Assembly: GCF_024662215.1 (NCBI RefSeq)
Contig: NZ_CP096115.1
Span: 2,046,001-2,110,000, forward strand
Length of the DNA: 64,000 nucleotides
DNA from: Methanoplanus endosymbiosus
GTDB lineage: Archaea > Halobacteriota > Methanomicrobia > Methanomicrobiales > Methanomicrobiaceae
Reading direction: 5' to 3'
In this document: piece after piece, positions 1-64,000 of the stretch
How positions within the stretch are numbered: position 1 is the stretch's first letter
Layout of the letters: every line of letters begins with the position of its first letter
Made by a program: the position numbers and the translations under genes
The notes under the pieces: model-generated
What the model saw: only the letters and a program-made list of their open reading frames with translations
Told to the model about the DNA's origin: nothing
The model's database searches: none

Positions 1-1388
1 GAAACCCTTATCGCCTCCGTAACCGGAATTTCTACTGCATCAAGCATCTTGTTTATGCCGTTTATAACCTCTTTATATGCCCCATCGTATGCACCGGCAT
101 CAGCACGTTCATCAATTCTGCCCATAACAGCGTTGTTGCTCAGACGGACAACATCCCTGATCATCTCATTGATATTCTCCATCATTTTCACAAGTGAGGG
201 TAACAGCTCATCTTTCTCGCTCCTGCGCCCGATCTTTTTCAGTTCATCAAGCCTTGAGAGGTCGCCCCTGGAGGTCCTTGCCGCAATATCCTGCACATTT
301 AACAGCCTCGTCTTTACAAGGCTGATTTCTTCGGTAATGTTTGAATATATGCCTTCGTATTTTCCGGAAACATCAGTGGTGTAGTCATTGACTGACATCT
401 TCTTTAAGATATTTTCAACTTCAACAACCGCCTGAAGGCCGTCTATCGAATTGTTGATGTTCTTCCTGAGTACATCAAATTCACCTTTGAACTGTTCGTC
501 AATCCTGTCGGGTATCTCTCCTCTGCCAATCATCTTAATTCTGTCATTGATAATTACAAGAGGTTCTCTTATTCCGGATGAGATGTCATTGAGGTTTTCT
601 ATAAGGTCTCTGTACACGCCTTTGTAACCCGATGTCTCCGACTTGTGCTTCAGGTCCCCGTTTGTAAGTGCAGTGCCAATGTTTTCCGCCTCTTTTACTA
701 CCTCCATAACATTGTCTCTGACTCTGGCAAGGCTTCTGTTTATATCCTCAATCTCTTCTTTTATCTTTCCTGTGTACTCATCTGCGTCCCCTGCCGTGAG
801 GCTGAGGTTTGGGTCACCAAGGGAGATCTTTTCAAGATTTTCCCCTATTTTCTTGATCTCTCTGCCCAGGTACTTTGTGATGTTCTCAGTTTCTGATACA
901 TCAACAAATGAGGTGTTGATATGGGATATCGCACCGGATTTATCAGGTATTGGCGTGCTGAATATTCTGACTGAATATGTTTTGCCCCGGAAATCGGCTT
1001 TAAACAACCCTTCGACCCTCTCTTTTCTCTCAAGTGCGTCCGGTGTCCCTAAACCTTCAGTCTTATCTATATTGAATGCCTGCCGGAATCCTCTGATGTC
1101 AAGCCCTGTAAGTTCTGATTTTGACCTGCCTGAAAAGGCTGTCATCTCGTCACTGACATCGGTTATCTTCAGAGTTTTATCAAAGAGAACCATAGGTACA
1201 GGTGTCTTCATGATCGCTGTATGGAGGAAATCAGCTTTCTCCTCTGTCCCCGCCACTTTTTCCGCAAGTTTTTTAACCGCACCTGAAAGGCCCGAAGCCT
1301 CAGGTGGCAGTTTATCCAGTCCGGACTCTGCAATACTTTTTCCGGCCAGAATTCCATTTATTATCCCTTCCAGTTTATCATAATCCAT
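1..1388 (-). CDS. Methyl-accepting chemotaxis-type sensory protein, PAS and HAMP-like repeats (3' part outside window)
   Basis: The gene starts at 1388 (ATG, MDYDKLEGI) with a GGAGTG ribosome-binding site just upstream and stays open to base 1, so at least 462 codons are present and the C-terminus is missing. Visible parts: a short N-terminal helical segment, a PAS-like domain at about residues 45-140 (PVPMVLFDKTLKI, later SFVDVSETENI), then repeated HAMP-like helical modules with motifs of the type YKGVYRDLIENLN and YDGAYKEVINGIN that end at EIPVTEAIRV. These repeats are typical of soluble methanogen chemoreceptors, whose signalling hairpin would lie beyond the window. No membrane segment is seen, so a cytoplasmic sensor is likely. 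The complete receptor at 40655-42109 in this window is a related but shorter protein. Confidence 0.8.
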   Translation of the reverse strand, partial: MDYDKLEGIINGILAGKSIAESGLDKLPPEASGLSGAVKKLAEKVAGTEEKADFLHTAIMKTPVPMVLFDKTLKITDVSDEMTAFSGRSKSELTGLDIRGFRQAFNIDKTEGLGTPDALERKERVEGLFKADFRGKTYSVRIFSTPIPDKSGAISHINTSFVDVSETENITKYLGREIKKIGENLEKISLGDPNLSLTAGDADEYTGKIKEEIEDINRSLARVRDNVMEVVKEAENIGTALTNGDLKHKSETSGYKGVYRDLIENLNDISSGIREPLVIINDRIKMIGRGEIPDRIDEQFKGEFDVLRKNINNSIDGLQAVVEVENILKKMSVNDYTTDVSGKYEGIYSNITEEISLVKTRLLNVQDIAARTSRGDLSRLDELKKIGRRSEKDELLPSLVKMMENINEMIRDVVRLSNNAVMGRIDERADAGAYDGAYKEVINGINKMLDAVEIPVTEAIRV

Positions 1389-1725
1389 AACTCTTCACTC
1401 CTTATTGTCCCCGCGTTCCGTCTGCGCCTTTTGCATTGATCGTAAAGATACTGTTATTGGCCAAATAGTTTATATGTATTTGCTTCTCGGCATCATATGT
1501 CGTTATTTCTGAAAATACTGCGTCATTGTGGTTATTGTTGTGCGGAAGTATCTGTCATGTCTGTATTCTGTTAATACAATGCAGAATGGTAAGATTTAAT
1601 ATAAATAATTATCTTGCGTTTTTTGAATTGTGTCAGATTTATGACGTAAGTTTACCTGGTTATATTGCCTGGGAAAATCTCCGGAATGAGAGCTGAAAAA
1701 TAGTTATTTATATTATTTTTTTGTT
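1389..1725. other. AT-rich intergenic gap between chemoreceptor start and feoB end
   Basis: No convincing gene. The part next to the receptor gene carries, on the minus strand, an AT-rich TATA-like stretch (ATACATATAAAC, about 1468-1479) roughly 85 bases before the ATG at 1388, a plausible archaeal promoter position with a leader of about 60 bases. The rest is AT-rich with no stable hairpin recognised. Confidence 0.35.
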
Positions 1726-3579
1726 TCAGAGGGCTGACCAGATGAAATGAATCAGTGACCCGACAACAAGCCCAAGAGTAAGTGTATATGCGGAGACAAG
1801 GGCTGCGATCTTTATTCCCATCTCGCGGTATAATACTGCGATTGTGGATACACAGGGGACAAAGAGTACACTTACCACAGCGAATACATATAACTGTATT
1901 CCGGTCATCACACTGCCCAGGTCGGCAGTTCCGGCAAGTATTGCAAGTGTCTCAAATGCCATCTCCTTTCTTAATATTCCAAAGAGCAGTGATGTTGAGG
2001 CATAGTCGGGCAGTCCCAGTGCCGCATCCATCGCCGGCGCAAATACGTCCTGAAATGCCTGTATAATTCCGCCATACTGTAACAGGCCAAGAAATATACT
2101 GCTCACAAGCAGAATCGGCATAGCAATGAAGATGAACTCCTTCATATGCAGCCATGCCCTTGAGAGAGTCTGCTTTGCCTTTGGCGTTCTGAGAGGTGCC
2201 ATCTCAAGTATCATACCATACTGCTCTCCGGGTGTGAACTTTGTCAGTACAACTCCTGTGAGGGCAATGAGGGCAAAGACTATCAGATAGACTGATATTG
2301 CAGCCGGAACTCCGACAAATACAGCCACAATTCCGGCAATGATAACTGTCCTTGCCGAACAGGGCACCATTGTTATAAGAAATGAGGCAATGACCCTCTC
2401 TCTCTTTGAAAGGTGGCGTATGCTCATCACTGCCGGAACATTGCATCCGAATCCGAGCACCATCGGGATCAGCGCCTGTCCGTGCATCCCGATTCTGTGC
2501 ATTGCCCGGTCTGCAAGAAACGCCGCCCTTGTCATATAGCCTGAATCCTCAAGGATTGAGATTAATATGTAAAAGACAAATACAAACGGAAATGCTATAC
2601 CAAGACCTGCCTGAAGGGCAATGATAAATGAGAAACTGACCTGCTCGGTAAGCGGATCAAGGCCCATAGCCAACAGAGGTTCTACGGCGTACTGCTCAAA
2701 TATAGAGACTATCAGCTCTTCAAGAAAAGATCCGACAAAGAATACAATCAGAAGTGTTGACAGTAGTATCAGGGCAAGTATGGGAATTCCCGGAAAATAA
2801 CGGGTCAGGTATTTTTCAAACCTGAACTCTTTCTTCTCACCCTTTTCACTTGTAACCTCATCTGATATCTTTGATGCCTCATTATGTCTGTTTGTGGCCA
2901 TTATCTGGTACACAGACATCTTATGCTCTTCTTCAATCTCAACTGATATCGTCTCGGCAGTCTCGGTCAGTTCAGGGTTCTGGTTTATGCCTTCAAGTGT
3001 AAGTATGGCTTCAAGCCTTGAGCACTCTGATAATTTTACAAGACTTCTGATACCTGCTTCAACATGCCTGTCATAGGGCACTCTTGCCTTTATCTTTGAT
3101 GCCACCTGAAGTGCGGCAGGAATTATCTGTCCTATATTCTTTCCTTCGGTTGCCGTGGTTGCGATAATTTCGCATCCTAATATATCGGAGAGTTCTGCAA
3201 AGTCAATATGAATATTCTGCTTTTCAGCCTCATCTGTCATATTGAGCACGACAACGGTTGGGAGTTCATATTCTGCAACCTGGAGGAGGAGATAGAGATT
3301 TCTTTCAAGATGGGTTGAATCAAGGACTGCTATAAGGGCGTCAATATGTTCATTTCTGAGGTATTTCCTGACCTCCTCCTCTTCCTCTGATTTACCGTCA
3401 AGTGAGTATATGCCCGGAAAATCAATGACCTCAAATTTTTCCTTCTTATAGCAGACATTTCCTGAACAGAGATCCACTGTTGTCCCCGGAAAATTTGAGA
3501 TCTCAACCCCGATTCCGGTCAGCTGGTTAAAGATAAGGGATTTCCCGACGTTGGGGTTTCCAATAAGTGCAAATTTCAT
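1726..3579 (-). CDS. feoB: Ferrous iron transporter FeoB
   Basis: 617-residue GTPase-coupled Fe(II) permease. The N-terminal G domain has G1 GNPNVGKS (7-14), switch region PGTT (31-34), G3 DFPG (53-56), G4 NMTD (113-116) and a G5-like TTATEGK (141-147). From about residue 264 on there are many hydrophobic segments with the conserved gate motif GFGCNVPAVMS and a second Cys-containing gate (MVPCSAR). It is shorter than the 773-residue E. coli FeoB, as is common in archaea. The start codon directly follows the TAG of the DtxR/FeoA gene (zero spacing), so the two are translationally coupled and the upstream protein probably both senses iron and assists transport. Function is assigned by family; the coupling is seen directly. 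Confidence 0.95.
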   Translation of the reverse strand: MKFALIGNPNVGKSLIFNQLTGIGVEISNFPGTTVDLCSGNVCYKKEKFEVIDFPGIYSLDGKSEEEEEVRKYLRNEHIDALIAVLDSTHLERNLYLLLQVAEYELPTVVVLNMTDEAEKQNIHIDFAELSDILGCEIIATTATEGKNIGQIIPAALQVASKIKARVPYDRHVEAGIRSLVKLSECSRLEAILTLEGINQNPELTETAETISVEIEEEHKMSVYQIMATNRHNEASKISDEVTSEKGEKKEFRFEKYLTRYFPGIPILALILLSTLLIVFFVGSFLEELIVSIFEQYAVEPLLAMGLDPLTEQVSFSFIIALQAGLGIAFPFVFVFYILISILEDSGYMTRAAFLADRAMHRIGMHGQALIPMVLGFGCNVPAVMSIRHLSKRERVIASFLITMVPCSARTVIIAGIVAVFVGVPAAISVYLIVFALIALTGVVLTKFTPGEQYGMILEMAPLRTPKAKQTLSRAWLHMKEFIFIAMPILLVSSIFLGLLQYGGIIQAFQDVFAPAMDAALGLPDYASTSLLFGILRKEMAFETLAILAGTADLGSVMTGIQLYVFAVVSVLFVPCVSTIAVLYREMGIKIAALVSAYTLTLGLVVGSLIHFIWSAL

Positions 3580-4233
3580 CTATTCTTTCCTTCTCTCAAC
3601 AAATACTGTATTTGCAATTTCGGGACTTATGGCCACTTCACTTCCCTTGACTTTCACAAGAAGTGCTCTTCTGTCAAGTTTTCTGATAATCTCTATCTTC
3701 TCACCCGGAACTATGCCCAGGTCATTCAGCCGGAAACCTCTCCCCGGCCTGCCTCCGACACCAACGACTTTTAGTTTTTCGCCTTCATTACAGAGTGTCA
3801 GCCTTTCTGCGTTCTCCTCAGAACAGGGTGTCCGGCGGGGCCCCTGCCTCCGTCCCTGACATCTTCCGGGTCTGTTTAAATATTCATTCAGCTTTTTTAT
3901 TGTGTCATCAGATGCCGAGTGCTCAATCTCACATGCCTCTTTGGAGGCAGTTTCAGGGTCCATTCCAAGCATTTCTGTAAAAAAACATTCGAGAACTTTA
4001 TGCTTTTTTGCGATGCAGCGACCTTTTTTTATACCTTCATCTGACAGACTGATCTTCCCGTCCGGAAGAATTGTCAGATATCCTTCTGTTTCAAGTTCGA
4101 GAAGGTCACTTTCGGTCTCAGATATGCTACGGTGCATATACTCTGCAAGAATCTTTTTATTATTGATATTTTCTGAGATCTCCGGCTCTCCGGATAATTT
4201 CTCAAGATAGTCTTCACATAATTTTTGATCCAT
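3580..4233 (-). CDS. DtxR-type metal-dependent repressor fused to a FeoA domain
   Basis: 217 residues in two parts. Residues 1-120 are a DtxR/MntR-like winged helix plus metal-binding dimerisation domain: EYMHRSISETESDLLELETEGYL-type helices, and the likely metal ligands H78, E82, E104 and H105 (HKVLE and IEH motifs). A Cys/Arg-rich linker (122-137) follows, and residues 148-214 are a FeoA/SH3-like domain (GFRLNDLGIVPGEKIEII). The stop abuts the feoB start. It probably represses the feo operon when Fe(II) is sufficient, while the FeoA domain may contact FeoB. The family's role is established; which metal is sensed here is inference. Confidence 0.85.
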   Translation of the reverse strand: MDQKLCEDYLEKLSGEPEISENINNKKILAEYMHRSISETESDLLELETEGYLTILPDGKISLSDEGIKKGRCIAKKHKVLECFFTEMLGMDPETASKEACEIEHSASDDTIKKLNEYLNRPGRCQGRRQGPRRTPCSEENAERLTLCNEGEKLKVVGVGGRPGRGFRLNDLGIVPGEKIEIIRKLDRRALLVKVKGSEVAISPEIANTVFVERRKE

Positions 4234-4436
4234 TTAAACCCTCTTAGTTTTATCCTCAATTTTAGAAATTGTTTTTGCAGGCCAAAATTTCTTCAAAAAA
4301 ACCTGAAATATCTGTCTGTGGGTTATTATGCACATTATCTGAAGGGGGGATGTCTCTTCTCTTCCATCTTTCCGGCAGTTTGCTCTTTATTTTGGTGTTT
4401 TATCAGTTGTGCTTCTGAAAATCTGTTTTATTGGAT

Positions 4437-4880
4437 TTACTTTTCATTTCCGGATTTTTCCTGAACAAAACAGAGAGATACTGAATTTACACAATGTCTT
4501 CTGTTCTTCTCAGTAAAGCCCTCCCCCTTAAAGATATGGCCGAGGTGTGCGCCGCATCTTCTGCATATAATTTCAGTACGGATGCCGTCCTTATCAGGTA
4601 TCTCTCTGACAGAATCGGCTATCTGTTTATCAAATGAGGGCCATCCGCATCCTGATGAGAATTTTGAATTGGAATTATAGAGTTCTGCTCCGCATCTTCT
4701 GCATGTATATACTCCCTCTTCTGAATGGTCATTGTATATGCCGGAGAATGGCCTTTCCGTTCCTTTGTGTATTATTACTCTCTCTTCTTCAGGAGTCAGT
4801 TCCCTGTATTTTTTCTCTTCTATGATGTTATTGCTGGCCTGAATGTCCGGATTTTCATCTGTATTTTTCTCATCTGACAT
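4437..4880 (-). CDS. msrB: Peptide-methionine (R)-S-oxide reductase MsrB
   Basis: 147-residue cytoplasmic repair enzyme that reduces methionine-R-sulfoxide in proteins. Both zinc CxxC pairs are present (C60/C63 and C106/C109), as are the substrate-binding motif SGCGWPSF (76-83) and the catalytic Cys130 in [10 protein letters not shown]. The first 20 or so residues are polar and outside the conserved domain. It is a single-domain MsrB with no MsrA fused or adjacent. It sits alone between the feo operon and the PEGA protein. Confidence 0.95.
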
Positions 4881-4979
4881 AACAACATTGTGCTTCTCAG
4901 TTGTGATTATGTTTCCGGATAAAAAAAATTATTTTCTGAAAAAAGAGTGTCTTTATGGGATTATTTTTGGGTTGGATAT

Positions 4980-6323
4980 TCAGTCTTCTCTTCGCTTTCC
5001 GGGTGGTATTATTATGCAGACTGCCAGGAATGCTGCAATTGCTGACATAAATCCGAATCCGGGTGTTATGGCAGTTGGAATTGCAGATGGTGTGTCTGAG
5101 GTCTGTGAACTTCCGGCTGCAAGCCCGATGGTGAGCGGTTCTGTCTCTCCGGCAGTTACAGTGACCTTTGATATCGCGTCCTGGTAGTCTGAAAGTCTCA
5201 GTGTTATGGTGTGCTCACCGGGATTTACGTCTGTAACTGTGGCCGGTGTGATAAGTCCGGTATAGGCATTGTCAAGATATATCATTGCGCCTGCCGGTGT
5301 GGATGTAACTTTTACTGATCCTGTATTCTGTTGTGGCTGGCTCTCATCCATTACTGCGTTTACAGTAACAGGCGTTCCGCCCTGAACGATATTGACATTG
5401 GTTATGTAATTTGGGTAGCCGTCAAGGGTCAGGCTCAGTGTATGCTGCCCTTCTGTTACACTTCCTATTGGAAACGGCTGATCTGCCATAGTCTCTCCTT
5501 TATATATCCCGTCAAGGTGGATCTTTGCTCCGGCAGGGTCTGATGTCACAAGTATTTCCTGTGACTGCTCAATTGACTCAAGTGAGGCATGGACAGATAC
5601 CTGCCCCCCGTCATAGACATTTACCGACTGTTTCCAGTTGTAATATCCGTTTTTCGTAACCGAAATTTCAACTGTTTCGGTTGAGAGTCCGGTTATGACA
5701 TAAGGTGTCCTTCCGACAATCGCCCCGTTCAATGATACAAAGGCATCTGTAGGGCTGGATGTCACTGATATCGATCCCGGAGACTGGAGTGTCAGATATA
5801 CATTCTGTATTGTTCCGGCGGTGACATATACGTCTGTCTCTGCATTCTGATATCCGTTATATTCTGCCTCCACTCTGCACGATCCTGCTCTAAGGCTTGA
5901 AACTGTCAGTGGTGAGAGTCCCTGGTAGATGTCATTTATGTGGACTCTTGCCCCTGTCGGGTTTGTGGAGATGTACAGAGATCCGTATTCTGACTGCGTC
6001 GGTGAGGCCATTGGATTCAGGGTGATATATACATCACTCGTCTCTCCTGCTGACGGTGTCGCCGGCAGTGACGTGGCTGCCGTATAATAACCTGATTTCT
6101 GGACGGTTATTGTGCTGTACGGCGTGCCTGTCGTATAAACGCCGACTGAAAGCGCGCCTGAGTTGATCTGTCCTTTGTATGTGCCGTCAAAATAGACATC
6201 AGCACCGTCCACATTGCAGTGAATGGTGTACCATCCTACATCTCCCCCTGTTGCTGCTGCGCCCTGCACTGTTATAAGTAACAGCAGGGTTAATGCAGCC
6301 GGCAGTATCCTATTGCATCTCAT
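4980..6323 (-). CDS. Secreted PEGA-repeat surface protein with PGF-CTERM anchor
   Basis: 447 residues from the chosen ATG at 6323 (MRCNRILPAALTLLLL), which gives a normal signal peptide cleaved near GAAA. The frame is open to a GTG at 6413, but that would put 30 polar residues before the signal; neither start has a strong ribosome site. Five PEGA-type beta repeats follow, each with a pattern such as SNPTGARVHIND.YQG or TSTPAGAMIYLDNAYTG. The C-terminus has a Pro/Thr linker, PGFGFM, a hydrophobic stretch and the basic tail GKRRED, the layout of PGF-CTERM substrates of archaeosortase A. Probably a cell-wall or S-layer associated protein; ligand unknown. Confidence 0.8.
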   Translation of the reverse strand: MRCNRILPAALTLLLLITVQGAAATGGDVGWYTIHCNVDGADVYFDGTYKGQINSGALSVGVYTTGTPYSTITVQKSGYYTAATSLPATPSAGETSDVYITLNPMASPTQSEYGSLYISTNPTGARVHINDIYQGLSPLTVSSLRAGSCRVEAEYNGYQNAETDVYVTAGTIQNVYLTLQSPGSISVTSSPTDAFVSLNGAIVGRTPYVITGLSTETVEISVTKNGYYNWKQSVNVYDGGQVSVHASLESIEQSQEILVTSDPAGAKIHLDGIYKGETMADQPFPIGSVTEGQHTLSLTLDGYPNYITNVNIVQGGTPVTVNAVMDESQPQQNTGSVKVTSTPAGAMIYLDNAYTGLITPATVTDVNPGEHTITLRLSDYQDAISKVTVTAGETEPLTIGLAAGSSQTSDTPSAIPTAITPGFGFMSAIAAFLAVCIIIPPGKRRED

Positions 6324-6486
6324 GTACCAGATATTGGAGGAATTGATTAATCTATCTTTGGAAGGGTTATCATCCTTAATTGTCCGTGTTTTGGCATGCC
6401 GGACACTCTTCACTGTTTCATATTTTCTGCTCTTACAACAAATCCTTTGTATACTGCCGTCAAATATTGTTTAATTAAAGCAGGCG

Positions 6487-8325
6487 GTGTCTGATGCTTA
6501 CGGACTGCCTGAATACAATATCTGGGTGATTTTAACGAGAATTCCTGAACTTGGAAGTGGTGAAGAAATAATTCTGGAGATGGCCTCAATAGGGGTTAAA
6601 TCAATTGAATTCAGGCTTTTCCTTACAAATAACCGATTAATTCTTGCGGAAGACAGGACTAAGATGAGTGCACCGGTTGAAGTTCCTCTTCAGGTGCTGA
6701 AGTATGTCAGTGCGGGCCGGAATTTGTCTGATGAACCGACACTTTCTCTCTCTCTGTCTGCTCCGGATGGTTCCCAGAAAAAGATGGTTCTGGTCTTTAT
6801 TCAGGATTTTAGTGGTACAAGGGATGCAGAGTGCAGTTTTCTTCAGCGTGAGATTGAGTCTTTGATCTCAGTGGATAAGTCTTCAAATCAGTTTGCAGGG
6901 AAGGGTTACATTCCGCGTTCCGGTGAGAGGGCAAATAATAAAGTTCATAGCCGGACTTCTCCGTCAGCCGTATCTTCCGGGAAGATCTCTCTTTCTGCAT
7001 CGAATGTTGTTGTCAAGTCGAGGGAATATACTCTGAAGCTTGAAGACCGGGTATTTCTCCTTGTTGATGAGAATAAGCCCAATAAACCCAGTCAGATTCC
7101 TCTTGATGCGGTCCGGAGTGTTGAGGGGCTGACGGGTGATAGTGGTGAGCCTCTTCTCATCTTTATGGTTGAGGCCGGAAACGGCAGTATGAGGCGTATG
7201 GTTCTCTCTTTCTCCGGGTGGTATGACGGTGGGCGTTCTGCTGAGCGTGATGCCTGGGTCTCGGTAATTCAGGACTATATTGCTACAGGTGAGTTTGGAA
7301 ATCCTTTGTTTGCCGGATTTCTGGCTGACGGGAGTTTTCCGTCCGGTTCTCCGGGCGGCATAGGTGGAGGAAGTGCTCATTCACAGGCAGTTCCTGACAG
7401 TTCTGTCTCAGGTTTTAATGCAGCACCGCCGGTACCATCAACATGCCCGTCATGCGGCGGAAGCATTCCTCCGGGAGGAAAGTTCTGTAGTTTCTGCGGC
7501 AGGAAGTTTTCCGGCGGAGGTTTGGGGCCTTTTTCAGGTTCTGGCAGTTTGCCGGATGCCGGAATCTCTGATGATTTGGGTATTTATGATGCTGATGATG
7601 GTCAGTTTATTGATGATTCTCAAAAGTCCGGTAAAATGAATAAGGGGAGAAGGCCGCCTGCTAAGAAGTCCTCTTCAAAGAGGGTTAAGAGGAGGAAAAC
7701 TCCACGGAAAGGTGTTTTTTCCGGCGGTGAAAATCCCCCTGCAATGGCAGACAATAGTGTTCCGGGAAGGATTGTCAGTTTTCTGATGAATCCTTCAGGT
7801 GGATTTCAGATGACGAGCGGGCAGAGTCTTGCTGAAACTGTCCCATATTTTGCCCTTGTGATTGTGATATTTTCGCTGGTGAACTCGTTTTATCTCTTTT
7901 TAATTGGCGGAGGTGTGGATGCTTCTGAATATCCTGTGATTTCGTCATTCGGTGATTTGGGTGGTATGGTCACCGGTGCGCTTGAGATGATGTTAATTCT
8001 TGTGTTTATCACCCTGCTTGCCGGAATTTTCCTTAGAATCGGGCTTATAATTGCCGGATATAAGGGCAGCAATGAGGACGAGATGAGAATTGCAATGTAC
8101 TCGGCAACACCTTTTATTGCCGGAGGTATTATTCCGTTCTTTGGTCTGATTATTGCACCCCTCTGGTCTGCATACCTGCTTATGGCTGGTGCGAGGGAGA
8201 CACATGGCACAAGTACCGGGCAGGCCCTGATAGCGGCAGGATTCTGTGTTGTTCTGACAGTTCTTCTCTTCGTGATCTTTATCACAGCCGGAGATTCGGG
8301 TTTTGCAGTATTAGGGTGTGAATGA
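6487..8325 (+). CDS. Double PH-like, zinc-ribbon, Yip1-type membrane protein
   Basis: 612 residues from a GTG start. Two copies of a PH-like beta domain (about 15-128 and 168-268, each ending ...RDAxxxxxxxEI/DY) share the pattern FRLFLTNNRLILAEDR / LKLEDRVFLLVDE. Then come a Gly/Pro linker, a zinc ribbon with C320, C323, C334 and C337 (CPSCGG...FCSFCG), a Lys/Arg-rich segment (GRRPPAKKSSSKRVKRRK) and a C-terminal multi-pass Yip1-like membrane domain (about 455-605). The same N-terminal domain plus zinc ribbon recurs in the protein at 10291-11874. The PKD protein gene follows 3 bases after the stop, suggesting one transcript. No specific function is known; an envelope or stress-sensing role is speculation. 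Confidence 0.75.
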   Translation: MSDAYGLPEYNIWVILTRIPELGSGEEIILEMASIGVKSIEFRLFLTNNRLILAEDRTKMSAPVEVPLQVLKYVSAGRNLSDEPTLSLSLSAPDGSQKKMVLVFIQDFSGTRDAECSFLQREIESLISVDKSSNQFAGKGYIPRSGERANNKVHSRTSPSAVSSGKISLSASNVVVKSREYTLKLEDRVFLLVDENKPNKPSQIPLDAVRSVEGLTGDSGEPLLIFMVEAGNGSMRRMVLSFSGWYDGGRSAERDAWVSVIQDYIATGEFGNPLFAGFLADGSFPSGSPGGIGGGSAHSQAVPDSSVSGFNAAPPVPSTCPSCGGSIPPGGKFCSFCGRKFSGGGLGPFSGSGSLPDAGISDDLGIYDADDGQFIDDSQKSGKMNKGRRPPAKKSSSKRVKRRKTPRKGVFSGGENPPAMADNSVPGRIVSFLMNPSGGFQMTSGQSLAETVPYFALVIVIFSLVNSFYLFLIGGGVDASEYPVISSFGDLGGMVTGALEMMLILVFITLLAGIFLRIGLIIAGYKGSNEDEMRIAMYSATPFIAGGIIPFFGLIIAPLWSAYLLMAGARETHGTSTGQALIAAGFCVVLTVLLFVIFITAGDSGFAVLGCE

Positions 8326-8328
8326 GAT

Positions 8329-9417
8329 ATGAATATTGAAAAAATATCTGGCGTTTTAGTTGTCCTGTCACTTTTTTGTGGCTTTGCCGGTGCCGCTGGT
8401 TCGGTTGATTTTATATATACTCAGGGCACGGGAGCCGATTATCTGACAGTATCCTTTACAGGAACAGTTACGGGTGCAAATGCAACATCATGGTCGTGGG
8501 ATTTTGGTGACGAAAATAGCGGTACTGGAGAGAGTTCTTCTAATGCCTATGCCGATGCCGGCACATACACAGCCACATTAAGTGTCGTTACAGATAACGG
8601 GACACTGACTGAGGATAAGGATATTACACTTACACATCCCGTTCCTGTCCCTCTTTTTCACGTAAATGTGACATCCGGTAAGTACCCTCTCTCTGTTCAG
8701 TTTACAGATGATTCCAGTATATCCTATGGTAATATTACCGGATGGCTGTGGGACTTTGATGATGGTTATACTTCAACTGAACAGAACCCGGTTCACACAT
8801 ATAATGATGTAGGCAGTTATGATGTTAAATTAACAGTAACCAGTGATAAGGAAGTTTCCGATTCTGTAACTGATACAAACTGCGTTGAGACCAAATCCGG
8901 GCTTTCGGCATCATTTCATGCAGATGGCACTGTAGGTGAAGCGCCTTTTGCTGTTACATTTACATCCACGTCAGACGGTAACATAGACAGTTACTACTGG
9001 AAATTTGAGGATGCAGATACTTTTTCTGATGTTTCATTTGATGCAAATCCGACTTATATCTTCAGGCATGCAGGGGAATATACGGTAACACTGAAAGTAT
9101 CCGGTACTGAAAACGGGCTTCCGGTATCAGACAATGCAACAAAGAAGGATTATATCACAGTGACCAAAGCAGCCACGACAGCCACTGCAACACCAACTGC
9201 CGCACAGACTACGGCAACTCCTACTCCGACAGCAGCACCTCTGACCGCAGAGAATGCAGTAAATGAGAGTGAGGTGGCATTTACTGCCGGAGATTCGGGC
9301 GGAACAAAGATATTCGGACTTCCCGGAACTGAATTGGTCAGAGATAAATGTGTCAGATATCATGGATTTTATCAGGACTATCTGCATTTCCTCTCCTCCC
9401 TCTTCGGGATGAAATAA
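8329..9417 (+). CDS. Secreted three-PKD-domain protein
   Basis: 362 residues. The signal peptide is about 1-22 (MNIEKISGVLVVLSLFCGF). Three PKD beta-sandwich domains follow: WSWDFGDE (first), GWLWDFDDGYTSTEQNPVHTY (second) and YYWKFEDAD (third, degenerate). A Thr/Ala/Pro linker then leads to a short C-terminal segment with GLPGTELVRDK and an amphipathic aromatic end (FYQDYLHFLSSLFGMK) instead of a membrane helix. It starts 3 bases after the zinc-ribbon/Yip1 gene, so the two are likely co-transcribed. PKD domains usually mediate cell-surface or polymer contacts in methanogens; the target is unknown. Confidence 0.8.
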   Translation: MNIEKISGVLVVLSLFCGFAGAAGSVDFIYTQGTGADYLTVSFTGTVTGANATSWSWDFGDENSGTGESSSNAYADAGTYTATLSVVTDNGTLTEDKDITLTHPVPVPLFHVNVTSGKYPLSVQFTDDSSISYGNITGWLWDFDDGYTSTEQNPVHTYNDVGSYDVKLTVTSDKEVSDSVTDTNCVETKSGLSASFHADGTVGEAPFAVTFTSTSDGNIDSYYWKFEDADTFSDVSFDANPTYIFRHAGEYTVTLKVSGTENGLPVSDNATKKDYITVTKAATTATATPTAAQTTATPTPTAAPLTAENAVNESEVAFTAGDSGGTKIFGLPGTELVRDKCVRYHGFYQDYLHFLSSLFGMK

Positions 9418-9444
9418 TCCTGTAATGTCCGGATAAAAAAGAAG

Positions 9445-9463
9445 ATTCCGGATTATCCGGAAT
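9445..9463. terminator. Perfect 8-bp hairpin between convergent genes
   Basis: ATTCCGGA, loop TTA, TCCGGAAT lies in the 76-base gap between the convergent PKD gene and gpmA. Its position and symmetry fit a bidirectional terminator, though archaeal termination depends mostly on T-rich tracts. Intergenic TCCGGA palindromes recur elsewhere in the window, for example at 59637-59651. Confidence 0.4.
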
Positions 9464-9493
9464 TTGATTTGCTTTTATTGATTGGGCAGTTAT

Positions 9494-10240
9494 TTACTTC
9501 TTCTTTCCCTGATCTGCAACAGCCTTTGCCGCAGCCTCAATCTCTTCCTGATTGCCGAGATAATAATGCCTGATTGGCTTTAGGTTCCCGTCAAGCTCAT
9601 AAACGAGCGGAATTCCGGTGGGGATATTAAGTTTCGGAATATCCTCGTCTGATATATTGTCCAGGTGCTTTACAAGTGCCCTTAAACTGTTGCCATGTGC
9701 GGCTATTATTATTCTTTTTCCGGATTTGACTGCCGGAGCAATCTCATCTTCCCATACCGGCAGAAAGCGTGCGACAGTATCCTTCAGGCATTCTGTACCT
9801 GGTATATCCTCAGGTCTGAGCGGAGCATAGCGGCGGTCATGAACCGGATGCCTCTCATCATCCGAAGATAGTGCCGGAGGTGCTGTATTGTAGTCCCTGC
9901 GCCAGATAAATACCTGCTCATCACCATACTTCTCTGCTGTCTCCGACTTGTTAAGGCCCTGGAGTGTACCGTAATGCTTCTCATTCAGCCTCCATGAACG
10001 GGTAACCGGAATCCACATAAGATTCATCTCATCGAGCGTTATCCAGAGCGTTCTGATGGCCCTCTTAAGAACAGAAGTGTATGCCGCATCAAATTCATAG
10101 CCCTCATCCTTCAGCAGTTTCCCCGCCGCAGTCGCCTCTTTAATCCCTTTTTCTGAGAGATCAACGTCTGTCCATCCGGTAAACTTATTCTCCTTATTCC
10201 AGATGCTCTCTCCGTGCCTGAGCAATACTACCTTGTACAT
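9494..10240 (-). CDS. gpmA: 2,3-bisphosphoglycerate-dependent phosphoglycerate mutase
   Basis: 248 residues, the usual length for the dPGM family. It interconverts 3- and 2-phosphoglycerate in gluconeogenesis/glycolysis. Phosphohistidine motif RHGES with H9, the region [14 protein letters not shown]87 in LNEKHYG and the second catalytic H182 in [10 protein letters not shown] are all present. Most methanogens rely on the cofactor-independent or archaeal-type mutase, so this bacterial-type enzyme may be an acquired gene; that is inference. It stands alone, convergent with the PKD gene. Confidence 0.93.
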
Positions 10241-10290
10241 CTAAAAACTCCTAATAATATATCCGGCTTAAAAAAAAAGTATCTTGTTAT

Positions 10291-11874
10291 TTACAGACTT
10301 GCTGTGACTGTAACTTTTCCATTATCAGCAGTCGTATCTCCGGTTGCCATAACCTTTGAATCCTTCATTATATCTACAAACATAATCTGTCCGGCCCCGC
10401 CGTCAGCCTTCTCAAATGTTGCTGTAATGCTGCCTGAAGGGCTTGTTATAGCGAATGTCTGTGAGCCAAAGCCTTCCTCATTCTGCATATTCGATCCTGA
10501 GCCGAATGTTCCGGCCCACTCCCCTGAATAGATTACCCTGACTTCCCAGCCTTTGTCATAATCAGCAGTGCTCTGTGAGGTCCCTGATGATGTAGTCCCG
10601 GATGACGATCCGGTATTGGTATTATCTGTTAATGTGCTGCCTGTTCCTGTTACAGGAACCTCTGCACCTCCGCCGGAACCGCCAAACATTCCGGATGTGA
10701 AGGCATATGCCACAACACCAATCACGACAACGGCAATTATTGCCGGAATCAGAATTTTTGGTAGTTTCCCGCCCATTCTGCCGTCCCCGTCGTAATCATC
10801 ATACTGGTCGCGTCCGGCATTTTTATTCGCCTTCTTCTGCTCTTTTCTGTATCGTGCTTCTTCCTTTTTTCTCTCCTTTTCAGCCCTCTTCTCTTCCCTC
10901 AGGGCCGCTTTGTCGATTCTGTCAGGCTTTTTCCTGCCTTTTGATGTCTGACTGCTCTCTTCGTAATTGCGGTGTCCGGGTTCATCTGCCGGGGCGTATC
11001 CGCCGCCTGAAGGAGCCGGCGGTGCACGGTAGTTCTCCTCCGGAAAACCGGCCTGCCTCTGTGGTGGGGGAGGCGGGGGCGGTACAAAACCACCTGCCTG
11101 CCTGCCCGCATCGTCAGGGTATGCCGGACGGGAAGGCGGAGGCGGCGGCACAGGAATCTGCGCCGGTGCAGGCGGGGCTGATCTGGCCGCAACCGGCACG
11201 ACTTTACCGCCGCAGGAAGGGCAGAATGCAGAATCCGTGGGTATATTTGAGCCACAGAACCGGCAGAACTGACCGGTAACACTGTTTTGTGGCGGGCTGC
11301 TGGTCTGTACCGGGGGTGCGGCCTGCGGTTCCGGCGCATACCCTGCGGTCATATGTGATTCTGGTCTTTGTGTATGAATGTCTGTCTGTACCGGAGGTGC
11401 AATATGTGGCTCCGGGGCATACCCTGCCGGCATCTGTGGAGCTGACTGTTGTGTATTTGTGGGTGCAAACGGGTCGCTGCTCATTGCCGCTCTCTGCACC
11501 GTAGGCGGGGCAGTTACAGCTGCGGCAGGCTCTTTCTCAATCATTCGCCCCAGTTTTTCAATCCAGTCATCCCTCTCTGCAAACCTGTAATCACCTGTTT
11601 GTGTGAAGACAAGGATCATATCTCCCTTATCCCCGTCAGGTTTCTGCACTGAGAATATAATCCTTGGAATCCCCTTTTCGTCAGCTGAAGGTGTATAGTC
11701 CTTTATGAAACCAAGGGGAAAGACAAGTTCCTTTCTTTCATAGAGTTCATCCCCTTTCTTTGCGAATATTATCCTTTTATCAGTCAGGAATGCGTCAAAA
11801 TCCACATTTTTTACCTTGACACCGGGTGATGACTTTAATAATCCCTCGCCCTGTCGTAATTTTGGCTGGTACAT
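10291..11874 (-). CDS. PH-like, zinc-ribbon, single-pass membrane protein
   Basis: 527 residues. An N-terminal PH-like domain (1-115; FDAFLTDKRIIFAKKGDE, ending FAERDDWIEKLGRMI) matches the repeats in the protein at 6487-8325. A Pro/Ala-rich linker with duplicated segments (HMTAGYAPEPQAAPPVQT-like), a zinc ribbon (CRFCGSNI...FCPSCGG, about 205-225), a second Pro-rich stretch, a Lys/Glu/Arg-rich probable coiled coil (EEKRAEKERKKEEARYRKE), one membrane helix (ILIPAIIAVVVIGVVAYAF) and a Ser/Thr linker follow. The last 90 residues form a beta-rich domain (VRVIYSGEWAGTFGSG), presumably outside the cell. This layout suggests a sensor or tether that links cytoplasm and envelope. Function unknown. 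Confidence 0.75.
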   Translation of the reverse strand: MYQPKLRQGEGLLKSSPGVKVKNVDFDAFLTDKRIIFAKKGDELYERKELVFPLGFIKDYTPSADEKGIPRIIFSVQKPDGDKGDMILVFTQTGDYRFAERDDWIEKLGRMIEKEPAAAVTAPPTVQRAAMSSDPFAPTNTQQSAPQMPAGYAPEPHIAPPVQTDIHTQRPESHMTAGYAPEPQAAPPVQTSSPPQNSVTGQFCRFCGSNIPTDSAFCPSCGGKVVPVAARSAPPAPAQIPVPPPPPSRPAYPDDAGRQAGGFVPPPPPPPQRQAGFPEENYRAPPAPSGGGYAPADEPGHRNYEESSQTSKGRKKPDRIDKAALREEKRAEKERKKEEARYRKEQKKANKNAGRDQYDDYDGDGRMGGKLPKILIPAIIAVVVIGVVAYAFTSGMFGGSGGGAEVPVTGTGSTLTDNTNTGSSSGTTSSGTSQSTADYDKGWEVRVIYSGEWAGTFGSGSNMQNEEGFGSQTFAITSPSGSITATFEKADGGAGQIMFVDIMKDSKVMATGDTTADNGKVTVTASL

Positions 11875-12071
11875 ACTAATGAATTTTAATTATGTCAGGA
11901 ATATGCTTTAATCTAACCGGATGGTTCCGGTTATGTCAGACTATTTACTCCGGAGTTATGGGATTTTCATACCGGACATTTATGTCACGCCGTTCTGCCG
12001 GTTTACAGATGATGGATAAAATCAGAAAAATCACATGATTTTTTCTTCCCGGATCTCCGGCGCGGAACAAT

Positions 12072-12659
12072 TCACAGATAATCGGGGTCCTGAAGAGCCG
12101 GGCAGAAATTGCATATTGAGTTGAATATCTCTTCTTCCTTATCCCGGATAGGGCAGTAATATTTTCCTGCCGTTTTCCTGACCACCGCACCTCCAGGGAA
12201 AGGTGTTCCTGCCGGATGTCCGGGTTCTTCAAGCACAAACATGGCATATGCCATTAACAGATAGTAAAAGAGGCTGTAAGATGGGTTTTTCCTCTCCGGA
12301 ATAAATGACGGGAGATCAATTTCTGATTTGAAGCAGCCTTCCGGAATTATCATGCAGAAATGTCTGTATGTATCAATGTCATGAATTGGTGCACTGTACC
12401 CCGAAAAATCACCATCGCGGTACTTTGTGATCAGTGCATGGTAACGCCCGAAGAACCACTCCTCAGCATATGGTCTCAGTTTATCCCTGTAATTTTTAGG
12501 CAGGATTTCAATGTCATGCCTTGCCCTTGCACCGATCATCTGGAGATCATACATACTGAATTTCAGCAATTCCTCTGCAAGGTATTCTGCGAGTGCATCC
12601 CTTCTATCAATCCGGAGCATTTCATTGGCTATTCTCTCTATATTTTCTCTTGTATCCAT
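12072..12659 (-). CDS. DUF2115 / UPF0305 family protein
   Basis: 195 residues, a family found mainly in methanogens and without a known function. Recognisable features are an N-terminal helical part (DALAEYLAEELLKFSMYDLQMIGARARHD), the central LPSFIPERKNPSYSLFYYLLMAYAMF segment and the C-terminal Cys cluster YYCPIRDKEEE...CNFCPALQ, which could bind metal. No signal peptide. Flanked by about 200 bases without genes on each side, so it is probably monocistronic. Confidence 0.75.
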   Translation of the reverse strand: MDTRENIERIANEMLRIDRRDALAEYLAEELLKFSMYDLQMIGARARHDIEILPKNYRDKLRPYAEEWFFGRYHALITKYRDGDFSGYSAPIHDIDTYRHFCMIIPEGCFKSEIDLPSFIPERKNPSYSLFYYLLMAYAMFVLEEPGHPAGTPFPGGAVVRKTAGKYYCPIRDKEEEIFNSICNFCPALQDPDYL

Positions 12660-12895
12660 AATTTCCGGCTTAAGTTATTTTATTTCCCTTTCTGTTAACT
12701 TTTTCCGGTGATCTATACCATATCAGATTCCATTTTAAACGCAATAAGGGCAGGAAAGGATGCTATGATGACTGTCAGAGAAGGATGTGACGTTCTGATC
12801 TGCCACAGCGTGCTCTGAATTTATAAAAATAAAAATTCTGACAGCTATACGGCCCGGAATTAATCCGGAGTAAAACTGCCCTTATCTGTTATTCC

Positions 12896-13783
12896 TCAGT
12901 CTCTTCTGAATGCAGCAAATAGAATAAACGCCGCTGCAATTCCACCCATTGCTGCAAATCCTGCAAATCCGGGTGATGATGTTGTTGATGGTGTCGGGGG
13001 CAGTGTGGGTGCCGGTGTTGCAGGCACTTCTGTCTGAATCACTGTCGGAATCTCCGTTGCTGTAGTCTCTTCCGGAATTTCACCTGCCAGAATTGTACTT
13101 CTCTGCATGTCGTATATGGTGAAGTCAGAGATCTCCTGTGGGCCCATCATCATCTCTGCACCGGGGCAGGTGGATGACGAAGCCTCTCCGAAGTTGTAGG
13201 TTATCTTTAAGACATACTGGTTTTCACTGTAATAACCGAATATATGTGTCATACCCTCAGACAGTGTTCTTTTTTCAATCTGGTTGCCGCCTTTATAGAC
13301 AGTCACTGTTGCAGAAGGTGCAGCACATACCGTTCCCTCGCATTCATTGCAGTCAGGGGTTGTTGTGTATTCTATTGAATACCCGTCATAATATGGCGAT
13401 ACAAGTTTTGAAGGATCACCGAATTCCATAGTCAGGCGGCTCTCGGTTGTACCTGCTGATGAGATCTTTCCTACAGCAACCCATTCCCCGCCTGCGCCGC
13501 CGAGAATGCACGCTTCGACAAGATCTCCCTGCTTTAATTCATTGTATATATGCGGATTGTCTGTACTTCCGGCAACGATGTTGTTTTTAAGGCTGCTTTT
13601 TGCATATGTTACCCATTGTCCGCCTTCATAGACTTCTGAGACCTGCATGGTCATAATTTCTTTTGAAGGGTCAAGCCTTGAGACCTTACCTTTGTAATTC
13701 TCTTCCAGAATCACCGCTGAAGCATTGACTGCCAGCAGTGATACGATTAACAGTAATAATACACATTTTGAACTTTTTTTCAT
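12896..13783 (-). CDS. Exported PGF-CTERM surface protein
   Basis: 295 residues from the ATG at 13783 (MKKSSKCVLLLLIVSLLAVNASA). This start is chosen over an ATG 15 bases upstream because the sequence ATGGAGGAA makes a Shine-Dalgarno site 7 bases before it and because the signal peptide then starts normally. The mature part is beta-rich, contains a Cys-rich piece (PDCNECEGTVCAAPS) and one more Cys (CPGAEMMMGP), and ends with a Thr/Pro linker, SPGFAGFAAMGGIAAAFILF and AAFRRD, a clear PGF-CTERM sorting signal for archaeosortase A. Role at the surface unknown. Confidence 0.8.
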   Translation of the reverse strand: MKKSSKCVLLLLIVSLLAVNASAVILEENYKGKVSRLDPSKEIMTMQVSEVYEGGQWVTYAKSSLKNNIVAGSTDNPHIYNELKQGDLVEACILGGAGGEWVAVGKISSAGTTESRLTMEFGDPSKLVSPYYDGYSIEYTTTPDCNECEGTVCAAPSATVTVYKGGNQIEKRTLSEGMTHIFGYYSENQYVLKITYNFGEASSSTCPGAEMMMGPQEISDFTIYDMQRSTILAGEIPEETTATEIPTVIQTEVPATPAPTLPPTPSTTSSPGFAGFAAMGGIAAAFILFAAFRRD

Positions 13784-13879
13784 CCGGAATTCCTCCATGG
13801 ACTGATACTTTCTTAATCTAATCTGATATTTTAAAAAAGGTTTGTTTATATTTCCGGTTCCGGATAACCTGATTTCTGT

Positions 13880-14338
13880 CTATTTTTTCAGTTTCTTTCC
13901 GGCATCCTCAATGATGTACTCAAGTGTTCTGGTAAGCTTTTTGCCGGCCTTCTTGGCTTTCTTCTCTATATGCCCCCTTCCTTTCCGTGTGCCAAGAAGG
14001 GTATTGCCGAGATCGACAACATCTTCAATGGCTCTCTTTACCGAATCCCTGGCCTCCTCAATTGTCCGGTCAACATCAAAATCATCTGATTTTTCCTCAT
14101 TTTCTTTCCCTTCTTCTGCCCCCTCAGAAGCGTTCTCTTCTTTCTCTCCGGTTTTTTCCTGTGATTCGTCCCCTCTTATCCTCTCCTGGCCCTTCTTCTC
14201 TTCACCGGCAGGTATGCACTCTTCAGCTTCTCTCTTTTTCTCTGCGCTTTTTTTCTCTGCCTTAACAGTCCATTCTTTTGTAATCTCTTTTCTCTCTTCC
14301 GGAATTACATCCTTATATCTGTATTTTTTTTCATCCAT
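13880..14338 (-). CDS. Lys/Glu-rich charged protein, unknown function
   Basis: 152 residues, almost all charged or helix-forming. The first 90 are Glu/Lys-rich and probably disordered (EKKSAEKKREAEE, KTGEKEENASEGAEEGKENEEK). The last 65 look like an amphipathic helical domain (DRTIEEARDSVKRAIEDVVDLGNTLLG) with a basic tail (KKAKKAGKKLTRTLEYIIEDAGKKLKK). No signal peptide or membrane span. It is an open frame with normal codon use, but no family was recognised, and the antisense frame is also long, as expected from Glu/Lys codons. Confidence 0.6.
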   Translation of the reverse strand: MDEKKYRYKDVIPEERKEITKEWTVKAEKKSAEKKREAEECIPAGEEKKGQERIRGDESQEKTGEKEENASEGAEEGKENEEKSDDFDVDRTIEEARDSVKRAIEDVVDLGNTLLGTRKGRGHIEKKAKKAGKKLTRTLEYIIEDAGKKLKK

Positions 14339-14649
14339 TTTTTTATCTCTCCATATTTTTTGACTGCACTTCTATTGTCTCTAATCTCCGCTGTCTTTTT
14401 ACAATTACTATGAAGCAGTTTAACAGTAATTAACATTTCCTGATATCTGATTCATCGCCGGAAATACCGGTTTGGATATTTATGTGTTGTGTCGCTATAA
14501 GGGCTACAAATTCCCGTTTATTGGGTGAAATATGCAGAACCGCTGCCTGTGCTGCTGTCTGTAAAAAAAGTCATTCATGAACCTGCGGGTTCACAGATGG
14601 CAGATGAAACAAATGTTTCATAGGGGGTATAATGAAAAAAAATTATTTT
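14339..14649. other. Intergenic gap downstream of the pyrophosphatase
   Basis: No gene seen. It holds two neighbouring perfect inverted repeats (14578-14593 and 14605-14620), listed separately, and A/T-rich flanks that probably include the 3' end of the hppA transcript and the promoter of the charged-protein gene at 14338. Confidence 0.35.
14578..14620. repeat. Two adjacent perfect hairpins
   Basis: TGAACC-TGCG-GGTTCA (14578-14593) and TGAAACA-AA-TGTTTCA (14605-14620) lie 11 bases apart, about 30 bases past the hppA stop. They may form a 3' structure that ends or stabilises the hppA transcript. No T-tract directly follows on the minus strand. Confidence 0.45.
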
Positions 14650-16683
14650 TCAGATTATAAAAAGCGGTGCAAAGACCACTGCTACAATTGTCATAAGCTT
14701 GAGCAGAATGTTGATTGCCGGGCCTGATGTGTCCTTGAAAGGATCGCCGACTGTATCTCCGGTAACTCCTGCCTTATGTGCTTCTGAGCCTTTTCCACCT
14801 AAATTTCCAAGTTCAATGTACTTCTTTGCATTGTCCCAGGCACCGCCGGCATTCGCCATTGTGATTGCGAGCATGAAACCTGATACCAGTGAACCTGCCA
14901 GCAGTCCGCCGAGAGCACCCGGTCCAAGGATATATCCTACGACCAGTGGTGCGGCGATTGCAAGAATTCCCGGTGCAATCATCTCCCTGAGTGCTGAATT
15001 GGTGGAGATTGCAATACATGACTCATAGTCAGGATCTGCTTTTCCTTCCATGAGGCCTTTAATGTCCTTAAACTGCCTGCGTACCTCGATGACAATCTCA
15101 TATGCCGCTCTTCCGACTGCCATCATTGTCATGGATGAGAAGAGGAAAGGCAGCATTGCACCGATTAAAAGACCGATAAAGACTCCGGAGTCCATAACAT
15201 CAATGTATTCAAGCCCTACTGCTATTCCGTATGATGAGAAGAGTGCCAGTGCTGTAAGTGCTGCTGAACCGATTGCAAAACCCTTTCCTATTGCGGCTGT
15301 TGTATTGCCCACAGCGTCAAGGGTGTCTGTAATCTCTCTGACTTCAGGTTTCTGGTGGCTCATCTCTGCAATGCCCCCTGCATTATCTGCGACAGGGCCG
15401 TAAGCATCAACTGCGAGTGAAATGCCGAGCGTTGCAAGCATTCCGACGGCTGCAATTGCAATGCCGTAGAGTCCTGAGAGTGAGAATGCTATATAGATCG
15501 CAGCACCTATTACAAGAACTGACCAGACAGTTGATTCCATTCCCTTTGCAAAACCGGTAATTATGTTTGTAGCTGCTCCGGTTTTACATGCTTCTGCAAT
15601 GGTAATTGTCGGCTTTCTCTCATATGATGTGTAATACTCAGTTATCTGTCCGATTATGAATCCTGCGATAAGTCCTGCAATTGTTGAGAGGAATACATTA
15701 AATCCGTATTCTCCAAGCATCATTCCGGTTATAAAGTATGTTGCAATGACTACGAGGATGAGTGCTGCAATAAGACCTCTGTTAAATGCCATATGAATGG
15801 CTGATGATTCCGTCTTTGTTGTCCGGACAAAGAATGTCCCTATGACTGCGGATATAATGCCGACTGCTGCGATTATGAGCGGCAGAAGAACAGTGTTCAT
15901 AACCGGAATGTTGGGGAATGTCAGTGCCGCTGTTGATGCACCAAGAAGCATGGTCGCAAGGATTGAACCTACGTATGATTCATAGAGGTCAGCCCCCATT
16001 CCGGCGATGTCTCCTACATTGTCACCGACATTGTCTGCGATGACTGCCGGATTTCTGGCATCGTCCTCTGGTATGCCGGCCTCAACCTTCCCTACAAGAT
16101 CAGCACCGACATCTGCTGCCTTTGTAAAGATACCTCCTCCGACACGTGCAAAGAGTGCAATTGACGATGCTCCAAGTGAGAATCCTGCAAGTGTGTTCAC
16201 AATTATATTAATGTCACTGCCTGCAAGTATGTTTGAAAGCCCGATAAATGCCGCTGAGAGTCCTAATAGTCCGAGACCCACAACGCTCATTCCCATAACT
16301 GTGCCGCTTGCAAACGAAACTTTGAATGCTTCAGCAATGCCGCGTGTTGCGGCGTTTGTTGTCCTTACGTTTGCACATGTTGCTGTAAACATTCCAATAT
16401 ATCCTGCTGTTGCGGAGAGAACTGCACCGAGGACAAAACATCCCGCGGTAAGAATTCCGTTTGGCAGAAGTACTGCAATAATAACTGCAAGCACAACGAC
16501 AAACACGGCTATTGCACGGTACTGTCTGTTAAGATAGACCATTGCGCCGGTGTGAATTGCCGCTGCAATCTTTTTCATGACTTCAGTGCCTTCCCCTTCT
16601 CTCTTCACCTGTGTATATGATACGCCGGCGAAGATGATTCCGAGAATGGCACAGAGAGGTGCGAGATATATCAGCATATCCAT
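14650..16683 (-). CDS. hppA: Membrane-bound ion-translocating pyrophosphatase
   Basis: 677 residues and about 16 membrane segments. It hydrolyses PPi and pumps H+ or Na+ out of the cytoplasm. The catalytic segment [20 protein letters not shown] and [20 protein letters not shown] are present. At residues 459-464 the sequence is GNTTAA; Ala rather than Lys at the diagnostic site marks the K+-dependent subclass, which includes both Na+- and H+-pumping members, such as the Na+ pump Mvp of Methanosarcina. The pumped ion cannot be read with certainty. The gene is monocistronic, with an AT-rich promoter region upstream. Confidence 0.93.
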
Positions 16684-17167
16684 ATTTTAACCGTCCATGA
16701 GAGCACTAACCGCTGTCCCGAAAAGATGTTATGACATTATTTTTCGTTAAGCAGATAATTTTTATATTTTATGAAAATTATCCGGTGAATTGCCTCAGGT
16801 ATAATTTGCTTATAATTGTTATTTTTTATAATAAAAATAAACTGTTTAGAAAAATGTTTCCATCCTGCTTATTTTAATGTTTTGGATTGGTGTGAATATA
16901 TCCTGTAGATTTTCCGGAATTTTCACAATTACTGGCATATTATGATTTATTTCCTGTCTGATGTCCGGCATGAACGGCGTGATGAGATCTCATGTGATAT
17001 CAGATCTGTCTGTCATAATGAAAACGGATGGCGGGGTGATACGGTAAAACCTCCTGCAAAACCTCCTGCAAAACCTCCGTTACATTAAATATCCTGAGAT
17101 ATACAGATATTCCGGGGGACAATATGACTCCGCCAATGTTATCTGCGTTGGAATTAAAAAAATTATA
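16684..17167. other. 484-base gap with hppA promoter region and a short tandem repeat
   Basis: No gene seen. On the minus strand an AT-rich TATA-like stretch (ATAAAATATAAAAATT, about 16758-16773) lies some 75-90 bases before the hppA start and is the best promoter candidate. A 12-bp tandem repeat (17046-17079) lies toward the plus-strand lipoprotein gene. Confidence 0.35.
17046..17079 (+). repeat. 12-bp tandem repeat, 2.8 copies
   Basis: AAAACCTCCTGC occurs twice in direct succession and a third, truncated copy (AAAACCTCCG) follows. It lies about 90 bases upstream of the lipoprotein gene at 17168. The minus-strand reading contains GGAGG in each unit. Role unknown; it may be simple replication slippage. 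Confidence 0.8.
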
Positions 17168-17884
17168 ATGAGAAAATGTCTTTTTCTTCTGTCTGCCGGA
17201 TTAATATGCCTGATTTTTTCATGCGGATGTATGGGTAATGAGATGGGGATCAGTAAAGGTCTGTCACCTGAAAAAGCATCCTTTGAGTCAGAGGTCTTTC
17301 ATTATGACGATTACATTGAGTTTGTGTACCGCCCTGACAGTCTTATACCATCCACATATTTTGTGACATATTCTGCTGATATAAGCGGGAATACTTTCTA
17401 TGCAGAGTCTGACAGTAAGTATGACGGAATTTTTAAGGATAAACCACTGAAGGTTAAAATTCCGCTTGACAACCGGACATATGAGACGATTGGCTTTAAT
17501 ATTGCAATTGTCGATCACTGGGGAAGAACGGTTGAGAAATCTGAATTGTCTGTGGAGGAGATGGAGACAGCCCTGCCGGATAATGATCTGCTAAGTGCTT
17601 CTGATCTGCTTACTGACCCTGATTATGGCGGTTTTGCAGAGGTTTCAGGCAGGGTGTCTGCTCTTAATACTGATGAATCTGATTTCTTTGATCTGACATC
17701 AGGGGGCAGCACAGTCAGGGCATATTACAGGGATATGATCCGTGAAACCGGGACCGCAATGCCTGATGCTGATATCTCGTCCCTTTCTGAGGGGGATTAT
17801 GTCGTGTTGTCCGGGGAGCTGCAGAAAGGCGGGAATTTCAGCGATAAAAATGATTTCTGGATCTATGAAATTATAGATCTCTGA
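17168..17884 (+). CDS. Lipoprotein with a C-terminal OB-fold-like domain
   Basis: 238 residues. The N-terminus MRKCLFLLSAGLICLIFSCGCMG is a signal peptide ending in a lipobox-like Cys. A middle beta domain (about 35-135) is followed by a segment resembling a nucleic-acid/OB fold (FAEVSGRVSALNTDESDFFDLTS, DYVVLSGELQ). No family was recognised with certainty. The last nine codons and the stop are duplicated just downstream (39-bp tandem repeat), so a second in-frame copy of the end, RIYEIIDL plus stop, follows the true stop. Confidence 0.7.
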   Translation: MRKCLFLLSAGLICLIFSCGCMGNEMGISKGLSPEKASFESEVFHYDDYIEFVYRPDSLIPSTYFVTYSADISGNTFYAESDSKYDGIFKDKPLKVKIPLDNRTYETIGFNIAIVDHWGRTVEKSELSVEEMETALPDNDLLSASDLLTDPDYGGFAEVSGRVSALNTDESDFFDLTSGGSTVRAYYRDMIRETGTAMPDADISSLSEGDYVVLSGELQKGGNFSDKNDFWIYEIIDL

Positions 17885-17942
17885 ATGTCTGATCTCCGGA
17901 TCTATGAAATTATAGATCTCTGAATGTCTGTTCTCCGGATCT
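17859..17942 (+). repeat. 39-bp tandem duplication across the gene end
   Basis: Units 17859-17897 and 17898-17936 are identical except for one base near the end (A/T in the NTCTCC part), and a third copy starts with GGATCT. The period of 39 bases equals 13 codons. Each unit also contains GATCTAT-GAAATT-ATAGATC, a 7-bp inverted repeat that could act as a terminator hairpin, so the duplication doubles both the coding end and the hairpin. Confidence 0.85.
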
Positions 17943-18002
17943 CTGATATTGATTATAATTTCTCTTCTTTTTGCTGACCGTTTATATTGCTGTAATTCTG
18001 AA

Positions 18003-18629
18003 TTATGTGTTGTCGTTTGTCCTCTTTTTATAGATCTGTTTTAATATCCGGGTGAAAACCGGTATGAGCAGAAAGATAACTGTTGAACCGGTTGCTGAGA
18101 CTGTATATGCAAAGATAATTATTATTATGCATATTACGGGAACTATCAGGCTTTTTGCAATAAAATAATCTATATATTCCCGTTCTATTTCATCTGAGAT
18201 GAGACCTCCTTTTGAATTTGCGTGATATATGGCCATCAGGCTGAATGTCCCGATCAAAAAGAGATTTCCTGCATATACTGCTACTGCATCCGGATACTCT
18301 CCATAGTCACCTATAAGATCGGTTGTGAACGGTACAAGCGCCACAAAGAAGAGTGTTATGATACTGAGCCAGGCGTATATATTGTCCACTTTTTTTATTG
18401 CGTCTGTCTGCCTGTGGTGTGCGGACCAGAATGATGCCAGGACGAAGAAGGCAATTGCATAGTGAATTAACTGTGGCAGAATTGTCTTTAAGGCAGGTAC
18501 AATGCTCCCGCTGCCTGTTATCGGAATTTCTGATATATTTATTGTCAGGACGGCAAGAGTGAGAGCTATGGCATAAATGCCGTCAGTGAGGGCTTCAATC
18601 CTGTTTTTGCTTAGCTGGCGGGATATCAT
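18003..18629 (-). CDS. TMEM175-like (DUF1211) membrane channel protein
   Basis: 208 residues with about six hydrophobic helices. The N-terminal signature NRIEALTDGIYAIALTLAVL corresponds to the conserved RxxxFSDGVxAIA motif of the TMEM175/DUF1211 potassium channel family. Further family-like features are SFWSAHHRQTDAIKKVD and WLSIITLFFVALVPFTTDLIGDY. Prokaryotic members are single-repeat K+ leak channels that assemble as tetramers. Ion preference here is inferred from family only. Confidence 0.8.
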   Translation of the reverse strand: MISRQLSKNRIEALTDGIYAIALTLAVLTINISEIPITGSGSIVPALKTILPQLIHYAIAFFVLASFWSAHHRQTDAIKKVDNIYAWLSIITLFFVALVPFTTDLIGDYGEYPDAVAVYAGNLFLIGTFSLMAIYHANSKGGLISDEIEREYIDYFIAKSLIVPVICIIIIIFAYTVSATGSTVIFLLIPVFTRILKQIYKKRTNDNT

Positions 18630-18711
18630 TTTTCAGTCTCCTTATTCTATTCTCCGGGAGAATTTGCATCCGGATTATTTTTTATATAATTTTCCGGATT
18701 TATAATATTTT

Positions 18712-20613
18712 TTGGCTCATATCTCCCTGAAATTTGCAGTTAAGTTAATCAACTTTCAGAATTATCTTTTTAATGTCTATATGGATCTTTTGCTGCCGGA
18801 AGATATGGATGATAAGTTCTCAGATGATCATGAGATGAGCAGTATAAGCAGCAGGTTCATTGTGCTGATGATTATTCTTGCAGCCCTGCTCTCTTCCCTG
18901 TACAGTTATGTCCTCTTTCATACGATGATCGAACTTTTTACTGTTGTAATTACCGGACTCATCTTTGTAATTGTATGGAATCTTAAGGACAGAATTGACA
19001 ACAATTTTCTGGTAATTATAGGTGTTGCCTGCTTTTATATGGGAACTTTTGATTTTCTGCATACAATATCATACAGCGGTATTGATGCCTTTGGTACAGG
19101 ATCTTCCAATCTTGCCACTCAGTTCTGGATAATTTCAAGATATATTGAGGCGTTTACATTTCTATTTGCGATACTGCTTATTCAGAAGAAAACAAATCCA
19201 TATTGGCTTTTTTTATTGTATTTTTTTATTTCAGCCGGACTATTCCTTACAATATATCCCCTTGGCATATTTCCGGACTGCTACATCGAAGGAAAAGGCC
19301 TGACTCTCTTTAAGATAATCAGCGAGTATATCATATGTGGAGTTCTTTTTACGGCCCTGTATTTACTCTATAAAAGAAAAGATTACTTTGATCCGGATAT
19401 CCATCTGCTGATCTCTGTATCTATAATATTTACTGTACTTGCTGAGTTCTCGTTTACAACATATATGGATGTGTATGGCTTTTCAAATATGATTGGGCAT
19501 TTATTCAGGATAATTGCATTTGTATTTTTGTACAAGGCTTTTGTGGAGTCTGTGCTCAGGAAACCCTTTACTACAATTTACCATAGGTTAAAGGAGAGTG
19601 AGCAGCAGTTTAAGACAAAGTTCATCTCTCTTTTTGATAATATGGCCGATGGTGTTGCATTTTTTGAGGCATTATATGATGAGGAGGGCCGGGCATATGA
19701 TTTCCGTATGCTTGAGGTTAACAGGCAGTATGAGGCTGTAAGGGGCATATCAAAGGAAAATGTCCTGAATAAATGTTCCGGAGATCTAAACAGTGAGATT
19801 ATCATGGAGCACTTTGACGATATTATGGGTGTAATCCGGACCGGAAATCCGGTCAGGTTTGAGTCTTTCTCCTCTGATTCCGGCCGTTACTATTTCTGTT
19901 CTGTCTTTTCATATGATAAAGTGAATTTTGGGATAATTTATTCTGAGATTACTGAAAGAAAGGTCTCCGAAAATATGCTCAGGCAGTCTCTTGAAGAGAA
20001 GACAGCTCTCTTACAGGAGGTTCATCACAGGGTCAAGAATAATCTTCAGGTAATAATCAGTCTTCTTGACTTAAACAGGTATGATTGTGAGGATGAAAAG
20101 ATAAATGAGGTACTCAGTGAGACTCAGTCACGAATTATTGCCATGTCACTTGTCCATGAGGCAATCTATCTGTCAGATAAGGTTTCAACAATTGATGCGG
20201 ACTCCCATCTCAGAACCCTTGGTATGGAGGTGCTGGCCTATTATACCACAAACTGCGATATTATCCTTGATGTGAAGGCAGAGGGGTGCTGTTTTGACCT
20301 TAAAACTGCAATTCCGGTAAGCCTTGTGTTCAATGAGCTTATAACCAATTCTGTCAAGTATGCCTTTAAGGGGAGGCAGAAGGGAAGAATCACGTTCCGG
20401 GGTAAATGTGAGGACGGTTATGCTGATATGATGTACTGTGATGACGGTATCGGAATAACCGGGGATGTAGATCTCATCAATTCCGAGTCACTCGGCATTA
20501 CAATAATTACAAGTATTGTCCGGGCACAGCTGGACGGAACTATTGAGCTTGTTAAGAATGAGGGGGTCTGCTGGAAGATACGTTTCCCGCTTAAAGTCAG
20601 ATATGGTAGCTGA
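18712..20613 (+). CDS. MASE3 membrane sensor histidine kinase with PAS and HisKA_2 domains
   Basis: 633 residues from a TTG start; ATGs at 18781 and 18805 are alternatives, the latter preceded by GGAAG. The N-terminal membrane region (about 45-280) carries the MASE3 pattern FYMGTFDFLHTISYSG and several helices. A PAS domain (about 295-415; KFISLFDNMADGVAFFE) follows, then a HisKA_2 dimerisation domain with phospho-acceptor His in EVHHRVKNNLQVIISLL and a HATPase domain (LVFNELITNSVKYAF, DDGIGITGD). This kinase type signals to soluble response regulators in many methanogens; no regulator gene is adjacent. The ligand is unknown. Confidence 0.85.
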   Translation: MAHISLKFAVKLINFQNYLFNVYMDLLLPEDMDDKFSDDHEMSSISSRFIVLMIILAALLSSLYSYVLFHTMIELFTVVITGLIFVIVWNLKDRIDNNFLVIIGVACFYMGTFDFLHTISYSGIDAFGTGSSNLATQFWIISRYIEAFTFLFAILLIQKKTNPYWLFLLYFFISAGLFLTIYPLGIFPDCYIEGKGLTLFKIISEYIICGVLFTALYLLYKRKDYFDPDIHLLISVSIIFTVLAEFSFTTYMDVYGFSNMIGHLFRIIAFVFLYKAFVESVLRKPFTTIYHRLKESEQQFKTKFISLFDNMADGVAFFEALYDEEGRAYDFRMLEVNRQYEAVRGISKENVLNKCSGDLNSEIIMEHFDDIMGVIRTGNPVRFESFSSDSGRYYFCSVFSYDKVNFGIIYSEITERKVSENMLRQSLEEKTALLQEVHHRVKNNLQVIISLLDLNRYDCEDEKINEVLSETQSRIIAMSLVHEAIYLSDKVSTIDADSHLRTLGMEVLAYYTTNCDIILDVKAEGCCFDLKTAIPVSLVFNELITNSVKYAFKGRQKGRITFRGKCEDGYADMMYCDDGIGITGDVDLINSESLGITIITSIVRAQLDGTIELVKNEGVCWKIRFPLKVRYGS

Positions 20614-20695
20614 TTTACGCTGTGCTGACATATTCCCACGATTACAGCCGTTGGGTTTTCTGCCGGATTTCTCTGTAAAATTCCGTTAAAAAAAT

Positions 20696-21922
20696 TTATG
20701 TTCCGATATCCCAGGAGTTCATGTAATGCTCCTGTTCTTCGGTGAGCCTGTCTATCTCAACTCCGAGTGAGTTCAGTTTTATTGAGGCTACATTGACATC
20801 TATGTCATTTGGAACTTCATATACTCCGCCTGTAAGTCCGGGGCCTTCTCTTAAGATATAGTCTGAACAGAGTGCCTGGAGTGCGAAGGAGAGGTCCATT
20901 ACTTCAATCGGGTGGCCCATGCCTTTCATGGTTGCAAGGTTTACAAGGCGGCCTTCAGCAAGTATATTGATTCTCTTATTGTCAATAATGTAGGTCTCTA
21001 TGCTGTCCCTTGTTTCATATCCGTCCTTATTTGCCTCAAGCCACGGGATGTCTATCTCGACATTGAAGTGTCCTGCATTGGAGAGAATAACACCGTCTTT
21101 CATATTTTTAAAGTCTTTTTCAGAGATGACAGATGTATTTCCGGTTGTCGTTACAAAGATGTCACCGATCTTTGCGGCTTCTTCCATTGACATTACATGG
21201 TACCCGTCCATATGTGCCTCAAGTGCCCTTCTTGGGTCGATCTCGGTTACGACAACCTTTGCGCCAAGTCCGTGTGCCATCTTTGCAAGGCCCCTTCCGC
21301 AGTACCCGTATCCGGCAACGACAAACCATTTCCCGCCTATTAGGTTGTTTGTGGTTATCATTACTGCTGAGAGTACACTCTCTCCTGTGCCGTGGACATT
21401 GTCAAAACATCTTTTCATGGGTGTGTCATTGACTGCTATTACCGGAAATCTGAGTGCTCCGTCTGCTGCCATTGCACGAAGGCGGTGGATTCCTGTTGTT
21501 GTCTCCTCACATCCTCCAACAATATTGTCCAGCAGTTCTCTTCTTTCTGTGTGAAGCCTGTGGATTAAGTCCATACCGTCATCAATTGTGACTGTTGGGT
21601 TCTGATCCAGCACTTTGTCGATTGCTGCGTAGTAATCCTCGTTGCTGCATGCACGCTGAGCATAGCAGTGAACACCTTTTACCTTGTCAAGTGCCTCTGC
21701 GACATCGTCCTGTGTGGAGAGAGGGTTGCATCCTGTGATGTACACCTCTGCACCGCCTGCGGCGAGGGTTTCGACAAGAACTGCTGTTTTTGCTTCAACA
21801 TGGAGCGCCATTCCGATCTTCTGGCCGGCAAGTGGTTTTTCCGCCTCAAATTTCTTCCTTATCTCGCCGAGCACAGGCATGTACTGCCTGGCCCATCCCA
21901 TTTTAAGTTCTCCTGATTTCAA
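20696..21922 (-). CDS. ahcY: S-adenosylhomocysteine hydrolase family enzyme (possibly S-inosylhomocysteine hydrolase)
   Basis: 408 residues, a typical archaeal length. It has the GxGxxG NAD-binding loop GYGYCGRG (204-211) followed by VTEIDP, the N-terminal substrate region MALHVEAKTAVLVETL, and NDTPMKRCFDNVHGTGES around the catalytic Lys and Asp. The enzyme frees homocysteine from the product of SAM-dependent methylation. In Methanocaldococcus the homologue MJ1388 was shown to act on S-inosylhomocysteine after deamination, so the true substrate may be the inosine form; the sequence alone does not settle this. A 101-base divergent promoter region separates it from the small gene at 22024. Confidence 0.9.
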   Translation of the reverse strand: MKSGELKMGWARQYMPVLGEIRKKFEAEKPLAGQKIGMALHVEAKTAVLVETLAAGGAEVYITGCNPLSTQDDVAEALDKVKGVHCYAQRACSNEDYYAAIDKVLDQNPTVTIDDGMDLIHRLHTERRELLDNIVGGCEETTTGIHRLRAMAADGALRFPVIAVNDTPMKRCFDNVHGTGESVLSAVMITTNNLIGGKWFVVAGYGYCGRGLAKMAHGLGAKVVVTEIDPRRALEAHMDGYHVMSMEEAAKIGDIFVTTTGNTSVISEKDFKNMKDGVILSNAGHFNVEIDIPWLEANKDGYETRDSIETYIIDNKRINILAEGRLVNLATMKGMGHPIEVMDLSFALQALCSDYILREGPGLTGGVYEVPNDIDVNVASIKLNSLGVEIDRLTEEQEHYMNSWDIGT

Positions 21923-22023
21923 TATATCACCGAATTATCTATGATAACTATTAGTTTTTTGACTGATAAGTAATAGTTATTTATCCCTGTGTGTAAATTA
22001 ATTTAAGAATTTCAGGTTTTTTT

Positions 22024-22278
22024 ATGGGTGATCTCCGTCTTGTTGATGTAAGGCTTAAGAAGGAATTATTGAAATACGGCGAGACTGTGCCGGTTAATTC
22101 CTATGTGGATTTGGATGAGGGGATAATCTGGAAAAAACTCCCGTCCGGAAAGATGCGCAATATTACCCGTGATCCAAGAAATGTTCTGCTTGCCCTTGAG
22201 AATTATGGTGCTGGTGTTGAGGAGACGAGGGGACGCTGCCGGGAAGGAAGAATCCGGTGGGATGAATTTAAAAAATAA
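22024..22278 (+). CDS. Small conserved-looking protein, unknown function
   Basis: 84 residues, starts MGDLRLVDVRLKKELLKYGE and ends RCREGRIRWDEFKK. It is basic, soluble, without signal peptide. The centre SYVDLDEGIIWKKLPSGKMRNITRDPRNVL looks like a folded alpha/beta domain. No family recognised. Divergent from ahcY, with an AT-rich promoter region between. Normal codon usage for this genome supports it as a real gene. Confidence 0.6.
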   Translation: MGDLRLVDVRLKKELLKYGETVPVNSYVDLDEGIIWKKLPSGKMRNITRDPRNVLLALENYGAGVEETRGRCREGRIRWDEFKK

Positions 22279-22353
22279 TGGCTTATTTTAGCTTTTAGGG
22301 CAGTATGCTGCTGTCACAGGGCGGTGGCAGTTTACGGTCATGGCAGCAGAAAG

Positions 22354-22373
22354 CCCACGACTTCAGTCGTTGG
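22354..22373. repeat. Hairpin resembling an IS200/IS605 end
   Basis: CCCACGACT-TC-AGTCGTTGG, with one mismatched pair, is preceded by GCAGCAGAAAG and followed by ATGAATG. This is very close to the subterminal hairpin that marks IS200/IS605-type element ends in many archaea and bacteria. No tnpA or tnpB gene is nearby, so it would be a solo end or remnant, or a fortuitous regulatory hairpin before hisF. Confidence 0.5.
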
Positions 22374-22428
22374 ATGAATGCGTTAACAAAGTGTAAATAC
22401 ATTTGGAAGTTCAATATATTCTTCAGCT

Positions 22429-23241
22429 ATGGCATTAACCAAACGTATTATCCCCTGTCTTGATCTTAAATCCGGGCGTGTTGTAAAGGGCACGAATTTT
22501 TTAGGTCTTCGTGATGCCGGAGATCCTGTTGAGCTTGCGTGCCGCTATAATGACCAGGGTGCTGATGAGGTTGTCTTTCTTGATATTACTGCATCCAGAG
22601 AGGGGAGAAGTGCCCTTATTCATGTCATTGAGAGGGCGGCTGATGAGCTTTTCCTTCCGCTTACTGTGGGCGGCGGCATAAGCACAACTGGCGATATGAC
22701 GGCCCTTCTGCGTGCGGGTGCTGATAAGGTGTCTGTCAATACAAGTGCCGTTAAGAATCCGGGACTTATCAATGAGGGTGCGGAGATATTTGGTAATCAG
22801 TGCATTGTCGCGGCTATTGATGCCCGCCGGAATGATGAGATGAAGGACGGTGTAACTGAGATTGTCATGCCTGACGGCAGTGTCTGCTGGTATGAGGTTG
22901 TTATATACGGTGGCAGTAAGCCTACGGGCATTGATGCCATTTTATGGGCAAAGGAGACTGAGGAGCGTGGTGCAGGTGAGATTTTGCTGACCTCAATGGA
23001 GACTGACGGCGTGAAGCAGGGTTTTGATATTCCTGTTACTGCAAAGATTGCATCTGAAGTTGGAATCCCGGTGATAGCATCCGGCGGTGTGGGCACTTTT
23101 GAACATTTCTATGACGGTTTTGTACAGGGGCATGCCGATGCCTGCCTTGCCGCATCTGTCTTTCACTTCGGTGAGATGACTGTCAGGGATGTTAAGGATT
23201 ATCTGAGAAAAAGGGATGTTCCTGTCCGGATGGACTGGTAA
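22429..23241 (+). CDS. hisF: Imidazole glycerol phosphate synthase, cyclase subunit HisF
   Basis: 270 residues, a (beta/alpha)8 barrel. It cyclises PRFAR with ammonia from HisH to give imidazole glycerol phosphate and AICAR in histidine synthesis. Both catalytic Asp residues are present: D12 (PCLDLKSG) and D131 (AAIDARR). Phosphate-binding loops VGGGIST and [11 protein letters not shown] are intact. No other his genes lie beside it. It follows a 150-base gap with the IS605-like hairpin. Confidence 0.95.
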
Positions 23242-23739
23242 ACATACCTGTTTTTTCGGCAATAATATCTGCTCTGTTATAAACCCAGGCTGTGCAGATG
23301 AATTTCAAAAATAAAATATTATTTTGGGAATCTGAGATTGACTGTATTATCTGAGATTATAACCGTCTTGGCTATGGCAAGATCCTGAATGGCAAGTCCG
23401 GTGGAGTCAAATATTGTGATCTCAGTGCTGCTTTTTCTGGCTTTCTTTTTGAGAACATACTCGCCGATTGTGCCGGCAATCTCCTCTTTCGTATAATATC
23501 CGGAGCTTATGGGTATGTTTATCTCTCCGGAATGAAGGGCCTGTGCATAGTCGTCCACAATTACGGTTGCCCTTTTCAGGAGTGATTCTTCCAGTTCCTG
23601 CTTGCCGGGTGCATCAGCCCCTATTGCGTTTATGTGGGTGCCTTCGCTTATCCATTCGTCCTTTACTACCGGATTTTTTGACGGTGTTGTGGTTACAAGG
23701 AGGTCACAGTTACATACCCTCTCAGGACTCTCTGATCTG

Positions 23740-23747
23740 CATTCATA
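23740..23747. repeat. Target-site duplication, left copy
   Basis: CATTCATA, identical to the copy at 25649-25656 on the far side of the element. An 8-bp duplication is the rule for IS66-family insertions. Its perfection suggests a recent event. Confidence 0.93.
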
Positions 23748-25648
23748 GTATCATATCCATAATGTGAGGTAATGTGATAATGGATAATAATTTGTACTTA
23801 TAAATTCAAAATATAGAATACATTATGTCAAATGGTATCTTCAAAGAATTAGAATCCGTAATAACTCCTGATCGGATAGATAATTCTCCGGATAAAGACA
23901 TAATATATTTGCTCATCTCAGCCTTTGAGGAACTATCTGCAAAATACGATAAATTATATGAAGAGCATCTTCAACTCAGAGATGATTACAATCATCTAAT
24001 TGGTGAACAGGGTAGGCCGGAAGCCGCAAAAAAAGGAAAAAGAAAAGGGGGTTCTGGCAATAAAAATCATTCTACTGAGGAGGAACGCTCAAAAAAAGAG
24101 AAATCAGATCAAAATAATCCAAATAAAGGCAGAGGAAAACGTAATCATAAAATCGAAATCCATGAAGAAAAGATCTGGTACTCTGACAAAAATAAACTTC
24201 CGAAAGATGCAGTTTTTAAAGGCTTTTCTGAATTAATCATACAGGACATTGAAATTCGTCCGAGAAATACAAAGTTTTTACTTGAAAAATATTATTCCCC
24301 TTCAGAAGGAAGATATCTCTTAACTGATCGACCTCAAGGATATGGTGGAGAATTTGGTCCTGGAATAAAGGCACTTATTATTGAATGCAAAGCAATTTGT
24401 GGAATGAGTGAAAATGGAATTAGAGCCTTTTTAAATAACCATGGTATCTTTATAGCCCAATCTACAATCTCAAGGAAATTAACTGAAAAGAATGAGGTTT
24501 TAGATAAAGAATCGGAAGATATACTAAAAGAAGGAATAAAGTCCTCCGATTACCTCCAGACAGATACAACTGGAGCTAATGTAAATGGCACTCAATATAA
24601 TACACATATCTTTTCAAACCATAATTTCACAGCATTTAGAACTTCTCCAAAAAAGGATAGAATTAGCATAGTTAAGCACATTATGGAAGTTTTAGAACCC
24701 AAGTACCTATTCAATGAGTTTGCCTTTGAACATTTATCCAATCTTAGAACCGCAAAAAAATGGATCAAAAAACTTAGAGAAAATATTTACAACTCTTGCT
24801 TTAGTGAATTTGAATTAGAAAATAGTTTGGTTGAGTTATTTGGTCAAGAAGGATTTAAAACGCTTAAAAAGCGAGTTACTGAGGCTGGATTGATTGCTTA
24901 TTACAGATCACAGAAAGATTACCCAGTTCCAAAAATTCTTCTTACAGATGATGCACCCCAATACGACAATATCACTGAAGAACACCAGTTATGTTGGGTT
25001 CATGAAGCCAGACACTATAAAAAATTAAAACCTAAAACTGCTGTAATGAGAAAAGTCCATGAAGATTTCATGGATCGGTTTTGGGCATTTTACAGAGAGA
25101 TGAGAGCATATAAAGACAATCCATCTCCAGAGTGGGCATTAAAAATTAGAAAGGACTTTGATGAGTTATTTAACAGCGAGACTGAATATAAAGAGTTGAA
25201 CCTAAGAATTGAGAAGACACACCGGAATAAAGACTTCTTACTCACATTCTTAGATCACCCTCACGTCCCTCTTCATAATAATGATGCTGAGCTTGGAGCA
25301 CGAGCACAGGTCAGACATCGTGATATAAGCTTATTTACAAGAAATGAGAAAGGAACAAATGTTGTAGACAGAAATTTAACAATTGTTAAAACTGCTAAGA
25401 AGTTGGACATAAATCCCTTTGATCATATAGCCGGTTTGATCATAAATGGTCATAGACAAAAATCACTTGCTGAGATAATAGCATGCAAAAACCAGAAAGC
25501 AACCTTGGATGATCTTAAAATAGAGGGTAAAAATTCAGTTGCTACAAAAGAGGACCTTTCAAATGTACCGGTAGGTCAACACAGATACATTTCATCCAAC
25601 TTATAAAAATTCATTTTTAACCTATTTCTCCGATTTTGGATATGATAC
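23748..25648 (+). mobile_element. IS66-family insertion sequence, single-ORF (ISBst12-like) type
   Basis: 1901-bp element with imperfect terminal inverted repeats of about 21 bp: the left end begins GTATCATATCCATAAT and the right end, read inward, begins GTATCATATCCAAAAT. It is flanked by the 8-bp duplication CATTCATA and carries one transposase gene with no tnpA or tnpB accessory genes, as in the ISBst12 subgroup. It is clearly more AT-rich than its surroundings, a sign of foreign origin. Inserted in the alanine dehydrogenase-type gene, opposite to its direction. Confidence 0.93.
23825..25606 (+). CDS. IS66-family transposase (TnpC type)
   Basis: 593 residues. A coiled-coil N-terminus (LISAFEELSAKYDKLYEEHLQ), a Lys-rich linker (KKGKRKGGSGNKNH) and a Zn-binding-like region precede the DDE catalytic core. 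Candidate catalytic residues: D247 in QTDTTGANVNG, D375 in LLTDDAPQYDN and E489 in HNNDAELGARAQVRHRD. The motif HQLCWVHEARHYKKL is characteristic of the family. The frame is intact, so the element may be active. AT-rich codon use differs from host genes. Confidence 0.92.
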   Translation: MSNGIFKELESVITPDRIDNSPDKDIIYLLISAFEELSAKYDKLYEEHLQLRDDYNHLIGEQGRPEAAKKGKRKGGSGNKNHSTEEERSKKEKSDQNNPNKGRGKRNHKIEIHEEKIWYSDKNKLPKDAVFKGFSELIIQDIEIRPRNTKFLLEKYYSPSEGRYLLTDRPQGYGGEFGPGIKALIIECKAICGMSENGIRAFLNNHGIFIAQSTISRKLTEKNEVLDKESEDILKEGIKSSDYLQTDTTGANVNGTQYNTHIFSNHNFTAFRTSPKKDRISIVKHIMEVLEPKYLFNEFAFEHLSNLRTAKKWIKKLRENIYNSCFSEFELENSLVELFGQEGFKTLKKRVTEAGLIAYYRSQKDYPVPKILLTDDAPQYDNITEEHQLCWVHEARHYKKLKPKTAVMRKVHEDFMDRFWAFYREMRAYKDNPSPEWALKIRKDFDELFNSETEYKELNLRIEKTHRNKDFLLTFLDHPHVPLHNNDAELGARAQVRHRDISLFTRNEKGTNVVDRNLTIVKTAKKLDINPFDHIAGLIINGHRQKSLAEIIACKNQKATLDDLKIEGKNSVATKEDLSNVPVGQHRYISSNL

Positions 25649-25656
25649 CATTCATA
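25649..25656. repeat. Target-site duplication, right copy
   Basis: CATTCATA, the match of the left copy at 23740-23747, directly beside the right terminal repeat of the IS66-type element. Confidence 0.93.
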
Positions 25657-26271
25657 TTCACTGTAGAACTCACATAGCTTTTCAGCGTTTTTTTTGTCCC
25701 TGCTCCATATCCTGATCTCTTCAATATCAAGCTCTGCGGCAGTTGCGGCAATCTGTGCCTTTGCCTGATTTCCGCTTCCGATAACTCCCATAACCACACT
25801 TTTCTTTGGGGAGAGATACTTTGCGGCAACTGCACCGGCGGCGGCAGTGCGGAGGTCGGTCAGTTCTGTTGCATTCAGTATGGCAGACGGAAATCCTGTT
25901 TCCGGATCGATTATTATCAGGAGTGCCATCACAGCCGGAAGTCCGTGCTCTCTGTTGCCGGGGTGGACATTAACCACCTTTACCCCGGCGATGTTTAAGG
26001 AGGGTATATATGCCGGCATTGTCCTGAAGTCGCCTCTGTCAAAGAATATATAGGATTTTGGCGGCATCTGGACGTTGCCTCTCCCATGCTCGGCAAATGC
26101 CTCTTCTATTGCATTGTTGATCACCTTCAGGTCGGGACTTTGTGCAGGATCGGGGTAATATCTCATATAAATGGGATAATTTTATGAAGTGAAAAAGGTT
26201 TTTTATTGGCTTTAGGTGGGTGAGGCTGACTTTCCTGGCATCTCCCGTTTATTCAGGCGCGATTTATCCTT

Positions 26272-26511
26272 TTACAAATTTTTCCATGCTTCATCTTCTT
26301 CTTTGGAAAGCCACTCTTTTGCCAGCACTTTTTCGCCTGCATATGCACATAAAGCATCATCTGTCTCCTCAGGTGGTCTTATTTCAATTCTGTCATCATA
26401 TGCCGGAAATGCAACTTTAGTTCCTGTCCCAAACATATCTCTGATACTTTTTGGTATAACAATCTGGCCTTTTTCAGTTATTGTTCCGGTTTTCATATCA
26501 ATAAGTGGCAT
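26272..26511 (-). CDS. AbrB/SpoVT-type antitoxin-like DNA-binding protein, orphan
   Basis: 79 residues. The swapped-hairpin beta-barrel domain is at 5-50 (GTITEKGQIVIPKSIRDMFG, TKVAFPAYDDRIEIRPP). The C-terminal helix AKEWLSKEEDEAWKNL is typical of VapB-like antitoxins that wrap a PIN toxin. The 105 bases downstream, before the broken dehydrogenase gene, contain no toxin frame, and none lies upstream either. It may be a solitary regulator or the remnant of a VapBC pair. Confidence 0.8.
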   Translation of the reverse strand: MPLIDMKTGTITEKGQIVIPKSIRDMFGTGTKVAFPAYDDRIEIRPPEETDDALCAYAGEKVLAKEWLSKEEDEAWKNL

Positions 26512-27288
26512 GGGTCTTATATTTCTTATTTGTAAAATGTAATCTTTAAGTGGTTATCTCATGGCATGAACCCGGAGATTTCCGGATTTGATTCGGAGTT
26601 TCCTATCATAATCTCTGGATAATTGAAAATTTAACTGCTCATGAATTTCTGTTTGCGATGTAATAGTTTCAGGTAAAGTAAGGCTTATACAGGCCGGCCT
26701 TTCATATTATAGGTAGTGAGGATTTCCTCCTGCCTGAACATTCCCGGTGTCTGTATCCTGGCATGACTGCATGATCTTTTTCTTCAGCTATGGCATATGG
26801 CAACATGACACCTATGAAACACGGTATGTGTGCAACTTCCCAAATCCATAATGTGGGGTTTATTGCTGAAATGAGTTGGAATCTGTATCTGAAAAAAGTC
26901 ACAGATTACCATTTTGCACTCATCTCAGGAATGCAGCAGGGTATAATGTGCAGTGTGGGTGATGATTTTCATGCTGTGCTCCGGAAAAGAGTGCAAACAT
27001 AAATATTAACTGTTTTTTCTTGCTTCTTTAGAGATATAAGGGATTAATTACAGAGATCCGGTTTGCACTCTAAGAGTGTATGAGAGTGCAATACTGCAAA
27101 TTGACCTGAAAAAATTGCTGAAGAGAGCAGATCTTAGTTTTTTTCAGTGAGGGATATCTAATGGGGCTTTCTCTTTTGCTTCTATAGTCCGGCAGGTCAG
27201 GATACGGAGAAAATTTCTGTAAATGTTATGATTCTTAGGTGATCAGTATTATCTGTATTAAAAATAATGTAACTCAACAGGTGTTATT
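26512..27288. other. 777-base gap without a convincing gene
   Basis: Two overlapping short frames exist on opposite strands (26790-27002 plus and 26702-26902 minus), neither with a recognisable family or good ribosome site. A 9-bp inverted repeat TTGCACTCT / AGAGTGCAA (27063-27071 and 27083-27091) with a related half-site AGAGTGCAA at 26990-26998 could be regulatory. The rest looks like AT-rich spacer, perhaps gene debris near the insertion. Confidence 0.3.
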
Positions 27289-27792
27289 ATGAATTCAGGT
27301 TTTAAAACGTTGATTCTTATTCTGGTTTTATTTCTGGTTGCGGTTCTTGCTGCCGGATGTTCAGAGACTGCATCGCAGCCGGTTCCGGCAACCCCCGTTC
27401 CCACTGCGGTTTCAACCCCACAGGCGACAGTGGAGGTTCCGACAGTGCAGGAGCCGGAATGGACAGTCTGGCGTGAGGGGTCAAATACATTGAATCCGCT
27501 TGGTGGTTATTTCACATATACTCCGAGTGCATTCGGACAGAGGTTTGACAAATTAAAGGTTGAGGTAAAAGCGAACCATCCAATAACTGTCCTCTTCTTA
27601 AATGATGCAAATCTGGCTGCATTTAATTATAAGATGGACACGAATACCGGAGAGTACGAGGCGATTGCAAGGTATGACGATGTAAATTACAAGGTGATTG
27701 AGCAGTTTTCAGATGAACCTCTCAATGTAGTACTCTGGAACCAGGGTAACCAGCTTGTTACTGCGGATGTCAACATCTGGTATGCAGTCTGA
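27289..27792 (+). CDS. Small lipoprotein, unknown function
   Basis: 167 residues. Signal peptide with clear lipobox LAAGC (Cys24), then a Pro/Thr/Val-rich linker (QPVPATPVPTAVSTPQA) and a compact beta domain (about 56-167; WREGSNTLNPLGGYFTYTPSAFGQRF, NHPITVLFLNDANLAAFNYKM). A GGTGTTATT leader precedes the ATG. Exported and membrane-anchored; no family recognised. Confidence 0.75.
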   Translation: MNSGFKTLILILVLFLVAVLAAGCSETASQPVPATPVPTAVSTPQATVEVPTVQEPEWTVWREGSNTLNPLGGYFTYTPSAFGQRFDKLKVEVKANHPITVLFLNDANLAAFNYKMDTNTGEYEAIARYDDVNYKVIEQFSDEPLNVVLWNQGNQLVTADVNIWYAV

Positions 27793-27875
27793 GTCTGTCC
27801 ATAGTAAACGGATATTTTGGATCTGTTATCCATAACATTTATCCGGAATTTATTATGTAATGTTATGCCATGCTG

Positions 27876-28739
27876 TTAATGGTCAATTAGTCCCTTTTTT
27901 TCGTCTCCGGAATTTTTCTCATTATCATATGGTTCATGGATCTGAGGAGATTTTATCCCCCTTCTCTTCATCTCTGCCCATGCACGTCCGGTTACGTCAG
28001 ACCTAAATTCAAATTCATATCTCAGATCATTTACATATGCTTTTGCCCGTATTCTCGAATAATACGGGTAATTCTTAACGAGGACATTATAACGCCTCTC
28101 TTTTGTGATATATACATACCCGGAGGATATGACAGCCTCTCTCATAATCTCCACTGCCTCTCTGATGTCTGAATCCGGGCTTATGTAGATGTCAGTTACA
28201 ACCATCATCTCCATTGCACCCGCATTTCCGGATGAGACACTTCTGTCAAAGATAAAAAAATTCGGTAGTGACACCTCAGAGTCGTCAGGAGTTACGATTC
28301 TTGTTGCACGAAGGCCGATGTCTTTTACCTCCCCGTAACTGTCCCCTACGGTAATTTTATCCCCTATTTTAAACGGGCGTTCAAATATTATCACAATCCC
28401 GCCGAGAATATCAGCAAAGACATCTTTCAGCCCGAATCCTATTGCCGCACCAAACAGCCCTGAAAAAGCAAGCAGGACCGAGAGTGAAGGGCCGACTATC
28501 TGTAAGAATATAAGGTAAATTGCAATGGCATATACAAAAATCTTTGAGAGTGGTATCATCATTGCTATTGCAATTCTGTACTGGCCTGCCTTTTCTGATA
28601 GTCCTTTAAGGAGAATCCCCGATATTTTTACGACAATCCATGCAAGAATCAGTATATACAGAATATCTATTATGGTATTGAGGAGATCAAAGCTTTCAAG
28701 TGAAATATTTTCAATTCCGGATGTTATGCTGTCAGCCAT
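27876..28739 (-). CDS. MscS-family mechanosensitive channel
   Basis: 287 residues with three or so N-terminal membrane helices. The pore-lining helix and beta domain are well conserved (SGLFGAAIGFGLKDVFADILGGIVIIFERPFKIGDKI, then GEVKDIGLRATRIVTPDDSEVSLPN). It opens under membrane tension to release solutes during osmotic downshock. The start lies directly after the stop of the ATPase-like gene, so the two are made together, an unusual partnership. The C-terminus is a charged tail (EKNSGDEKKGLIDH). Confidence 0.9.
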   Translation of the reverse strand: MADSITSGIENISLESFDLLNTIIDILYILILAWIVVKISGILLKGLSEKAGQYRIAIAMMIPLSKIFVYAIAIYLIFLQIVGPSLSVLLAFSGLFGAAIGFGLKDVFADILGGIVIIFERPFKIGDKITVGDSYGEVKDIGLRATRIVTPDDSEVSLPNFFIFDRSVSSGNAGAMEMMVVTDIYISPDSDIREAVEIMREAVISSGYVYITKERRYNVLVKNYPYYSRIRAKAYVNDLRYEFEFRSDVTGRAWAEMKRRGIKSPQIHEPYDNEKNSGDEKKGLIDH

Positions 28740-29756
28740 CTACCAGACCATCCTGATCTTCTTTAGATATTCCACAGACTGTACAAATTTCAGCGGTTCA
28801 ACTGAATAACGCCCTCCTTCATTGGAAATAAGTCCAACTGAAGATAGTTTAAAGAGAATTTTTGCACTCTCCCCCTCAGAAACTGACATCTCCATGATCT
28901 CTTTTGCGGAGAGGGCACCCCACATAAGAATAAACAGCAGGGTGTATGCTTCATTGTACTTAAGATCAGGATCTGAATCATGTGATGAGATCTGAGAGAG
29001 CCTGAATAAATCATCAGTTATTGATTTTTTCCAGAGTTTTTTTGCAATGCCATAGTTTCCCCCGGATATATCAGCAATTCTTTCAAAGGCATATCTCTCT
29101 GCCTCCGCTTCTGACATTGTCTCTTTTGCAGAACTTTCATATCCCGGATATGGTATTTTTATTGCTTTTTCAAAACCGGGCAGTTTTATGCTTCTTTTTT
29201 TAAAGGTAAAGCGGTTTCTCTCAGATACAGGACGATCATCGATGTAATCCGGACTTTTGCCGGATTTATCCTTCATAAGATCCATGAGCATGTCCGGCTT
29301 TAACGGTTCAATAATTACGGGTTTTTGGAAGTAAGAGTCTGTATTTTCTGCTGCTGAGAGATAATCCCAGGCAAATATGTTCCAGAATGTGATGTATATC
29401 CTTTCGTCACCGGAAATTTCGGTCAGAAATCTGTTCAGGCTGTCAAAACCTCCTATTTTTCTTGAGAAGAGGTAATGGCAGCCTTCAAGGATTACAGTTT
29501 TTTTGTCCGGACAGATTTCAGCCGGGCAGGGGCATTCATATTGTATTGAACCGTACTTATGGTGGCCTGCCCCATCTCCGAGTTTATCAAGCAGTCCGTT
29601 TATCAGGATCTGCTCTCCTGAATAAGGTTCTGCAATGACTGCGATATTCTTAATTCTGCTGTTCTCATGACCTTCGGTAAATGTAATTATCTCTGATATT
29701 TCCCTGTCAAACGGAATATATTCGTCCTCAGTATCTGCTCCGCCTCCGGCATCCAT
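28740..29756 (-). CDS. Degenerate P-loop ATPase-like protein coupled to MscS
   Basis: 338 residues. The region IAVIAEPYSGEQILINGLL sits where a Walker A loop would be but has GEQ instead of GKT/S. KTVILEGCHYLFSRKIGG resembles Walker B, and YITFWNIFAWDYL resembles a sensor-1 strand. A C-terminal winged-helix-like part (LSAKEIMEMSVSEGESAKILFKLSSVGLIS) follows. It therefore looks like an archaeal STAND/AAA-type ATPase that has lost nucleotide hydrolysis. The ATG at 29756 has GGAG about 13 bases upstream; the frame is open about 80 bases further but without ATG, GTG or TTG. Stop directly abuts the mscS start. Confidence 0.6.
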   Translation of the reverse strand: MDAGGGADTEDEYIPFDREISEIITFTEGHENSRIKNIAVIAEPYSGEQILINGLLDKLGDGAGHHKYGSIQYECPCPAEICPDKKTVILEGCHYLFSRKIGGFDSLNRFLTEISGDERIYITFWNIFAWDYLSAAENTDSYFQKPVIIEPLKPDMLMDLMKDKSGKSPDYIDDRPVSERNRFTFKKRSIKLPGFEKAIKIPYPGYESSAKETMSEAEAERYAFERIADISGGNYGIAKKLWKKSITDDLFRLSQISSHDSDPDLKYNEAYTLLFILMWGALSAKEIMEMSVSEGESAKILFKLSSVGLISNEGGRYSVEPLKFVQSVEYLKKIRMVW

Positions 29757-29865
29757 AACAGGATATGCTCCCTGATATGACTTGAATATATCCCGGATTC
29801 TGCGATGGATCTGCTGCGGAAAAAACAGAAATTAATTCAAAAAAAGTATTGCGGGTATTGGGAGA

Positions 29866-31485
29866 TTATTCCTGGTTAAAAACCCGTAAATCAATCTCAA
29901 ATCCGGCAACAGGCTCTGCCATCTCGAAATTTACAATGACCTGCGGGTGCATCTCACCAAAGGAACCGATCTTCTTATCCCCTACGTAAATGTTGCCCCT
30001 TCTTCCGTCAAGGAATGCCGGATCGTCAGACTCCAGAACTCTGTATTCCAGACCGGCTTCCCTCATAAAGAGATCGACAACGGCATAAATCTCTGAGAAG
30101 TCTGCCTCGGTGTGCATTGTAACGCCGGCAAGCTTCTGGAAGGTTTTTTCACCTTCAATCACATCTCCGGTTGAAAAGAGCCTCTGCGGAAGCTCCCGAT
30201 GCTGGTTTATCTTAAGTGTTTCCATCAGCAGCGGCAGAATGTCAGTTCTGACAAGAGTCTGCTCCTCTGATATCGGGTGTTTTACATGCAGGGCATAATC
30301 AGGCTTTTTCCTCTGCATATTGGAGTACATCACCCTCTCGTTTGAGAGAGTAAAGGGCATCATCTCAAGATAGCCTATGCCTGCCATGATTGTTCTTGCA
30401 GTGCCCATGATTCTGTTCACCGGATTTTCATGCCCGATTGTTGATGTCGGCGGGAGAAGGGAGTCGATGTTCTCGTAGCCGTACGCCTTTGCCACATCTT
30501 CAAATACGTCCCAGTCGTGGAGAATGTCGGCACGGTAGCAGGGCACAAAGACCTTCAGTATCTCCCCGTCAACCGGTTCTGCACCAAATCTCATCTTCTT
30601 TAAGAGCTGTGCCATCTCAATGATGTCAATATCAATTCCGAGAAGTTTCCTGCACTCACTTAACTTTACGTCCCTGATCTTTGGTGAGAGGCTGGGCATT
30701 GAAACTCCGTTCACTTCAATGCTCTCAATCTTACCTCCGGCTTCCGCAAGGGCGGAGCAGATTATTTTAACGGCTGTCATAACAGCCCTCTCATCCGTTC
30801 CTGTGCAGTCAAGCAGGATATTCTTCGTGGCTTCGGTGACCTTTGTCAGCTCACCGTTTATAATCGGAGGGAAGGAGAGGACATTGTCTTCAGAGTCTGT
30901 AATGAGTGGATATCTCTCAAAGTCCTGTACTATGTGGGCATAATCAACACCCTTCGGGTGTTTCTCAAGGATCTCATCAAGGGTCATCAGTTCGTCTGTG
31001 TCAAGCGGCACAAAAGTCCTGGATTTCGGCGATGCAGAGTACTTAAACGGCGGTTTCACCTTGTCAAGGTCATGTACACCAATTGCAACCTTAACCCTGC
31101 CTCTGCCTACAGCCCAGTGCAGTGACTCCTGTAGTCCCATCAGGCACTCTATTGACTCATTGTTAAATGACAGTCCTCTGATGACAGCAGATCCAAGATA
31201 CGGCCTTATATCCTCAAGTCCCGGTTCAATCTTAAATGATAGTCCTGAGGGTTCTGTGCTGTAATCCGGAAGTCCGGATTCAAGCCCCATAAATCCTCTC
31301 ATTGCTCTTGACACGCCCTCTGCTGAGAAGAGATCGGGTCTGTCAGGGAAGAATTCCACATCAAAGGACTCCTCTTCATATCTCTCGATGTCTGCTCCAA
31401 TCATCGGAATCTCTTCAATGATTGTATCCTTCTCTATGCCTGAAAGATCTTCAAGATATTTATATGGCAGTTTGATAATCGGCAT
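29866..31485 (-). CDS. pheT: Phenylalanyl-tRNA synthetase beta subunit
   Basis: 539 residues, the shorter archaeal/eukaryotic-type beta chain without the bacterial N-terminal tRNA-binding extension. It starts [16 protein letters not shown] and shows the B3/B4 editing-domain region and the B5 domain segment ([21 protein letters not shown]). The C-terminal part is the catalytic-like core ([29 protein letters not shown]). It forms an alpha2-beta2 enzyme with PheS. Its ATG overlaps the pheS stop by one base (TGATG). Confidence 0.95.
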
Positions 31486-33131
31486 CAGCGCACCTCCTTT
31501 CTGTTTACCGGTTCATTTCTTATCCAGTCCACATCACTTCTGTACAGTTCACGTAAGTCCTTTAATCCGAGCTTTAGCATTGCAACCCTTGATACGCCAA
31601 GTCCCCATGCGAGAATCGGGTATTTGATTCCCCACGGTGCTGTCACCTCTTCTCTGAATATACCGGCACCGCCGAGTTCAACCCAGCCAAGTCCGTCAAC
31701 CCATACTTCAGGCTCAACCGACGGTTCAGTGTAGGGGAAATATCCGGGGCGGAAACGCACGCTCTCAAACCCTACTCTGTGGTAGAACTCCTTTAAAAAG
31801 CCCATCAGGTGCCTGAATGATACGTCCTTGTCCATTACCACGCCTTCAAGCTGTTCAAATTCCGGCGTGTGGGTGGGATCTATAGCCTCACGTCTGTACA
31901 CCCTGCCTATGCAGAACGCCTTCAGCGGAGGTTCGGGATTGTCCTTTAACAGCTGAATGGAAAGGCTTGTGGTATGTGTCCTTAAGACACACTCCCTCGC
32001 CTTCTCCTCCTTCCATTTTCCTCCCCATCCGGTAGATGAGGTCTTTCCTCCGGTCTCGTGAATCTCCTTTACAAGGTTGTAGTTCTCCGGAAGTTCACGC
32101 TCAAGGTCGAGGAAGAAGGTGTCCTGCATCTCCCTTGCGGGATGGTCCTGCGGCTGGAAGAGTGCATCGAAATTCCAGAATGAGCTCTGCACGATCTCGC
32201 CGGAGATCTCGGTAAAGCCCATCTCAAGGAGGATCTTTCTCATATCGTCAATTATTGCCTGATACGGGTGCTTCTTTCCGGCGTAAATCTTCTTAGGCGG
32301 AGTCTTTACGCTGTACCTTCTCAGTTTCAGGTTTCTCCACTCGCCTGTACGTATCTGGTCACTTGTGAGGGTGGATGCCTCGGCCCTGAGATCGATTCCG
32401 GATTCGACAAGGGCAATGCCCTCTTCAGTTATTGAAATCCTGTATGTTACAGTCTCAATTTCTTCTGCAAGCTTTCTCTTTATAAGCTCCTTCATTCCGG
32501 GTTTGTCAGCAGACGGGTCGGCCAGGGCATACTCATCGTCACCTTTGGGGGCGTCAGAGATCTTCTTTACCATCCCGTCCTTTATCTCCACCCAGCCCTT
32601 CTTTCTCAGCCACCCTATTCCAAGCTTTGATGCCGGATGTTTTCTGAGGTCCTCCATCGGAATTGCCCCATCGAAGGAGTCAAAGAGCACTCTCTCAGGC
32701 AGGCCCTCCTGTCTGTATTTCTCACCCTCTTCTGTGGCTCTGCGGGTGACTGTTGCAGTCTTTATGAGGTCTGCAAGCCCTTTGTCCTGGAGCAGCAGTG
32801 CATGGGATACTATCGCCTCTTCGGTGGTATCCATTATCGTTGCAAGGTAGGCTGCATCAGGCTCTTTCATCGGGCCGAGTGTATCCTCTGCGGCCTCTTC
32901 AAAGAGTTCAATTGCCCTTTTTATCGGCTGAAATGCGAGATTCTTTGTATCCTCAAGAAATTTCAGTGTCTCTCTCAGAGGATCTATCGAATGTTTTCCG
33001 GCTACCTCTACACTCTTTATGGTCTCTGTAATCGGTTTTACAGCCTCAACCCTTGCCTCTTCAGCGTCCCTTAAGGGCTTAAGCACTGCAAGAAGCTTTT
33101 TTTCATTTAATGTAAGATCCACTTTTCTCAC
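31485..33131 (-). CDS. pheS: Phenylalanyl-tRNA synthetase alpha subunit
   Basis: 548 residues from a GTG start that shares GTGA with the trpS stop. Archaeal-type alpha chain: an N-terminal helical, tRNA-contacting region of about 230 residues, then the class II catalytic domain with motif 2 ([39 protein letters not shown]) and motif 3 ([21 protein letters not shown]). It attaches phenylalanine to tRNA-Phe together with PheT. Middle gene of a trpS-pheS-pheT operon. Confidence 0.95.
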
Positions 33132-34381
33132 TCCCCGGTCAGATGCTCTGTCTCATCCATCTTCTCATTAAAGTCTGAGAGGAATTCCTTAACTCTCTCA
33201 AAGGTCTCTTTTTTGCAGGTTCCGCACATCAGTTCCCCTGCTTTGCAGGCCCTGTACATCTCCTTTAACTCTTCATCGTTCTCAGACATATGGAAGAGGT
33301 TTAACAGATATACAGAACATTTTTCAGGCTCACCGCCAAGCTTTTTCTGCTCTTCAAGGGTCATTCTTCCGCCTGTCAGCGAAGCCATAACCTTCTTTTT
33401 CACACTCTTTTCAGGCTCTTTAAACTGGAAGAGGCTGTCGGGGATGCTGCTTGACATCTTGCCGCCCTGCAGCCCCTGAAGGAAGGTATGGTACGTTGAA
33501 GACGGCGCAATAAATCCGAATCCGCCGTTGTTAATCTCAATCTCCCTGACCTGTCTCTCAACCTCTCCGGCAGAGACATCTTTTATGTCAATATGACCTT
33601 CATATCTTCTGCACCCGGAAAATGCAGCTTCGACATCGTCCATAGCTTCCTTTGGTGCATTTTTGGATCTGACTGAAATGTGGCCTTCTCTCTCTTCCAC
33701 AAGAAACATTCTCAGTTTATATGCTATATCACGGGTGAGACGGATATGCGGGTCCTGGTCAATTCCCACAGGCACTACAGTCGGTGCCGGGCCGGCATCG
33801 GTCTGCGGGTAGAGAATATCTGCCACCTGTGTTGCAACGCTCATGGCATGTGCAAGTGCAGTATCCTGTGAGAAACCATATATTGCTGATAAATCTGAGA
33901 AGTTGATCTTTGTTGCACATTCAAATGCCAGATCTTTGAGTCTGTTGTTCTCACTCTGGTAATAGGTATTTCCCTCAAAACCAAGAGCATAGAGGCAGTT
34001 TAGATATTCTTTCCCGTATTCCCTGCATTTGTCCCAGGATATGGCCCTGACAGCATGTGCTTCCCTGTCTGCAATTGAGATATATCCGGTTCCTCCCCTC
34101 TGAATATGCCAGACAACCTCCTTCATCACCATCAGGTGGCCAAGATGCGGATGTCCGGAGGGCATGAATCCGGTCATGACATTGAACGGTTTCTTCTCTG
34201 CCATTGCACCTGCGATATTCTTATAGTCCCTGTGACCGACAACGATTTTTCTTCTGAAGAAGTACGCCGGATCTTTGACCTGATCAATTACATCATCAAA
34301 CCGCTCTATTCCGAATTCACTGAAGAGTTTATCCGTTTCTATATTCTGGTTTCCTGACCACGGATTAATTTCTGACTGCAT
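33128..34381 (-). CDS. trpS: Tryptophanyl-tRNA synthetase
   Basis: 417 residues, archaeal/eukaryotic-type class I enzyme. The HIGH-type motif is GHPHLGH (76-82) and the KMSKS-type loop is KMSSS (308-312). Region GIDQDPHIRLTRDIAYKL is typical of this branch. It charges tRNA-Trp. First gene of an operon with pheS and pheT, which are both joined by stop/start overlaps. Confidence 0.95.
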   Translation of the reverse strand: MQSEINPWSGNQNIETDKLFSEFGIERFDDVIDQVKDPAYFFRRKIVVGHRDYKNIAGAMAEKKPFNVMTGFMPSGHPHLGHLMVMKEVVWHIQRGGTGYISIADREAHAVRAISWDKCREYGKEYLNCLYALGFEGNTYYQSENNRLKDLAFECATKINFSDLSAIYGFSQDTALAHAMSVATQVADILYPQTDAGPAPTVVPVGIDQDPHIRLTRDIAYKLRMFLVEEREGHISVRSKNAPKEAMDDVEAAFSGCRRYEGHIDIKDVSAGEVERQVREIEINNGGFGFIAPSSTYHTFLQGLQGGKMSSSIPDSLFQFKEPEKSVKKKVMASLTGGRMTLEEQKKLGGEPEKCSVYLLNLFHMSENDEELKEMYRACKAGELMCGTCKKETFERVKEFLSDFNEKMDETEHLTGE

Positions 34382-34402
34382 ATTTTTATTCCAACTATAT
34401 GT

Positions 34403-35398
34403 TTACATTTTTATTCTTGCGAATTCGATATACTCTATATTGTTTCTCTCCACAGATGCAAAAAGCATCTTCTTTCTGACGCTGTGGGCAAGGCGTACTG
34501 ATCGTGAGATCACGCTCATAGGCATGAATTCCTCTGATGGAAAGGCATGAACAAGCAGTTCCGAATGCTTCTTCTCACCGGAATATACCCTGAAGTGATG
34601 GCCGAATTTGTAGGCTGTCCGTGCTATCTGTTTTTTATCGCGGAGGTCTTTATAGACGACATACTTGCTCTCAATCTCATGGTCCTCCTCTGCGGCTATC
34701 TCTGAGAAAGAGCTGATGTCCGTATCCCTGATCTTCAGAATTTCTCTCTCAAGCAGATAGAGAACTTCCGGAGGGGAGAGAAGCAGGCGCTCTTTGTCAA
34801 GTCTTGTTCCAAACCATGCCTTCTCAAGGCTGCTCTCAGGCGGGGTTTTTATGACAACTGATCGTCCGTACAGCATTCCTGTAACCTCTGCCGGACTGTT
34901 TTCGGCGACACCCTCGGTTATCTCATTTGATTTGACTTCGTAGTAGGTGATCTCATCCTCATCGTCCACTACTCCGACAAGGAACTGCTTTCGCATATTC
35001 TTCGCCGAGGCTATGTCATCGAGAACTTCATTGAAGCCGACAAGATCCCTCTCGGCAAGCACTCTTATCATAAACTGTGAGCGTCCTGTGCCCGGTTTTT
35101 CACCACGCCGGAATACCCGAAAGTCGTGCGGCCCTGTCTGTATGACATACCCTCTCTCTCTGATGTCCCTGTACAGCAGAAATCGTCTCATGAATTTCGG
35201 GTCCGCAGAGAGTTCTGAGGCGAGAGTATCAAAATCATATCCGTCAAGTTCGATCTTATCCCTTCCGAGAAGGTAGAGCGCTTCTTCTCCTGAGAGGGAA
35301 AGCCTCTTCCCTGCCGGCCTTCCGTATCCGCTGTTGGTATAGAGAGCTTTTCCCTCAGGCCCGATGGTTATTTTTCCGTCTGTAAATTCAGCCTTCAC
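34403..35398 (-). CDS. endA: tRNA-splicing endonuclease, fused-repeat (alpha2) type
   Basis: 331 residues with two tandem EndA-like halves, the arrangement of the homodimeric euryarchaeal enzyme. The C-terminal half has the likely catalytic triad Y272 (FRVYSGEKK), H278 (KHSELLVH) and K309 (VRKKMLFA). The N-terminal half (FRVFRRGEKPGTGRSQFMIRVL) lacks the His and is probably structural. It cuts introns at bulge-helix-bulge motifs of pre-tRNAs. GTG start; only 21 bases separate it from trpS, so it may belong to the same transcript. Confidence 0.92.
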   Translation of the reverse strand: MKAEFTDGKITIGPEGKALYTNSGYGRPAGKRLSLSGEEALYLLGRDKIELDGYDFDTLASELSADPKFMRRFLLYRDIRERGYVIQTGPHDFRVFRRGEKPGTGRSQFMIRVLAERDLVGFNEVLDDIASAKNMRKQFLVGVVDDEDEITYYEVKSNEITEGVAENSPAEVTGMLYGRSVVIKTPPESSLEKAWFGTRLDKERLLLSPPEVLYLLEREILKIRDTDISSFSEIAAEEDHEIESKYVVYKDLRDKKQIARTAYKFGHHFRVYSGEKKHSELLVHAFPSEEFMPMSVISRSVRLAHSVRKKMLFASVERNNIEYIEFARIKM

Positions 35399-35527
35399 TT
35401 CCGGATAATTTTGTTTTTATTTCCTTATGCCTATTTGGGTATGTGACAGAAAAGAAGGGTATTGCAGAGTTATATTTCCGGTGAGTTCACCGGTCAGATC
35501 TGAGTGTGGGGTATTGTTTTTCCTGAT

Positions 35528-36373
35528 TTATTCCCTGAAGAGGGATTTGACATGGGCGATATTCTCTGCATCACCTCTCTCTTCGTTTACCGGAGTTTCA
35601 AGGATGAAGGGGATGTCTCTCAGTTTTGGGTGGTTTACAATCCGGCTTATAGCTTCATCTCCGATATTTCCAAGCCCTATATGCTCGTGCCTGTCAAGAT
35701 GTGAGCCGAGAGCGCCTTTGCAGTCATTTAGGTGAATGACTTTCAGCCTCTCAGGACCGACCTCTGAGTCTGTTAATTCAAGAAAGGATGAGAGTCCTTC
35801 TTCTGTGGTTATGTCATATCCGGCAGCGAAGGCATGGCAGGTGTCAATGCAGATCCCAACACCTGAACTGTCACTCAGATTGTCGATAATTTCGGCTATG
35901 TCCTCAATATCACCTCCCATTGAATTATTTGTGCCTGCCGTATTTTCAAGCAGCAGCATCACCTCACCTTCTGATTCTTCAGAGGCGAGATCAATGCACT
36001 CAGTGAACCGCTTTATTGCATCCTCCCTGCCTGCACCGAGATGGCTTCCAGGATGTGTCACAAGATAGGGGATTTTTAACATTCTGCATCTCTTTACCTC
36101 CCTTAACATAACTTCCGTTGATTTCTGCTGGACTTCCTCCCTTGGCGAGGCGGGGTTTGGAAGGTACGGCATATGGGCAATGGGCGGGTATATTCCGGAC
36201 TCTTTTATATTTTTTATAAATTTTTCCGCTTCTTCTTCCTTAATCTCTCTTGCTTTCCATCCGCGCGGGTTTGAAGTGAATATCTGAAAGGTGGTGCAGC
36301 CCCTCTCAGCCGCACGTCCGACTGCCAAATCTATGGATTTGGCGATTGATACGTGGCATCCTACATTGATCAT
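35528..36373 (-). CDS. nfo: Endonuclease IV (AP endonuclease)
   Basis: 281 residues, TIM-barrel metal enzyme that incises DNA at abasic sites in base excision repair. Family motifs: GCHVSIAKSIDLAV, IAHMPYLPNPASP, THPGSHLGAGRE, LLLENTAGTNNSMGG, ICIDTCHAFAAGYDI, HLNDCKGALGSHLDRHEHIGLGNIG and ILETPV, which include the His/Glu/Asp ligands for three zinc ions. Complete. Followed 24 bases later by the aldehyde dehydrogenase on the same strand. Confidence 0.95.
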   Translation of the reverse strand: MINVGCHVSIAKSIDLAVGRAAERGCTTFQIFTSNPRGWKAREIKEEEAEKFIKNIKESGIYPPIAHMPYLPNPASPREEVQQKSTEVMLREVKRCRMLKIPYLVTHPGSHLGAGREDAIKRFTECIDLASEESEGEVMLLLENTAGTNNSMGGDIEDIAEIIDNLSDSSGVGICIDTCHAFAAGYDITTEEGLSSFLELTDSEVGPERLKVIHLNDCKGALGSHLDRHEHIGLGNIGDEAISRIVNHPKLRDIPFILETPVNEERGDAENIAHVKSLFRE

Positions 36374-36397
36374 TGTTCAGCTGCTCCTGTTCTCTTT

Positions 36398-37801
36398 TCA
36401 GGGTGTCATTATGACTGTTTTCTCCTTCATATATCTATCAAGTGCGGAAAGGCCGTTCTCACGCCCTGAACCGCTCTCCTTCTCGCCGCCAAAGGGCACT
36501 TCCGGCGGGATTTTAAGATGCCGGTTCACCCATACAATGCCTGCATCAAGCATCTCAGTGGCTTCAAATGAGTTTTTAAGAGATTTTGTCCAGACTGATG
36601 CTCCAAGCCCGAATTTAGTTCTGTTTGCCTCTTCTATTGCTTCATCCATGTCTTTTACAACCGCAACCGGGAGAACCGGCCCGAATATCTCTTCTGTAAA
36701 GAGGAAGCAGTCCTTCGGTGCTCCTGCAATGACTGTCGGTTCAAAGAAGCTGCCTGATTTAAGTTCCGGAGTGCCGGTTATTTTTCCGCCTGTCAGGATC
36801 TCTGCACCATAATCTCTCTCAATTCCGGAGATGAGCATTGATATCTTCTCTCTGGCATCCATGTCAATTAAAGGGCCCATCTTTGTCCCTTTTATCATGC
36901 CATTGCCCGTTTTTATCTGTGATACCTTTTCGGTAAGCTTTCTTTTGAACTCCTCTGCAATATCCTCCATGACATAGAGGCGTTTTACTGCTGTGCATGT
37001 CTGCCCGCAGTTGTAATATCTGCCTGCAACCGCACCTGCAACTGCTGAGTCAATGTCAGCGTCACTGCATACTATCATTGGATCACTTCCGCCAAGTTCG
37101 AGTGTCAGCCGTTTCCCTGTTCCGCATGAGAGTTTCTCAACAAAATTTCCGGTCTCAACAGATCCTGTAAATGATAGTGCTGCAATTCTTCTGCTCTCTG
37201 CCAGTGCACTGCCTGCCTCACTGCCACTTCCGGTTACAACTGAGAAGACATCTTCCGGAATGCCGCAGCTGTGCAGGATGGCTGCAATCTTTTGGCTTGT
37301 AAGCGGTGTTTTGGATGAAGGCTTTACTATCAGGCAGTTTCCGGCAACAAGTGCAGGCCCCGTCTTCCATGCCAGAATCAGCACCGGCATATTCCAGGGA
37401 ATTATTGCTCCGCAGATGCCAAGCGGTTTTTTTACTGTGAATGAATAGCCATAATCAGATTTGGGCAGAAAGTCGCCCCTCACTGTTCCGGATATGGATG
37501 CGTAGTATTCAAGTACCGCTGCACAGCCCTGTATCTCGTTTTTTGCCTCAAAAAGAGGTTTTCCCTGTTCTGCTGTCAGGAGTTCTGCAAGTTCAGTCTG
37601 TCTCTCTCTTATCTCCTGTGCTGAAAGGAAGAGCAGTTTTGCCCTCTCACGCGGACTTTTGGCTGCCCATCCGGAAAAGGCATCTTCTGCCATTTCTATT
37701 GCAGAATGTACATCATCTTTTGTGCATCTCTTAACTGTGCCTGCACTCTCTCCGGTTGCAGGGTTTATAACATCAATTATGTCAGTTTCCTTTTCGTTCA
37801 C
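36398..37801 (-). CDS. NAD(P)-dependent aldehyde dehydrogenase (succinate semialdehyde/lactaldehyde type)
   Basis: 467 residues. Catalytic Cys269 in NCGQTCTAVKR, general base Glu235 in LELGGSDP, oxyanion Asn137 in PWNMPV, and the cofactor loop around FTGSVETGN are all present. Closest in feel to GabD-like succinate semialdehyde dehydrogenases. In methanogens a homologue (MJ1411) was reported to oxidise lactaldehyde for coenzyme F420 side-chain synthesis, so that role is possible here. Substrate not determined by sequence. Confidence 0.85.
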   Translation of the reverse strand: MNEKETDIIDVINPATGESAGTVKRCTKDDVHSAIEMAEDAFSGWAAKSPRERAKLLFLSAQEIRERQTELAELLTAEQGKPLFEAKNEIQGCAAVLEYYASISGTVRGDFLPKSDYGYSFTVKKPLGICGAIIPWNMPVLILAWKTGPALVAGNCLIVKPSSKTPLTSQKIAAILHSCGIPEDVFSVVTGSGSEAGSALAESRRIAALSFTGSVETGNFVEKLSCGTGKRLTLELGGSDPMIVCSDADIDSAVAGAVAGRYYNCGQTCTAVKRLYVMEDIAEEFKRKLTEKVSQIKTGNGMIKGTKMGPLIDMDAREKISMLISGIERDYGAEILTGGKITGTPELKSGSFFEPTVIAGAPKDCFLFTEEIFGPVLPVAVVKDMDEAIEEANRTKFGLGASVWTKSLKNSFEATEMLDAGIVWVNRHLKIPPEVPFGGEKESGSGRENGLSALDRYMKEKTVIMTP

Positions 37802-37987
37802 AGGTATAACTCCAGATCTCTTTTCAGGAGATTGTATTCAGCATTAATAAAATCTCTGCACTCTGCTTATGGTATTTCTCTGATTATCATGATTGTTCCG
37901 GCTCACCAGTGTCTGTTCTCCTGCCGTATGCGAAAGGATTATATGACTATCATCTGCTATATCTGAAACATAGGATTTTCCGGTATA

Positions 37988-40567
37988 ATGTCAGATGATA
38001 GTAATTGCAGCATGTCTGCGGGGAAGAAATGCCTGGATAAATTGTCGGAATTAATATCTCTGGAAGTTTCCGGCGATGAAATTTATGGGATAATGGCCGA
38101 AATAATCTCTTCTGTATTCAGTGAACCTGAGAATACCGGTGTGGTTATTTCTGTGGGTGATGAAGACTGGCATTCATCTTCTTATGATGTTTCTAAGGAA
38201 TATTCGGCATCTTTAAAGAGAGATCTTGAACTCGGCGGCATAAGTTACGGCTATATAAATATAGTTTATTATGGCAGCAGTTATTCCGGAGATGAATATT
38301 TTACAGATAGAGATGAGTTATTTCTGGATGCAGTGTCCTGCCGGATTTTAATTATATGTCTGAAAGATGATGGACGGTCTGAACTGGACAGCTGTAATGT
38401 GGATGCGGGTGCTTACAGGCAGATTCTCAACAACAGCCCGTTCATTGCATTTTTATGGGATACCGGTGAGGGCTGGCCGGTCAGGTTTGTCTCTGACAAC
38501 GTAAGTATTCTTGGCTATACTCCTGATGATTTCTACTCCGGAAATATTCTGTATGCTGATCTGATTCACCCTGATGATTTAAAGAGGGTTGAGGAGGAGA
38601 TCTCCGGTTATCTCTCTGCCGGAGCCAATGATTACACCCAGGAGTACAGGGTCTTTAATCATGCCGGTGAGATGCGCAATATTTATGATCGCACAATTGT
38701 CAGGAGAGATGAGGCAAATAACCCTGTTTTATTTGAAGGAATTATAATTGACATCACAGAGAGAGTTGAGACAGAGGAGAAATTAAAACTTGCAAATGAG
38801 AAATACTCCACTGTATTCAGCCTCAATCCTGATGTCATTATTCTCTCTACTCTTGATGAAGGGGTTGTCCTTGAGGTTAATGATAAATGGGAGTCTTTTT
38901 CCGGAATCCATCGTGATGATATCATAGGCAAAAAGATACTGGAATTTGGTTTGTACCTCAGCTCCGATGATCGTGCCAGATATATAGATGGTCTTAAAGA
39001 ATCCGGTTCTGTTCTTAACTTTGAGGTGAATCTGAATATTATGAACACGGTCCGGACTGCTTTTATGTCAGGCAGGATTATTGAACTTGGGGATGCAAAG
39101 TGCCTCATTACAATAATTCATGATATAACTGAGCAGAAAGTCGTTGAGGAGAAGTTAAAAGAGAGTGAGGAGAAATTCCGGGCAGTAAGTGAGACTGCAA
39201 TTGATGCGATATGTATGATGGATGACTCCGGGGCTGTAGTTTTCTGGAATAAGGCTGCTGAGGAGATGTTTGGTTATACCTCCGATGATGTCTCAGGAAA
39301 AGACTTCATGAAATTGTTTTTTCCGGAAAATATGGTGTCCGGAAGTGAGGGTGGCCTTGAGAGATTCAGTGATATAGGGTGGTGTCCTCATAAGGGCCGG
39401 ATATTTGAATCTGAACTTTTAAACAAAAATTCCGCCAAAATCCCGGTGGAGATCTCATCATCACTGCTGATACTGGGGGATAGAAATTTCATTGTCTCTA
39501 TTATCAGGGATATCTCTGAGAGGAAGGGATATGAGGAGGATCTTAAGGATGCAGCCCTTAAGATCAGAACAATCTTTGATTCAATAGCTGATGGTATGTA
39601 TGTGATCGACAGGGATTACAGAGTCATTGATGCAAATAAGGAGCTTTATGATATCTTCGGGCTTAAGCCTGAAGATCTTACCGGAAAACACTGCTATAGT
39701 GTCTTTCATGATGCAGAAGAGCCGTGTGAGGTCTGTGCTGCAAGGGATGTTTTTGAAAAAGGGATCACCAGCAGGGTTGAAAAGTCTGTAACTAATCCTG
39801 ACGGTCTGGTTCTATATTATGATACGTTTGCAACCCCGATAACGGATTCATCCGGAAATGTGGTTCAGGCTGTTGTGTCGGGCCGGAATATCACTGATAT
39901 GAACAATTACAGGAGTTCACTTGAGGAAGCAAATAAGAAGCTGAATCTCCTCTCAAGTATTACAAGGCATGATATCTTAAATTCTATTACCATTGCTATC
40001 GGTTATCTTGGCCTTATGAAGGATAATATTCCTGTAGAGGATAAGGATTATGCCTCAAAGCTTGGAATGTCAATTAAAAATATCCAGAAGCAGATTGAGT
40101 TTACACGGGATTATCAGGATATGGGCATAAAACCTCCTGAATGGCAGGCGATTGAACCGATTATTCTTGAGTGTCTCTCTGAGGGAGGTGGAGTGCCTTC
40201 TGGTGTTCATGTCTCTCTTGAGATAATACCTGTTACAATCTATGCCGATGCTATGCTTAAGAAGGCCTTTTGCAATATTATTACCAATGCCTATAAGCAT
40301 GCTTCCGGTATGAATAATTTATCTTTCATTTCCGGAAATGAGGGTGGTAATCTCGTTTTCCGGATCTGTGATGACGGCATTGGCATTCCTGCGGATAAAA
40401 AAGAGAGTATTTTCAGACCGGCATTTGGGAGGAAGCATGGCTATGGATTATTTCTGGTCAGGGAAATTCTCTCAATTACCGGAATTACCATAACAGAGTC
40501 TGGTAATGAGGGTGAGGGTGCATCTTTTGAGATTATCATTCCGGCAGGAAAGTGGCAGTCTGCCTGA
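37988..40567 (+). CDS. Soluble sensor histidine kinase with GAF-like and four PAS domains
   Basis: 859 residues, no membrane span. Order: GAF-like region (20-130), PAS1 (about 140-265), PAS2 (270-390), PAS3 (395-515), PAS4 (520-640), a dimerisation helix with probable phospho-His in SSITRHDILNSITIAIGYLG, and a HATPase domain (KAFCNIITNAYKHASG, ICDDGIGIPADKK, GYGLFLVREI). PAS4 has a Cys cluster (HCYSVFHDAEEPCEVC) that may bind metal, haem or respond to redox. The RHD phospho-acceptor box is the variant common in methanogen kinases. No response regulator is adjacent. Confidence 0.88.
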   Translation: MSDDSNCSMSAGKKCLDKLSELISLEVSGDEIYGIMAEIISSVFSEPENTGVVISVGDEDWHSSSYDVSKEYSASLKRDLELGGISYGYINIVYYGSSYSGDEYFTDRDELFLDAVSCRILIICLKDDGRSELDSCNVDAGAYRQILNNSPFIAFLWDTGEGWPVRFVSDNVSILGYTPDDFYSGNILYADLIHPDDLKRVEEEISGYLSAGANDYTQEYRVFNHAGEMRNIYDRTIVRRDEANNPVLFEGIIIDITERVETEEKLKLANEKYSTVFSLNPDVIILSTLDEGVVLEVNDKWESFSGIHRDDIIGKKILEFGLYLSSDDRARYIDGLKESGSVLNFEVNLNIMNTVRTAFMSGRIIELGDAKCLITIIHDITEQKVVEEKLKESEEKFRAVSETAIDAICMMDDSGAVVFWNKAAEEMFGYTSDDVSGKDFMKLFFPENMVSGSEGGLERFSDIGWCPHKGRIFESELLNKNSAKIPVEISSSLLILGDRNFIVSIIRDISERKGYEEDLKDAALKIRTIFDSIADGMYVIDRDYRVIDANKELYDIFGLKPEDLTGKHCYSVFHDAEEPCEVCAARDVFEKGITSRVEKSVTNPDGLVLYYDTFATPITDSSGNVVQAVVSGRNITDMNNYRSSLEEANKKLNLLSSITRHDILNSITIAIGYLGLMKDNIPVEDKDYASKLGMSIKNIQKQIEFTRDYQDMGIKPPEWQAIEPIILECLSEGGGVPSGVHVSLEIIPVTIYADAMLKKAFCNIITNAYKHASGMNNLSFISGNEGGNLVFRICDDGIGIPADKKESIFRPAFGRKHGYGLFLVREILSITGITITESGNEGEGASFEIIIPAGKWQSA

Positions 40568-40654
40568 AAAAAAATAATCCGGTATTTTTTCTGCCGGAAA
40601 TCCTGTGCAGATTTTTTTATTCTGATTTTTGGACAGGATTCCTGTTTTTTTGGT

Positions 40655-42109
40655 TTATATCTTATATTTGTCCATATTTGTTGATAATTCATTTACCAGG
40701 TCGTTTACTTCGTGGATTGCACTTCCAATCTCTTCAATTGATGCACTGGCTTCTTCTGCAAGTGCGGCAAGTTCTTCTGCCTCCTCCATTACATTGCCTG
40801 TAAGCTTTGAGCCTTCGTCTGCGGCATTGACGACATTTGTGGCAATATCTGCCTGATTATCAATGGCTGCTGCAATTCTGCCAATATCGTTGTTTACCGT
40901 TTCTGCATTCTGGATAATGTCATTGAGTCCGTTTATTGCCTTGTTTACACTTGATACACTCTCGGTTATCTCAAGACTTGCGGATTTTATTGCCTCTGCC
41001 GTTTTTGCGGATGACTCCTGCACGGCTTTCACAACCGTCTCTATATTTCCGGTTGCTGCCCTTGCCTCTCCTGCAAGGTTTTTGACCTCTCCGGCAACTA
41101 TGGCAAACCCGCGCCCCTGTTCTCCGGCGTGGGCCGCTTCGATTGCAGCATTGAGTGCGAGGAGGTTGATCTGGCCTGTGATGTCATGGATCAGGTTTAC
41201 TACGCCGCTGACCTCTTTTATCTTCTCTGCAAGGCTGGTTATCTCACCTACACTTTTGCTTGCGATAACTTCAACACTGTTCATGCTCTCCTTTGCTTCA
41301 TCTCCGGATACCTGGGCTTCCTTTCCGATTTCAACAACGTGGTTTGCATTTTTGAGTACATCTTTTGCTGTTGATGCGATCTCCTCGTTTGATTCTGAAA
41401 GGTCGGCAATCTGCCGGTGTATATCCTCGATATGGCGGTTGAGTGTCCTTGTCATTGACGCGGCGTTTGTGCTTGTGTTTGCGACCTTTTCAGCCGCAAT
41501 TGCAACCTGGTCAGCACCTCTGCCGATTTCATTGCTGCTTGAGTTTATCTTGTTGAATGCTCCTTTTGATTCCAGTATTGTGCCTGAGAAGATCTCTCCG
41601 ACATTGTTCAGGTTTTCCTTTACGGCTTTGATGTCGCCTTCAAAGGTCAGGCTTTCGTCAAACCTTGCACTGAAATTTCCTTTGTCAAATTCTTCTGCAA
41701 TTTTGATTATCTCTTTTATTGCCTGGTTTATAACTTCGCCCACTTTGTTGACCGAATTTTTGAGGAGGAGGAAGTCACCTCTGAATTTGTTTTTGTCTTC
41801 GATTTTTGCATAAAATCTGCTGTGTTCATACTCTGAGAGAACCTTCATTGTCTCTTTTAACGGGACATTGTATGAGTTTATTACAGTGTTGAAGGATTCT
41901 GCAATTTCCTGAAATTCGGGCGGTATTCCGGATGTTTTTATCTTTGTCTCTGTTTTTCCTTCAGAAACAGCTGCTGTCGCTTTTTTAAGTTCGGATGTGA
42001 ATTCACTTGCGGCTTTGTCCCTGTTATTGCAGGCTTCCTTTATTCTGTTTAATTTTTCACTGTCAGAATGTCCGGATGAGAGTATTGACCTGATGTCTTC
42101 GTATTCCAT
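40655..42109 (-). CDS. Soluble methyl-accepting chemotaxis protein
   Basis: 484 residues from the ATG at 42109 (MEYEDIRSILSSG), chosen over a start 51 bases upstream because AAAGGAGCT lies 5 bases before it. No membrane helices. HAMP-like repeats (about 60-190; NTVINSYNVPLKETMKVLSEYEHSRF, SVNKVGEVINQAIKEI) lead to the long coiled-coil signalling hairpin with the CheA/CheW-contact tip INLLALNAAIEAAHAGEQGRGFAIVAGEVKNLA. It feeds a CheA kinase encoded elsewhere. Three 13-bp repeats lie just upstream. Confidence 0.92.
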   Translation of the reverse strand: MEYEDIRSILSSGHSDSEKLNRIKEACNNRDKAASEFTSELKKATAAVSEGKTETKIKTSGIPPEFQEIAESFNTVINSYNVPLKETMKVLSEYEHSRFYAKIEDKNKFRGDFLLLKNSVNKVGEVINQAIKEIIKIAEEFDKGNFSARFDESLTFEGDIKAVKENLNNVGEIFSGTILESKGAFNKINSSSNEIGRGADQVAIAAEKVANTSTNAASMTRTLNRHIEDIHRQIADLSESNEEIASTAKDVLKNANHVVEIGKEAQVSGDEAKESMNSVEVIASKSVGEITSLAEKIKEVSGVVNLIHDITGQINLLALNAAIEAAHAGEQGRGFAIVAGEVKNLAGEARAATGNIETVVKAVQESSAKTAEAIKSASLEITESVSSVNKAINGLNDIIQNAETVNNDIGRIAAAIDNQADIATNVVNAADEGSKLTGNVMEEAEELAALAEEASASIEEIGSAIHEVNDLVNELSTNMDKYKI

Positions 42110-42452
42110 TTTAGCTCCTTTATTTAAATTTTGCATGCCAGTTTTGCAGATTAGTTTCACAGATTAATTTTGCAGATTTTTTTGGTGCCTGACTCTTTAT
42201 TTCTGCGGCTTTATGTATATTATCTGTTATGCCTGCAAAGCCTTTGATAATTCCGGTTGTTTATCCCTGGGGGATGTGACTTTTTTGGATCAGGATTTAT
42301 GGTTTTTAAAATATATTTTTGTTGATTTTTGGTTATTTACATTTAGGACATATGTCCTCATACTTGTGGTGCCAGCAATACTGATTTAGTGTATTTTGGT
42401 GTCTAAATCCGGAGATAATGTCAAATATTCATGTTTCTGATTATATCCTATG
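42110..42452. other. 343-base gap between chemoreceptor and HEPN remnant
   Basis: No gene seen. Contains the three 13-bp direct repeats close to the receptor gene (42141-42179) and otherwise AT-rich spacer. Confidence 0.35.
42141..42179. repeat. Three direct 13-bp repeats upstream of the chemoreceptor gene
   Basis: GTTTTGCAGATTA, GTTTCACAGATTA and ATTTTGCAGATTT follow each other without gaps, 32 to 70 bases before the ATG at 42109. The position overlaps where the promoter or leader should be, so they could be operator sites spaced by about 1.25 helical turns, or slippage products. Confidence 0.75.
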
Positions 42453-42839
42453 TTATTCGGATTCCCTGACTATTCTTTCAGCTTCACTGACGAACGAACG
42501 GGTATTATGAAGTATTTCACGTGCTTCAGACATTTCTATCTCAATAAATGATGCATAATCAGCATTCTCACGTGCTTCTTCAGCGATATTCAGATTTCTG
42601 CCAGATTTTTTGTCCATTTTCTCTGTTTTTATTTATTCATTCCCGATTGCTGAAATAAGGCCTTTATGTGTTTTAAATTTTATTCCTTTTAGAAAAAGAA
42701 GTGCTGTTGAAGCAAGGTGCATAGCATAATATGAGCTGTTTACTGAATCTTCATAATAATTCCATTTTAGAAGGATTTCTGCGATTTTAAGCCTCTCTTT
42801 TGATTTGTTGATCAGGGTGTTAATTTCCGGATTATTCAT
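42453..42839 (-). pseudogene. HEPN-domain toxin (HepT-like) with an in-frame stop
   Basis: From ATG 42839 the frame reads MNNPEINTLINKSKERLKIAE...NYYEDSVNSSYYAMHLASTALL...KTHKGLISAIGNE, then TAA at 42635-42633, then continues in the same frame with IKTEKMDKKSGRNLNIAEEARENADYASF up to the TAA at 42455-42453. The second part is exactly the C-terminal half expected for HEPN proteins (ADY and A..I..TRSFV motifs). Without the TAA the product would be 128 residues. Reinitiation at ATG 42617 would give a 54-residue fragment. Start overlaps the MNT gene stop (ATGA). Confidence 0.82.
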
Positions 42840-43156
42840 ACAGCAATGCCGTCCAAGGAAATATTTCTGAAAAATGAGAGGTATTTTTTCTTCTGGTATT
42901 CAGATTCACTGATAACTTTTACTGATATATAATGGCCTGAGTCAATGCTCATATCAAAGGCTTCACCAGTGATTGAATGTTTAAGCCTGAAATCACTTTC
43001 TTTTGTAATTACCAGTATGTCAATATCTGATTTTTCTGTTTCTTCGTGTCTTGCTACTGAACCGAATACGATTATCTCCCTTATTTTGTCTCCGAATTTT
43101 ATTCATATTAATTCTGAAAACTTTTTGGCAGTATTCAGCATTTCAGAATCCATCAT
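42836..43156 (-). pseudogene. MNT-type nucleotidyltransferase antitoxin with an in-frame stop
   Basis: Reads MMDSEMLNTAKKFSELI, then TGA at 43105-43103, then in the same frame IKFGDKIREIIVFGSVARHEETEKSDIDILVITKES and on to FFRNISLDGIAV with a stop that overlaps the HEPN start. The catalytic GSxxR...DxD signature (GSVAR, DID) is intact. MNT proteins inactivate their HEPN RNase partner by AMPylation. With a stop early in this gene and another in its partner, the pair is probably dead. Confidence 0.8.
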
Positions 43157-43311
43157 CTGGATAATAGTTATGATCAGAGATATAATTTATTGTGCGGGGT
43201 ATGGGGTGGTATTGATTTCCGGAAAAAAGCTGAGATATTTCAGGCAAAAAAGGTGTTTCTCTGTTTGGATATTTACGGGTATCTGCCCTATTTTGATTTA
43301 TTCGCAGGTGT

Positions 43312-43944
43312 TCACAGAAACTCAATCTTCCGGACAAAGAAGTATGCAATTTTTGAGGCATCCCCGATGTCAACCTCTCCGTTGCCGTTGAAGTCTGCGG
43401 AGATTTCCGGCTCAATTTTATCTGCAACCATGTACGATACTTTTGAGACATCCCCTATATCCACAAAGGCATTTGTGTTGAAGTCCCCGTCTATCCCTTC
43501 AACAGTCAGGTCAAATGTCCGGCTGTCACCAGGCTGATAGACAAGTGTCTCACTGACATCATTGCTCCAGATCTTAAAGACGATCTCCTGATCTGTTGCA
43601 CTGCCATCTCCTCCGACAATGAGCCGGTCATCAAATAGGCCCTCTCCGCCGTAGATTCCTGCCTGATTCACAACAAAACGGCCGGCCTCTTCCTCACCGA
43701 TAAAGGCTCTGATGATTGTGCCGGATGGTGCAGGGATGTCTCCGATGAAGACACTGCCTGTAAATTCACATGGCAGTGCCGGAAGTGCTGCTGCATCTGC
43801 TCCATCCATCTCATAAGGTATTTCCGGTACTTCAAATGTCGCTGTTGCTGCCGATGCAATTCCTGCAAGGAAAATTATCCCCAGAGTGAGGATAATTCCG
43901 GTTAATAACCTATTTCCGGATTTTCTCATACCTAATTTTGTCAT
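43312..43944 (-). CDS. Exported protein with C-terminal dockerin-like repeats
   Basis: 210 residues from the ATG at 43944 (MTKLGMRKSGNRLLTG), which has GGAGGA 7 bases upstream; the frame is open further but lacks a better start. Signal peptide ends near GIASAA. A beta-rich domain (about 35-145; GSVFIGDIPAPSGTIIRAFIGEEEAGRF) is followed by two dockerin-type calcium loops (DGDFNTNAFVDIGDVSKVSYMV and ADFNGNGEVDIGDASKIAYFF). It should bind a cohesin-like partner on the cell surface. It lies 32 bases after the DUF3821 gene. Confidence 0.82.
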   Translation of the reverse strand: MTKLGMRKSGNRLLTGIILTLGIIFLAGIASAATATFEVPEIPYEMDGADAAALPALPCEFTGSVFIGDIPAPSGTIIRAFIGEEEAGRFVVNQAGIYGGEGLFDDRLIVGGDGSATDQEIVFKIWSNDVSETLVYQPGDSRTFDLTVEGIDGDFNTNAFVDIGDVSKVSYMVADKIEPEISADFNGNGEVDIGDASKIAYFFVRKIEFL

Positions 43945-43976
43945 ATATATTCCTCCATAAATTTTTATAATATAAT

Positions 43977-45776
43977 TCAGCTGAGTGCTGCAATTGTACC
44001 GTCCTCTTTCATCCATATCCAGTATGCCTTTGCGGGATTCATATCTCTTGTATCGCTGTATATGCCGCTTCCACCACTGATAATTGCTGTCTCATACATC
44101 TGCTCTTCCGAATCCCATCCTATGGCTTTTGTCCATTTCCCTGAAACATCCACCAGTGTGTCCTTTGCAGTTGCAGGGGTGAGTGATGAAAATCCTACTG
44201 CATTCCAGCCAGACTGAAGATCTTCTGACGGTGGTGTCTGAAGCGGATTTGAGTCATACTTCATGGATACTTCGGCGCTGTTTGCATCATTGTTATAGAT
44301 CCAGATTCCTTCAAGAGGTTTTACTTCAGTGTCTGCCTTAACAGTATCCCATTTTTTGGATGATGCATTATACATCAGAGCTGAATGGCCACCGGAATCA
44401 ATATCTCCGAATATCTTTCCGGCGGTGTTATTTCCATTCTGAAGGCGCTTTGGTGTTGATATGAAGTTCCATCCCGGATTCAGGCTGATTGTCGGCCCTG
44501 CTCCTTCCTCTGTTACTTTTATATCTACAGTATCGTAGATTTCATAATCAAGCTGAGTATAACTGAGCCACTTTTCTGCTCTGACTGTGTACTTCCCTGT
44601 TTTTGTATTGCTGTCTGTTGTAAGTCCGACTGTTATTGTTCCGTCACTTCCTGTCTTTGCTACAACTGCCCATTCATTTGTTGTGCCCCCTGCTGCATAT
44701 GGTATGTCCTGTCCGACTGTTGTTTCACTCATGTAATACAGTGCATCCAGTGCAGTCTGGGTCATTGAAGAAACATCATCCTGATTTTGCAGGAACTTTG
44801 GCGGGCAGTCTGTTGTGTTTGAATAACCGTTTGTTCCGGATAACCAGACTGTGTAAAGTGTCTTTGGTGTACCTGTAATTGTTACTGTGAAATCATCCTC
44901 TTTGATAACCGATTCTTTGGTCGCTGTTATTGCAACATAATCTTCCTCAACAGTGAGAGTTTCAATCTCTGATTGTGTGACTCCGGTAACAACTCCGAGA
45001 TTGTCTTTCATGTCGTTGACATTGCACTGTGCATAGACTTTGTATGTCCCTGTTTTGTAATTGTCCGGATCAAGTTTCCATACCGTTGCCATATTGCCGT
45101 ATGGGATCCAGAAAATAGTATTATCTGGCTTGATTGCTGAAAGGTAAACTGCGTCCATATCTCTGGTTGTTGAATTCCTGTAGAGTGCACTAAGTGTTGC
45201 ACCATCAGGTGTTTCAACGTATGCGTCAATACCTGCGGTACCACCGGATGCATTACGTGCAAAGAGTGAATCAAGATTGCTGTTTATGCGGATAGCAATA
45301 TGGTCATCCTGTATCGCTTTGAGGTTGGAAATATCCTTGCCACTCTGATTGTTGAACAATGAAACTGAAAGCGATGCTTCTTGGACATAAAACGCTACAT
45401 TTGAAGTAATTCCTACATACCACGCACCTGTTTTTCCTGTAAAAGTACCGGGTGATACATAGAAATTGGTCAAATCAGGCACTGTAACTGTATCTGATGG
45501 AGCAGTTACACCAGGTGTACCACCTGAAGCGTAATACGATATATAGCTGTTTGGATTTCCCCAACCATCTATAAGGGCTGCACTAACATCAAGCCCTGAT
45601 TCCCCAATGAATACTGACTCCCCCGGATAAACAATAGTTCCATAACTTCCGGCCATAACCGGTGATGTCATCAAAAACAATGCCAGAATAAGCAGAAGTG
45701 CTGATTTCAGGATAATATTCCCATGTTTAAATCTATTCACTTCTGAATAATTGCTTTTTATATATGATCTGTTCAA
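43977..45776 (-). CDS. DUF3821-type secreted surface protein
   Basis: 599 residues from a TTG start supported by GGAGGA at 8 bases. Signal peptide ends near SPVMA. The N-terminal domain (YPGESVFIGESGLDVSAALID, LTNFYVSPGTFTGKTGAWYVG) matches DUF3821, a family of large exported proteins typical of Methanomicrobiales. Middle beta domains follow (EEDYVAITATKESVIKEDDFTVTITG). The C-terminal 160 residues have paired LNPGWNFISTPKRL and LQSGWNAVGFSS motifs. No C-terminal anchor is visible. Forms a two-gene unit with the dockerin protein. Confidence 0.8.
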   Translation of the reverse strand: MNRSYIKSNYSEVNRFKHGNIILKSALLLILALFLMTSPVMAGSYGTIVYPGESVFIGESGLDVSAALIDGWGNPNSYISYYASGGTPGVTAPSDTVTVPDLTNFYVSPGTFTGKTGAWYVGITSNVAFYVQEASLSVSLFNNQSGKDISNLKAIQDDHIAIRINSNLDSLFARNASGGTAGIDAYVETPDGATLSALYRNSTTRDMDAVYLSAIKPDNTIFWIPYGNMATVWKLDPDNYKTGTYKVYAQCNVNDMKDNLGVVTGVTQSEIETLTVEEDYVAITATKESVIKEDDFTVTITGTPKTLYTVWLSGTNGYSNTTDCPPKFLQNQDDVSSMTQTALDALYYMSETTVGQDIPYAAGGTTNEWAVVAKTGSDGTITVGLTTDSNTKTGKYTVRAEKWLSYTQLDYEIYDTVDIKVTEEGAGPTISLNPGWNFISTPKRLQNGNNTAGKIFGDIDSGGHSALMYNASSKKWDTVKADTEVKPLEGIWIYNNDANSAEVSMKYDSNPLQTPPSEDLQSGWNAVGFSSLTPATAKDTLVDVSGKWTKAIGWDSEEQMYETAIISGGSGIYSDTRDMNPAKAYWIWMKEDGTIAALS

Positions 45777-46116
45777 GTAAAATTCCTCCAGATTTTTTAA
45801 AAACTGCCGGACAAAAAAAGGGTTTATCTATTATTCCTCCATCGCCCGCTAACAGTTAAATAATTATTACCGGGTTTCATTGAGGTCATATTTTAAGCAG
45901 AGCCTTAGCTCACAGTCCTGAAATTAAAATATGATGTACATTATAAGTAGTATTCCCCAATTCTCAACACCCAATAAACCTGTTTATAATAAACCGGATA
46001 TTTTCCAATATGATTTTATGATTTATATGTGTGCCGATATTGGATTGACACTGCGGGTAGTAATGTTAAATCCTTAGGTGATTTTGTATGATTGCCAATC
46101 GGGAAGGATTAGCACA
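45777..46116. other. 340-base AT-rich gap
   Basis: No gene seen. It separates the restriction gene end from the DUF3821 start and probably holds the DUF3821 promoter; an AT-rich ACTTATAATG stretch (minus strand, near 45940-45950) is a possible TATA box, giving a long leader. Confidence 0.3.
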
Positions 46117-46992
46117 TTATCTGGAATCATATTCTCTCTTAGGTTCACTCAGCAGATCAAATTCTGAGTTATAACCATCCGGGGGGGTAATCCTCAGGTA
46201 ATCTCTGTATATTTTTTCTTTGTAGTCCGGGCCAATCTCATTTACTGCTGAAATGAAGGCATCATATGTTCCTTTTCCCCCGATGTAGTCCCAGAAATCA
46301 TTTCCAATTAAGACAACATCGTCATTTTTCATATCAAACCATCTCGCCGGAAAACTCCATGAATAATTCTCGCGTGTCCCGTAAGGATTGTAGGGCAGGG
46401 CAAAATATGCACTATCAACTACAGGCGGTTCCATGCAGTGAAGTTTCAGAATCTTCTCCTTACTGACTTTTGTCTGATCACTGTTTGGAAGCGGAGCTTT
46501 AAGCTCAAAGGCATATCTGCCACCATTACTTCGGTCCTCAACATAGAGGTCACAGACAACAGAAACCGGGATCAAATCTCCTCTTCCTTTTTTTATGTAG
46601 GTAAGTTCCCTGTTCCAGTCCGGTCTGATTCTTTCATTCTCCTTTGTTGCATGTTCAAGCCGGTTTAGGGTTTCTGCAATTCTGTTTAGGCGTTTTTCCC
46701 TGATCATACCGTCAATTCTGTATCCGGTTGTTCCATATCCCATTCCGTTAGTGGCAGCAACTACAGCCAGTTTTTCCCAAACTTTCCCAAACGGAGTTAC
46801 AAAACGCCTCTCAAAGTGTGATCCTTTAAATATTTCATCCGGAACAAGTGCAGCATAAAGTGGTTTTTTCAGATGATGTGTCTCTTTAACAAAGGGATCA
46901 GAACACAGAACCTTGTCCATAATTCTATCCATCATGTCTTTGATGACAATCTGAATGTCATCTTTCATCTTATTAGGGTCAGACATATTCAT
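46117..46992 (-). CDS. Type II restriction endonuclease, TdeIII-like
   Basis: 291 residues. It resembles the TdeIII family: KKPLYAALVPDEIFKGSHFERRFVTPFG near the N-terminus, then the likely PD-(D/E)xK active site in VCDLYVEDRS...RYAFELKAPLPNSDQTKVSKEK (E-L-K with the upstream Asp). TdeIII and its relative MjaII cut GGNCC; the recognition site here is inference. The gene begins 8 bases after the methyltransferase gene ends, as in a complete M-R pair. Confidence 0.75.
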   Translation of the reverse strand: MNMSDPNKMKDDIQIVIKDMMDRIMDKVLCSDPFVKETHHLKKPLYAALVPDEIFKGSHFERRFVTPFGKVWEKLAVVAATNGMGYGTTGYRIDGMIREKRLNRIAETLNRLEHATKENERIRPDWNRELTYIKKGRGDLIPVSVVCDLYVEDRSNGGRYAFELKAPLPNSDQTKVSKEKILKLHCMEPPVVDSAYFALPYNPYGTRENYSWSFPARWFDMKNDDVVLIGNDFWDYIGGKGTYDAFISAVNEIGPDYKEKIYRDYLRITPPDGYNSEFDLLSEPKREYDSR

Positions 46993-47000
46993 ACCAAAAA

Positions 47001-48227
47001 TCAGATTTTCCGCCAGACAAATATAGACTCGTAGAACTGTCCCGCACGCCTGCCTGTTCTCCGGTTGACATGCCTTTGAATTATATCCTCAACCTCAACG
47101 TCAAGGGAATCTGCAATGCCGTCATATAGGTTGTCCTTGTCATTGGCAACAACAATAAGGCGGCCTTCAGGTTCCATACTTTTAATAGTTCTGCGGAAGA
47201 CCTCGGCTATATTTTTCTGGTAATTTTCCTTTGCTTTTTTGCTCTTTCCGCCTGCGGCAGGACCTATTTCTTTCTCTCTTTTATCCTCAAGCCCAAGCAG
47301 ATGATAAGCATACGCATGCTGTTCATGGTAATCTATCAGTCCCACATAAGGTGGACTTGTAATTACTCCGTTTGATTTTGGAAAATCTGCGTAAAGGCAG
47401 TCCTCATGATGTATTTCAACCGATGCGTCAGTTTTCAGGTCAGAATATTCCGTGACTCTCCTAATGGTGTCGTTACTATACCGCTTTAAAAATTTAAATG
47501 CAACCTGCGTGGGATAACATGTCCTGTTATGCTTATAGCAGTGATATGGTTCTGTTACTGGTTTTTTTGGGAAGTCAAGATCAAAATGTGTGGTAAGTCT
47601 TGCAGATCTGGCTGATCTGCTTAGAATAACTTTTAAGAGTTCTTTGTATTGGTAATCTCCGCTCTCAATAAAATACCGGTATGTCAGAAGTTCTCTGAGT
47701 GCCTGTGGTGCAAACCACATATTAAGATATTCATCATCTTCCACTGAAAGAAAAGGAGTTCTTTCACATTCTTTCCAGAGTGTCTGCTGTCCTAGCTCAG
47801 TCTGAGTTGCAACACTGACTTTTTCAAGAATGTCAAGGACTTCCCTTCTCATTACTGAGGTGTCGTAATTGTCGGTCTTTGCCCCTGAAAGAAGAACATT
47901 AAAAGCTGAAATGTCATATCCAACTGCATTGATTCCAAGTTCATTGGCCTGAACAAGGGTGGTTCCAGAACCGCAGAACGGATCAATTACTGTCTGTCCC
48001 CTGACAAAATATTTCCTGAGGAAAACTTCCACGAGCTGAGGTATATATTTTCCAAGATAAGGGTGGAGACGGTGAACATGCTTGGTACGTATCCTCTCCG
48101 GAAGATCTTTCTCGCCCCAGTTTAGATTCAGGCTTTCTGCTGGTGTAAGTGCCGTAACTTCTACTGGATTGGTTGGACATTCATCAAAGGTGTATAATCC
48201 CACTTTTTTCTCTTCATTGGTAATCAT
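47001..48227 (-). CDS. Site-specific DNA methyltransferase (N4-cytosine/N6-adenine, beta class)
   Basis: 408 residues from the ATG at 48227 with AGGG just upstream; an in-frame TTG 18 bases earlier is possible. It has the catalytic motif TSPPYVGL and the SAM-binding motif DPFCGSGTTLVQANELG. Motif X/I comes first and the SPPY motif later; the DPF(C)GSGTT form with SPPY is typical of N4-cytosine enzymes. It protects host DNA from the restriction enzyme encoded just downstream. The modified base is inferred. Confidence 0.88.
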   Translation of the reverse strand: MITNEEKKVGLYTFDECPTNPVEVTALTPAESLNLNWGEKDLPERIRTKHVHRLHPYLGKYIPQLVEVFLRKYFVRGQTVIDPFCGSGTTLVQANELGINAVGYDISAFNVLLSGAKTDNYDTSVMRREVLDILEKVSVATQTELGQQTLWKECERTPFLSVEDDEYLNMWFAPQALRELLTYRYFIESGDYQYKELLKVILSRSARSARLTTHFDLDFPKKPVTEPYHCYKHNRTCYPTQVAFKFLKRYSNDTIRRVTEYSDLKTDASVEIHHEDCLYADFPKSNGVITSPPYVGLIDYHEQHAYAYHLLGLEDKREKEIGPAAGGKSKKAKENYQKNIAEVFRRTIKSMEPEGRLIVVANDKDNLYDGIADSLDVEVEDIIQRHVNRRTGRRAGQFYESIFVWRKI

Positions 48228-48319
48228 GTTAAAGTCCCTGTGCAAAAATTATAATTCGGATCTTTGGGTTAAATCTGATCAGTTTGTTAATATGAGTTGA
48301 ATCCGGAACATTAAAAACA

Positions 48320-49762
48320 TTAAAGTGTATCCTTACCCCCACCGCCGTACATCTGCATCCACATATACAGCACAACGGCAATCAGTATCACAAAGATAAA
48401 TCCGAACACAGGCACCCAGAACCAGAATGTTTTGTCATCTTCGTCAGAGTTTCCGGATGTGGAGTTGCCTGCTTTGTCATCTCCGTCTGAAGCGGAACCT
48501 GAGCCTGAGCCGGATGCACTGCTGTCAGGATTAGAATAGGGATTGTCCGGATCATATCCTCCCGGAGTACTGGTGGTGGTTGGTTTATCCGGCGAAGGGC
48601 TGTTTGTTTCAGTTGGATCAGGATTGACCGGGGCAGAACCTGTTACCTTAATATATGCAGTCTTTGTCAACGAATCACCGGAATCATCGTTTTTGATAAT
48701 CAGAGTGACATCATAAATTCCGGGATAATTGTAGGTGTGAGTCGGAAAACTCTCATAGGACATCTTTCCGTCACCAAAATTCCACCTCCATTCAGTCACT
48801 CCCCCCTTTGACCTGTCAAAAAAGCTTACTGAAAGGGGTGCATCACCGCTAAGCGGGCTTCCGGTAAAGTTCGCAACCGGAGGTTCAATTGCCGGGCCGG
48901 GTGAAGGCGGATTTACCGGGCCTGAAGTCGGAACCGGTGTCGGGCTGCCCGGCTCTACGGCTGTGATCTTGGTTCCTAAAACTGCCCTGTCGCTGCCAAA
49001 GGAGTTCTCTACCGTTAAAGCGACCTCGTACTCCCCGGCCCTTGAATATGTGTGCACCGGATTTTCTTCAGTTGAAGTATAGCCGTCACCGAAGGACCAC
49101 AGCCACGTATCCGGATTGTTTGATGATAGATCAGTGAAACTAACCTCAAGGGGTGCATCTCCGGATGTAACCGAAGCACCAATCGCTGCTACGGGCGAAA
49201 GCCCTACTTTGATATAATTATCACGAATTATGTAGCTCGTTCCTACTGCACTCTCAACTATTAATGATACATCATACGTTCCGGAAGCTGTATATTCATG
49301 TACCGGACTCTGAAGCACTGAAGTTGTCCCGTCTCCAAAATCCCACTCCCAGGATGTCGGGGATTCAGATGAATAATCAGTAAAAACAACAGTCAGGGGC
49401 GGCGTACCGCTCACATTGCTGGCAGTAAAACTTGCGGTTGGCTCAATGCCTACCCTGATATACTTGACCTTCTTTCCTGTGCTCTTCCCGTACGCATTTG
49501 TGGTTATAAGCGTGACATCGAAAAATCCCTCATCTATGTATATATGCTCCGGATTCTGAAGGGTTGACGTTGCCCCGTCACCGAAATCCCAGCTCCAGGA
49601 TGCCGGATTCCCCTCCGAGAGATCAGTAAACTGAACAGTCAGCGGGTCCTGACCAGACACAGGAGACGCTGTAAAGGCAGAGACCGGCTCAGGGCCGGCT
49701 GCACATACCGGCGAAATAAGACCAACAATTAACATTAACGCTGCTATTAAACAAATCCGCAT
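48320..49762 (-). CDS. Surface protein with four PKD domains and C-terminal membrane anchor
   Basis: 480 residues. Signal peptide (MRICLIAALMLIVGLISPVCA), then four PKD domains, each with a WxWxFGDG core: SWSWDFGDGATST, SWEWDFGDGTTSV, TWLWSFGDGYTST and EWRWNFGDGKMS. Pro/Ser linkers follow the third and fourth. A Ser/Gly/Asp-rich stalk leads to one membrane helix (FWFWVPVFGFIFVILIAVVLYMW) and a short Gly-rich tail. Probably an extracellular adhesion or matrix protein tethered to the membrane. The repeats are near-identical in motif, consistent with internal duplication. Confidence 0.88.
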   Translation of the reverse strand: MRICLIAALMLIVGLISPVCAAGPEPVSAFTASPVSGQDPLTVQFTDLSEGNPASWSWDFGDGATSTLQNPEHIYIDEGFFDVTLITTNAYGKSTGKKVKYIRVGIEPTASFTASNVSGTPPLTVVFTDYSSESPTSWEWDFGDGTTSVLQSPVHEYTASGTYDVSLIVESAVGTSYIIRDNYIKVGLSPVAAIGASVTSGDAPLEVSFTDLSSNNPDTWLWSFGDGYTSTEENPVHTYSRAGEYEVALTVENSFGSDRAVLGTKITAVEPGSPTPVPTSGPVNPPSPGPAIEPPVANFTGSPLSGDAPLSVSFFDRSKGGVTEWRWNFGDGKMSYESFPTHTYNYPGIYDVTLIIKNDDSGDSLTKTAYIKVTGSAPVNPDPTETNSPSPDKPTTTSTPGGYDPDNPYSNPDSSASGSGSGSASDGDDKAGNSTSGNSDEDDKTFWFWVPVFGFIFVILIAVVLYMWMQMYGGGGKDTL

Positions 49763-49983
49763 ATTTTCCCCTCACACCGGAAAGCCCATTCCCCGGCTCC
49801 GGATTATGATAATAACTATATATTTATTCATAAGTAATAAATTTGCCATGAAAAAGGATTATGATATTCGTTATCTGAGATCAGAATTCCGGCAGAGATT
49901 TCCTGATATAATTGATTTGAGCTGCTTAATGAATGTGCTGATACCAGTCCACATATAATTATGTGATTGTCCCGCATTTCAGC

Positions 49984-50943
49984 TTAAGACATAATTCCGG
50001 CAATGACCATCTCCCCGAAATCTGCTGTATTAAGGTCTCCACCGAGATCAGGAGTTGAAATGCCTTTATTAAGTAAAGCCTGTATCTGCTCTTCAATCTC
50101 CTTTTTGGCCCCATCAACACCAAGATAATCAAGAAGCATACCTGCGCTTCTCAGTGCCGCAACCGGGTTTGCAATGCCTTTTCCGGCAATGTCGGGTGCA
50201 CTGCCGTGAACCGGCTCAAACAGGGCATTATTCTCTCCGTAGTTTCCACTCGGAAGTGTGCCCAGTCCTCCGGTTAGGAAACCACATACGTCACTCAGAA
50301 TATCCCCGAAGATATTTGTTGTGACAATTACATCATAACGGTCCGGGTGCATCAGGACATCGAGGGCAAGGGCATCAATATACATAGGTTTTGAAGCAAT
50401 GCCGTTCTCTTTGGCTACCTTTGTGCAGGTATCCCTGAAGAGAACATCAGACTTCATCACATTGGCCTTATTGCCTATGACAATTTCTCCTTTTCTCACC
50501 TTTGCCCTCTCGCATGCAAACTCTGCAATCCTTTCGCTTCCCTTCTCTGTTACAACCCTGAGTGTGGTCGATCTCTCACTTCCGATCTCCTCAATGCCGG
50601 AGTAAAGCCCTTCAGTATTCTCCCGAACGATCTCGATGTCAAATCCCTCACCAAAGACCGGCCTTAGGTTTGCATAGAGATCAAGTTCCTTTCTTATTCT
50701 GAGTATGACGCTTCTGTAGTCCGGGTGAGGCACCGTTGTGATTGCACCGAATAAGACAGCATCAGATTCTTTCAGGAGATTAATCTCCTCATCAGTGACT
50801 GCCTCTCCGGTTCTCTCCCACCTGCCATAACCAACCTCGGCATAGAGGTACTCAGCATCCGGAAGGTAATGCCTGACGGCTTCTTCAGCAACCGGTGTAA
50901 CTTCCTTTCCTATACCGTCCCCCGGCACAACAGCGATCTTCAT
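49984..50943 (-). CDS. aksF: Isohomocitrate / 3-isopropylmalate dehydrogenase family enzyme AksF
   Basis: 319 residues from the ATG at 50943, which shares ATGA with the upstream stop and has GGAG 6 bases before it. Beta-decarboxylating dehydrogenase signature: GDGIGKEV at the N-terminus, IVRENTEGLY, KANVMKSDVLFRD, DALALDVLMHPDRYDVIVTTNIFGDILSD and GSAPDIAGKGIANP. In methanogens AksF oxidises (homo)n-isocitrates in the chain elongation that yields 2-oxosuberate for coenzyme B. Assignment to AksF rather than LeuB rests on the neighbouring aksA and homoaconitase genes. Confidence 0.82.
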   Translation of the reverse strand: MKIAVVPGDGIGKEVTPVAEEAVRHYLPDAEYLYAEVGYGRWERTGEAVTDEEINLLKESDAVLFGAITTVPHPDYRSVILRIRKELDLYANLRPVFGEGFDIEIVRENTEGLYSGIEEIGSERSTTLRVVTEKGSERIAEFACERAKVRKGEIVIGNKANVMKSDVLFRDTCTKVAKENGIASKPMYIDALALDVLMHPDRYDVIVTTNIFGDILSDVCGFLTGGLGTLPSGNYGENNALFEPVHGSAPDIAGKGIANPVAALRSAGMLLDYLGVDGAKKEIEEQIQALLNKGISTPDLGGDLNTADFGEMVIAGIMS

Positions 50944-51746
50944 CTTCTTCTCCATGCACTTACTGCCTCATAAACCGCATCAGAGATCTCCTTTGGAGAT
51001 ACTCCCCAGTGCACTGCAACGCCGCATCTCTCACCCGTGTACAGTCCGGATCTCTCCGATCGGCAGCAACGGGCAACAAAAGGCTCCTCCTCTGCAAGAT
51101 CAAGCGGACAGATGTTGATAAATTCAAATTCTGCCTCCTCACCATACCACTCGGCAACCATCTGTCGTGCAGTCAGGCATCCGGCAATCCTCTCGCCGCC
51201 TTTTAGCCTGTCATTGTCAAGCGTCTTATCAAAACCGGCCGCCCGGCAGGGATAGACATCTGCCTCAATATCTTCAATGTCAATGATGTGGTGTACAAAC
51301 TCAATCTCAAGCCCGCCGAATATCCCTGTTCTCTCAAGGTTTTTGACAGTTTCGGATAATACCGGAAATGGCGGTTTTGAGTCGTAAATATGCACCTTCA
51401 GAAGAACAGAAGGATCAGGATCTGCAACAAAGGTCATATGGCCGTCAAAGCCCTGAAATATGGTGCATCTCTCCCCCGACTCAGAGGCTTTCCTGATTAG
51501 ATCTGCCCTGTCGTGCAGAATGACTTTTTCCGGGTACAGCCATGTCTCATCCGGCCCTGAGATCTTCTTATACTCCCTGACACCTCTTAGAAGCCCGCCT
51601 TTATCATCAACAGAGACATTTCCGGTCTCAAAAGTCCCGTCCGGAAATTTCCGGATGAGATACCTGCTTAGAAAATAGATCTGATCCTCACCATAGGGTG
51701 CAGACTCCGCCATTCCTACCTCTTTGCAGTGGCGGGGAAAGATCAT
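50940..51746 (-). CDS. Conserved protein of unknown function in the aks operon
   Basis: 268 residues; ATG shares ATGA with the stop of the homoaconitase small-subunit gene. No signal peptide or membrane span. Notable features: HHIIDIEDIEADVYPCRAAGFDK, and a C-terminal half rich in Cys and charged residues (AGCLTARQMVAEWYGEEAEF, ICPLDLAEEEPFVARCCRSERSGLYTGERCGVAVHWG) that could form a metal or substrate site. No family function is known to me. Its tight coupling with AksF and homoaconitase suggests a step in the same pathway. Confidence 0.65.
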   Translation of the reverse strand: MIFPRHCKEVGMAESAPYGEDQIYFLSRYLIRKFPDGTFETGNVSVDDKGGLLRGVREYKKISGPDETWLYPEKVILHDRADLIRKASESGERCTIFQGFDGHMTFVADPDPSVLLKVHIYDSKPPFPVLSETVKNLERTGIFGGLEIEFVHHIIDIEDIEADVYPCRAAGFDKTLDNDRLKGGERIAGCLTARQMVAEWYGEEAEFEFINICPLDLAEEEPFVARCCRSERSGLYTGERCGVAVHWGVSPKEISDAVYEAVSAWRRR

Positions 51747-52216
51747 CTCCTCTTCCTCATATATTCAATAAGCCCGCCTGCCCTGATAATCTCCTTCATA
51801 CTCTCGGAGATCGGTTTTGCATCATAGCGGACACCGCCAACTTCAACCCGGTCTTCATCGGCTGAGAAGATAACTTCGTCACCGTCCGTACATTTTATCT
51901 CATCTGTTTCAAAGACCAAAATTCCGGTGTTCACAAGATTTCTGAAAAATATCCTTGCAAACGAGGGTGAGACTACGGCAAGAACCCCGGCCTCCTTCAG
52001 TGCAATTGCCGCCTGCTCGCGTGACGATCCGCAGCCTACATTCTTTCCGGCAATAATAACTGAACCTTTGAGCCTGCCTGCAATCTCCGGATCATAGTCC
52101 TCAAAGGCATGATCTGCCCAGACCTTACGGTCCTTTGTCCGGAGGTACCGCCCGGCGATTATCATATCGGTATCGACATCCTCACCGATGCATACCGCTT
52201 TTCCTCTCTCTTCCAT
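51743..52216 (-). CDS. hacB: Homoaconitase small subunit
   Basis: 157 residues, swivel domain of the two-subunit methanogen homoaconitase. The substrate-selecting loop reads GRYLRTKD: YLRT is the form reported for homoaconitase in methanogens, whereas isopropylmalate isomerase small subunits carry YLVY-like loops. NVGCGSSREQAAIALKEAG is the conserved phosphate/substrate loop. Works with the large subunit on homocitrate and its longer homologues. Starts 2 bases after the large-subunit stop. Confidence 0.87.
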   Translation of the reverse strand: MEERGKAVCIGEDVDTDMIIAGRYLRTKDRKVWADHAFEDYDPEIAGRLKGSVIIAGKNVGCGSSREQAAIALKEAGVLAVVSPSFARIFFRNLVNTGILVFETDEIKCTDGDEVIFSADEDRVEVGGVRYDAKPISESMKEIIRAGGLIEYMRKRR

Positions 52217-52218
52217 TT

Positions 52219-53430
52219 TCAGTTCTCCTCCGGAGATCTGATCTCACCTGCAAGGGCACTTGCGGCGGCGGTTGACGGAGAGCAGAGATAATATTCAGCA
52301 CCGACACCCATTCTGTTCTTAAAATTCCGGTTGGCGGTCGAAAGCCCCACTTCTCCCTCGCCTAATACGCCCATGTGCATACCAAGGCATGGTCCGCATC
52401 CCGGTGTTCCGATGGCACACCCTGCCTGTATAATGTCAAGCAGAATTCCGGTGGAGACAGCCTTCTCAAGCACACTCCTGGAAGCCGGGACAACAACCGT
52501 CCTCACCTTTACTGTCCTGCCCCTGACGATATCAGCAAATCTCTTCAGGTCCTCATATCTCCCGTTTGTGCACGTCCCGACAAAGACCTGATCAAGGGCT
52601 GTTCCGGCATACTTCTCAACCGGAACTCCGGTATCTACTCTGTGAGGGACTGCAAGCATTGGTGACAGGTTCTCAAGATCGATATCGATCTCCTTTGCAT
52701 ATGACGGATTCTCAGCAGCCTGTCTCTCAGATTCAATGCCCAAATGTGCGAGATATTCTGCCGTCACTTTATCTGAATAAAAGAGACCTGCCTTTGCCCC
52801 GGCCTCAATTGCCATATTTGACATTGTAAGGCGGCCTTCCATCGGGAGACTTTCAGCACCTGATCCTGTGAATTCCAGTGCCATATATGAAGCACCATCC
52901 ATACCAAGCATCCGGATATATTCAAGCGTGGCATCCTTGGCTTCGGTATGCCCGGTCAGTTTGCCTTCAAGATTTACCTGGATTGTCTCCGGAACCTTAA
53001 ACCATGTCTCACCGGTCTCCCAGATGGCAGCCATATCCGTTGCCCCTACTCCGGTTGCGAATGCACCGAATGCACCGAGCGTGCAGGTATGCGAGTCAGC
53101 ACCTACAACAATCTCTCCCGGCCTGCATACGCCTTCACTCATCACCTGGTGGCAGATCCCGCATCCCACATCATAAAAGTTAATCCCGGCATCCTTTGAA
53201 AAATTTCTCAGTTCGTGCTGAAGGTCCGCCGTTGTCGAGTTGTTTGCCGGAACTATATGGTCATAAATTATTGAGATATTATCCGGGTTTTCAGGACGTT
53301 CTCCGCCCATTTTCCTGAATGAATCAAGCGCTAAAACGCCTGTTCCGTCATGTGCAAAAGCCCTGTCAACCTTCCGGTCAACAAAACTCCCTTCCCTTCC
53401 ACCTAATATTTTTTCAGAAAGTGTTGTCAA
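52219..53430 (-). CDS. hacA: Homoaconitase large subunit
   Basis: 403 residues from a TTG start at 53430 that shares TTGA with the aksA stop and has GGAGG 7 bases before it; an ATG frame reaching 53535 would run 100 bases into aksA and is less likely. Iron-sulfur aconitase domains: DHIVPANNSTTA, YDVGCGICHQVM, GADSHTCTLGAFGAFATGVGATDMA, and the cluster Cys residues in FVGTCTNGRYEDL and GTPGCGPCLGMHMG. Isomerises homocitrate-type acids in the 2-oxosuberate route to coenzyme B. Confidence 0.88.
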   Translation of the reverse strand: MTTLSEKILGGREGSFVDRKVDRAFAHDGTGVLALDSFRKMGGERPENPDNISIIYDHIVPANNSTTADLQHELRNFSKDAGINFYDVGCGICHQVMSEGVCRPGEIVVGADSHTCTLGAFGAFATGVGATDMAAIWETGETWFKVPETIQVNLEGKLTGHTEAKDATLEYIRMLGMDGASYMALEFTGSGAESLPMEGRLTMSNMAIEAGAKAGLFYSDKVTAEYLAHLGIESERQAAENPSYAKEIDIDLENLSPMLAVPHRVDTGVPVEKYAGTALDQVFVGTCTNGRYEDLKRFADIVRGRTVKVRTVVVPASRSVLEKAVSTGILLDIIQAGCAIGTPGCGPCLGMHMGVLGEGEVGLSTANRNFKNRMGVGAEYYLCSPSTAAASALAGEIRSPEEN

Positions 53431-54554
53431 TGCTTCTCCTCCCTGGCCTCTTTTAATATTGCAAGGAGAACTTCCGGTGTTATGCTGCACTTCCCTTCGC
53501 TCTTGGTTTTTATCTGCTCTAAAACCCAGGCGCATTCATCTCTGGTTATGCTGCATCCAAGACATTTTACTACATGCTCAAGAGCTTTTCTTCCGGTATG
53601 CTTGCCAAGTATGAACTTTCTCTGCCCGCCCACAAGTTCGGGTGGGAAATACTCATATGCAGACGGTTCAACGAGCATTGCGGCGATATGTATCCCGCTC
53701 TCATGCGAGAATGCATGGTCTCCGACAACAGCCTTGTTCTTTGCAACCGGAATTCCGGAATACTCCTCCACCATTTTAGAGGTCTTCATAAGTGGTGTCA
53801 GGTTATAACGGTCAATTCCGCCTTTCATCCTAAGTGCCACAAGCACCTCTTCAAGAGCAGCATTTCCGGCACGCTCCCCGATTCCGTTTACTGTTGTATG
53901 CAGCTGAAAAGCCCCTGCCTGTGCGGCTGATATTGTATTGGCGGTTGCACAGCCCATATCGTCATGGCAGTGCACGCAGAGCGGGTTTTTCAGGGTCTCT
54001 GTAACATCAAGGACAGTATTGTACATCTCAACCGGAGTCATGCACCCGACAGTATCGGCAATACTGCTGTACTTTGCACCGACCTCATATCCCCTCGCAA
54101 ACATCTCTTTTAAGAACGAAATGTCAGTCCTTGACCCTTCCTCGGCGGAGAACCTCACGTCAATGCCGTGTTCGGTTGCGTACTCCACCATTCTGAGGGC
54201 CTCTTCAAGCATCTCCCCGCGGGTCTTTTTGTATTTAATTCTTATATGCAGGTCGGAAGTTGCAAAGAATATTGAGACGAGATCGACATCGCAGTCAATG
54301 GCGGCATCCACATCGCCCTTAACGGCCCTTGACAGGCAGCATGTCCGTGCGGAAAGGCCCATGTCTGCTATCTCCCTGACGCATCTCTTCTCATTCTCAG
54401 AGACACTCGGAAATCCTGCCTCTATGACCTCAACCCCTATCTCATCGAGCATAAGGGCGATATTCTTCTTCTCTTCACAGGTAAATGAGACACCCGGTGT
54501 CTGTTCACCGTCTCTTAATGTTACATCACATATTTCAACATTTAATTCTTTCAT
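53427..54554 (-). CDS. aksA: Homocitrate synthase family enzyme AksA
   Basis: 375 residues from the ATG at 54554, with GGGGGAG 5 bases upstream; an ATG at 54617 lies inside the previous gene. Isopropylmalate/homocitrate synthase TIM barrel: EICDVTLRDGEQTPGVSFT at the start (metal Asp), GFPSVSENEK, and the metal HxH motif in LCVHCHDDMGCATAN. C-terminal HESGIHIAAML and KHTGRKALEHVV are typical. AksA condenses acetyl-CoA with 2-oxoglutarate and its longer homologues. LeuA or CimA identity is possible but the aks/hac neighbours favour AksA. Confidence 0.82.
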   Translation of the reverse strand: MKELNVEICDVTLRDGEQTPGVSFTCEEKKNIALMLDEIGVEVIEAGFPSVSENEKRCVREIADMGLSARTCCLSRAVKGDVDAAIDCDVDLVSIFFATSDLHIRIKYKKTRGEMLEEALRMVEYATEHGIDVRFSAEEGSRTDISFLKEMFARGYEVGAKYSSIADTVGCMTPVEMYNTVLDVTETLKNPLCVHCHDDMGCATANTISAAQAGAFQLHTTVNGIGERAGNAALEEVLVALRMKGGIDRYNLTPLMKTSKMVEEYSGIPVAKNKAVVGDHAFSHESGIHIAAMLVEPSAYEYFPPELVGGQRKFILGKHTGRKALEHVVKCLGCSITRDECAWVLEQIKTKSEGKCSITPEVLLAILKEAREEKH

Positions 54555-55716
54555 GTTTCTCCCCCACAGGGCATGCCCCGCTGATAAGGATGACCTTTGG
54601 CCGGTCAGGCTTTTCATTAATATAATCTGATAACTCTCCGGTGCTTCCGGAACCGATCGACTCAGATCTGATAATTTCAGGTTCTGCCCACTGTATGTAC
54701 CTTAACAGATCGGGCGAGTCCTGCCCTCCGGTCATTCCCATCCTTTTGTTTAAGAGGACAATGACCAGAACAGGCAGTTCTTTCTCAAAAACATCGATCA
54801 GGGAGTTAATTCCGGAATGGAGCAGTGCATAGTCGCCGGTAAGTGCGATGCCTGTACTCTTTGCGGCAGCTGCAACTGACGATCCAAGGCCGTAATTTGC
54901 AAGGCCGAAGTTATACGGCGGATTTTTGGAGAGAAGTGAGCATCCTGTGTCACAGATGACCTCTCTTCCGGAATCTTTTATTGCTGAGAATAATTCTTTG
55001 TACGGGCAGTTTCTGCACAATGTCCGTGCATAACCACGGTCCGGCATGGTCTCAGGATTTTCTGTTCTCGTCCGGACTTCTGCATTATGCCGGCCTGCCG
55101 GAGGATATGTGAGCGGAAATTCGGTCTGCTCATACATATCCACCGTTATATTTCCGGCTGCCTCACACCTCCCTTTCATAGTGAACAGAGGGTTGGCAAG
55201 CTCTCCTTTCAGGTCTTTGCGTATCACAGTGCCGGATTTGGCACTGTTTTCAAGAATGTCTTCAGTAACTCTCAGTATGGCCGGCCTTGAGAACCGCTCA
55301 GATGCCTGAAAGGCCATTTCTGCGGATGAGAAGAGGTTATCCCTGTTGGGCACTATGAGGGGTACATCTGAAACCTTCGCATAATGCGTTGAATCCTGGC
55401 AGGTCTGTGATCCAATGGCTTTTGTATCATCTCCGGCAATTATCACAACCCCGCCGATTATCCCCTGGTACACGGCATTTACCATAGGATCTGCGAGAAT
55501 GTTCACTCCGGCATTCTTTACAATCACTGCCGAACGTCTGCCTGAGAGAGAATCACCGAGGGCATATTCAAGGGCTGTCTTCTCGTTTATGACATACTCT
55601 GCATCAACTTTCTCAGCAAGCTCTGTCACCGGATATCCGGGGACGGTATAGATGGTATCTGCTGACTTTAATAGTGCATCTGCAAGAATATCACAGCCGG
55701 ACTTCTGATTTGTCAT
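54535..55716 (-). CDS. IorA-like thiamine pyrophosphate enzyme lacking a ferredoxin domain
   Basis: 393 residues. The N-terminal Pyr-type half (PGYPVTELAEKVDAEYVINEKTALEYALG) and C-terminal PP-type half with the TPP/Mg motif (TGDYALLHSGINSLIDVF...LLNKRMGMTGG) match indolepyruvate oxidoreductase alpha subunits (IorA), but the usual C-terminal 2[4Fe-4S] domain is missing and no IorB follows. The remnant CRNCPYKELFSAI is retained. Without an electron acceptor a non-oxidative 2-oxoacid decarboxylase is plausible. It sits directly after the radical SAM gene (0 bases) and overlaps aksA by 20 bases. Confidence 0.75.
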   Translation of the reverse strand: MTNQKSGCDILADALLKSADTIYTVPGYPVTELAEKVDAEYVINEKTALEYALGDSLSGRRSAVIVKNAGVNILADPMVNAVYQGIIGGVVIIAGDDTKAIGSQTCQDSTHYAKVSDVPLIVPNRDNLFSSAEMAFQASERFSRPAILRVTEDILENSAKSGTVIRKDLKGELANPLFTMKGRCEAAGNITVDMYEQTEFPLTYPPAGRHNAEVRTRTENPETMPDRGYARTLCRNCPYKELFSAIKDSGREVICDTGCSLLSKNPPYNFGLANYGLGSSVAAAAKSTGIALTGDYALLHSGINSLIDVFEKELPVLVIVLLNKRMGMTGGQDSPDLLRYIQWAEPEIIRSESIGSGSTGELSDYINEKPDRPKVILISGACPVGEKHERIKC

Positions 55717-56682
55717 CTAAAAATCCCTCCCCGGTACGAGATCACAGCCGGTGCAGGCTGTGCACATAGTCTCTGCAACTGTGGTGTCGAGGCCGTTTTT
55801 CCGGATTTCAACACCAAGATACTCTGCAATGTCCAGGATTCTCCTGCGTGACGGCCTCTTAAAATCAGACATCTCTGCTTTTGGTGTCAGCGGACGTATG
55901 ACCGGAATTATGCCAAGAGCTGTGAGTTCTGAGATGCAGGCCTTCATCTCAGAATCACTCTCACCTGCACCGAGTATTATATTGGTAAAAACCCTGTTCT
56001 TCCCGAAAAGCCGGACAGATTCGATGAGGGCATCCATAATCTGCTCTCTCTCCATGCCCGGACAGATCTCTCTGAAGAGTTTATCTGTTGCAGTTTCAAG
56101 GTTGAACTTCACCTCCAAAACTCCGAGGCCGTGGAGCTTCTCCGGTGTATCCTTAAGGGGGTATATCGAAACCCCTAACGGAAGCCCGAATTTCATAACT
56201 CGCTTCACAACCTCAATAACCCTCTCCTCGTCCTCTTCAGGTGAGCCTATCACTCCGCTGGTAAGTGAGATGCAGTCTATATCCGGCAGCACCTCCTCAA
56301 TCATCTCTTCAATCCTCTCCGGACTCTTGAACTTCTTCTCCTGGGTTGGAACAGAGCAGTACCTGCACCTGAATATGCAGCCCTCACTGACTGTAATAAA
56401 TGCCTGCCGGGGGCAGTGAAGGGCGGCAGGTTCTACCCTCCCTTCGACTTCCTCTCCCTCAAATTTAAGTACGGCATTATCTCTGTCAGTTATGACTATC
56501 TCAACCGGACTGTCATCTGCAATGCTTAACCGGACTCTCATGTTTCCGGATGAAAAAAAGACCGATCCACCCTCTCCTGATGACGGGCCTGCCGTTGAGA
56601 CTGAAATTATACCCTTAATTCCACCTGTAATCTTTGCAGTGCCCGCTTCCAGAAGCCCGGCCTTTAATTCACTCCATTTCAT
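55717..56682 (-). CDS. Radical SAM protein of the coenzyme B-type operon
   Basis: 321 residues. The [4Fe-4S]-binding motif CIFRCRYCSVP (CxxxCxxC) sits at about residues 107-114, followed by a TIM-barrel-like run (LTSGVIGSPEEDEERVIE, LPLGVSIYPLKD, EVKFNLETATDKLF, TNIILGAGES). A C-terminal Cys cluster (ETMCTACTGCDLVPG) could hold an auxiliary cluster or metal. The ATG shares ATGA with the stop of the mmp11 gene. The reaction is unknown; sulfur insertion or a chain-modification step in a methanogen cofactor is an inference from context. Confidence 0.8.
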   Translation of the reverse strand: MKWSELKAGLLEAGTAKITGGIKGIISVSTAGPSSGEGGSVFFSSGNMRVRLSIADDSPVEIVITDRDNAVLKFEGEEVEGRVEPAALHCPRQAFITVSEGCIFRCRYCSVPTQEKKFKSPERIEEMIEEVLPDIDCISLTSGVIGSPEEDEERVIEVVKRVMKFGLPLGVSIYPLKDTPEKLHGLGVLEVKFNLETATDKLFREICPGMEREQIMDALIESVRLFGKNRVFTNIILGAGESDSEMKACISELTALGIIPVIRPLTPKAEMSDFKRPSRRRILDIAEYLGVEIRKNGLDTTVAETMCTACTGCDLVPGRDF

Positions 56683-57557
56683 ATTTTCAGAGCCTCTTCG
56701 TAATCTGTATAAAAGGGAATTGCAGCCGCAGCACCGATTATACCACGCCCTTCGATTCTTATCTCAAGAAGGTCTCTTATCTCTTCAAATTCAGCAGGAC
56801 CTACTTCTCCGGCTTTAACCTGCTCTCCATATTTTCTGAGTGGTGAGGTGTCAAAACCGGAAAATGCACAGAGGCCGGTCTCCTCCGATAGTGTGTACTT
56901 CCTGACAAGCTCTTCAAACCGGTTCATCAGTTTTTCAGGTTCTCTGGTGGCGAATTCACATGCGATTGCCACACAGTTTTTTGTTCTGTACGGCACAGGA
57001 AAGAGCTGGACTATAGTGTGGGAGAGATACCTCGAATTCTCATCCTCAACTGCCTTTGATATATTATGAGCAAGTGTCCACGTTGCACCCTCCTCGGCAG
57101 TATCGGTATCATCAATTCCGATTACAACCCTCTGCATCTTTGGAAGGGTGATTGTTGAACCGGCAACTTTTCCGCCGCCGCAGGGTTCTGATGAACTTTT
57201 TATGACACCCTTTGCAGTGGATCTGCACACCGATGCTCCGACTCCTCCGCCGCCCATGCCTTTGTATGAGATCTCTATTTCATCCCCGGAAATTTCCGCA
57301 CCGCATATTCCGGCAGGGAAGTATGAACCCTCAAGCTCAAGGTCCACACAGCCTGTACTCAGCATAAATCTCTGGGTGTTTCCCACGACTCTGACTGATT
57401 CTGTGAGCGGACTTTTCCTGTAGTGATTTCCGGCCCACATCGCACCGCCTATGCAGTCAAATTTCTCTATAAGCTCTATCTTTGAACTGTCATCTGAGCC
57501 GATGGCTATGATCTCCGGGTAGGAGATGGAGTAGGGGTTATTAAAGATGTTCTCCAT
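56679..57557 (-). CDS. mmp11: Methanogenesis marker protein 11
   Basis: 292 residues. Recognised by DCIGGAMWAGNHY and GMGGGGVGASVCRS in the N-terminal half, and by GIDDTDTAEEGATWTLAHN around residue 160. GIDDTD is also the signature of the kinase-like domain of TiaS, the tRNA-Ile agmatidine synthetase. The family is restricted to methanogens and has no assigned reaction. The start overlaps the preceding gene by 17 bases. A related but distinct paralogue is encoded just upstream. Confidence 0.7.
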   Translation of the reverse strand: MENIFNNPYSISYPEIIAIGSDDSSKIELIEKFDCIGGAMWAGNHYRKSPLTESVRVVGNTQRFMLSTGCVDLELEGSYFPAGICGAEISGDEIEISYKGMGGGGVGASVCRSTAKGVIKSSSEPCGGGKVAGSTITLPKMQRVVIGIDDTDTAEEGATWTLAHNISKAVEDENSRYLSHTIVQLFPVPYRTKNCVAIACEFATREPEKLMNRFEELVRKYTLSEETGLCAFSGFDTSPLRKYGEQVKAGEVGPAEFEEIRDLLEIRIEGRGIIGAAAAIPFYTDYEEALKI

Positions 57558-58497
57558 ACAGCCCCGCCGCCTCTATTCCTCTGTTTGCCCAGAGCACTGC
57601 ACCAAGTGCACCGATTCTGCCCTTGCTCTTTGCAGAATCAATATACTCTATGCCAAGCCTTTCCGCTTCAGCCTCGCACTCCTCAACATTCAGAACTTCA
57701 GTCTTAATCTTTTCAAGATATGGAGATTCCGGCTGTGTAAGTCCACGCCATACTGCAATGCCTGTATCCTCACTGACAGATCTCTCCTCGATAAACTCCT
57801 TTACAAATGCAAGCAGTTCATCCACCTTATCCGGGCGGACAGCAAAGTTCAGTGCAGATCCTACACAGTTTGTTGTCTTGTTCGGGACCTTCGGGTTTAA
57901 CTGGATGAGCCTCATGTCGAGGTATTCAACACCTTCAATAGTACATGCCTCTGCACATTTGGATGCAAGCACCCAGGTGGCACCTGATTCTTTGGTGTCA
58001 GTGTCATCAATGCCTATTGATATTTTAACATATTTCGGAGAGTATATCCTCGTCCTGCATGTCCTTGCCCCGCCTGCCTTAAGGTCTTCCTCAGTCGGGT
58101 ATTCTGTTCTGATAACACCCGGTGCCTGCGGCAGGCATACTGCAACACCGACACCTGCTCCTGCAATGCCTGCCCAGTTGGTTGCCACAAGGTCACCTTC
58201 TACAGATACACCTTCAAGCGCCTGTCCTCCGATGTCATCTCCGGCTGCACCAAAGTTAATAGGATATCTGCCAAGTTTTGCTGAGATTGTCATAGATGCC
58301 CCTTCTACACTTATTGATTCCACAGCACCTCCGGCACGCCTGCGGTTCATCACATCCCATTCAATTGCCCCCCTGTGGCAGCAGTGCTCAATAATCTCTG
58401 CTTTTTCTGCTTTTTCATCTACTATAACCAGAAATTTTCTGCAAAACATTGTGCCAAAGCGTTCTCTGACCTCTTCGGGAGTTAATATAATAGTCAA
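57541..58497 (-). CDS. Mmp11-related GIDDTD protein, paralogue
   Basis: 318 residues. Same layout as the next gene: an N-terminal half ending in WAGIAGAGVGVAVCLPQAPGVIR and a GIDDTDTKESGATWVLAS core (about 170-187), followed by IQLNPKVPNKTTNCVGSALNFAV and GIAVWRGLTQP. First gene of the run that ends with aksF. No strong ribosome site; the 179 bases upstream are AT-rich. Whether this or its neighbour is the true marker-11 orthologue is not certain; both belong to one superfamily. Confidence 0.65.
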   Translation of the reverse strand: MTIILTPEEVRERFGTMFCRKFLVIVDEKAEKAEIIEHCCHRGAIEWDVMNRRRAGGAVESISVEGASMTISAKLGRYPINFGAAGDDIGGQALEGVSVEGDLVATNWAGIAGAGVGVAVCLPQAPGVIRTEYPTEEDLKAGGARTCRTRIYSPKYVKISIGIDDTDTKESGATWVLASKCAEACTIEGVEYLDMRLIQLNPKVPNKTTNCVGSALNFAVRPDKVDELLAFVKEFIEERSVSEDTGIAVWRGLTQPESPYLEKIKTEVLNVEECEAEAERLGIEYIDSAKSKGRIGALGAVLWANRGIEAAGLYGEHL

Positions 58498-58676
58498 TTG
58501 TTTGTCCCCGAAATTTTCGTTAACAGATTTTTCGGCAACAAAGTATATAATGGGTTTGGTTTTTGCCGGATTTGTTCTGTAATCCGGATATACGGGTCTT
58601 TAATCAGGTATTATATCCTGTCCGGAAACAATTCCGGCTGAAAAAAGAATATTGGTTTAAATAACATTATTGCGTC

Positions 58677-59525
58677 TTATTGTAGTCTCTTTATCGTCAG
58701 GTGTCCTTTAAGGGAAACAGTTTCATTGCTGCTGCAACTGTAGGGCGATTCCGGTTCTCCTGTGACTATTATATAATAATCGCGGTATTGTGAAAACCAA
58801 TCATTTATGGTACCGGTATTCCGTAATGTGACAATTACTTCTTCTGCTCCGGATGAGCTGTTTCCAAATGAACTTTTTCCGGATGGTGCGAATGGATTAT
58901 TTATTTCCACTTCATTATTGTAGGTAATATTTACGGGCCAGTATGAATACAGAACATTGCTGCTTTCTGCACCTGACTTCAGGTAAGATGCTTCACAATG
59001 TCCAAGGTGGATGTCGGAGTCATCAAAAATGATCTGCCATGCCGGTACTGTAACTGTAGTAGTTCCTGTTTCAATATTATATCCTGCACAGGAATCCTCC
59101 ACTGCTGTTTTCTTCTCCTCCCCACCGGACAAAGACTCACTGTAATATTTTGTAAGGGTGAGTTTCTCTGCAATGTATGCTTTAAGGGCTGTTCCGGGTT
59201 CATCTGTTGTCAGATTAATGCCATATTTTATGGATTCATTTCCGGACTCAGGGTCAGGGAGATCGATCTTCAGGACATTTAATGTTCCATAGTAGGTGTA
59301 ATTTCCGTCATCGTAAATCCTGTAACTCATATTGTGATTTACAGAACCTGAGCTGATAACTCCGTTGCTGCTGCAATTGTAAATAAATTCGATATTATTG
59401 TCGTACGAAAAACTGGTTTCTTTTTCAGCCGGAAATCCATCTTTCTGTTTATCGGAAATACAGCCCGCAAATAGAATTGCGGCTGCCAACAGAAAGGCCA
59501 GAATGGAGTACTGTAACTTTCTCAT
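58677..59525 (-). CDS. Exported lipoprotein, unknown function
   Basis: 282 residues from the ATG at 59525 (MRKLQYSILAFLLAAAILFAGCIS), which gives a lipobox ending in Cys22. The longer frame up to 59720 would overlap ftr and lacks signal logic, so it is rejected. The mature part is beta-rich with many Asn/Ser/Tyr (SYDNNIEFIYNCSSNG, DDGNYTYYGTLNVLKIDLPDPESG) and ends in a possible Ig-like domain (SSGAEEVIVTLRNTGTINDWFSQYRDYYIIVTG). No family recognised. Confidence 0.72.
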   Translation of the reverse strand: MRKLQYSILAFLLAAAILFAGCISDKQKDGFPAEKETSFSYDNNIEFIYNCSSNGVISSGSVNHNMSYRIYDDGNYTYYGTLNVLKIDLPDPESGNESIKYGINLTTDEPGTALKAYIAEKLTLTKYYSESLSGGEEKKTAVEDSCAGYNIETGTTTVTVPAWQIIFDDSDIHLGHCEASYLKSGAESSNVLYSYWPVNITYNNEVEINNPFAPSGKSSFGNSSSGAEEVIVTLRNTGTINDWFSQYRDYYIIVTGEPESPYSCSSNETVSLKGHLTIKRLQ

Positions 59526-59667
59526 AAATGTCCGTTGAATGTTTATTTGTCCTGAAGTCGGCCTGCCCATAGGAAATTGCTTAAAATGTCTGGGTTCTGC
59601 AAATGTCTCTGCTAAAAAAAATGTGTTGATTTTTTTACCGGAAATTCCGGTTCTGTTAAATTTAGTT

Positions 59668-60555
59668 TTATAATCCAAGGATCTCTTTGAGATCGAACTT
59701 GAATGGTCCGAGGCTTCCACCGAAGTTTCCTGCGGTGATGAACTTTATTCCCGGAATCTTTGTTGCGGCTTCAATGCCTGCCTTTGTTGCTTCACTGATT
59801 GAATCCTCATCAACACCGTCAATGACGATCTCATATACTGCGCCTACGCCTTCAGGTACAAGTGACCCCTCTACCTTATCGCGGATTGACGGGCAGTACT
59901 TCTCGTTTGTTGTTGCCGGCATGAACTTGTATTTGTTTGAGCCGACCTTTGAGCCTGATGCAACAACAGGGAATGAGCACATGCATCCTGGTATGCCCAT
60001 GATTGCATCCACTGCTGACTCTGCTGCCATGAGTGCTGCGGGGATGTTCTCGCCCATGATGAAGAAGTTGCCGCCTGCGACACCCTTTACAATTCCGAAG
60101 TTCTCCTCTCCGATGTACTCTCCGTTCATGATAGGGATTGCCCAGCACTGGCGTCCGCCGACTTCTTTTTTGTATTCAAAACCGTCGCCGAAGAAGTGAA
60201 GCTTTACATCAATTCTCTCTTCTGCGTCAGGCATGCCGTCAAAGACTGCTGTTGTAGGCTGGGTAAGGACACACTCTGCGAGGCGCTCTATTACCTGCTC
60301 CTTAATCCTCTTCTTTCCTCCGGCGAAGAAGAGAACTGCGATTCCGGGCCTGCCGTCAGGTGTCTCTGAAGCGTCAACCGCACCTTCAATTCCTGCTTCA
60401 CAGGGGCATCCGATAGCTGAGGTTGCAAAACCTGTTGCTTCGGTTGCTGCCTGAATTGCCCACTGCTCATTAATTGCTGTGATTATTACCCTGCATGCCC
60501 AGTTAGGAAATGCCTCTGCATAATTGTCATCAATTTTTACGCCATTGAGTTCCAT
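59668..60555 (-). CDS. ftr: Formylmethanofuran:tetrahydromethanopterin formyltransferase
   Basis: 295 residues, the standard Ftr length, starting MELNGVKIDDNYAEAFPNWACRV. It moves the formyl group from formylmethanofuran to tetrahydromethanopterin, step two of CO2 reduction to methane. Conserved stretches: ATGFATSAIGCPCEAGIEGAV, PDGRPGIAVLFF, CSFPVVASGSKVGSNKYKFMPATTNE. Encoded alone on the minus strand, divergent from the fwdGF-hdrCB operon across a 592-base gap. Confidence 0.97.
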   Translation of the reverse strand: MELNGVKIDDNYAEAFPNWACRVIITAINEQWAIQAATEATGFATSAIGCPCEAGIEGAVDASETPDGRPGIAVLFFAGGKKRIKEQVIERLAECVLTQPTTAVFDGMPDAEERIDVKLHFFGDGFEYKKEVGGRQCWAIPIMNGEYIGEENFGIVKGVAGGNFFIMGENIPAALMAAESAVDAIMGIPGCMCSFPVVASGSKVGSNKYKFMPATTNEKYCPSIRDKVEGSLVPEGVGAVYEIVIDGVDEDSISEATKAGIEAATKIPGIKFITAGNFGGSLGPFKFDLKEILGL

Positions 60556-61147
60556 ATCTCATATACCTCGTTTAGCTATGGTTTAGATTTCTATCCGGGA
60601 AGTTAAAATAATGTTTCATTTTTATCTTCGGCCTTCGGGCACTTCTTCCGGATACTGCTATGTATGTGTGGCAGGTGCGGCACGTAATTCCGGTGCGGCG
60701 CATATGTCTGCGATCAGATTGCTGCTGATTGTGATTTTCTTTAACAATCCGGGATGAAAACACGGTTATTTTTGTGTTTAGGTTAAATTAATCTCTTTGA
60801 AGAATTCGGCGTGCAATTCAATTATTTTTTAAATTTAAGTATTGTATTCCCATTTATTCTGAAATCCGCCGATGCATGGCAATTATTTACTTTTTGTTTT
60901 TTTTGAAAATCAGGTATTAAAAATCCTTAACTCAGTATATGAGTTTCTATTTTAATTTTGGGACGCAGGCGGGGTTTTTCACTATGTTAATCCAAATATG
61001 TTTACTTGTTGTGGTTGTAAATGATTTTGGTCTATATTTTGTGATTTTTACGTAAAAAATCAGGGTAATACTTCAGAACATTTATCTATATTTTTTACCC
61101 ACTTTTAGCGATCGATTTAAGATCGATATAGCGGTGCGTGAAAAAAA
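60556..61147. promoter_or_regulatory. 592-base divergent regulatory gap between ftr and the fwdG/hdr operon
   Basis: No gene seen; the sequence is AT-rich. Next to the plus-strand operon are a TATA-like stretch (TTTATCTATATTTTTTA, 61081-61097) and, 14 bases later, ATCGAT-TTAAG-ATCGAT (61111-61127), a symmetric element that would straddle or follow the transcription start about 50 bases before the first ATG. Both promoters of two core methanogenesis units must lie here. Promoter calls are inference. Confidence 0.45.
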
Positions 61148-61417
61148 ATGGCATTTGCTGTTCATGTAAACATGGAACGTTGTACAGGCTGCAACAACTG
61201 TGTGGTCGCATGCCCGGTCGATGCACTTGAACTTTCCACTGTTGACCCTGTAACTACAGATAAAATTTACAAGGTTGTCAATGGAAAGGCAGTAGTGCTC
61301 GACTTTGACCACGAGTTATGTGCCGGATGCGGAGTATGCATCTCGGCGTGCCCGTATGGCGTTATTAAAATTGAAGGGCGTTGGAAAGACATGGTACAGG
61401 TTTCAGGAGAGGCTTAA
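61148..61417 (+). CDS. 2[4Fe-4S] ferredoxin, FwdG-like
   Basis: 89 residues with two complete cluster motifs, CTGCNNCVVACP (start) and CAGCGVCISACP (end), joined by a loop of about 30 residues. Size and order resemble FwdG, the small ferredoxin of formylmethanofuran dehydrogenase, and the next gene is FwdF-like. It probably relays low-potential electrons to or from the CO2-reducing enzyme. The ATG is preceded by an A-run rather than a classic GGAGG. First gene of a four-gene run. Confidence 0.82.
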   Translation: MAFAVHVNMERCTGCNNCVVACPVDALELSTVDPVTTDKIYKVVNGKAVVLDFDHELCAGCGVCISACPYGVIKIEGRWKDMVQVSGEA

Positions 61418-61445
61418 ATATTTTATTTAAAGGAGTGTTGAAGTA

Positions 61446-62603
61446 ATGAATACGCTTTTCCCAAAATACTCCCGTAAACAGGACGGCGATATAATCACGA
61501 TGGAGCAGAAGCTCCTCAAACAGGTCAACAATCTTGTGCTTGACAATAGCAAGTGCACAGGCTGCGGTATCTGCTTTGAGTCCTGTCCGGAAGAAGCAAT
61601 TAGCATTGGCCCGGTAGGCGCTGTCCGAAAGGGTGCAATTGAGTACGGTCAGTCAATCTCTATAAACGAGAAAGAATGTTCATACTGTGGTGTTTGTGTA
61701 ATCATGTGTCCGTTCGGGGCACTGGATTTAAAGATTGATGGTGAGTCAAGACTTCCTATCGTAGAAAAAGAGGGTTTCCCATCATATGATGTAACAAGAA
61801 TCATTGATGATGAGAAATGTGTCAGGTGTACTACTTGTGAGGATGCCTGCCCGCGTGACGCAATAAAACGTGACGTGCCTGACTTTGAGGGAGTTGCAGC
61901 AGACGGCCTTAAGAAAGCAGAGGCAGTTGAATGGAAGGTAAACTTCGAATGTAATGATGAGAAGTGTACAGTCTGTGGTCTCTGTGCAGAGGTCTGTGCA
62001 GCACTCAATGTCGAGAGAAAACCTTTCACAGCAGAGTCCGGCGTGCCTGAAGGCATTGTTAAATGGACTGAGTCACTCTGTGACGGCTGTGGTGTCTGTT
62101 CAGAGATCTGCCCGTCAGATGCTATTACTGTAGCAAAAGAGGCTGAATCTGTACAGAAGAAGTATGGTAAGGTCACTATCGAGGAGAACTGCTGCAGCTG
62201 CCGCTGGTGTGCAGAGAACTGTCCAACAGAAGCAATTACAGTTACAAAGCCCTTTGTTGGAGAGATTGAATTCCACGCAGAGAAATGTCCTGGCGGATGT
62301 TCGACCTGTATGGACATCTGTCCTGCAAATGCAATCTACATGCCCTCACCAAAATCACCTGCTGATATGCATGGTAAAGTAGAGGCAAACATTGCAGTCA
62401 ATCAGGACTTCTGTATTCTCTGTGGCGTATGTGTCAATGCATGCCCTGGTGAGGATATCATTGTCATGAAACGTACTGGCATCAATGTGACCGGAAAGGA
62501 GACAGATCTCTTCTTAACGATCAAGGAAAAACTTCTCCAGCCGAGGACTTCCAAGGTAAAGGAGAATGTAGAGGTTGGTGAAGTGGAGCTCAAAACAGTT
62601 TGA
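61446..62603 (+). CDS. Polyferredoxin with eight [4Fe-4S] motifs, FwdF-like
   Basis: 385 residues from the ATG at 61446, which has AAGGAG 10 bases upstream. Eight cluster-binding motifs can be counted: CTGCGICFESC, CSYCGVCVIMC, CVRCTTCEDAC, CTVCGLCAEVC, CDGCGVCSEIC, CCSCRWCAENC, CPGGCSTCMDIC and CILCGVCVNAC. The number matches FwdF of formylmethanofuran dehydrogenase, the molecular wire that joins Fwd units. Four lie before a larger insert and four after, consistent with the family's layout. 28 bases separate it from the fwdG-like gene. Its place beside hdrC and hdrB suggests direct electron transfer between Hdr and Fwd. Confidence 0.85.
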   Translation: MNTLFPKYSRKQDGDIITMEQKLLKQVNNLVLDNSKCTGCGICFESCPEEAISIGPVGAVRKGAIEYGQSISINEKECSYCGVCVIMCPFGALDLKIDGESRLPIVEKEGFPSYDVTRIIDDEKCVRCTTCEDACPRDAIKRDVPDFEGVAADGLKKAEAVEWKVNFECNDEKCTVCGLCAEVCAALNVERKPFTAESGVPEGIVKWTESLCDGCGVCSEICPSDAITVAKEAESVQKKYGKVTIEENCCSCRWCAENCPTEAITVTKPFVGEIEFHAEKCPGGCSTCMDICPANAIYMPSPKSPADMHGKVEANIAVNQDFCILCGVCVNACPGEDIIVMKRTGINVTGKETDLFLTIKEKLLQPRTSKVKENVEVGEVELKTV

Positions 62604-62616
62604 GTGAGGTTATAAT

Positions 62617-63198
62617 ATGGCTGTAGAAAAGAATTACGGAAATCCTGAACTTGAAGAGAAACTTCAGGATACATATTACTATACATCAGATTCAAATCCT
62701 GATTTTCTGAAAGAAGTAGAGAGAATCAGCCTTACAATTCCGCATATGTGTTATCAGTGTGGAACATGTACTGGTTCATGCCCGTCTGCACCCCGCAGCT
62801 CATACCGTATCAGGAAATTTATGAGAAGGGCTGTTCTCGGACTTGAGGAAGAAGCACTTAAGGATCCGGATCTATGGTTATGCACAACATGTTACTCATG
62901 TACAGACAGATGTCCGCGTGGTATTGCACCAACAGACGTTATCATGGGTATGAGAAACATTGCATTCCAGAAATATGGAATTGCTCCGAGGAACTTCTTA
63001 AAATCAATTCAGGTAATGTACCAGTTTGGTCACGTTGTGCCTAACAATGATGTAAACAGGGCTGCACGTGTAAAACTTGGCCTTGATGCAGAACCACCAA
63101 CAGTACATTCATACCCTGAATTTATGGACGGAATCAGAAAGATTCTGGACCACTACAAGATGAAAGAAACTGCAGACCGCATCCTTTCAGAGGAGTGA
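62617..63198 (+). CDS. hdrC: Heterodisulfide reductase subunit C
   Basis: 193 residues with two [4Fe-4S] motifs: C45, C48, C51, C55 (CYQCGTCTGSC) and C89, C92, C95, C99 (CTTCYSCTDRC). HdrC passes electrons from HdrA to HdrB. Soluble, no membrane part, as in the electron-bifurcating HdrABC type. It follows the polyferredoxin gene by 13 bases and precedes hdrB by 8 bases. Confidence 0.96.
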   Translation: MAVEKNYGNPELEEKLQDTYYYTSDSNPDFLKEVERISLTIPHMCYQCGTCTGSCPSAPRSSYRIRKFMRRAVLGLEEEALKDPDLWLCTTCYSCTDRCPRGIAPTDVIMGMRNIAFQKYGIAPRNFLKSIQVMYQFGHVVPNNDVNRAARVKLGLDAEPPTVHSYPEFMDGIRKILDHYKMKETADRILSEE

Positions 63199-63206
63199 AT
63201 TAAAAT

Positions 63207-64000
63207 ATGTCAAATAATATGGAACATTCATATGCATTCTTCCTTGGTTGCATAGCACCTAACCGTTATCCGGGGTGTGAAGCATCTGCAATCAAAACCA
63301 GTGCAAAACTGGGAATTGAACTGCTTCCTTTAAAGGGAGCGAGCTGCTGTCCTGCACCAGGAGCGTTTGGTGCTGTGGACCTCAGGGTCTGGTATGCAAT
63401 GGCAGCACGTAATATCTGCCTGGCAGAAGAGATGGGCAAGGATATTGCACTTATCTGCAATGGCTGTTACAAATCCATTTACGAAGTCAATGAAAAACTC
63501 AAGCACAACGATGAACTTCGTGACGGAGCAAACGAGGTGCTTGCAGAAGCTGACATGGAATTTAAGGGTTCAATTGATGTCTGGCATCTGATTGAGTTAT
63601 ACAAAGATGAAAAGATCTGTGGTGTAGAGAAGGTACGTGACAGTGTCGTAAGACCACTGGGCGGAGTTAAAGTTGCACCTCACTACGGATGCCACCTGTT
63701 AAAGCCAAAGTCAGAGCGCCATTTCGGTGATACCGAGAATCCAATGTGGTTTGAGGAACTCATTGACGCACTTGGCTGTGAATCTGTTCAGTATAAGAAT
63801 AAGATGCAGTGTTGCGGTGCCGGTGGCGGTGTCCGTGGATACGACATTCTCCACTCACTTGATATCACAAATGAAAAGATGATCAATATGAGTGAAGTCG
63901 GTGCAGATGCAATCACTGAATTCTGTCCATTCTGTCAGCTTCAGTTTGACAGGGGTCAGATAGAAATTCAGGAGAATTTTGGCCAGAGATACAATATACC
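63207..64000 (+). CDS. hdrB: Heterodisulfide reductase subunit B (3' end outside window)
   Basis: At least 264 residues; the frame is open at the window end. It carries two CCG cysteine-rich domains: C15, C47-C48, C84, C87 (CNGC) and C162, C202-C203, C240, C243 (CPFC), which bind the two noncubane [4Fe-4S] clusters that cleave CoM-S-S-CoB. Starts MSNNMEHSYAFFLGCIAP, 8 bases after hdrC. The missing part should be only a few dozen residues for a normal HdrB of about 300. Confidence 0.96.
   Translation, partial: MSNNMEHSYAFFLGCIAPNRYPGCEASAIKTSAKLGIELLPLKGASCCPAPGAFGAVDLRVWYAMAARNICLAEEMGKDIALICNGCYKSIYEVNEKLKHNDELRDGANEVLAEADMEFKGSIDVWHLIELYKDEKICGVEKVRDSVVRPLGGVKVAPHYGCHLLKPKSERHFGDTENPMWFEELIDALGCESVQYKNKMQCCGAGGGVRGYDILHSLDITNEKMINMSEVGADAITEFCPFCQLQFDRGQIEIQENFGQRYNI

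Follow-up and report, generated by a model that had tools for sequence, protein, structure and literature searches.

A nine-gene operon of Methanoplanus endosymbiosus very probably holds missing steps of coenzyme B synthesis, as the initial annotation had proposed, and the strongest lead within it is DUF7714, which by sequence comparison is a distant relative of the bacterial coenzyme M enzyme XcbA. Methyl-coenzyme M reductase (MCR) requires coenzyme B, which is needed to make methane, and the family chemistry of AksA, HacAB and AksF is the elongation of 2-oxoglutarate to 2-oxosuberate. The steps beyond 2-oxosuberate have been described as still unknown (PMC12068725). We consider it reasonably probable that the locus is a coenzyme B biosynthesis operon in which the TPP enzyme would act as decarboxylase, DUF7714 in the thiol step, and Mmp11 in an ATP-dependent step.

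Gene order and its conservation

The window, i.e., the whole 64,000-nucleotide stretch analyzed, carries the nine genes on its minus strand at positions 49984-58497 (Table 1). Upon recomputation the layout was exactly that first claimed, with junctions, in the order of the table, of 17-nt overlap, 4-nt overlap, 0, 20-nt overlap, 4-nt overlap, 2-nt gap, 4-nt overlap and 4-nt overlap; these values use the previously annotated starts of aksA (ATG, 54554), hacA (TTG, 53430) and aksF (ATG, 50943).

Table 1. Genes of the operon in the window
Feature	Position	Strand	Remarks
Second Mmp11-like gene (TiaS kinase-like domain)	57541..58497	-	TTG start; optional member; TIGR03280 210.3 bits; TiaS_TCKD 60.9 bits
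Mmp11 (methanogenesis marker 11)	56679..57557	-	TIGR03280 319.7 bits; candidate ATP-dependent ligase or kinase
Radical SAM protein	55717..56682	-	PF04055; CxxxCxxC and C-terminal CxxCxxC
IorA-like TPP enzyme, without ferredoxin domain	54535..55716	-	TIGR03336 144 bits; TPP_enzyme_C; candidate 2-oxosuberate decarboxylase
aksA-type homocitrate/oxoacid synthase	53427..54554	-	HMGL-like PF00682; ATG 54554, longest ORF from 54617
hacA, homoaconitase large subunit	52219..53430	-	TTG 53430; IPMI_arch and hacA_fam above cut-off
hacB, homoaconitase small subunit	51743..52216	-	LEUD_arch above cut-off; YLRT loop
DUF7714, XcbA-family homolog	50940..51746	-	PF24830 279.5 bits; NF052538 E 1.6e-13; candidate thiol-forming enzyme
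aksF-type homoisocitrate dehydrogenase	49984..50943	-	Iso_dh; LEU3_arch 379.5 bits and AksF2_Meth 324.6 bits, both below cut-off

The products of aksA and aksF pass no equivalog cut-off, and their identity thus rests partly on context. The specificity loop of HacB (YLxx) contains an Arg: it reads YLRT in this operon, as it does for 77 of the 80 HacB matches of the named loci described below. Two other strong HMGL matches, found by profile search, sit together elsewhere in the genome.

Locus comparison indicates that the linkage is conserved well beyond the M. endosymbiosus genome and persists through rearrangement. Across 80 named Methanomicrobiales loci, many of which end at contig edges, DUF7714 is accompanied by hacB and hacA (79/80 each), aksA (74/80), aksF (72/80), the TPP gene (70/80), the radical SAM gene (68/80) and the first Mmp11 gene (64/80), counts which argue that the linkage is not due to chance; the second Mmp11 copy is present in 33 of the 80 and is therefore optional. 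Gene order is constant in these loci, save for a few where overlapping ORF calls altered the listing. Split or reordered operons are found elsewhere, with the order hacB-DUF7714-aksF in families f8, f22 and f30 and hacB-aksF-DUF7714 in f14 and f7, and with DUF7714 divergent from Mmp11 in f4. In almost every class II methanogen and ANME sampled, DUF7714 adjoins hacB or aksF, or sits between both. The operon-type TPP enzyme occurs in the same families as DUF7714 and has as its neighbor either aksA (as in f14 and f7) or Mmp11, which by its coordinates lies immediately beside it in f8 and f22 genomes. All four candidate families (DUF7714, TPP, Mmp11 and radical SAM) are present in Methanosarcina.

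Occurrence of the candidate families and the place of Mmp11

DUF7714 was found in 121 of 295 Halobacteriota genomes, and a test of association indicated that it tracks MCR: the two occur together in 116 genomes, DUF7714 only in 5, MCR only in 43, and neither in 131. No lineage without MCR carries DUF7714 among the genomes surveyed. DUF7714 and the operon-type TPP enzyme are absent from MCR lineages such as f10 (ANME-1-like), f12, f18, f24, f28 and MCR-bearing f9, and other enzymes must therefore perform these steps there. M. jannaschii, the single control representing class I methanogens, gave no DUF7714 match. Met12 (G006; 1,067,436 bp), a methanogen relative published as having lost MCR and AksA-F, contains none of the four candidate families. 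One genome (G134) with no MCR, DUF7714 or COG1900 keeps aksA-hacA-hacB-aksF-TPP in one operon, which ties the TPP enzyme to the Aks product.

Occurrence outside coenzyme B users, which the initial annotation had named as grounds against its own proposal, was found in part for Mmp11 and the radical SAM family, in MCR-less genomes, and not for DUF7714. Mmp11 (TIGR03280) is not limited to methanogens: it scores above cut-off, with an adjoining divergent radical SAM gene, in complete MCR-less genomes such as G024 and G034. Mmp11 alone as the key gene was therefore dropped as specific evidence. The radical SAM protein may or may not be a dedicated coenzyme B enzyme: most MCR families have relatives of it, without linkage in f8 and f22, but so do MCR-less genomes. 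Residues C102, C106, C109, C307, C310 and C313 are invariant among its homologs (n = 16).

The first Mmp11 gene of the window exceeds the TIGR03280 cut-off of 255.8 bits, and the second copy falls below it. In the AF2 model of Mmp11 (pLDDT 90.6) the C-terminal half matches TiaS (E 1e-7) and has the TCKD kinase-like fold (Foldseek probability 1.00; rmsd 2.6 A over ~150 residues). This structural match confirms the link between the GIDDTD signature and the TiaS kinase-like domain that had been claimed from the sequence, and agrees with an ATP-using step of a ligase or kinase; judging from the model, the TiaS-like Mmp11 could be a threonine ligase or a kinase. With a likelihood a little short of even, however, Mmp11 and the radical SAM protein constitute a separate module (e.g., for RNA or cofactor modification) that is co-transcribed with the coenzyme B genes by chance. 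The two genes are adjacent in the MCR-less G024 and G034 and also in G150, G052 and G189, with no aks, TPP or DUF7714 gene alongside in any of the five, and TiaS itself is a tRNA-modifying enzyme. Against this, Mmp11 keeps its place beside the TPP gene in f8 and f22 even with the radical SAM gene elsewhere, and Met12 has lost both.

The TPP enzyme and DUF7714

The TPP enzyme fits the decarboxylation of 2-oxosuberate, as first proposed. The protein (393 aa) fails the IorA equivalog test, with 144 bits versus a cut-off of 650.9 and no ferredoxin domain; it is also not ComDE, for which the above-cut-off TIGR03846 match lies at 3069329, outside the operon. The NEK and GD motifs are conserved, and four cysteines (C234, C237, C259 and C382) are invariant. 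Such cysteines are typical of oxidoreductases, and the enzyme may not be a plain decarboxylase. We find it rather improbable that it is a ferredoxin-dependent oxidoreductase converting 2-oxosuberate to an acyl product (e.g., pimeloyl-CoA) rather than a non-oxidative decarboxylase. The IorA-type relatives and invariant cysteines would suit such a reaction, as would the coexistence in G134 of the aks-TPP operon with a bioD-bioF-bioU-bioW-bioB cluster needing a C7 precursor; but the ferredoxin domain is absent, no gamma subunit gene was noted adjoining the TPP gene in the window or in locus L199, and BioW in G134 activates free pimelate, which would make a CoA ester from the TPP enzyme needless.

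The gene that the initial annotation had left as unknown encodes DUF7714 and is the sole match in the genome to the XcbA family (NF052538), at 50.6 bits, short of the curated cut-off of 150 bits. The archaeal DUF7714 profile in turn matches XcbA with 72.9 bits (E 1.3e-20, among 11,546 ORFs). The homology spans the full length, with five cysteines kept (PC, GC, CP and CC aligned), and in the bacterium Xanthobacter the XcbA gene adjoins phosphosulfolactate synthase within the coenzyme M operon. It is this homology that makes DUF7714 a candidate thiol-forming enzyme. Its AF2 model has a pLDDT of 91.1, and searches of the PDB gave no match, either by fold (at E < 0.001) or by sequence. A literature search found no paper on DUF7714 or on a 2-oxosuberate decarboxylase.

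Coenzyme M synthesis uses ComDE, a TPP enzyme, to form an aldehyde, and Mmp16 (ComF) then makes the thiol. The M. endosymbiosus genome carries a separate ComDE gene and an Mmp16-type gene for coenzyme M, outside the operon. COG1900 (PF01837) has two matches in the genome; neither is DUF7714, which is thus not a COG1900/HcyBio aldehyde sulfurtransferase. A genetic study suggests a possible part for COG1900 enzymes (Mmp16/L-ASST) in coenzyme B synthesis: an MMP16/L-ASST double mutant was unobtainable even with CoM, and the authors considered a coenzyme B role likely (PMC12068725). Mmp16 and/or L-ASST might accordingly make the coenzyme B thiol, a view put forward for Methanosarcina acetivorans, with DUF7714 as an accessory that delivers sulfur, reduces an intermediate or acts in regulation; COG1900 is indeed present in most MCR lineages without DUF7714. 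We regard this as unlikely, since it is DUF7714 and not COG1900 that the coenzyme B operon contains, one genome (G219) has no COG1900 gene and two DUF7714 copies, and COG1900 copy number is much alike (usually one or two) with or without DUF7714. Extra COG1900 copies offsetting the absence of DUF7714 were likewise rejected, as copy number was not clearly different (35 genomes).

The initial annotation had suggested thiol or chain chemistry for the radical SAM protein; our analysis does not support giving it the thiol step, the XcbA homolog DUF7714 being the better candidate. Sulfur insertion by the radical SAM protein in the manner of lipoyl and biotin synthases, with DUF7714 performing another step, is very improbable: the protein has a C-terminal CxxCxxC besides the SAM cluster and a weak similarity to LipS2 (52 bits), but other radical SAM families match better, the gene lies apart in f8 and f22, relatives of it are paired with Mmp11 where MCR is missing, and the homolog of a thiol-pathway protein is DUF7714.

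Proposed pathway and known systems

In the pathway that we propose, AksA, HacAB and AksF would elongate 2-oxoglutarate to 2-oxosuberate, the IorA-like TPP enzyme would convert this to 7-oxoheptanoate, and DUF7714, by homology to XcbA, would swap the aldehyde for a thiol to give 7-mercaptoheptanoate, its invariant cysteines serving sulfur or cluster chemistry. Mmp11, to judge from its TiaS-like domain, might activate a carboxyl or hydroxyl with ATP, in threonine coupling or phosphorylation. The scheme gives the radical SAM protein no step. It would parallel coenzyme M synthesis.

We tentatively suggest, at somewhat less than an even chance, that class II methanogens have in DUF7714 their coenzyme B thiol synthase, an archaeal branch of a Cys-rich family without PDB fold match in which the bacterial branch works for coenzyme M. 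DUF7714 and the IorA-like TPP enzyme would then complete the conversion of 2-oxosuberate into 7-mercaptoheptanoate, and Mmp11 would be the threonine ligase or kinase. If this is true, a common thiol-forming family links the pathways to coenzyme M in bacteria and to coenzyme B in archaea, hitherto treated separately. With four concrete candidate genes, two of them strongly linked, the question is directly testable in Methanosarcina.

The operon shares its chain-elongation genes and the HacB YLRT loop with the Aks/Hac enzymes of coenzyme B synthesis, although its aksA and aksF products lie below every equivalog cut-off. Mmp11 resembles TiaS (tRNA(Ile2) agmatidine synthetase) in the GIDDTD kinase-like domain of its predicted fold, but its N-terminal half has no PDB match and its score for the TiaS equivalog is well under the cut-off. 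The operon TPP enzyme has the TPP motifs and the CxxCP and DxGC cysteines of IorA (indolepyruvate:ferredoxin oxidoreductase alpha), yet it is shorter, without ferredoxin domain (144 bits versus 651), and genomes with it also carry a separate, longer IorA-level match. The ComDE and Mmp16 (ComF) route has the same proposed logic, a TPP decarboxylase yielding an aldehyde and a second enzyme the thiol; in the operon, however, the TPP enzyme is IorA-like and DUF7714 is not COG1900, the true ComDE and COG1900 genes being elsewhere in the genome. Finally, XcbA of Xanthobacter autotrophicus Py2 (Xaut_5051; NF052538) and DUF7714 share full-length homology, five conserved cysteines and PP and WG motifs, and each is encoded in a thiol-cofactor operon, but their identity is ~26% over 183 residues and the DUF7714 operon would yield a C7 chain, not a sulfonate.

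Operon content and conserved linkage

All nine genes of the operon were found on the minus strand of the window, with eight junctions identical to those of the initial annotation, in a genome that forms a single contig of 3.16 Mb and carries MCR. The aks/hac chain elongation is established, and the later steps of coenzyme B synthesis are still without assigned enzymes (PMC12068725, PMC3087415); gene content, junctions, conserved linkage, homology, distribution and predicted folds are results of this analysis, and any reaction of the DUF7714, TPP, Mmp11 and radical SAM proteins is inferred. Near the operon, at 46117-48245 of the window, two adjacent genes resemble those for a DNA methylase and a protein of restriction type.

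Operon proteins (assigned with Pfam and NCBIfam) and loci elsewhere
Feature	Location	Assignment
Two Mmp11-type proteins, one over cut-off	minus strand, within 49984-58497	Pfam + NCBIfam
Radical SAM protein	minus strand, within 49984-58497	Pfam + NCBIfam
IorA-like TPP protein	minus strand, within 49984-58497	Pfam + NCBIfam
HMGL-type synthase	minus strand, within 49984-58497	Pfam + NCBIfam
Aconitase large and small subunits	minus strand, within 49984-58497	Pfam + NCBIfam
DUF7714	minus strand, within 49984-58497	Pfam + NCBIfam
Iso_dh protein	minus strand, within 49984-58497	Pfam + NCBIfam
ComDE and COG1900 gene	G000:C1:3066280-3069874	
aks-TPP operon of genome G134	L199 4991-10241	
bio cluster of genome G134	L215 54-4667	

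We compared gene order across 40 stretches of further Halobacteriota genomes, whose families are numbered f1-f33. Families f1-f6, the window's own taxonomic order, retain the arrangement, except in f4, where DUF7714 is divergent from Mmp11. The operon is split in f8, f22 and f30, yet hacB-DUF7714-aksF stays joined, and by gene coordinates Mmp11 directly adjoins TPP in f8 and f22; in f14 and f7, TPP still adjoins aksA, and the order is hacB-aksF-DUF7714. That the genes stay linked despite rearrangement speaks for a function in common. Scanning named genomes (Methanoculleus, Methanoregula, Methanospirillum, Methanogenium, Methanolinea, Methanocalculus and others) yielded 80 loci, many cut by contig ends; aks/hac genes adjoin DUF7714 in almost all of them, and the remaining operon genes are present in most.

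Distribution of the candidate families

DUF7714 occurs in 121 of 295 genomes and is associated with MCR (both in 116, DUF7714 only in 5, MCR only in 43, neither in 131; Fisher p 4e-38, shared ancestry ignored). Three of the five genomes with DUF7714 and no MCR (G033, G140, G159, G047 and G054) are near-complete assemblies within the window's own order, so that a missing or undetected MCR gene in them is an assumption. Met12, a methanogen relative, has no MCR and no genes for coenzyme M, coenzyme B (AksA-F) or F430 (PMC11176372); G006, the genome taken to be that of Met12, lacks DUF7714, and TPP at 1e-10, its Mmp11 score is no better than the level of TiaS, and its radical SAM scores are generic only.

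Mmp11 does not behave as a marker restricted to methanogens: in two complete MCR-less genomes (G024 and G034; L085 and L086), an over-cut-off Mmp11 has a divergent radical SAM gene as its neighbour. Most families with MCR have the radical SAM protein, frequently unlinked, and its C-terminal CxxCxxC is retained. The tie of these two proteins to coenzyme B is therefore weaker. In the structure model of Mmp11 the C-terminal half matches TiaS, which couples ATP to C-N bond formation; such a domain would be apt for linking threonine through an amide bond, or for a phosphorylation step. In the closest relative (G218), a second radical SAM paralogue is broken by an in-frame TGA (L197 7571-8380).

The TPP enzyme

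With 144 bits, the TPP protein stays below the IorA cut-off of 651, and it has no ferredoxin domain. Four cysteines (C234, C237, C259 and C382) are invariant among 17 homologues, as in oxidoreductases, and a purely non-oxidative decarboxylase is thus not certain. The operon type is found in DUF7714-bearing families, while others show IorA-level scores; G134 and G150 are intermediate. G134 carries aksA-hacA-hacB-aksF-TPP as one operon, though MCR, DUF7714 and COG1900 are all absent, and has a bioD-bioF-bioU-bioW-bioB cluster at a separate place. This arrangement connects TPP with the product of the Aks enzymes and hints that biotin has an Aks-derived C7 precursor; the arrangement may also be a relic.

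DUF7714 and XcbA

A tblastn search of the window DUF7714 protein against 72,556 plasmids gave a single match, too weak alone (E 0.1), on pXAUT01 of Xanthobacter autotrophicus Py2. The matched gene, Xaut_5051, belongs to the bacterial coenzyme M cluster, where it immediately precedes the gene for phosphosulfolactate synthase, and from this position and the NCBIfam family name we read it as XcbA. In a search of the whole genome, the NCBIfam XcbA model had a single match, the window DUF7714 protein (E 1.6e-13, under the model's own cut-off). A profile built from archaeal DUF7714 proteins alone, run on 11,546 ORFs, recovered XcbA (E 1.3e-20) and nothing unrelated. AlphaFold predicts the structure of DUF7714 with confidence (pLDDT 91); a fold search of the PDB with it returned nothing with E < 0.001.

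Coenzyme M appears to be supplied separately from the operon, since the window's genome encodes ComDE at another place (3069329), with a COG1900 gene of Mmp16 type about 3 kb off (at 3066280), and also carries a second COG1900 gene. Another genome, G219 (99% complete), has no COG1900 gene and carries two divergent DUF7714/XcbA-like genes (L103 9539-10402 and L202 162-1064), which score 88 and 114 bits with the XcbA model.

DUF7714 and XcbA align over their full length and have in common the motifs PC, GC, CP and CC and five invariant cysteines; work on a methanotroph regards XcbA as functionally equivalent, within coenzyme M synthesis, to a sulfoacetaldehyde dehydrogenase (PMC11507031).
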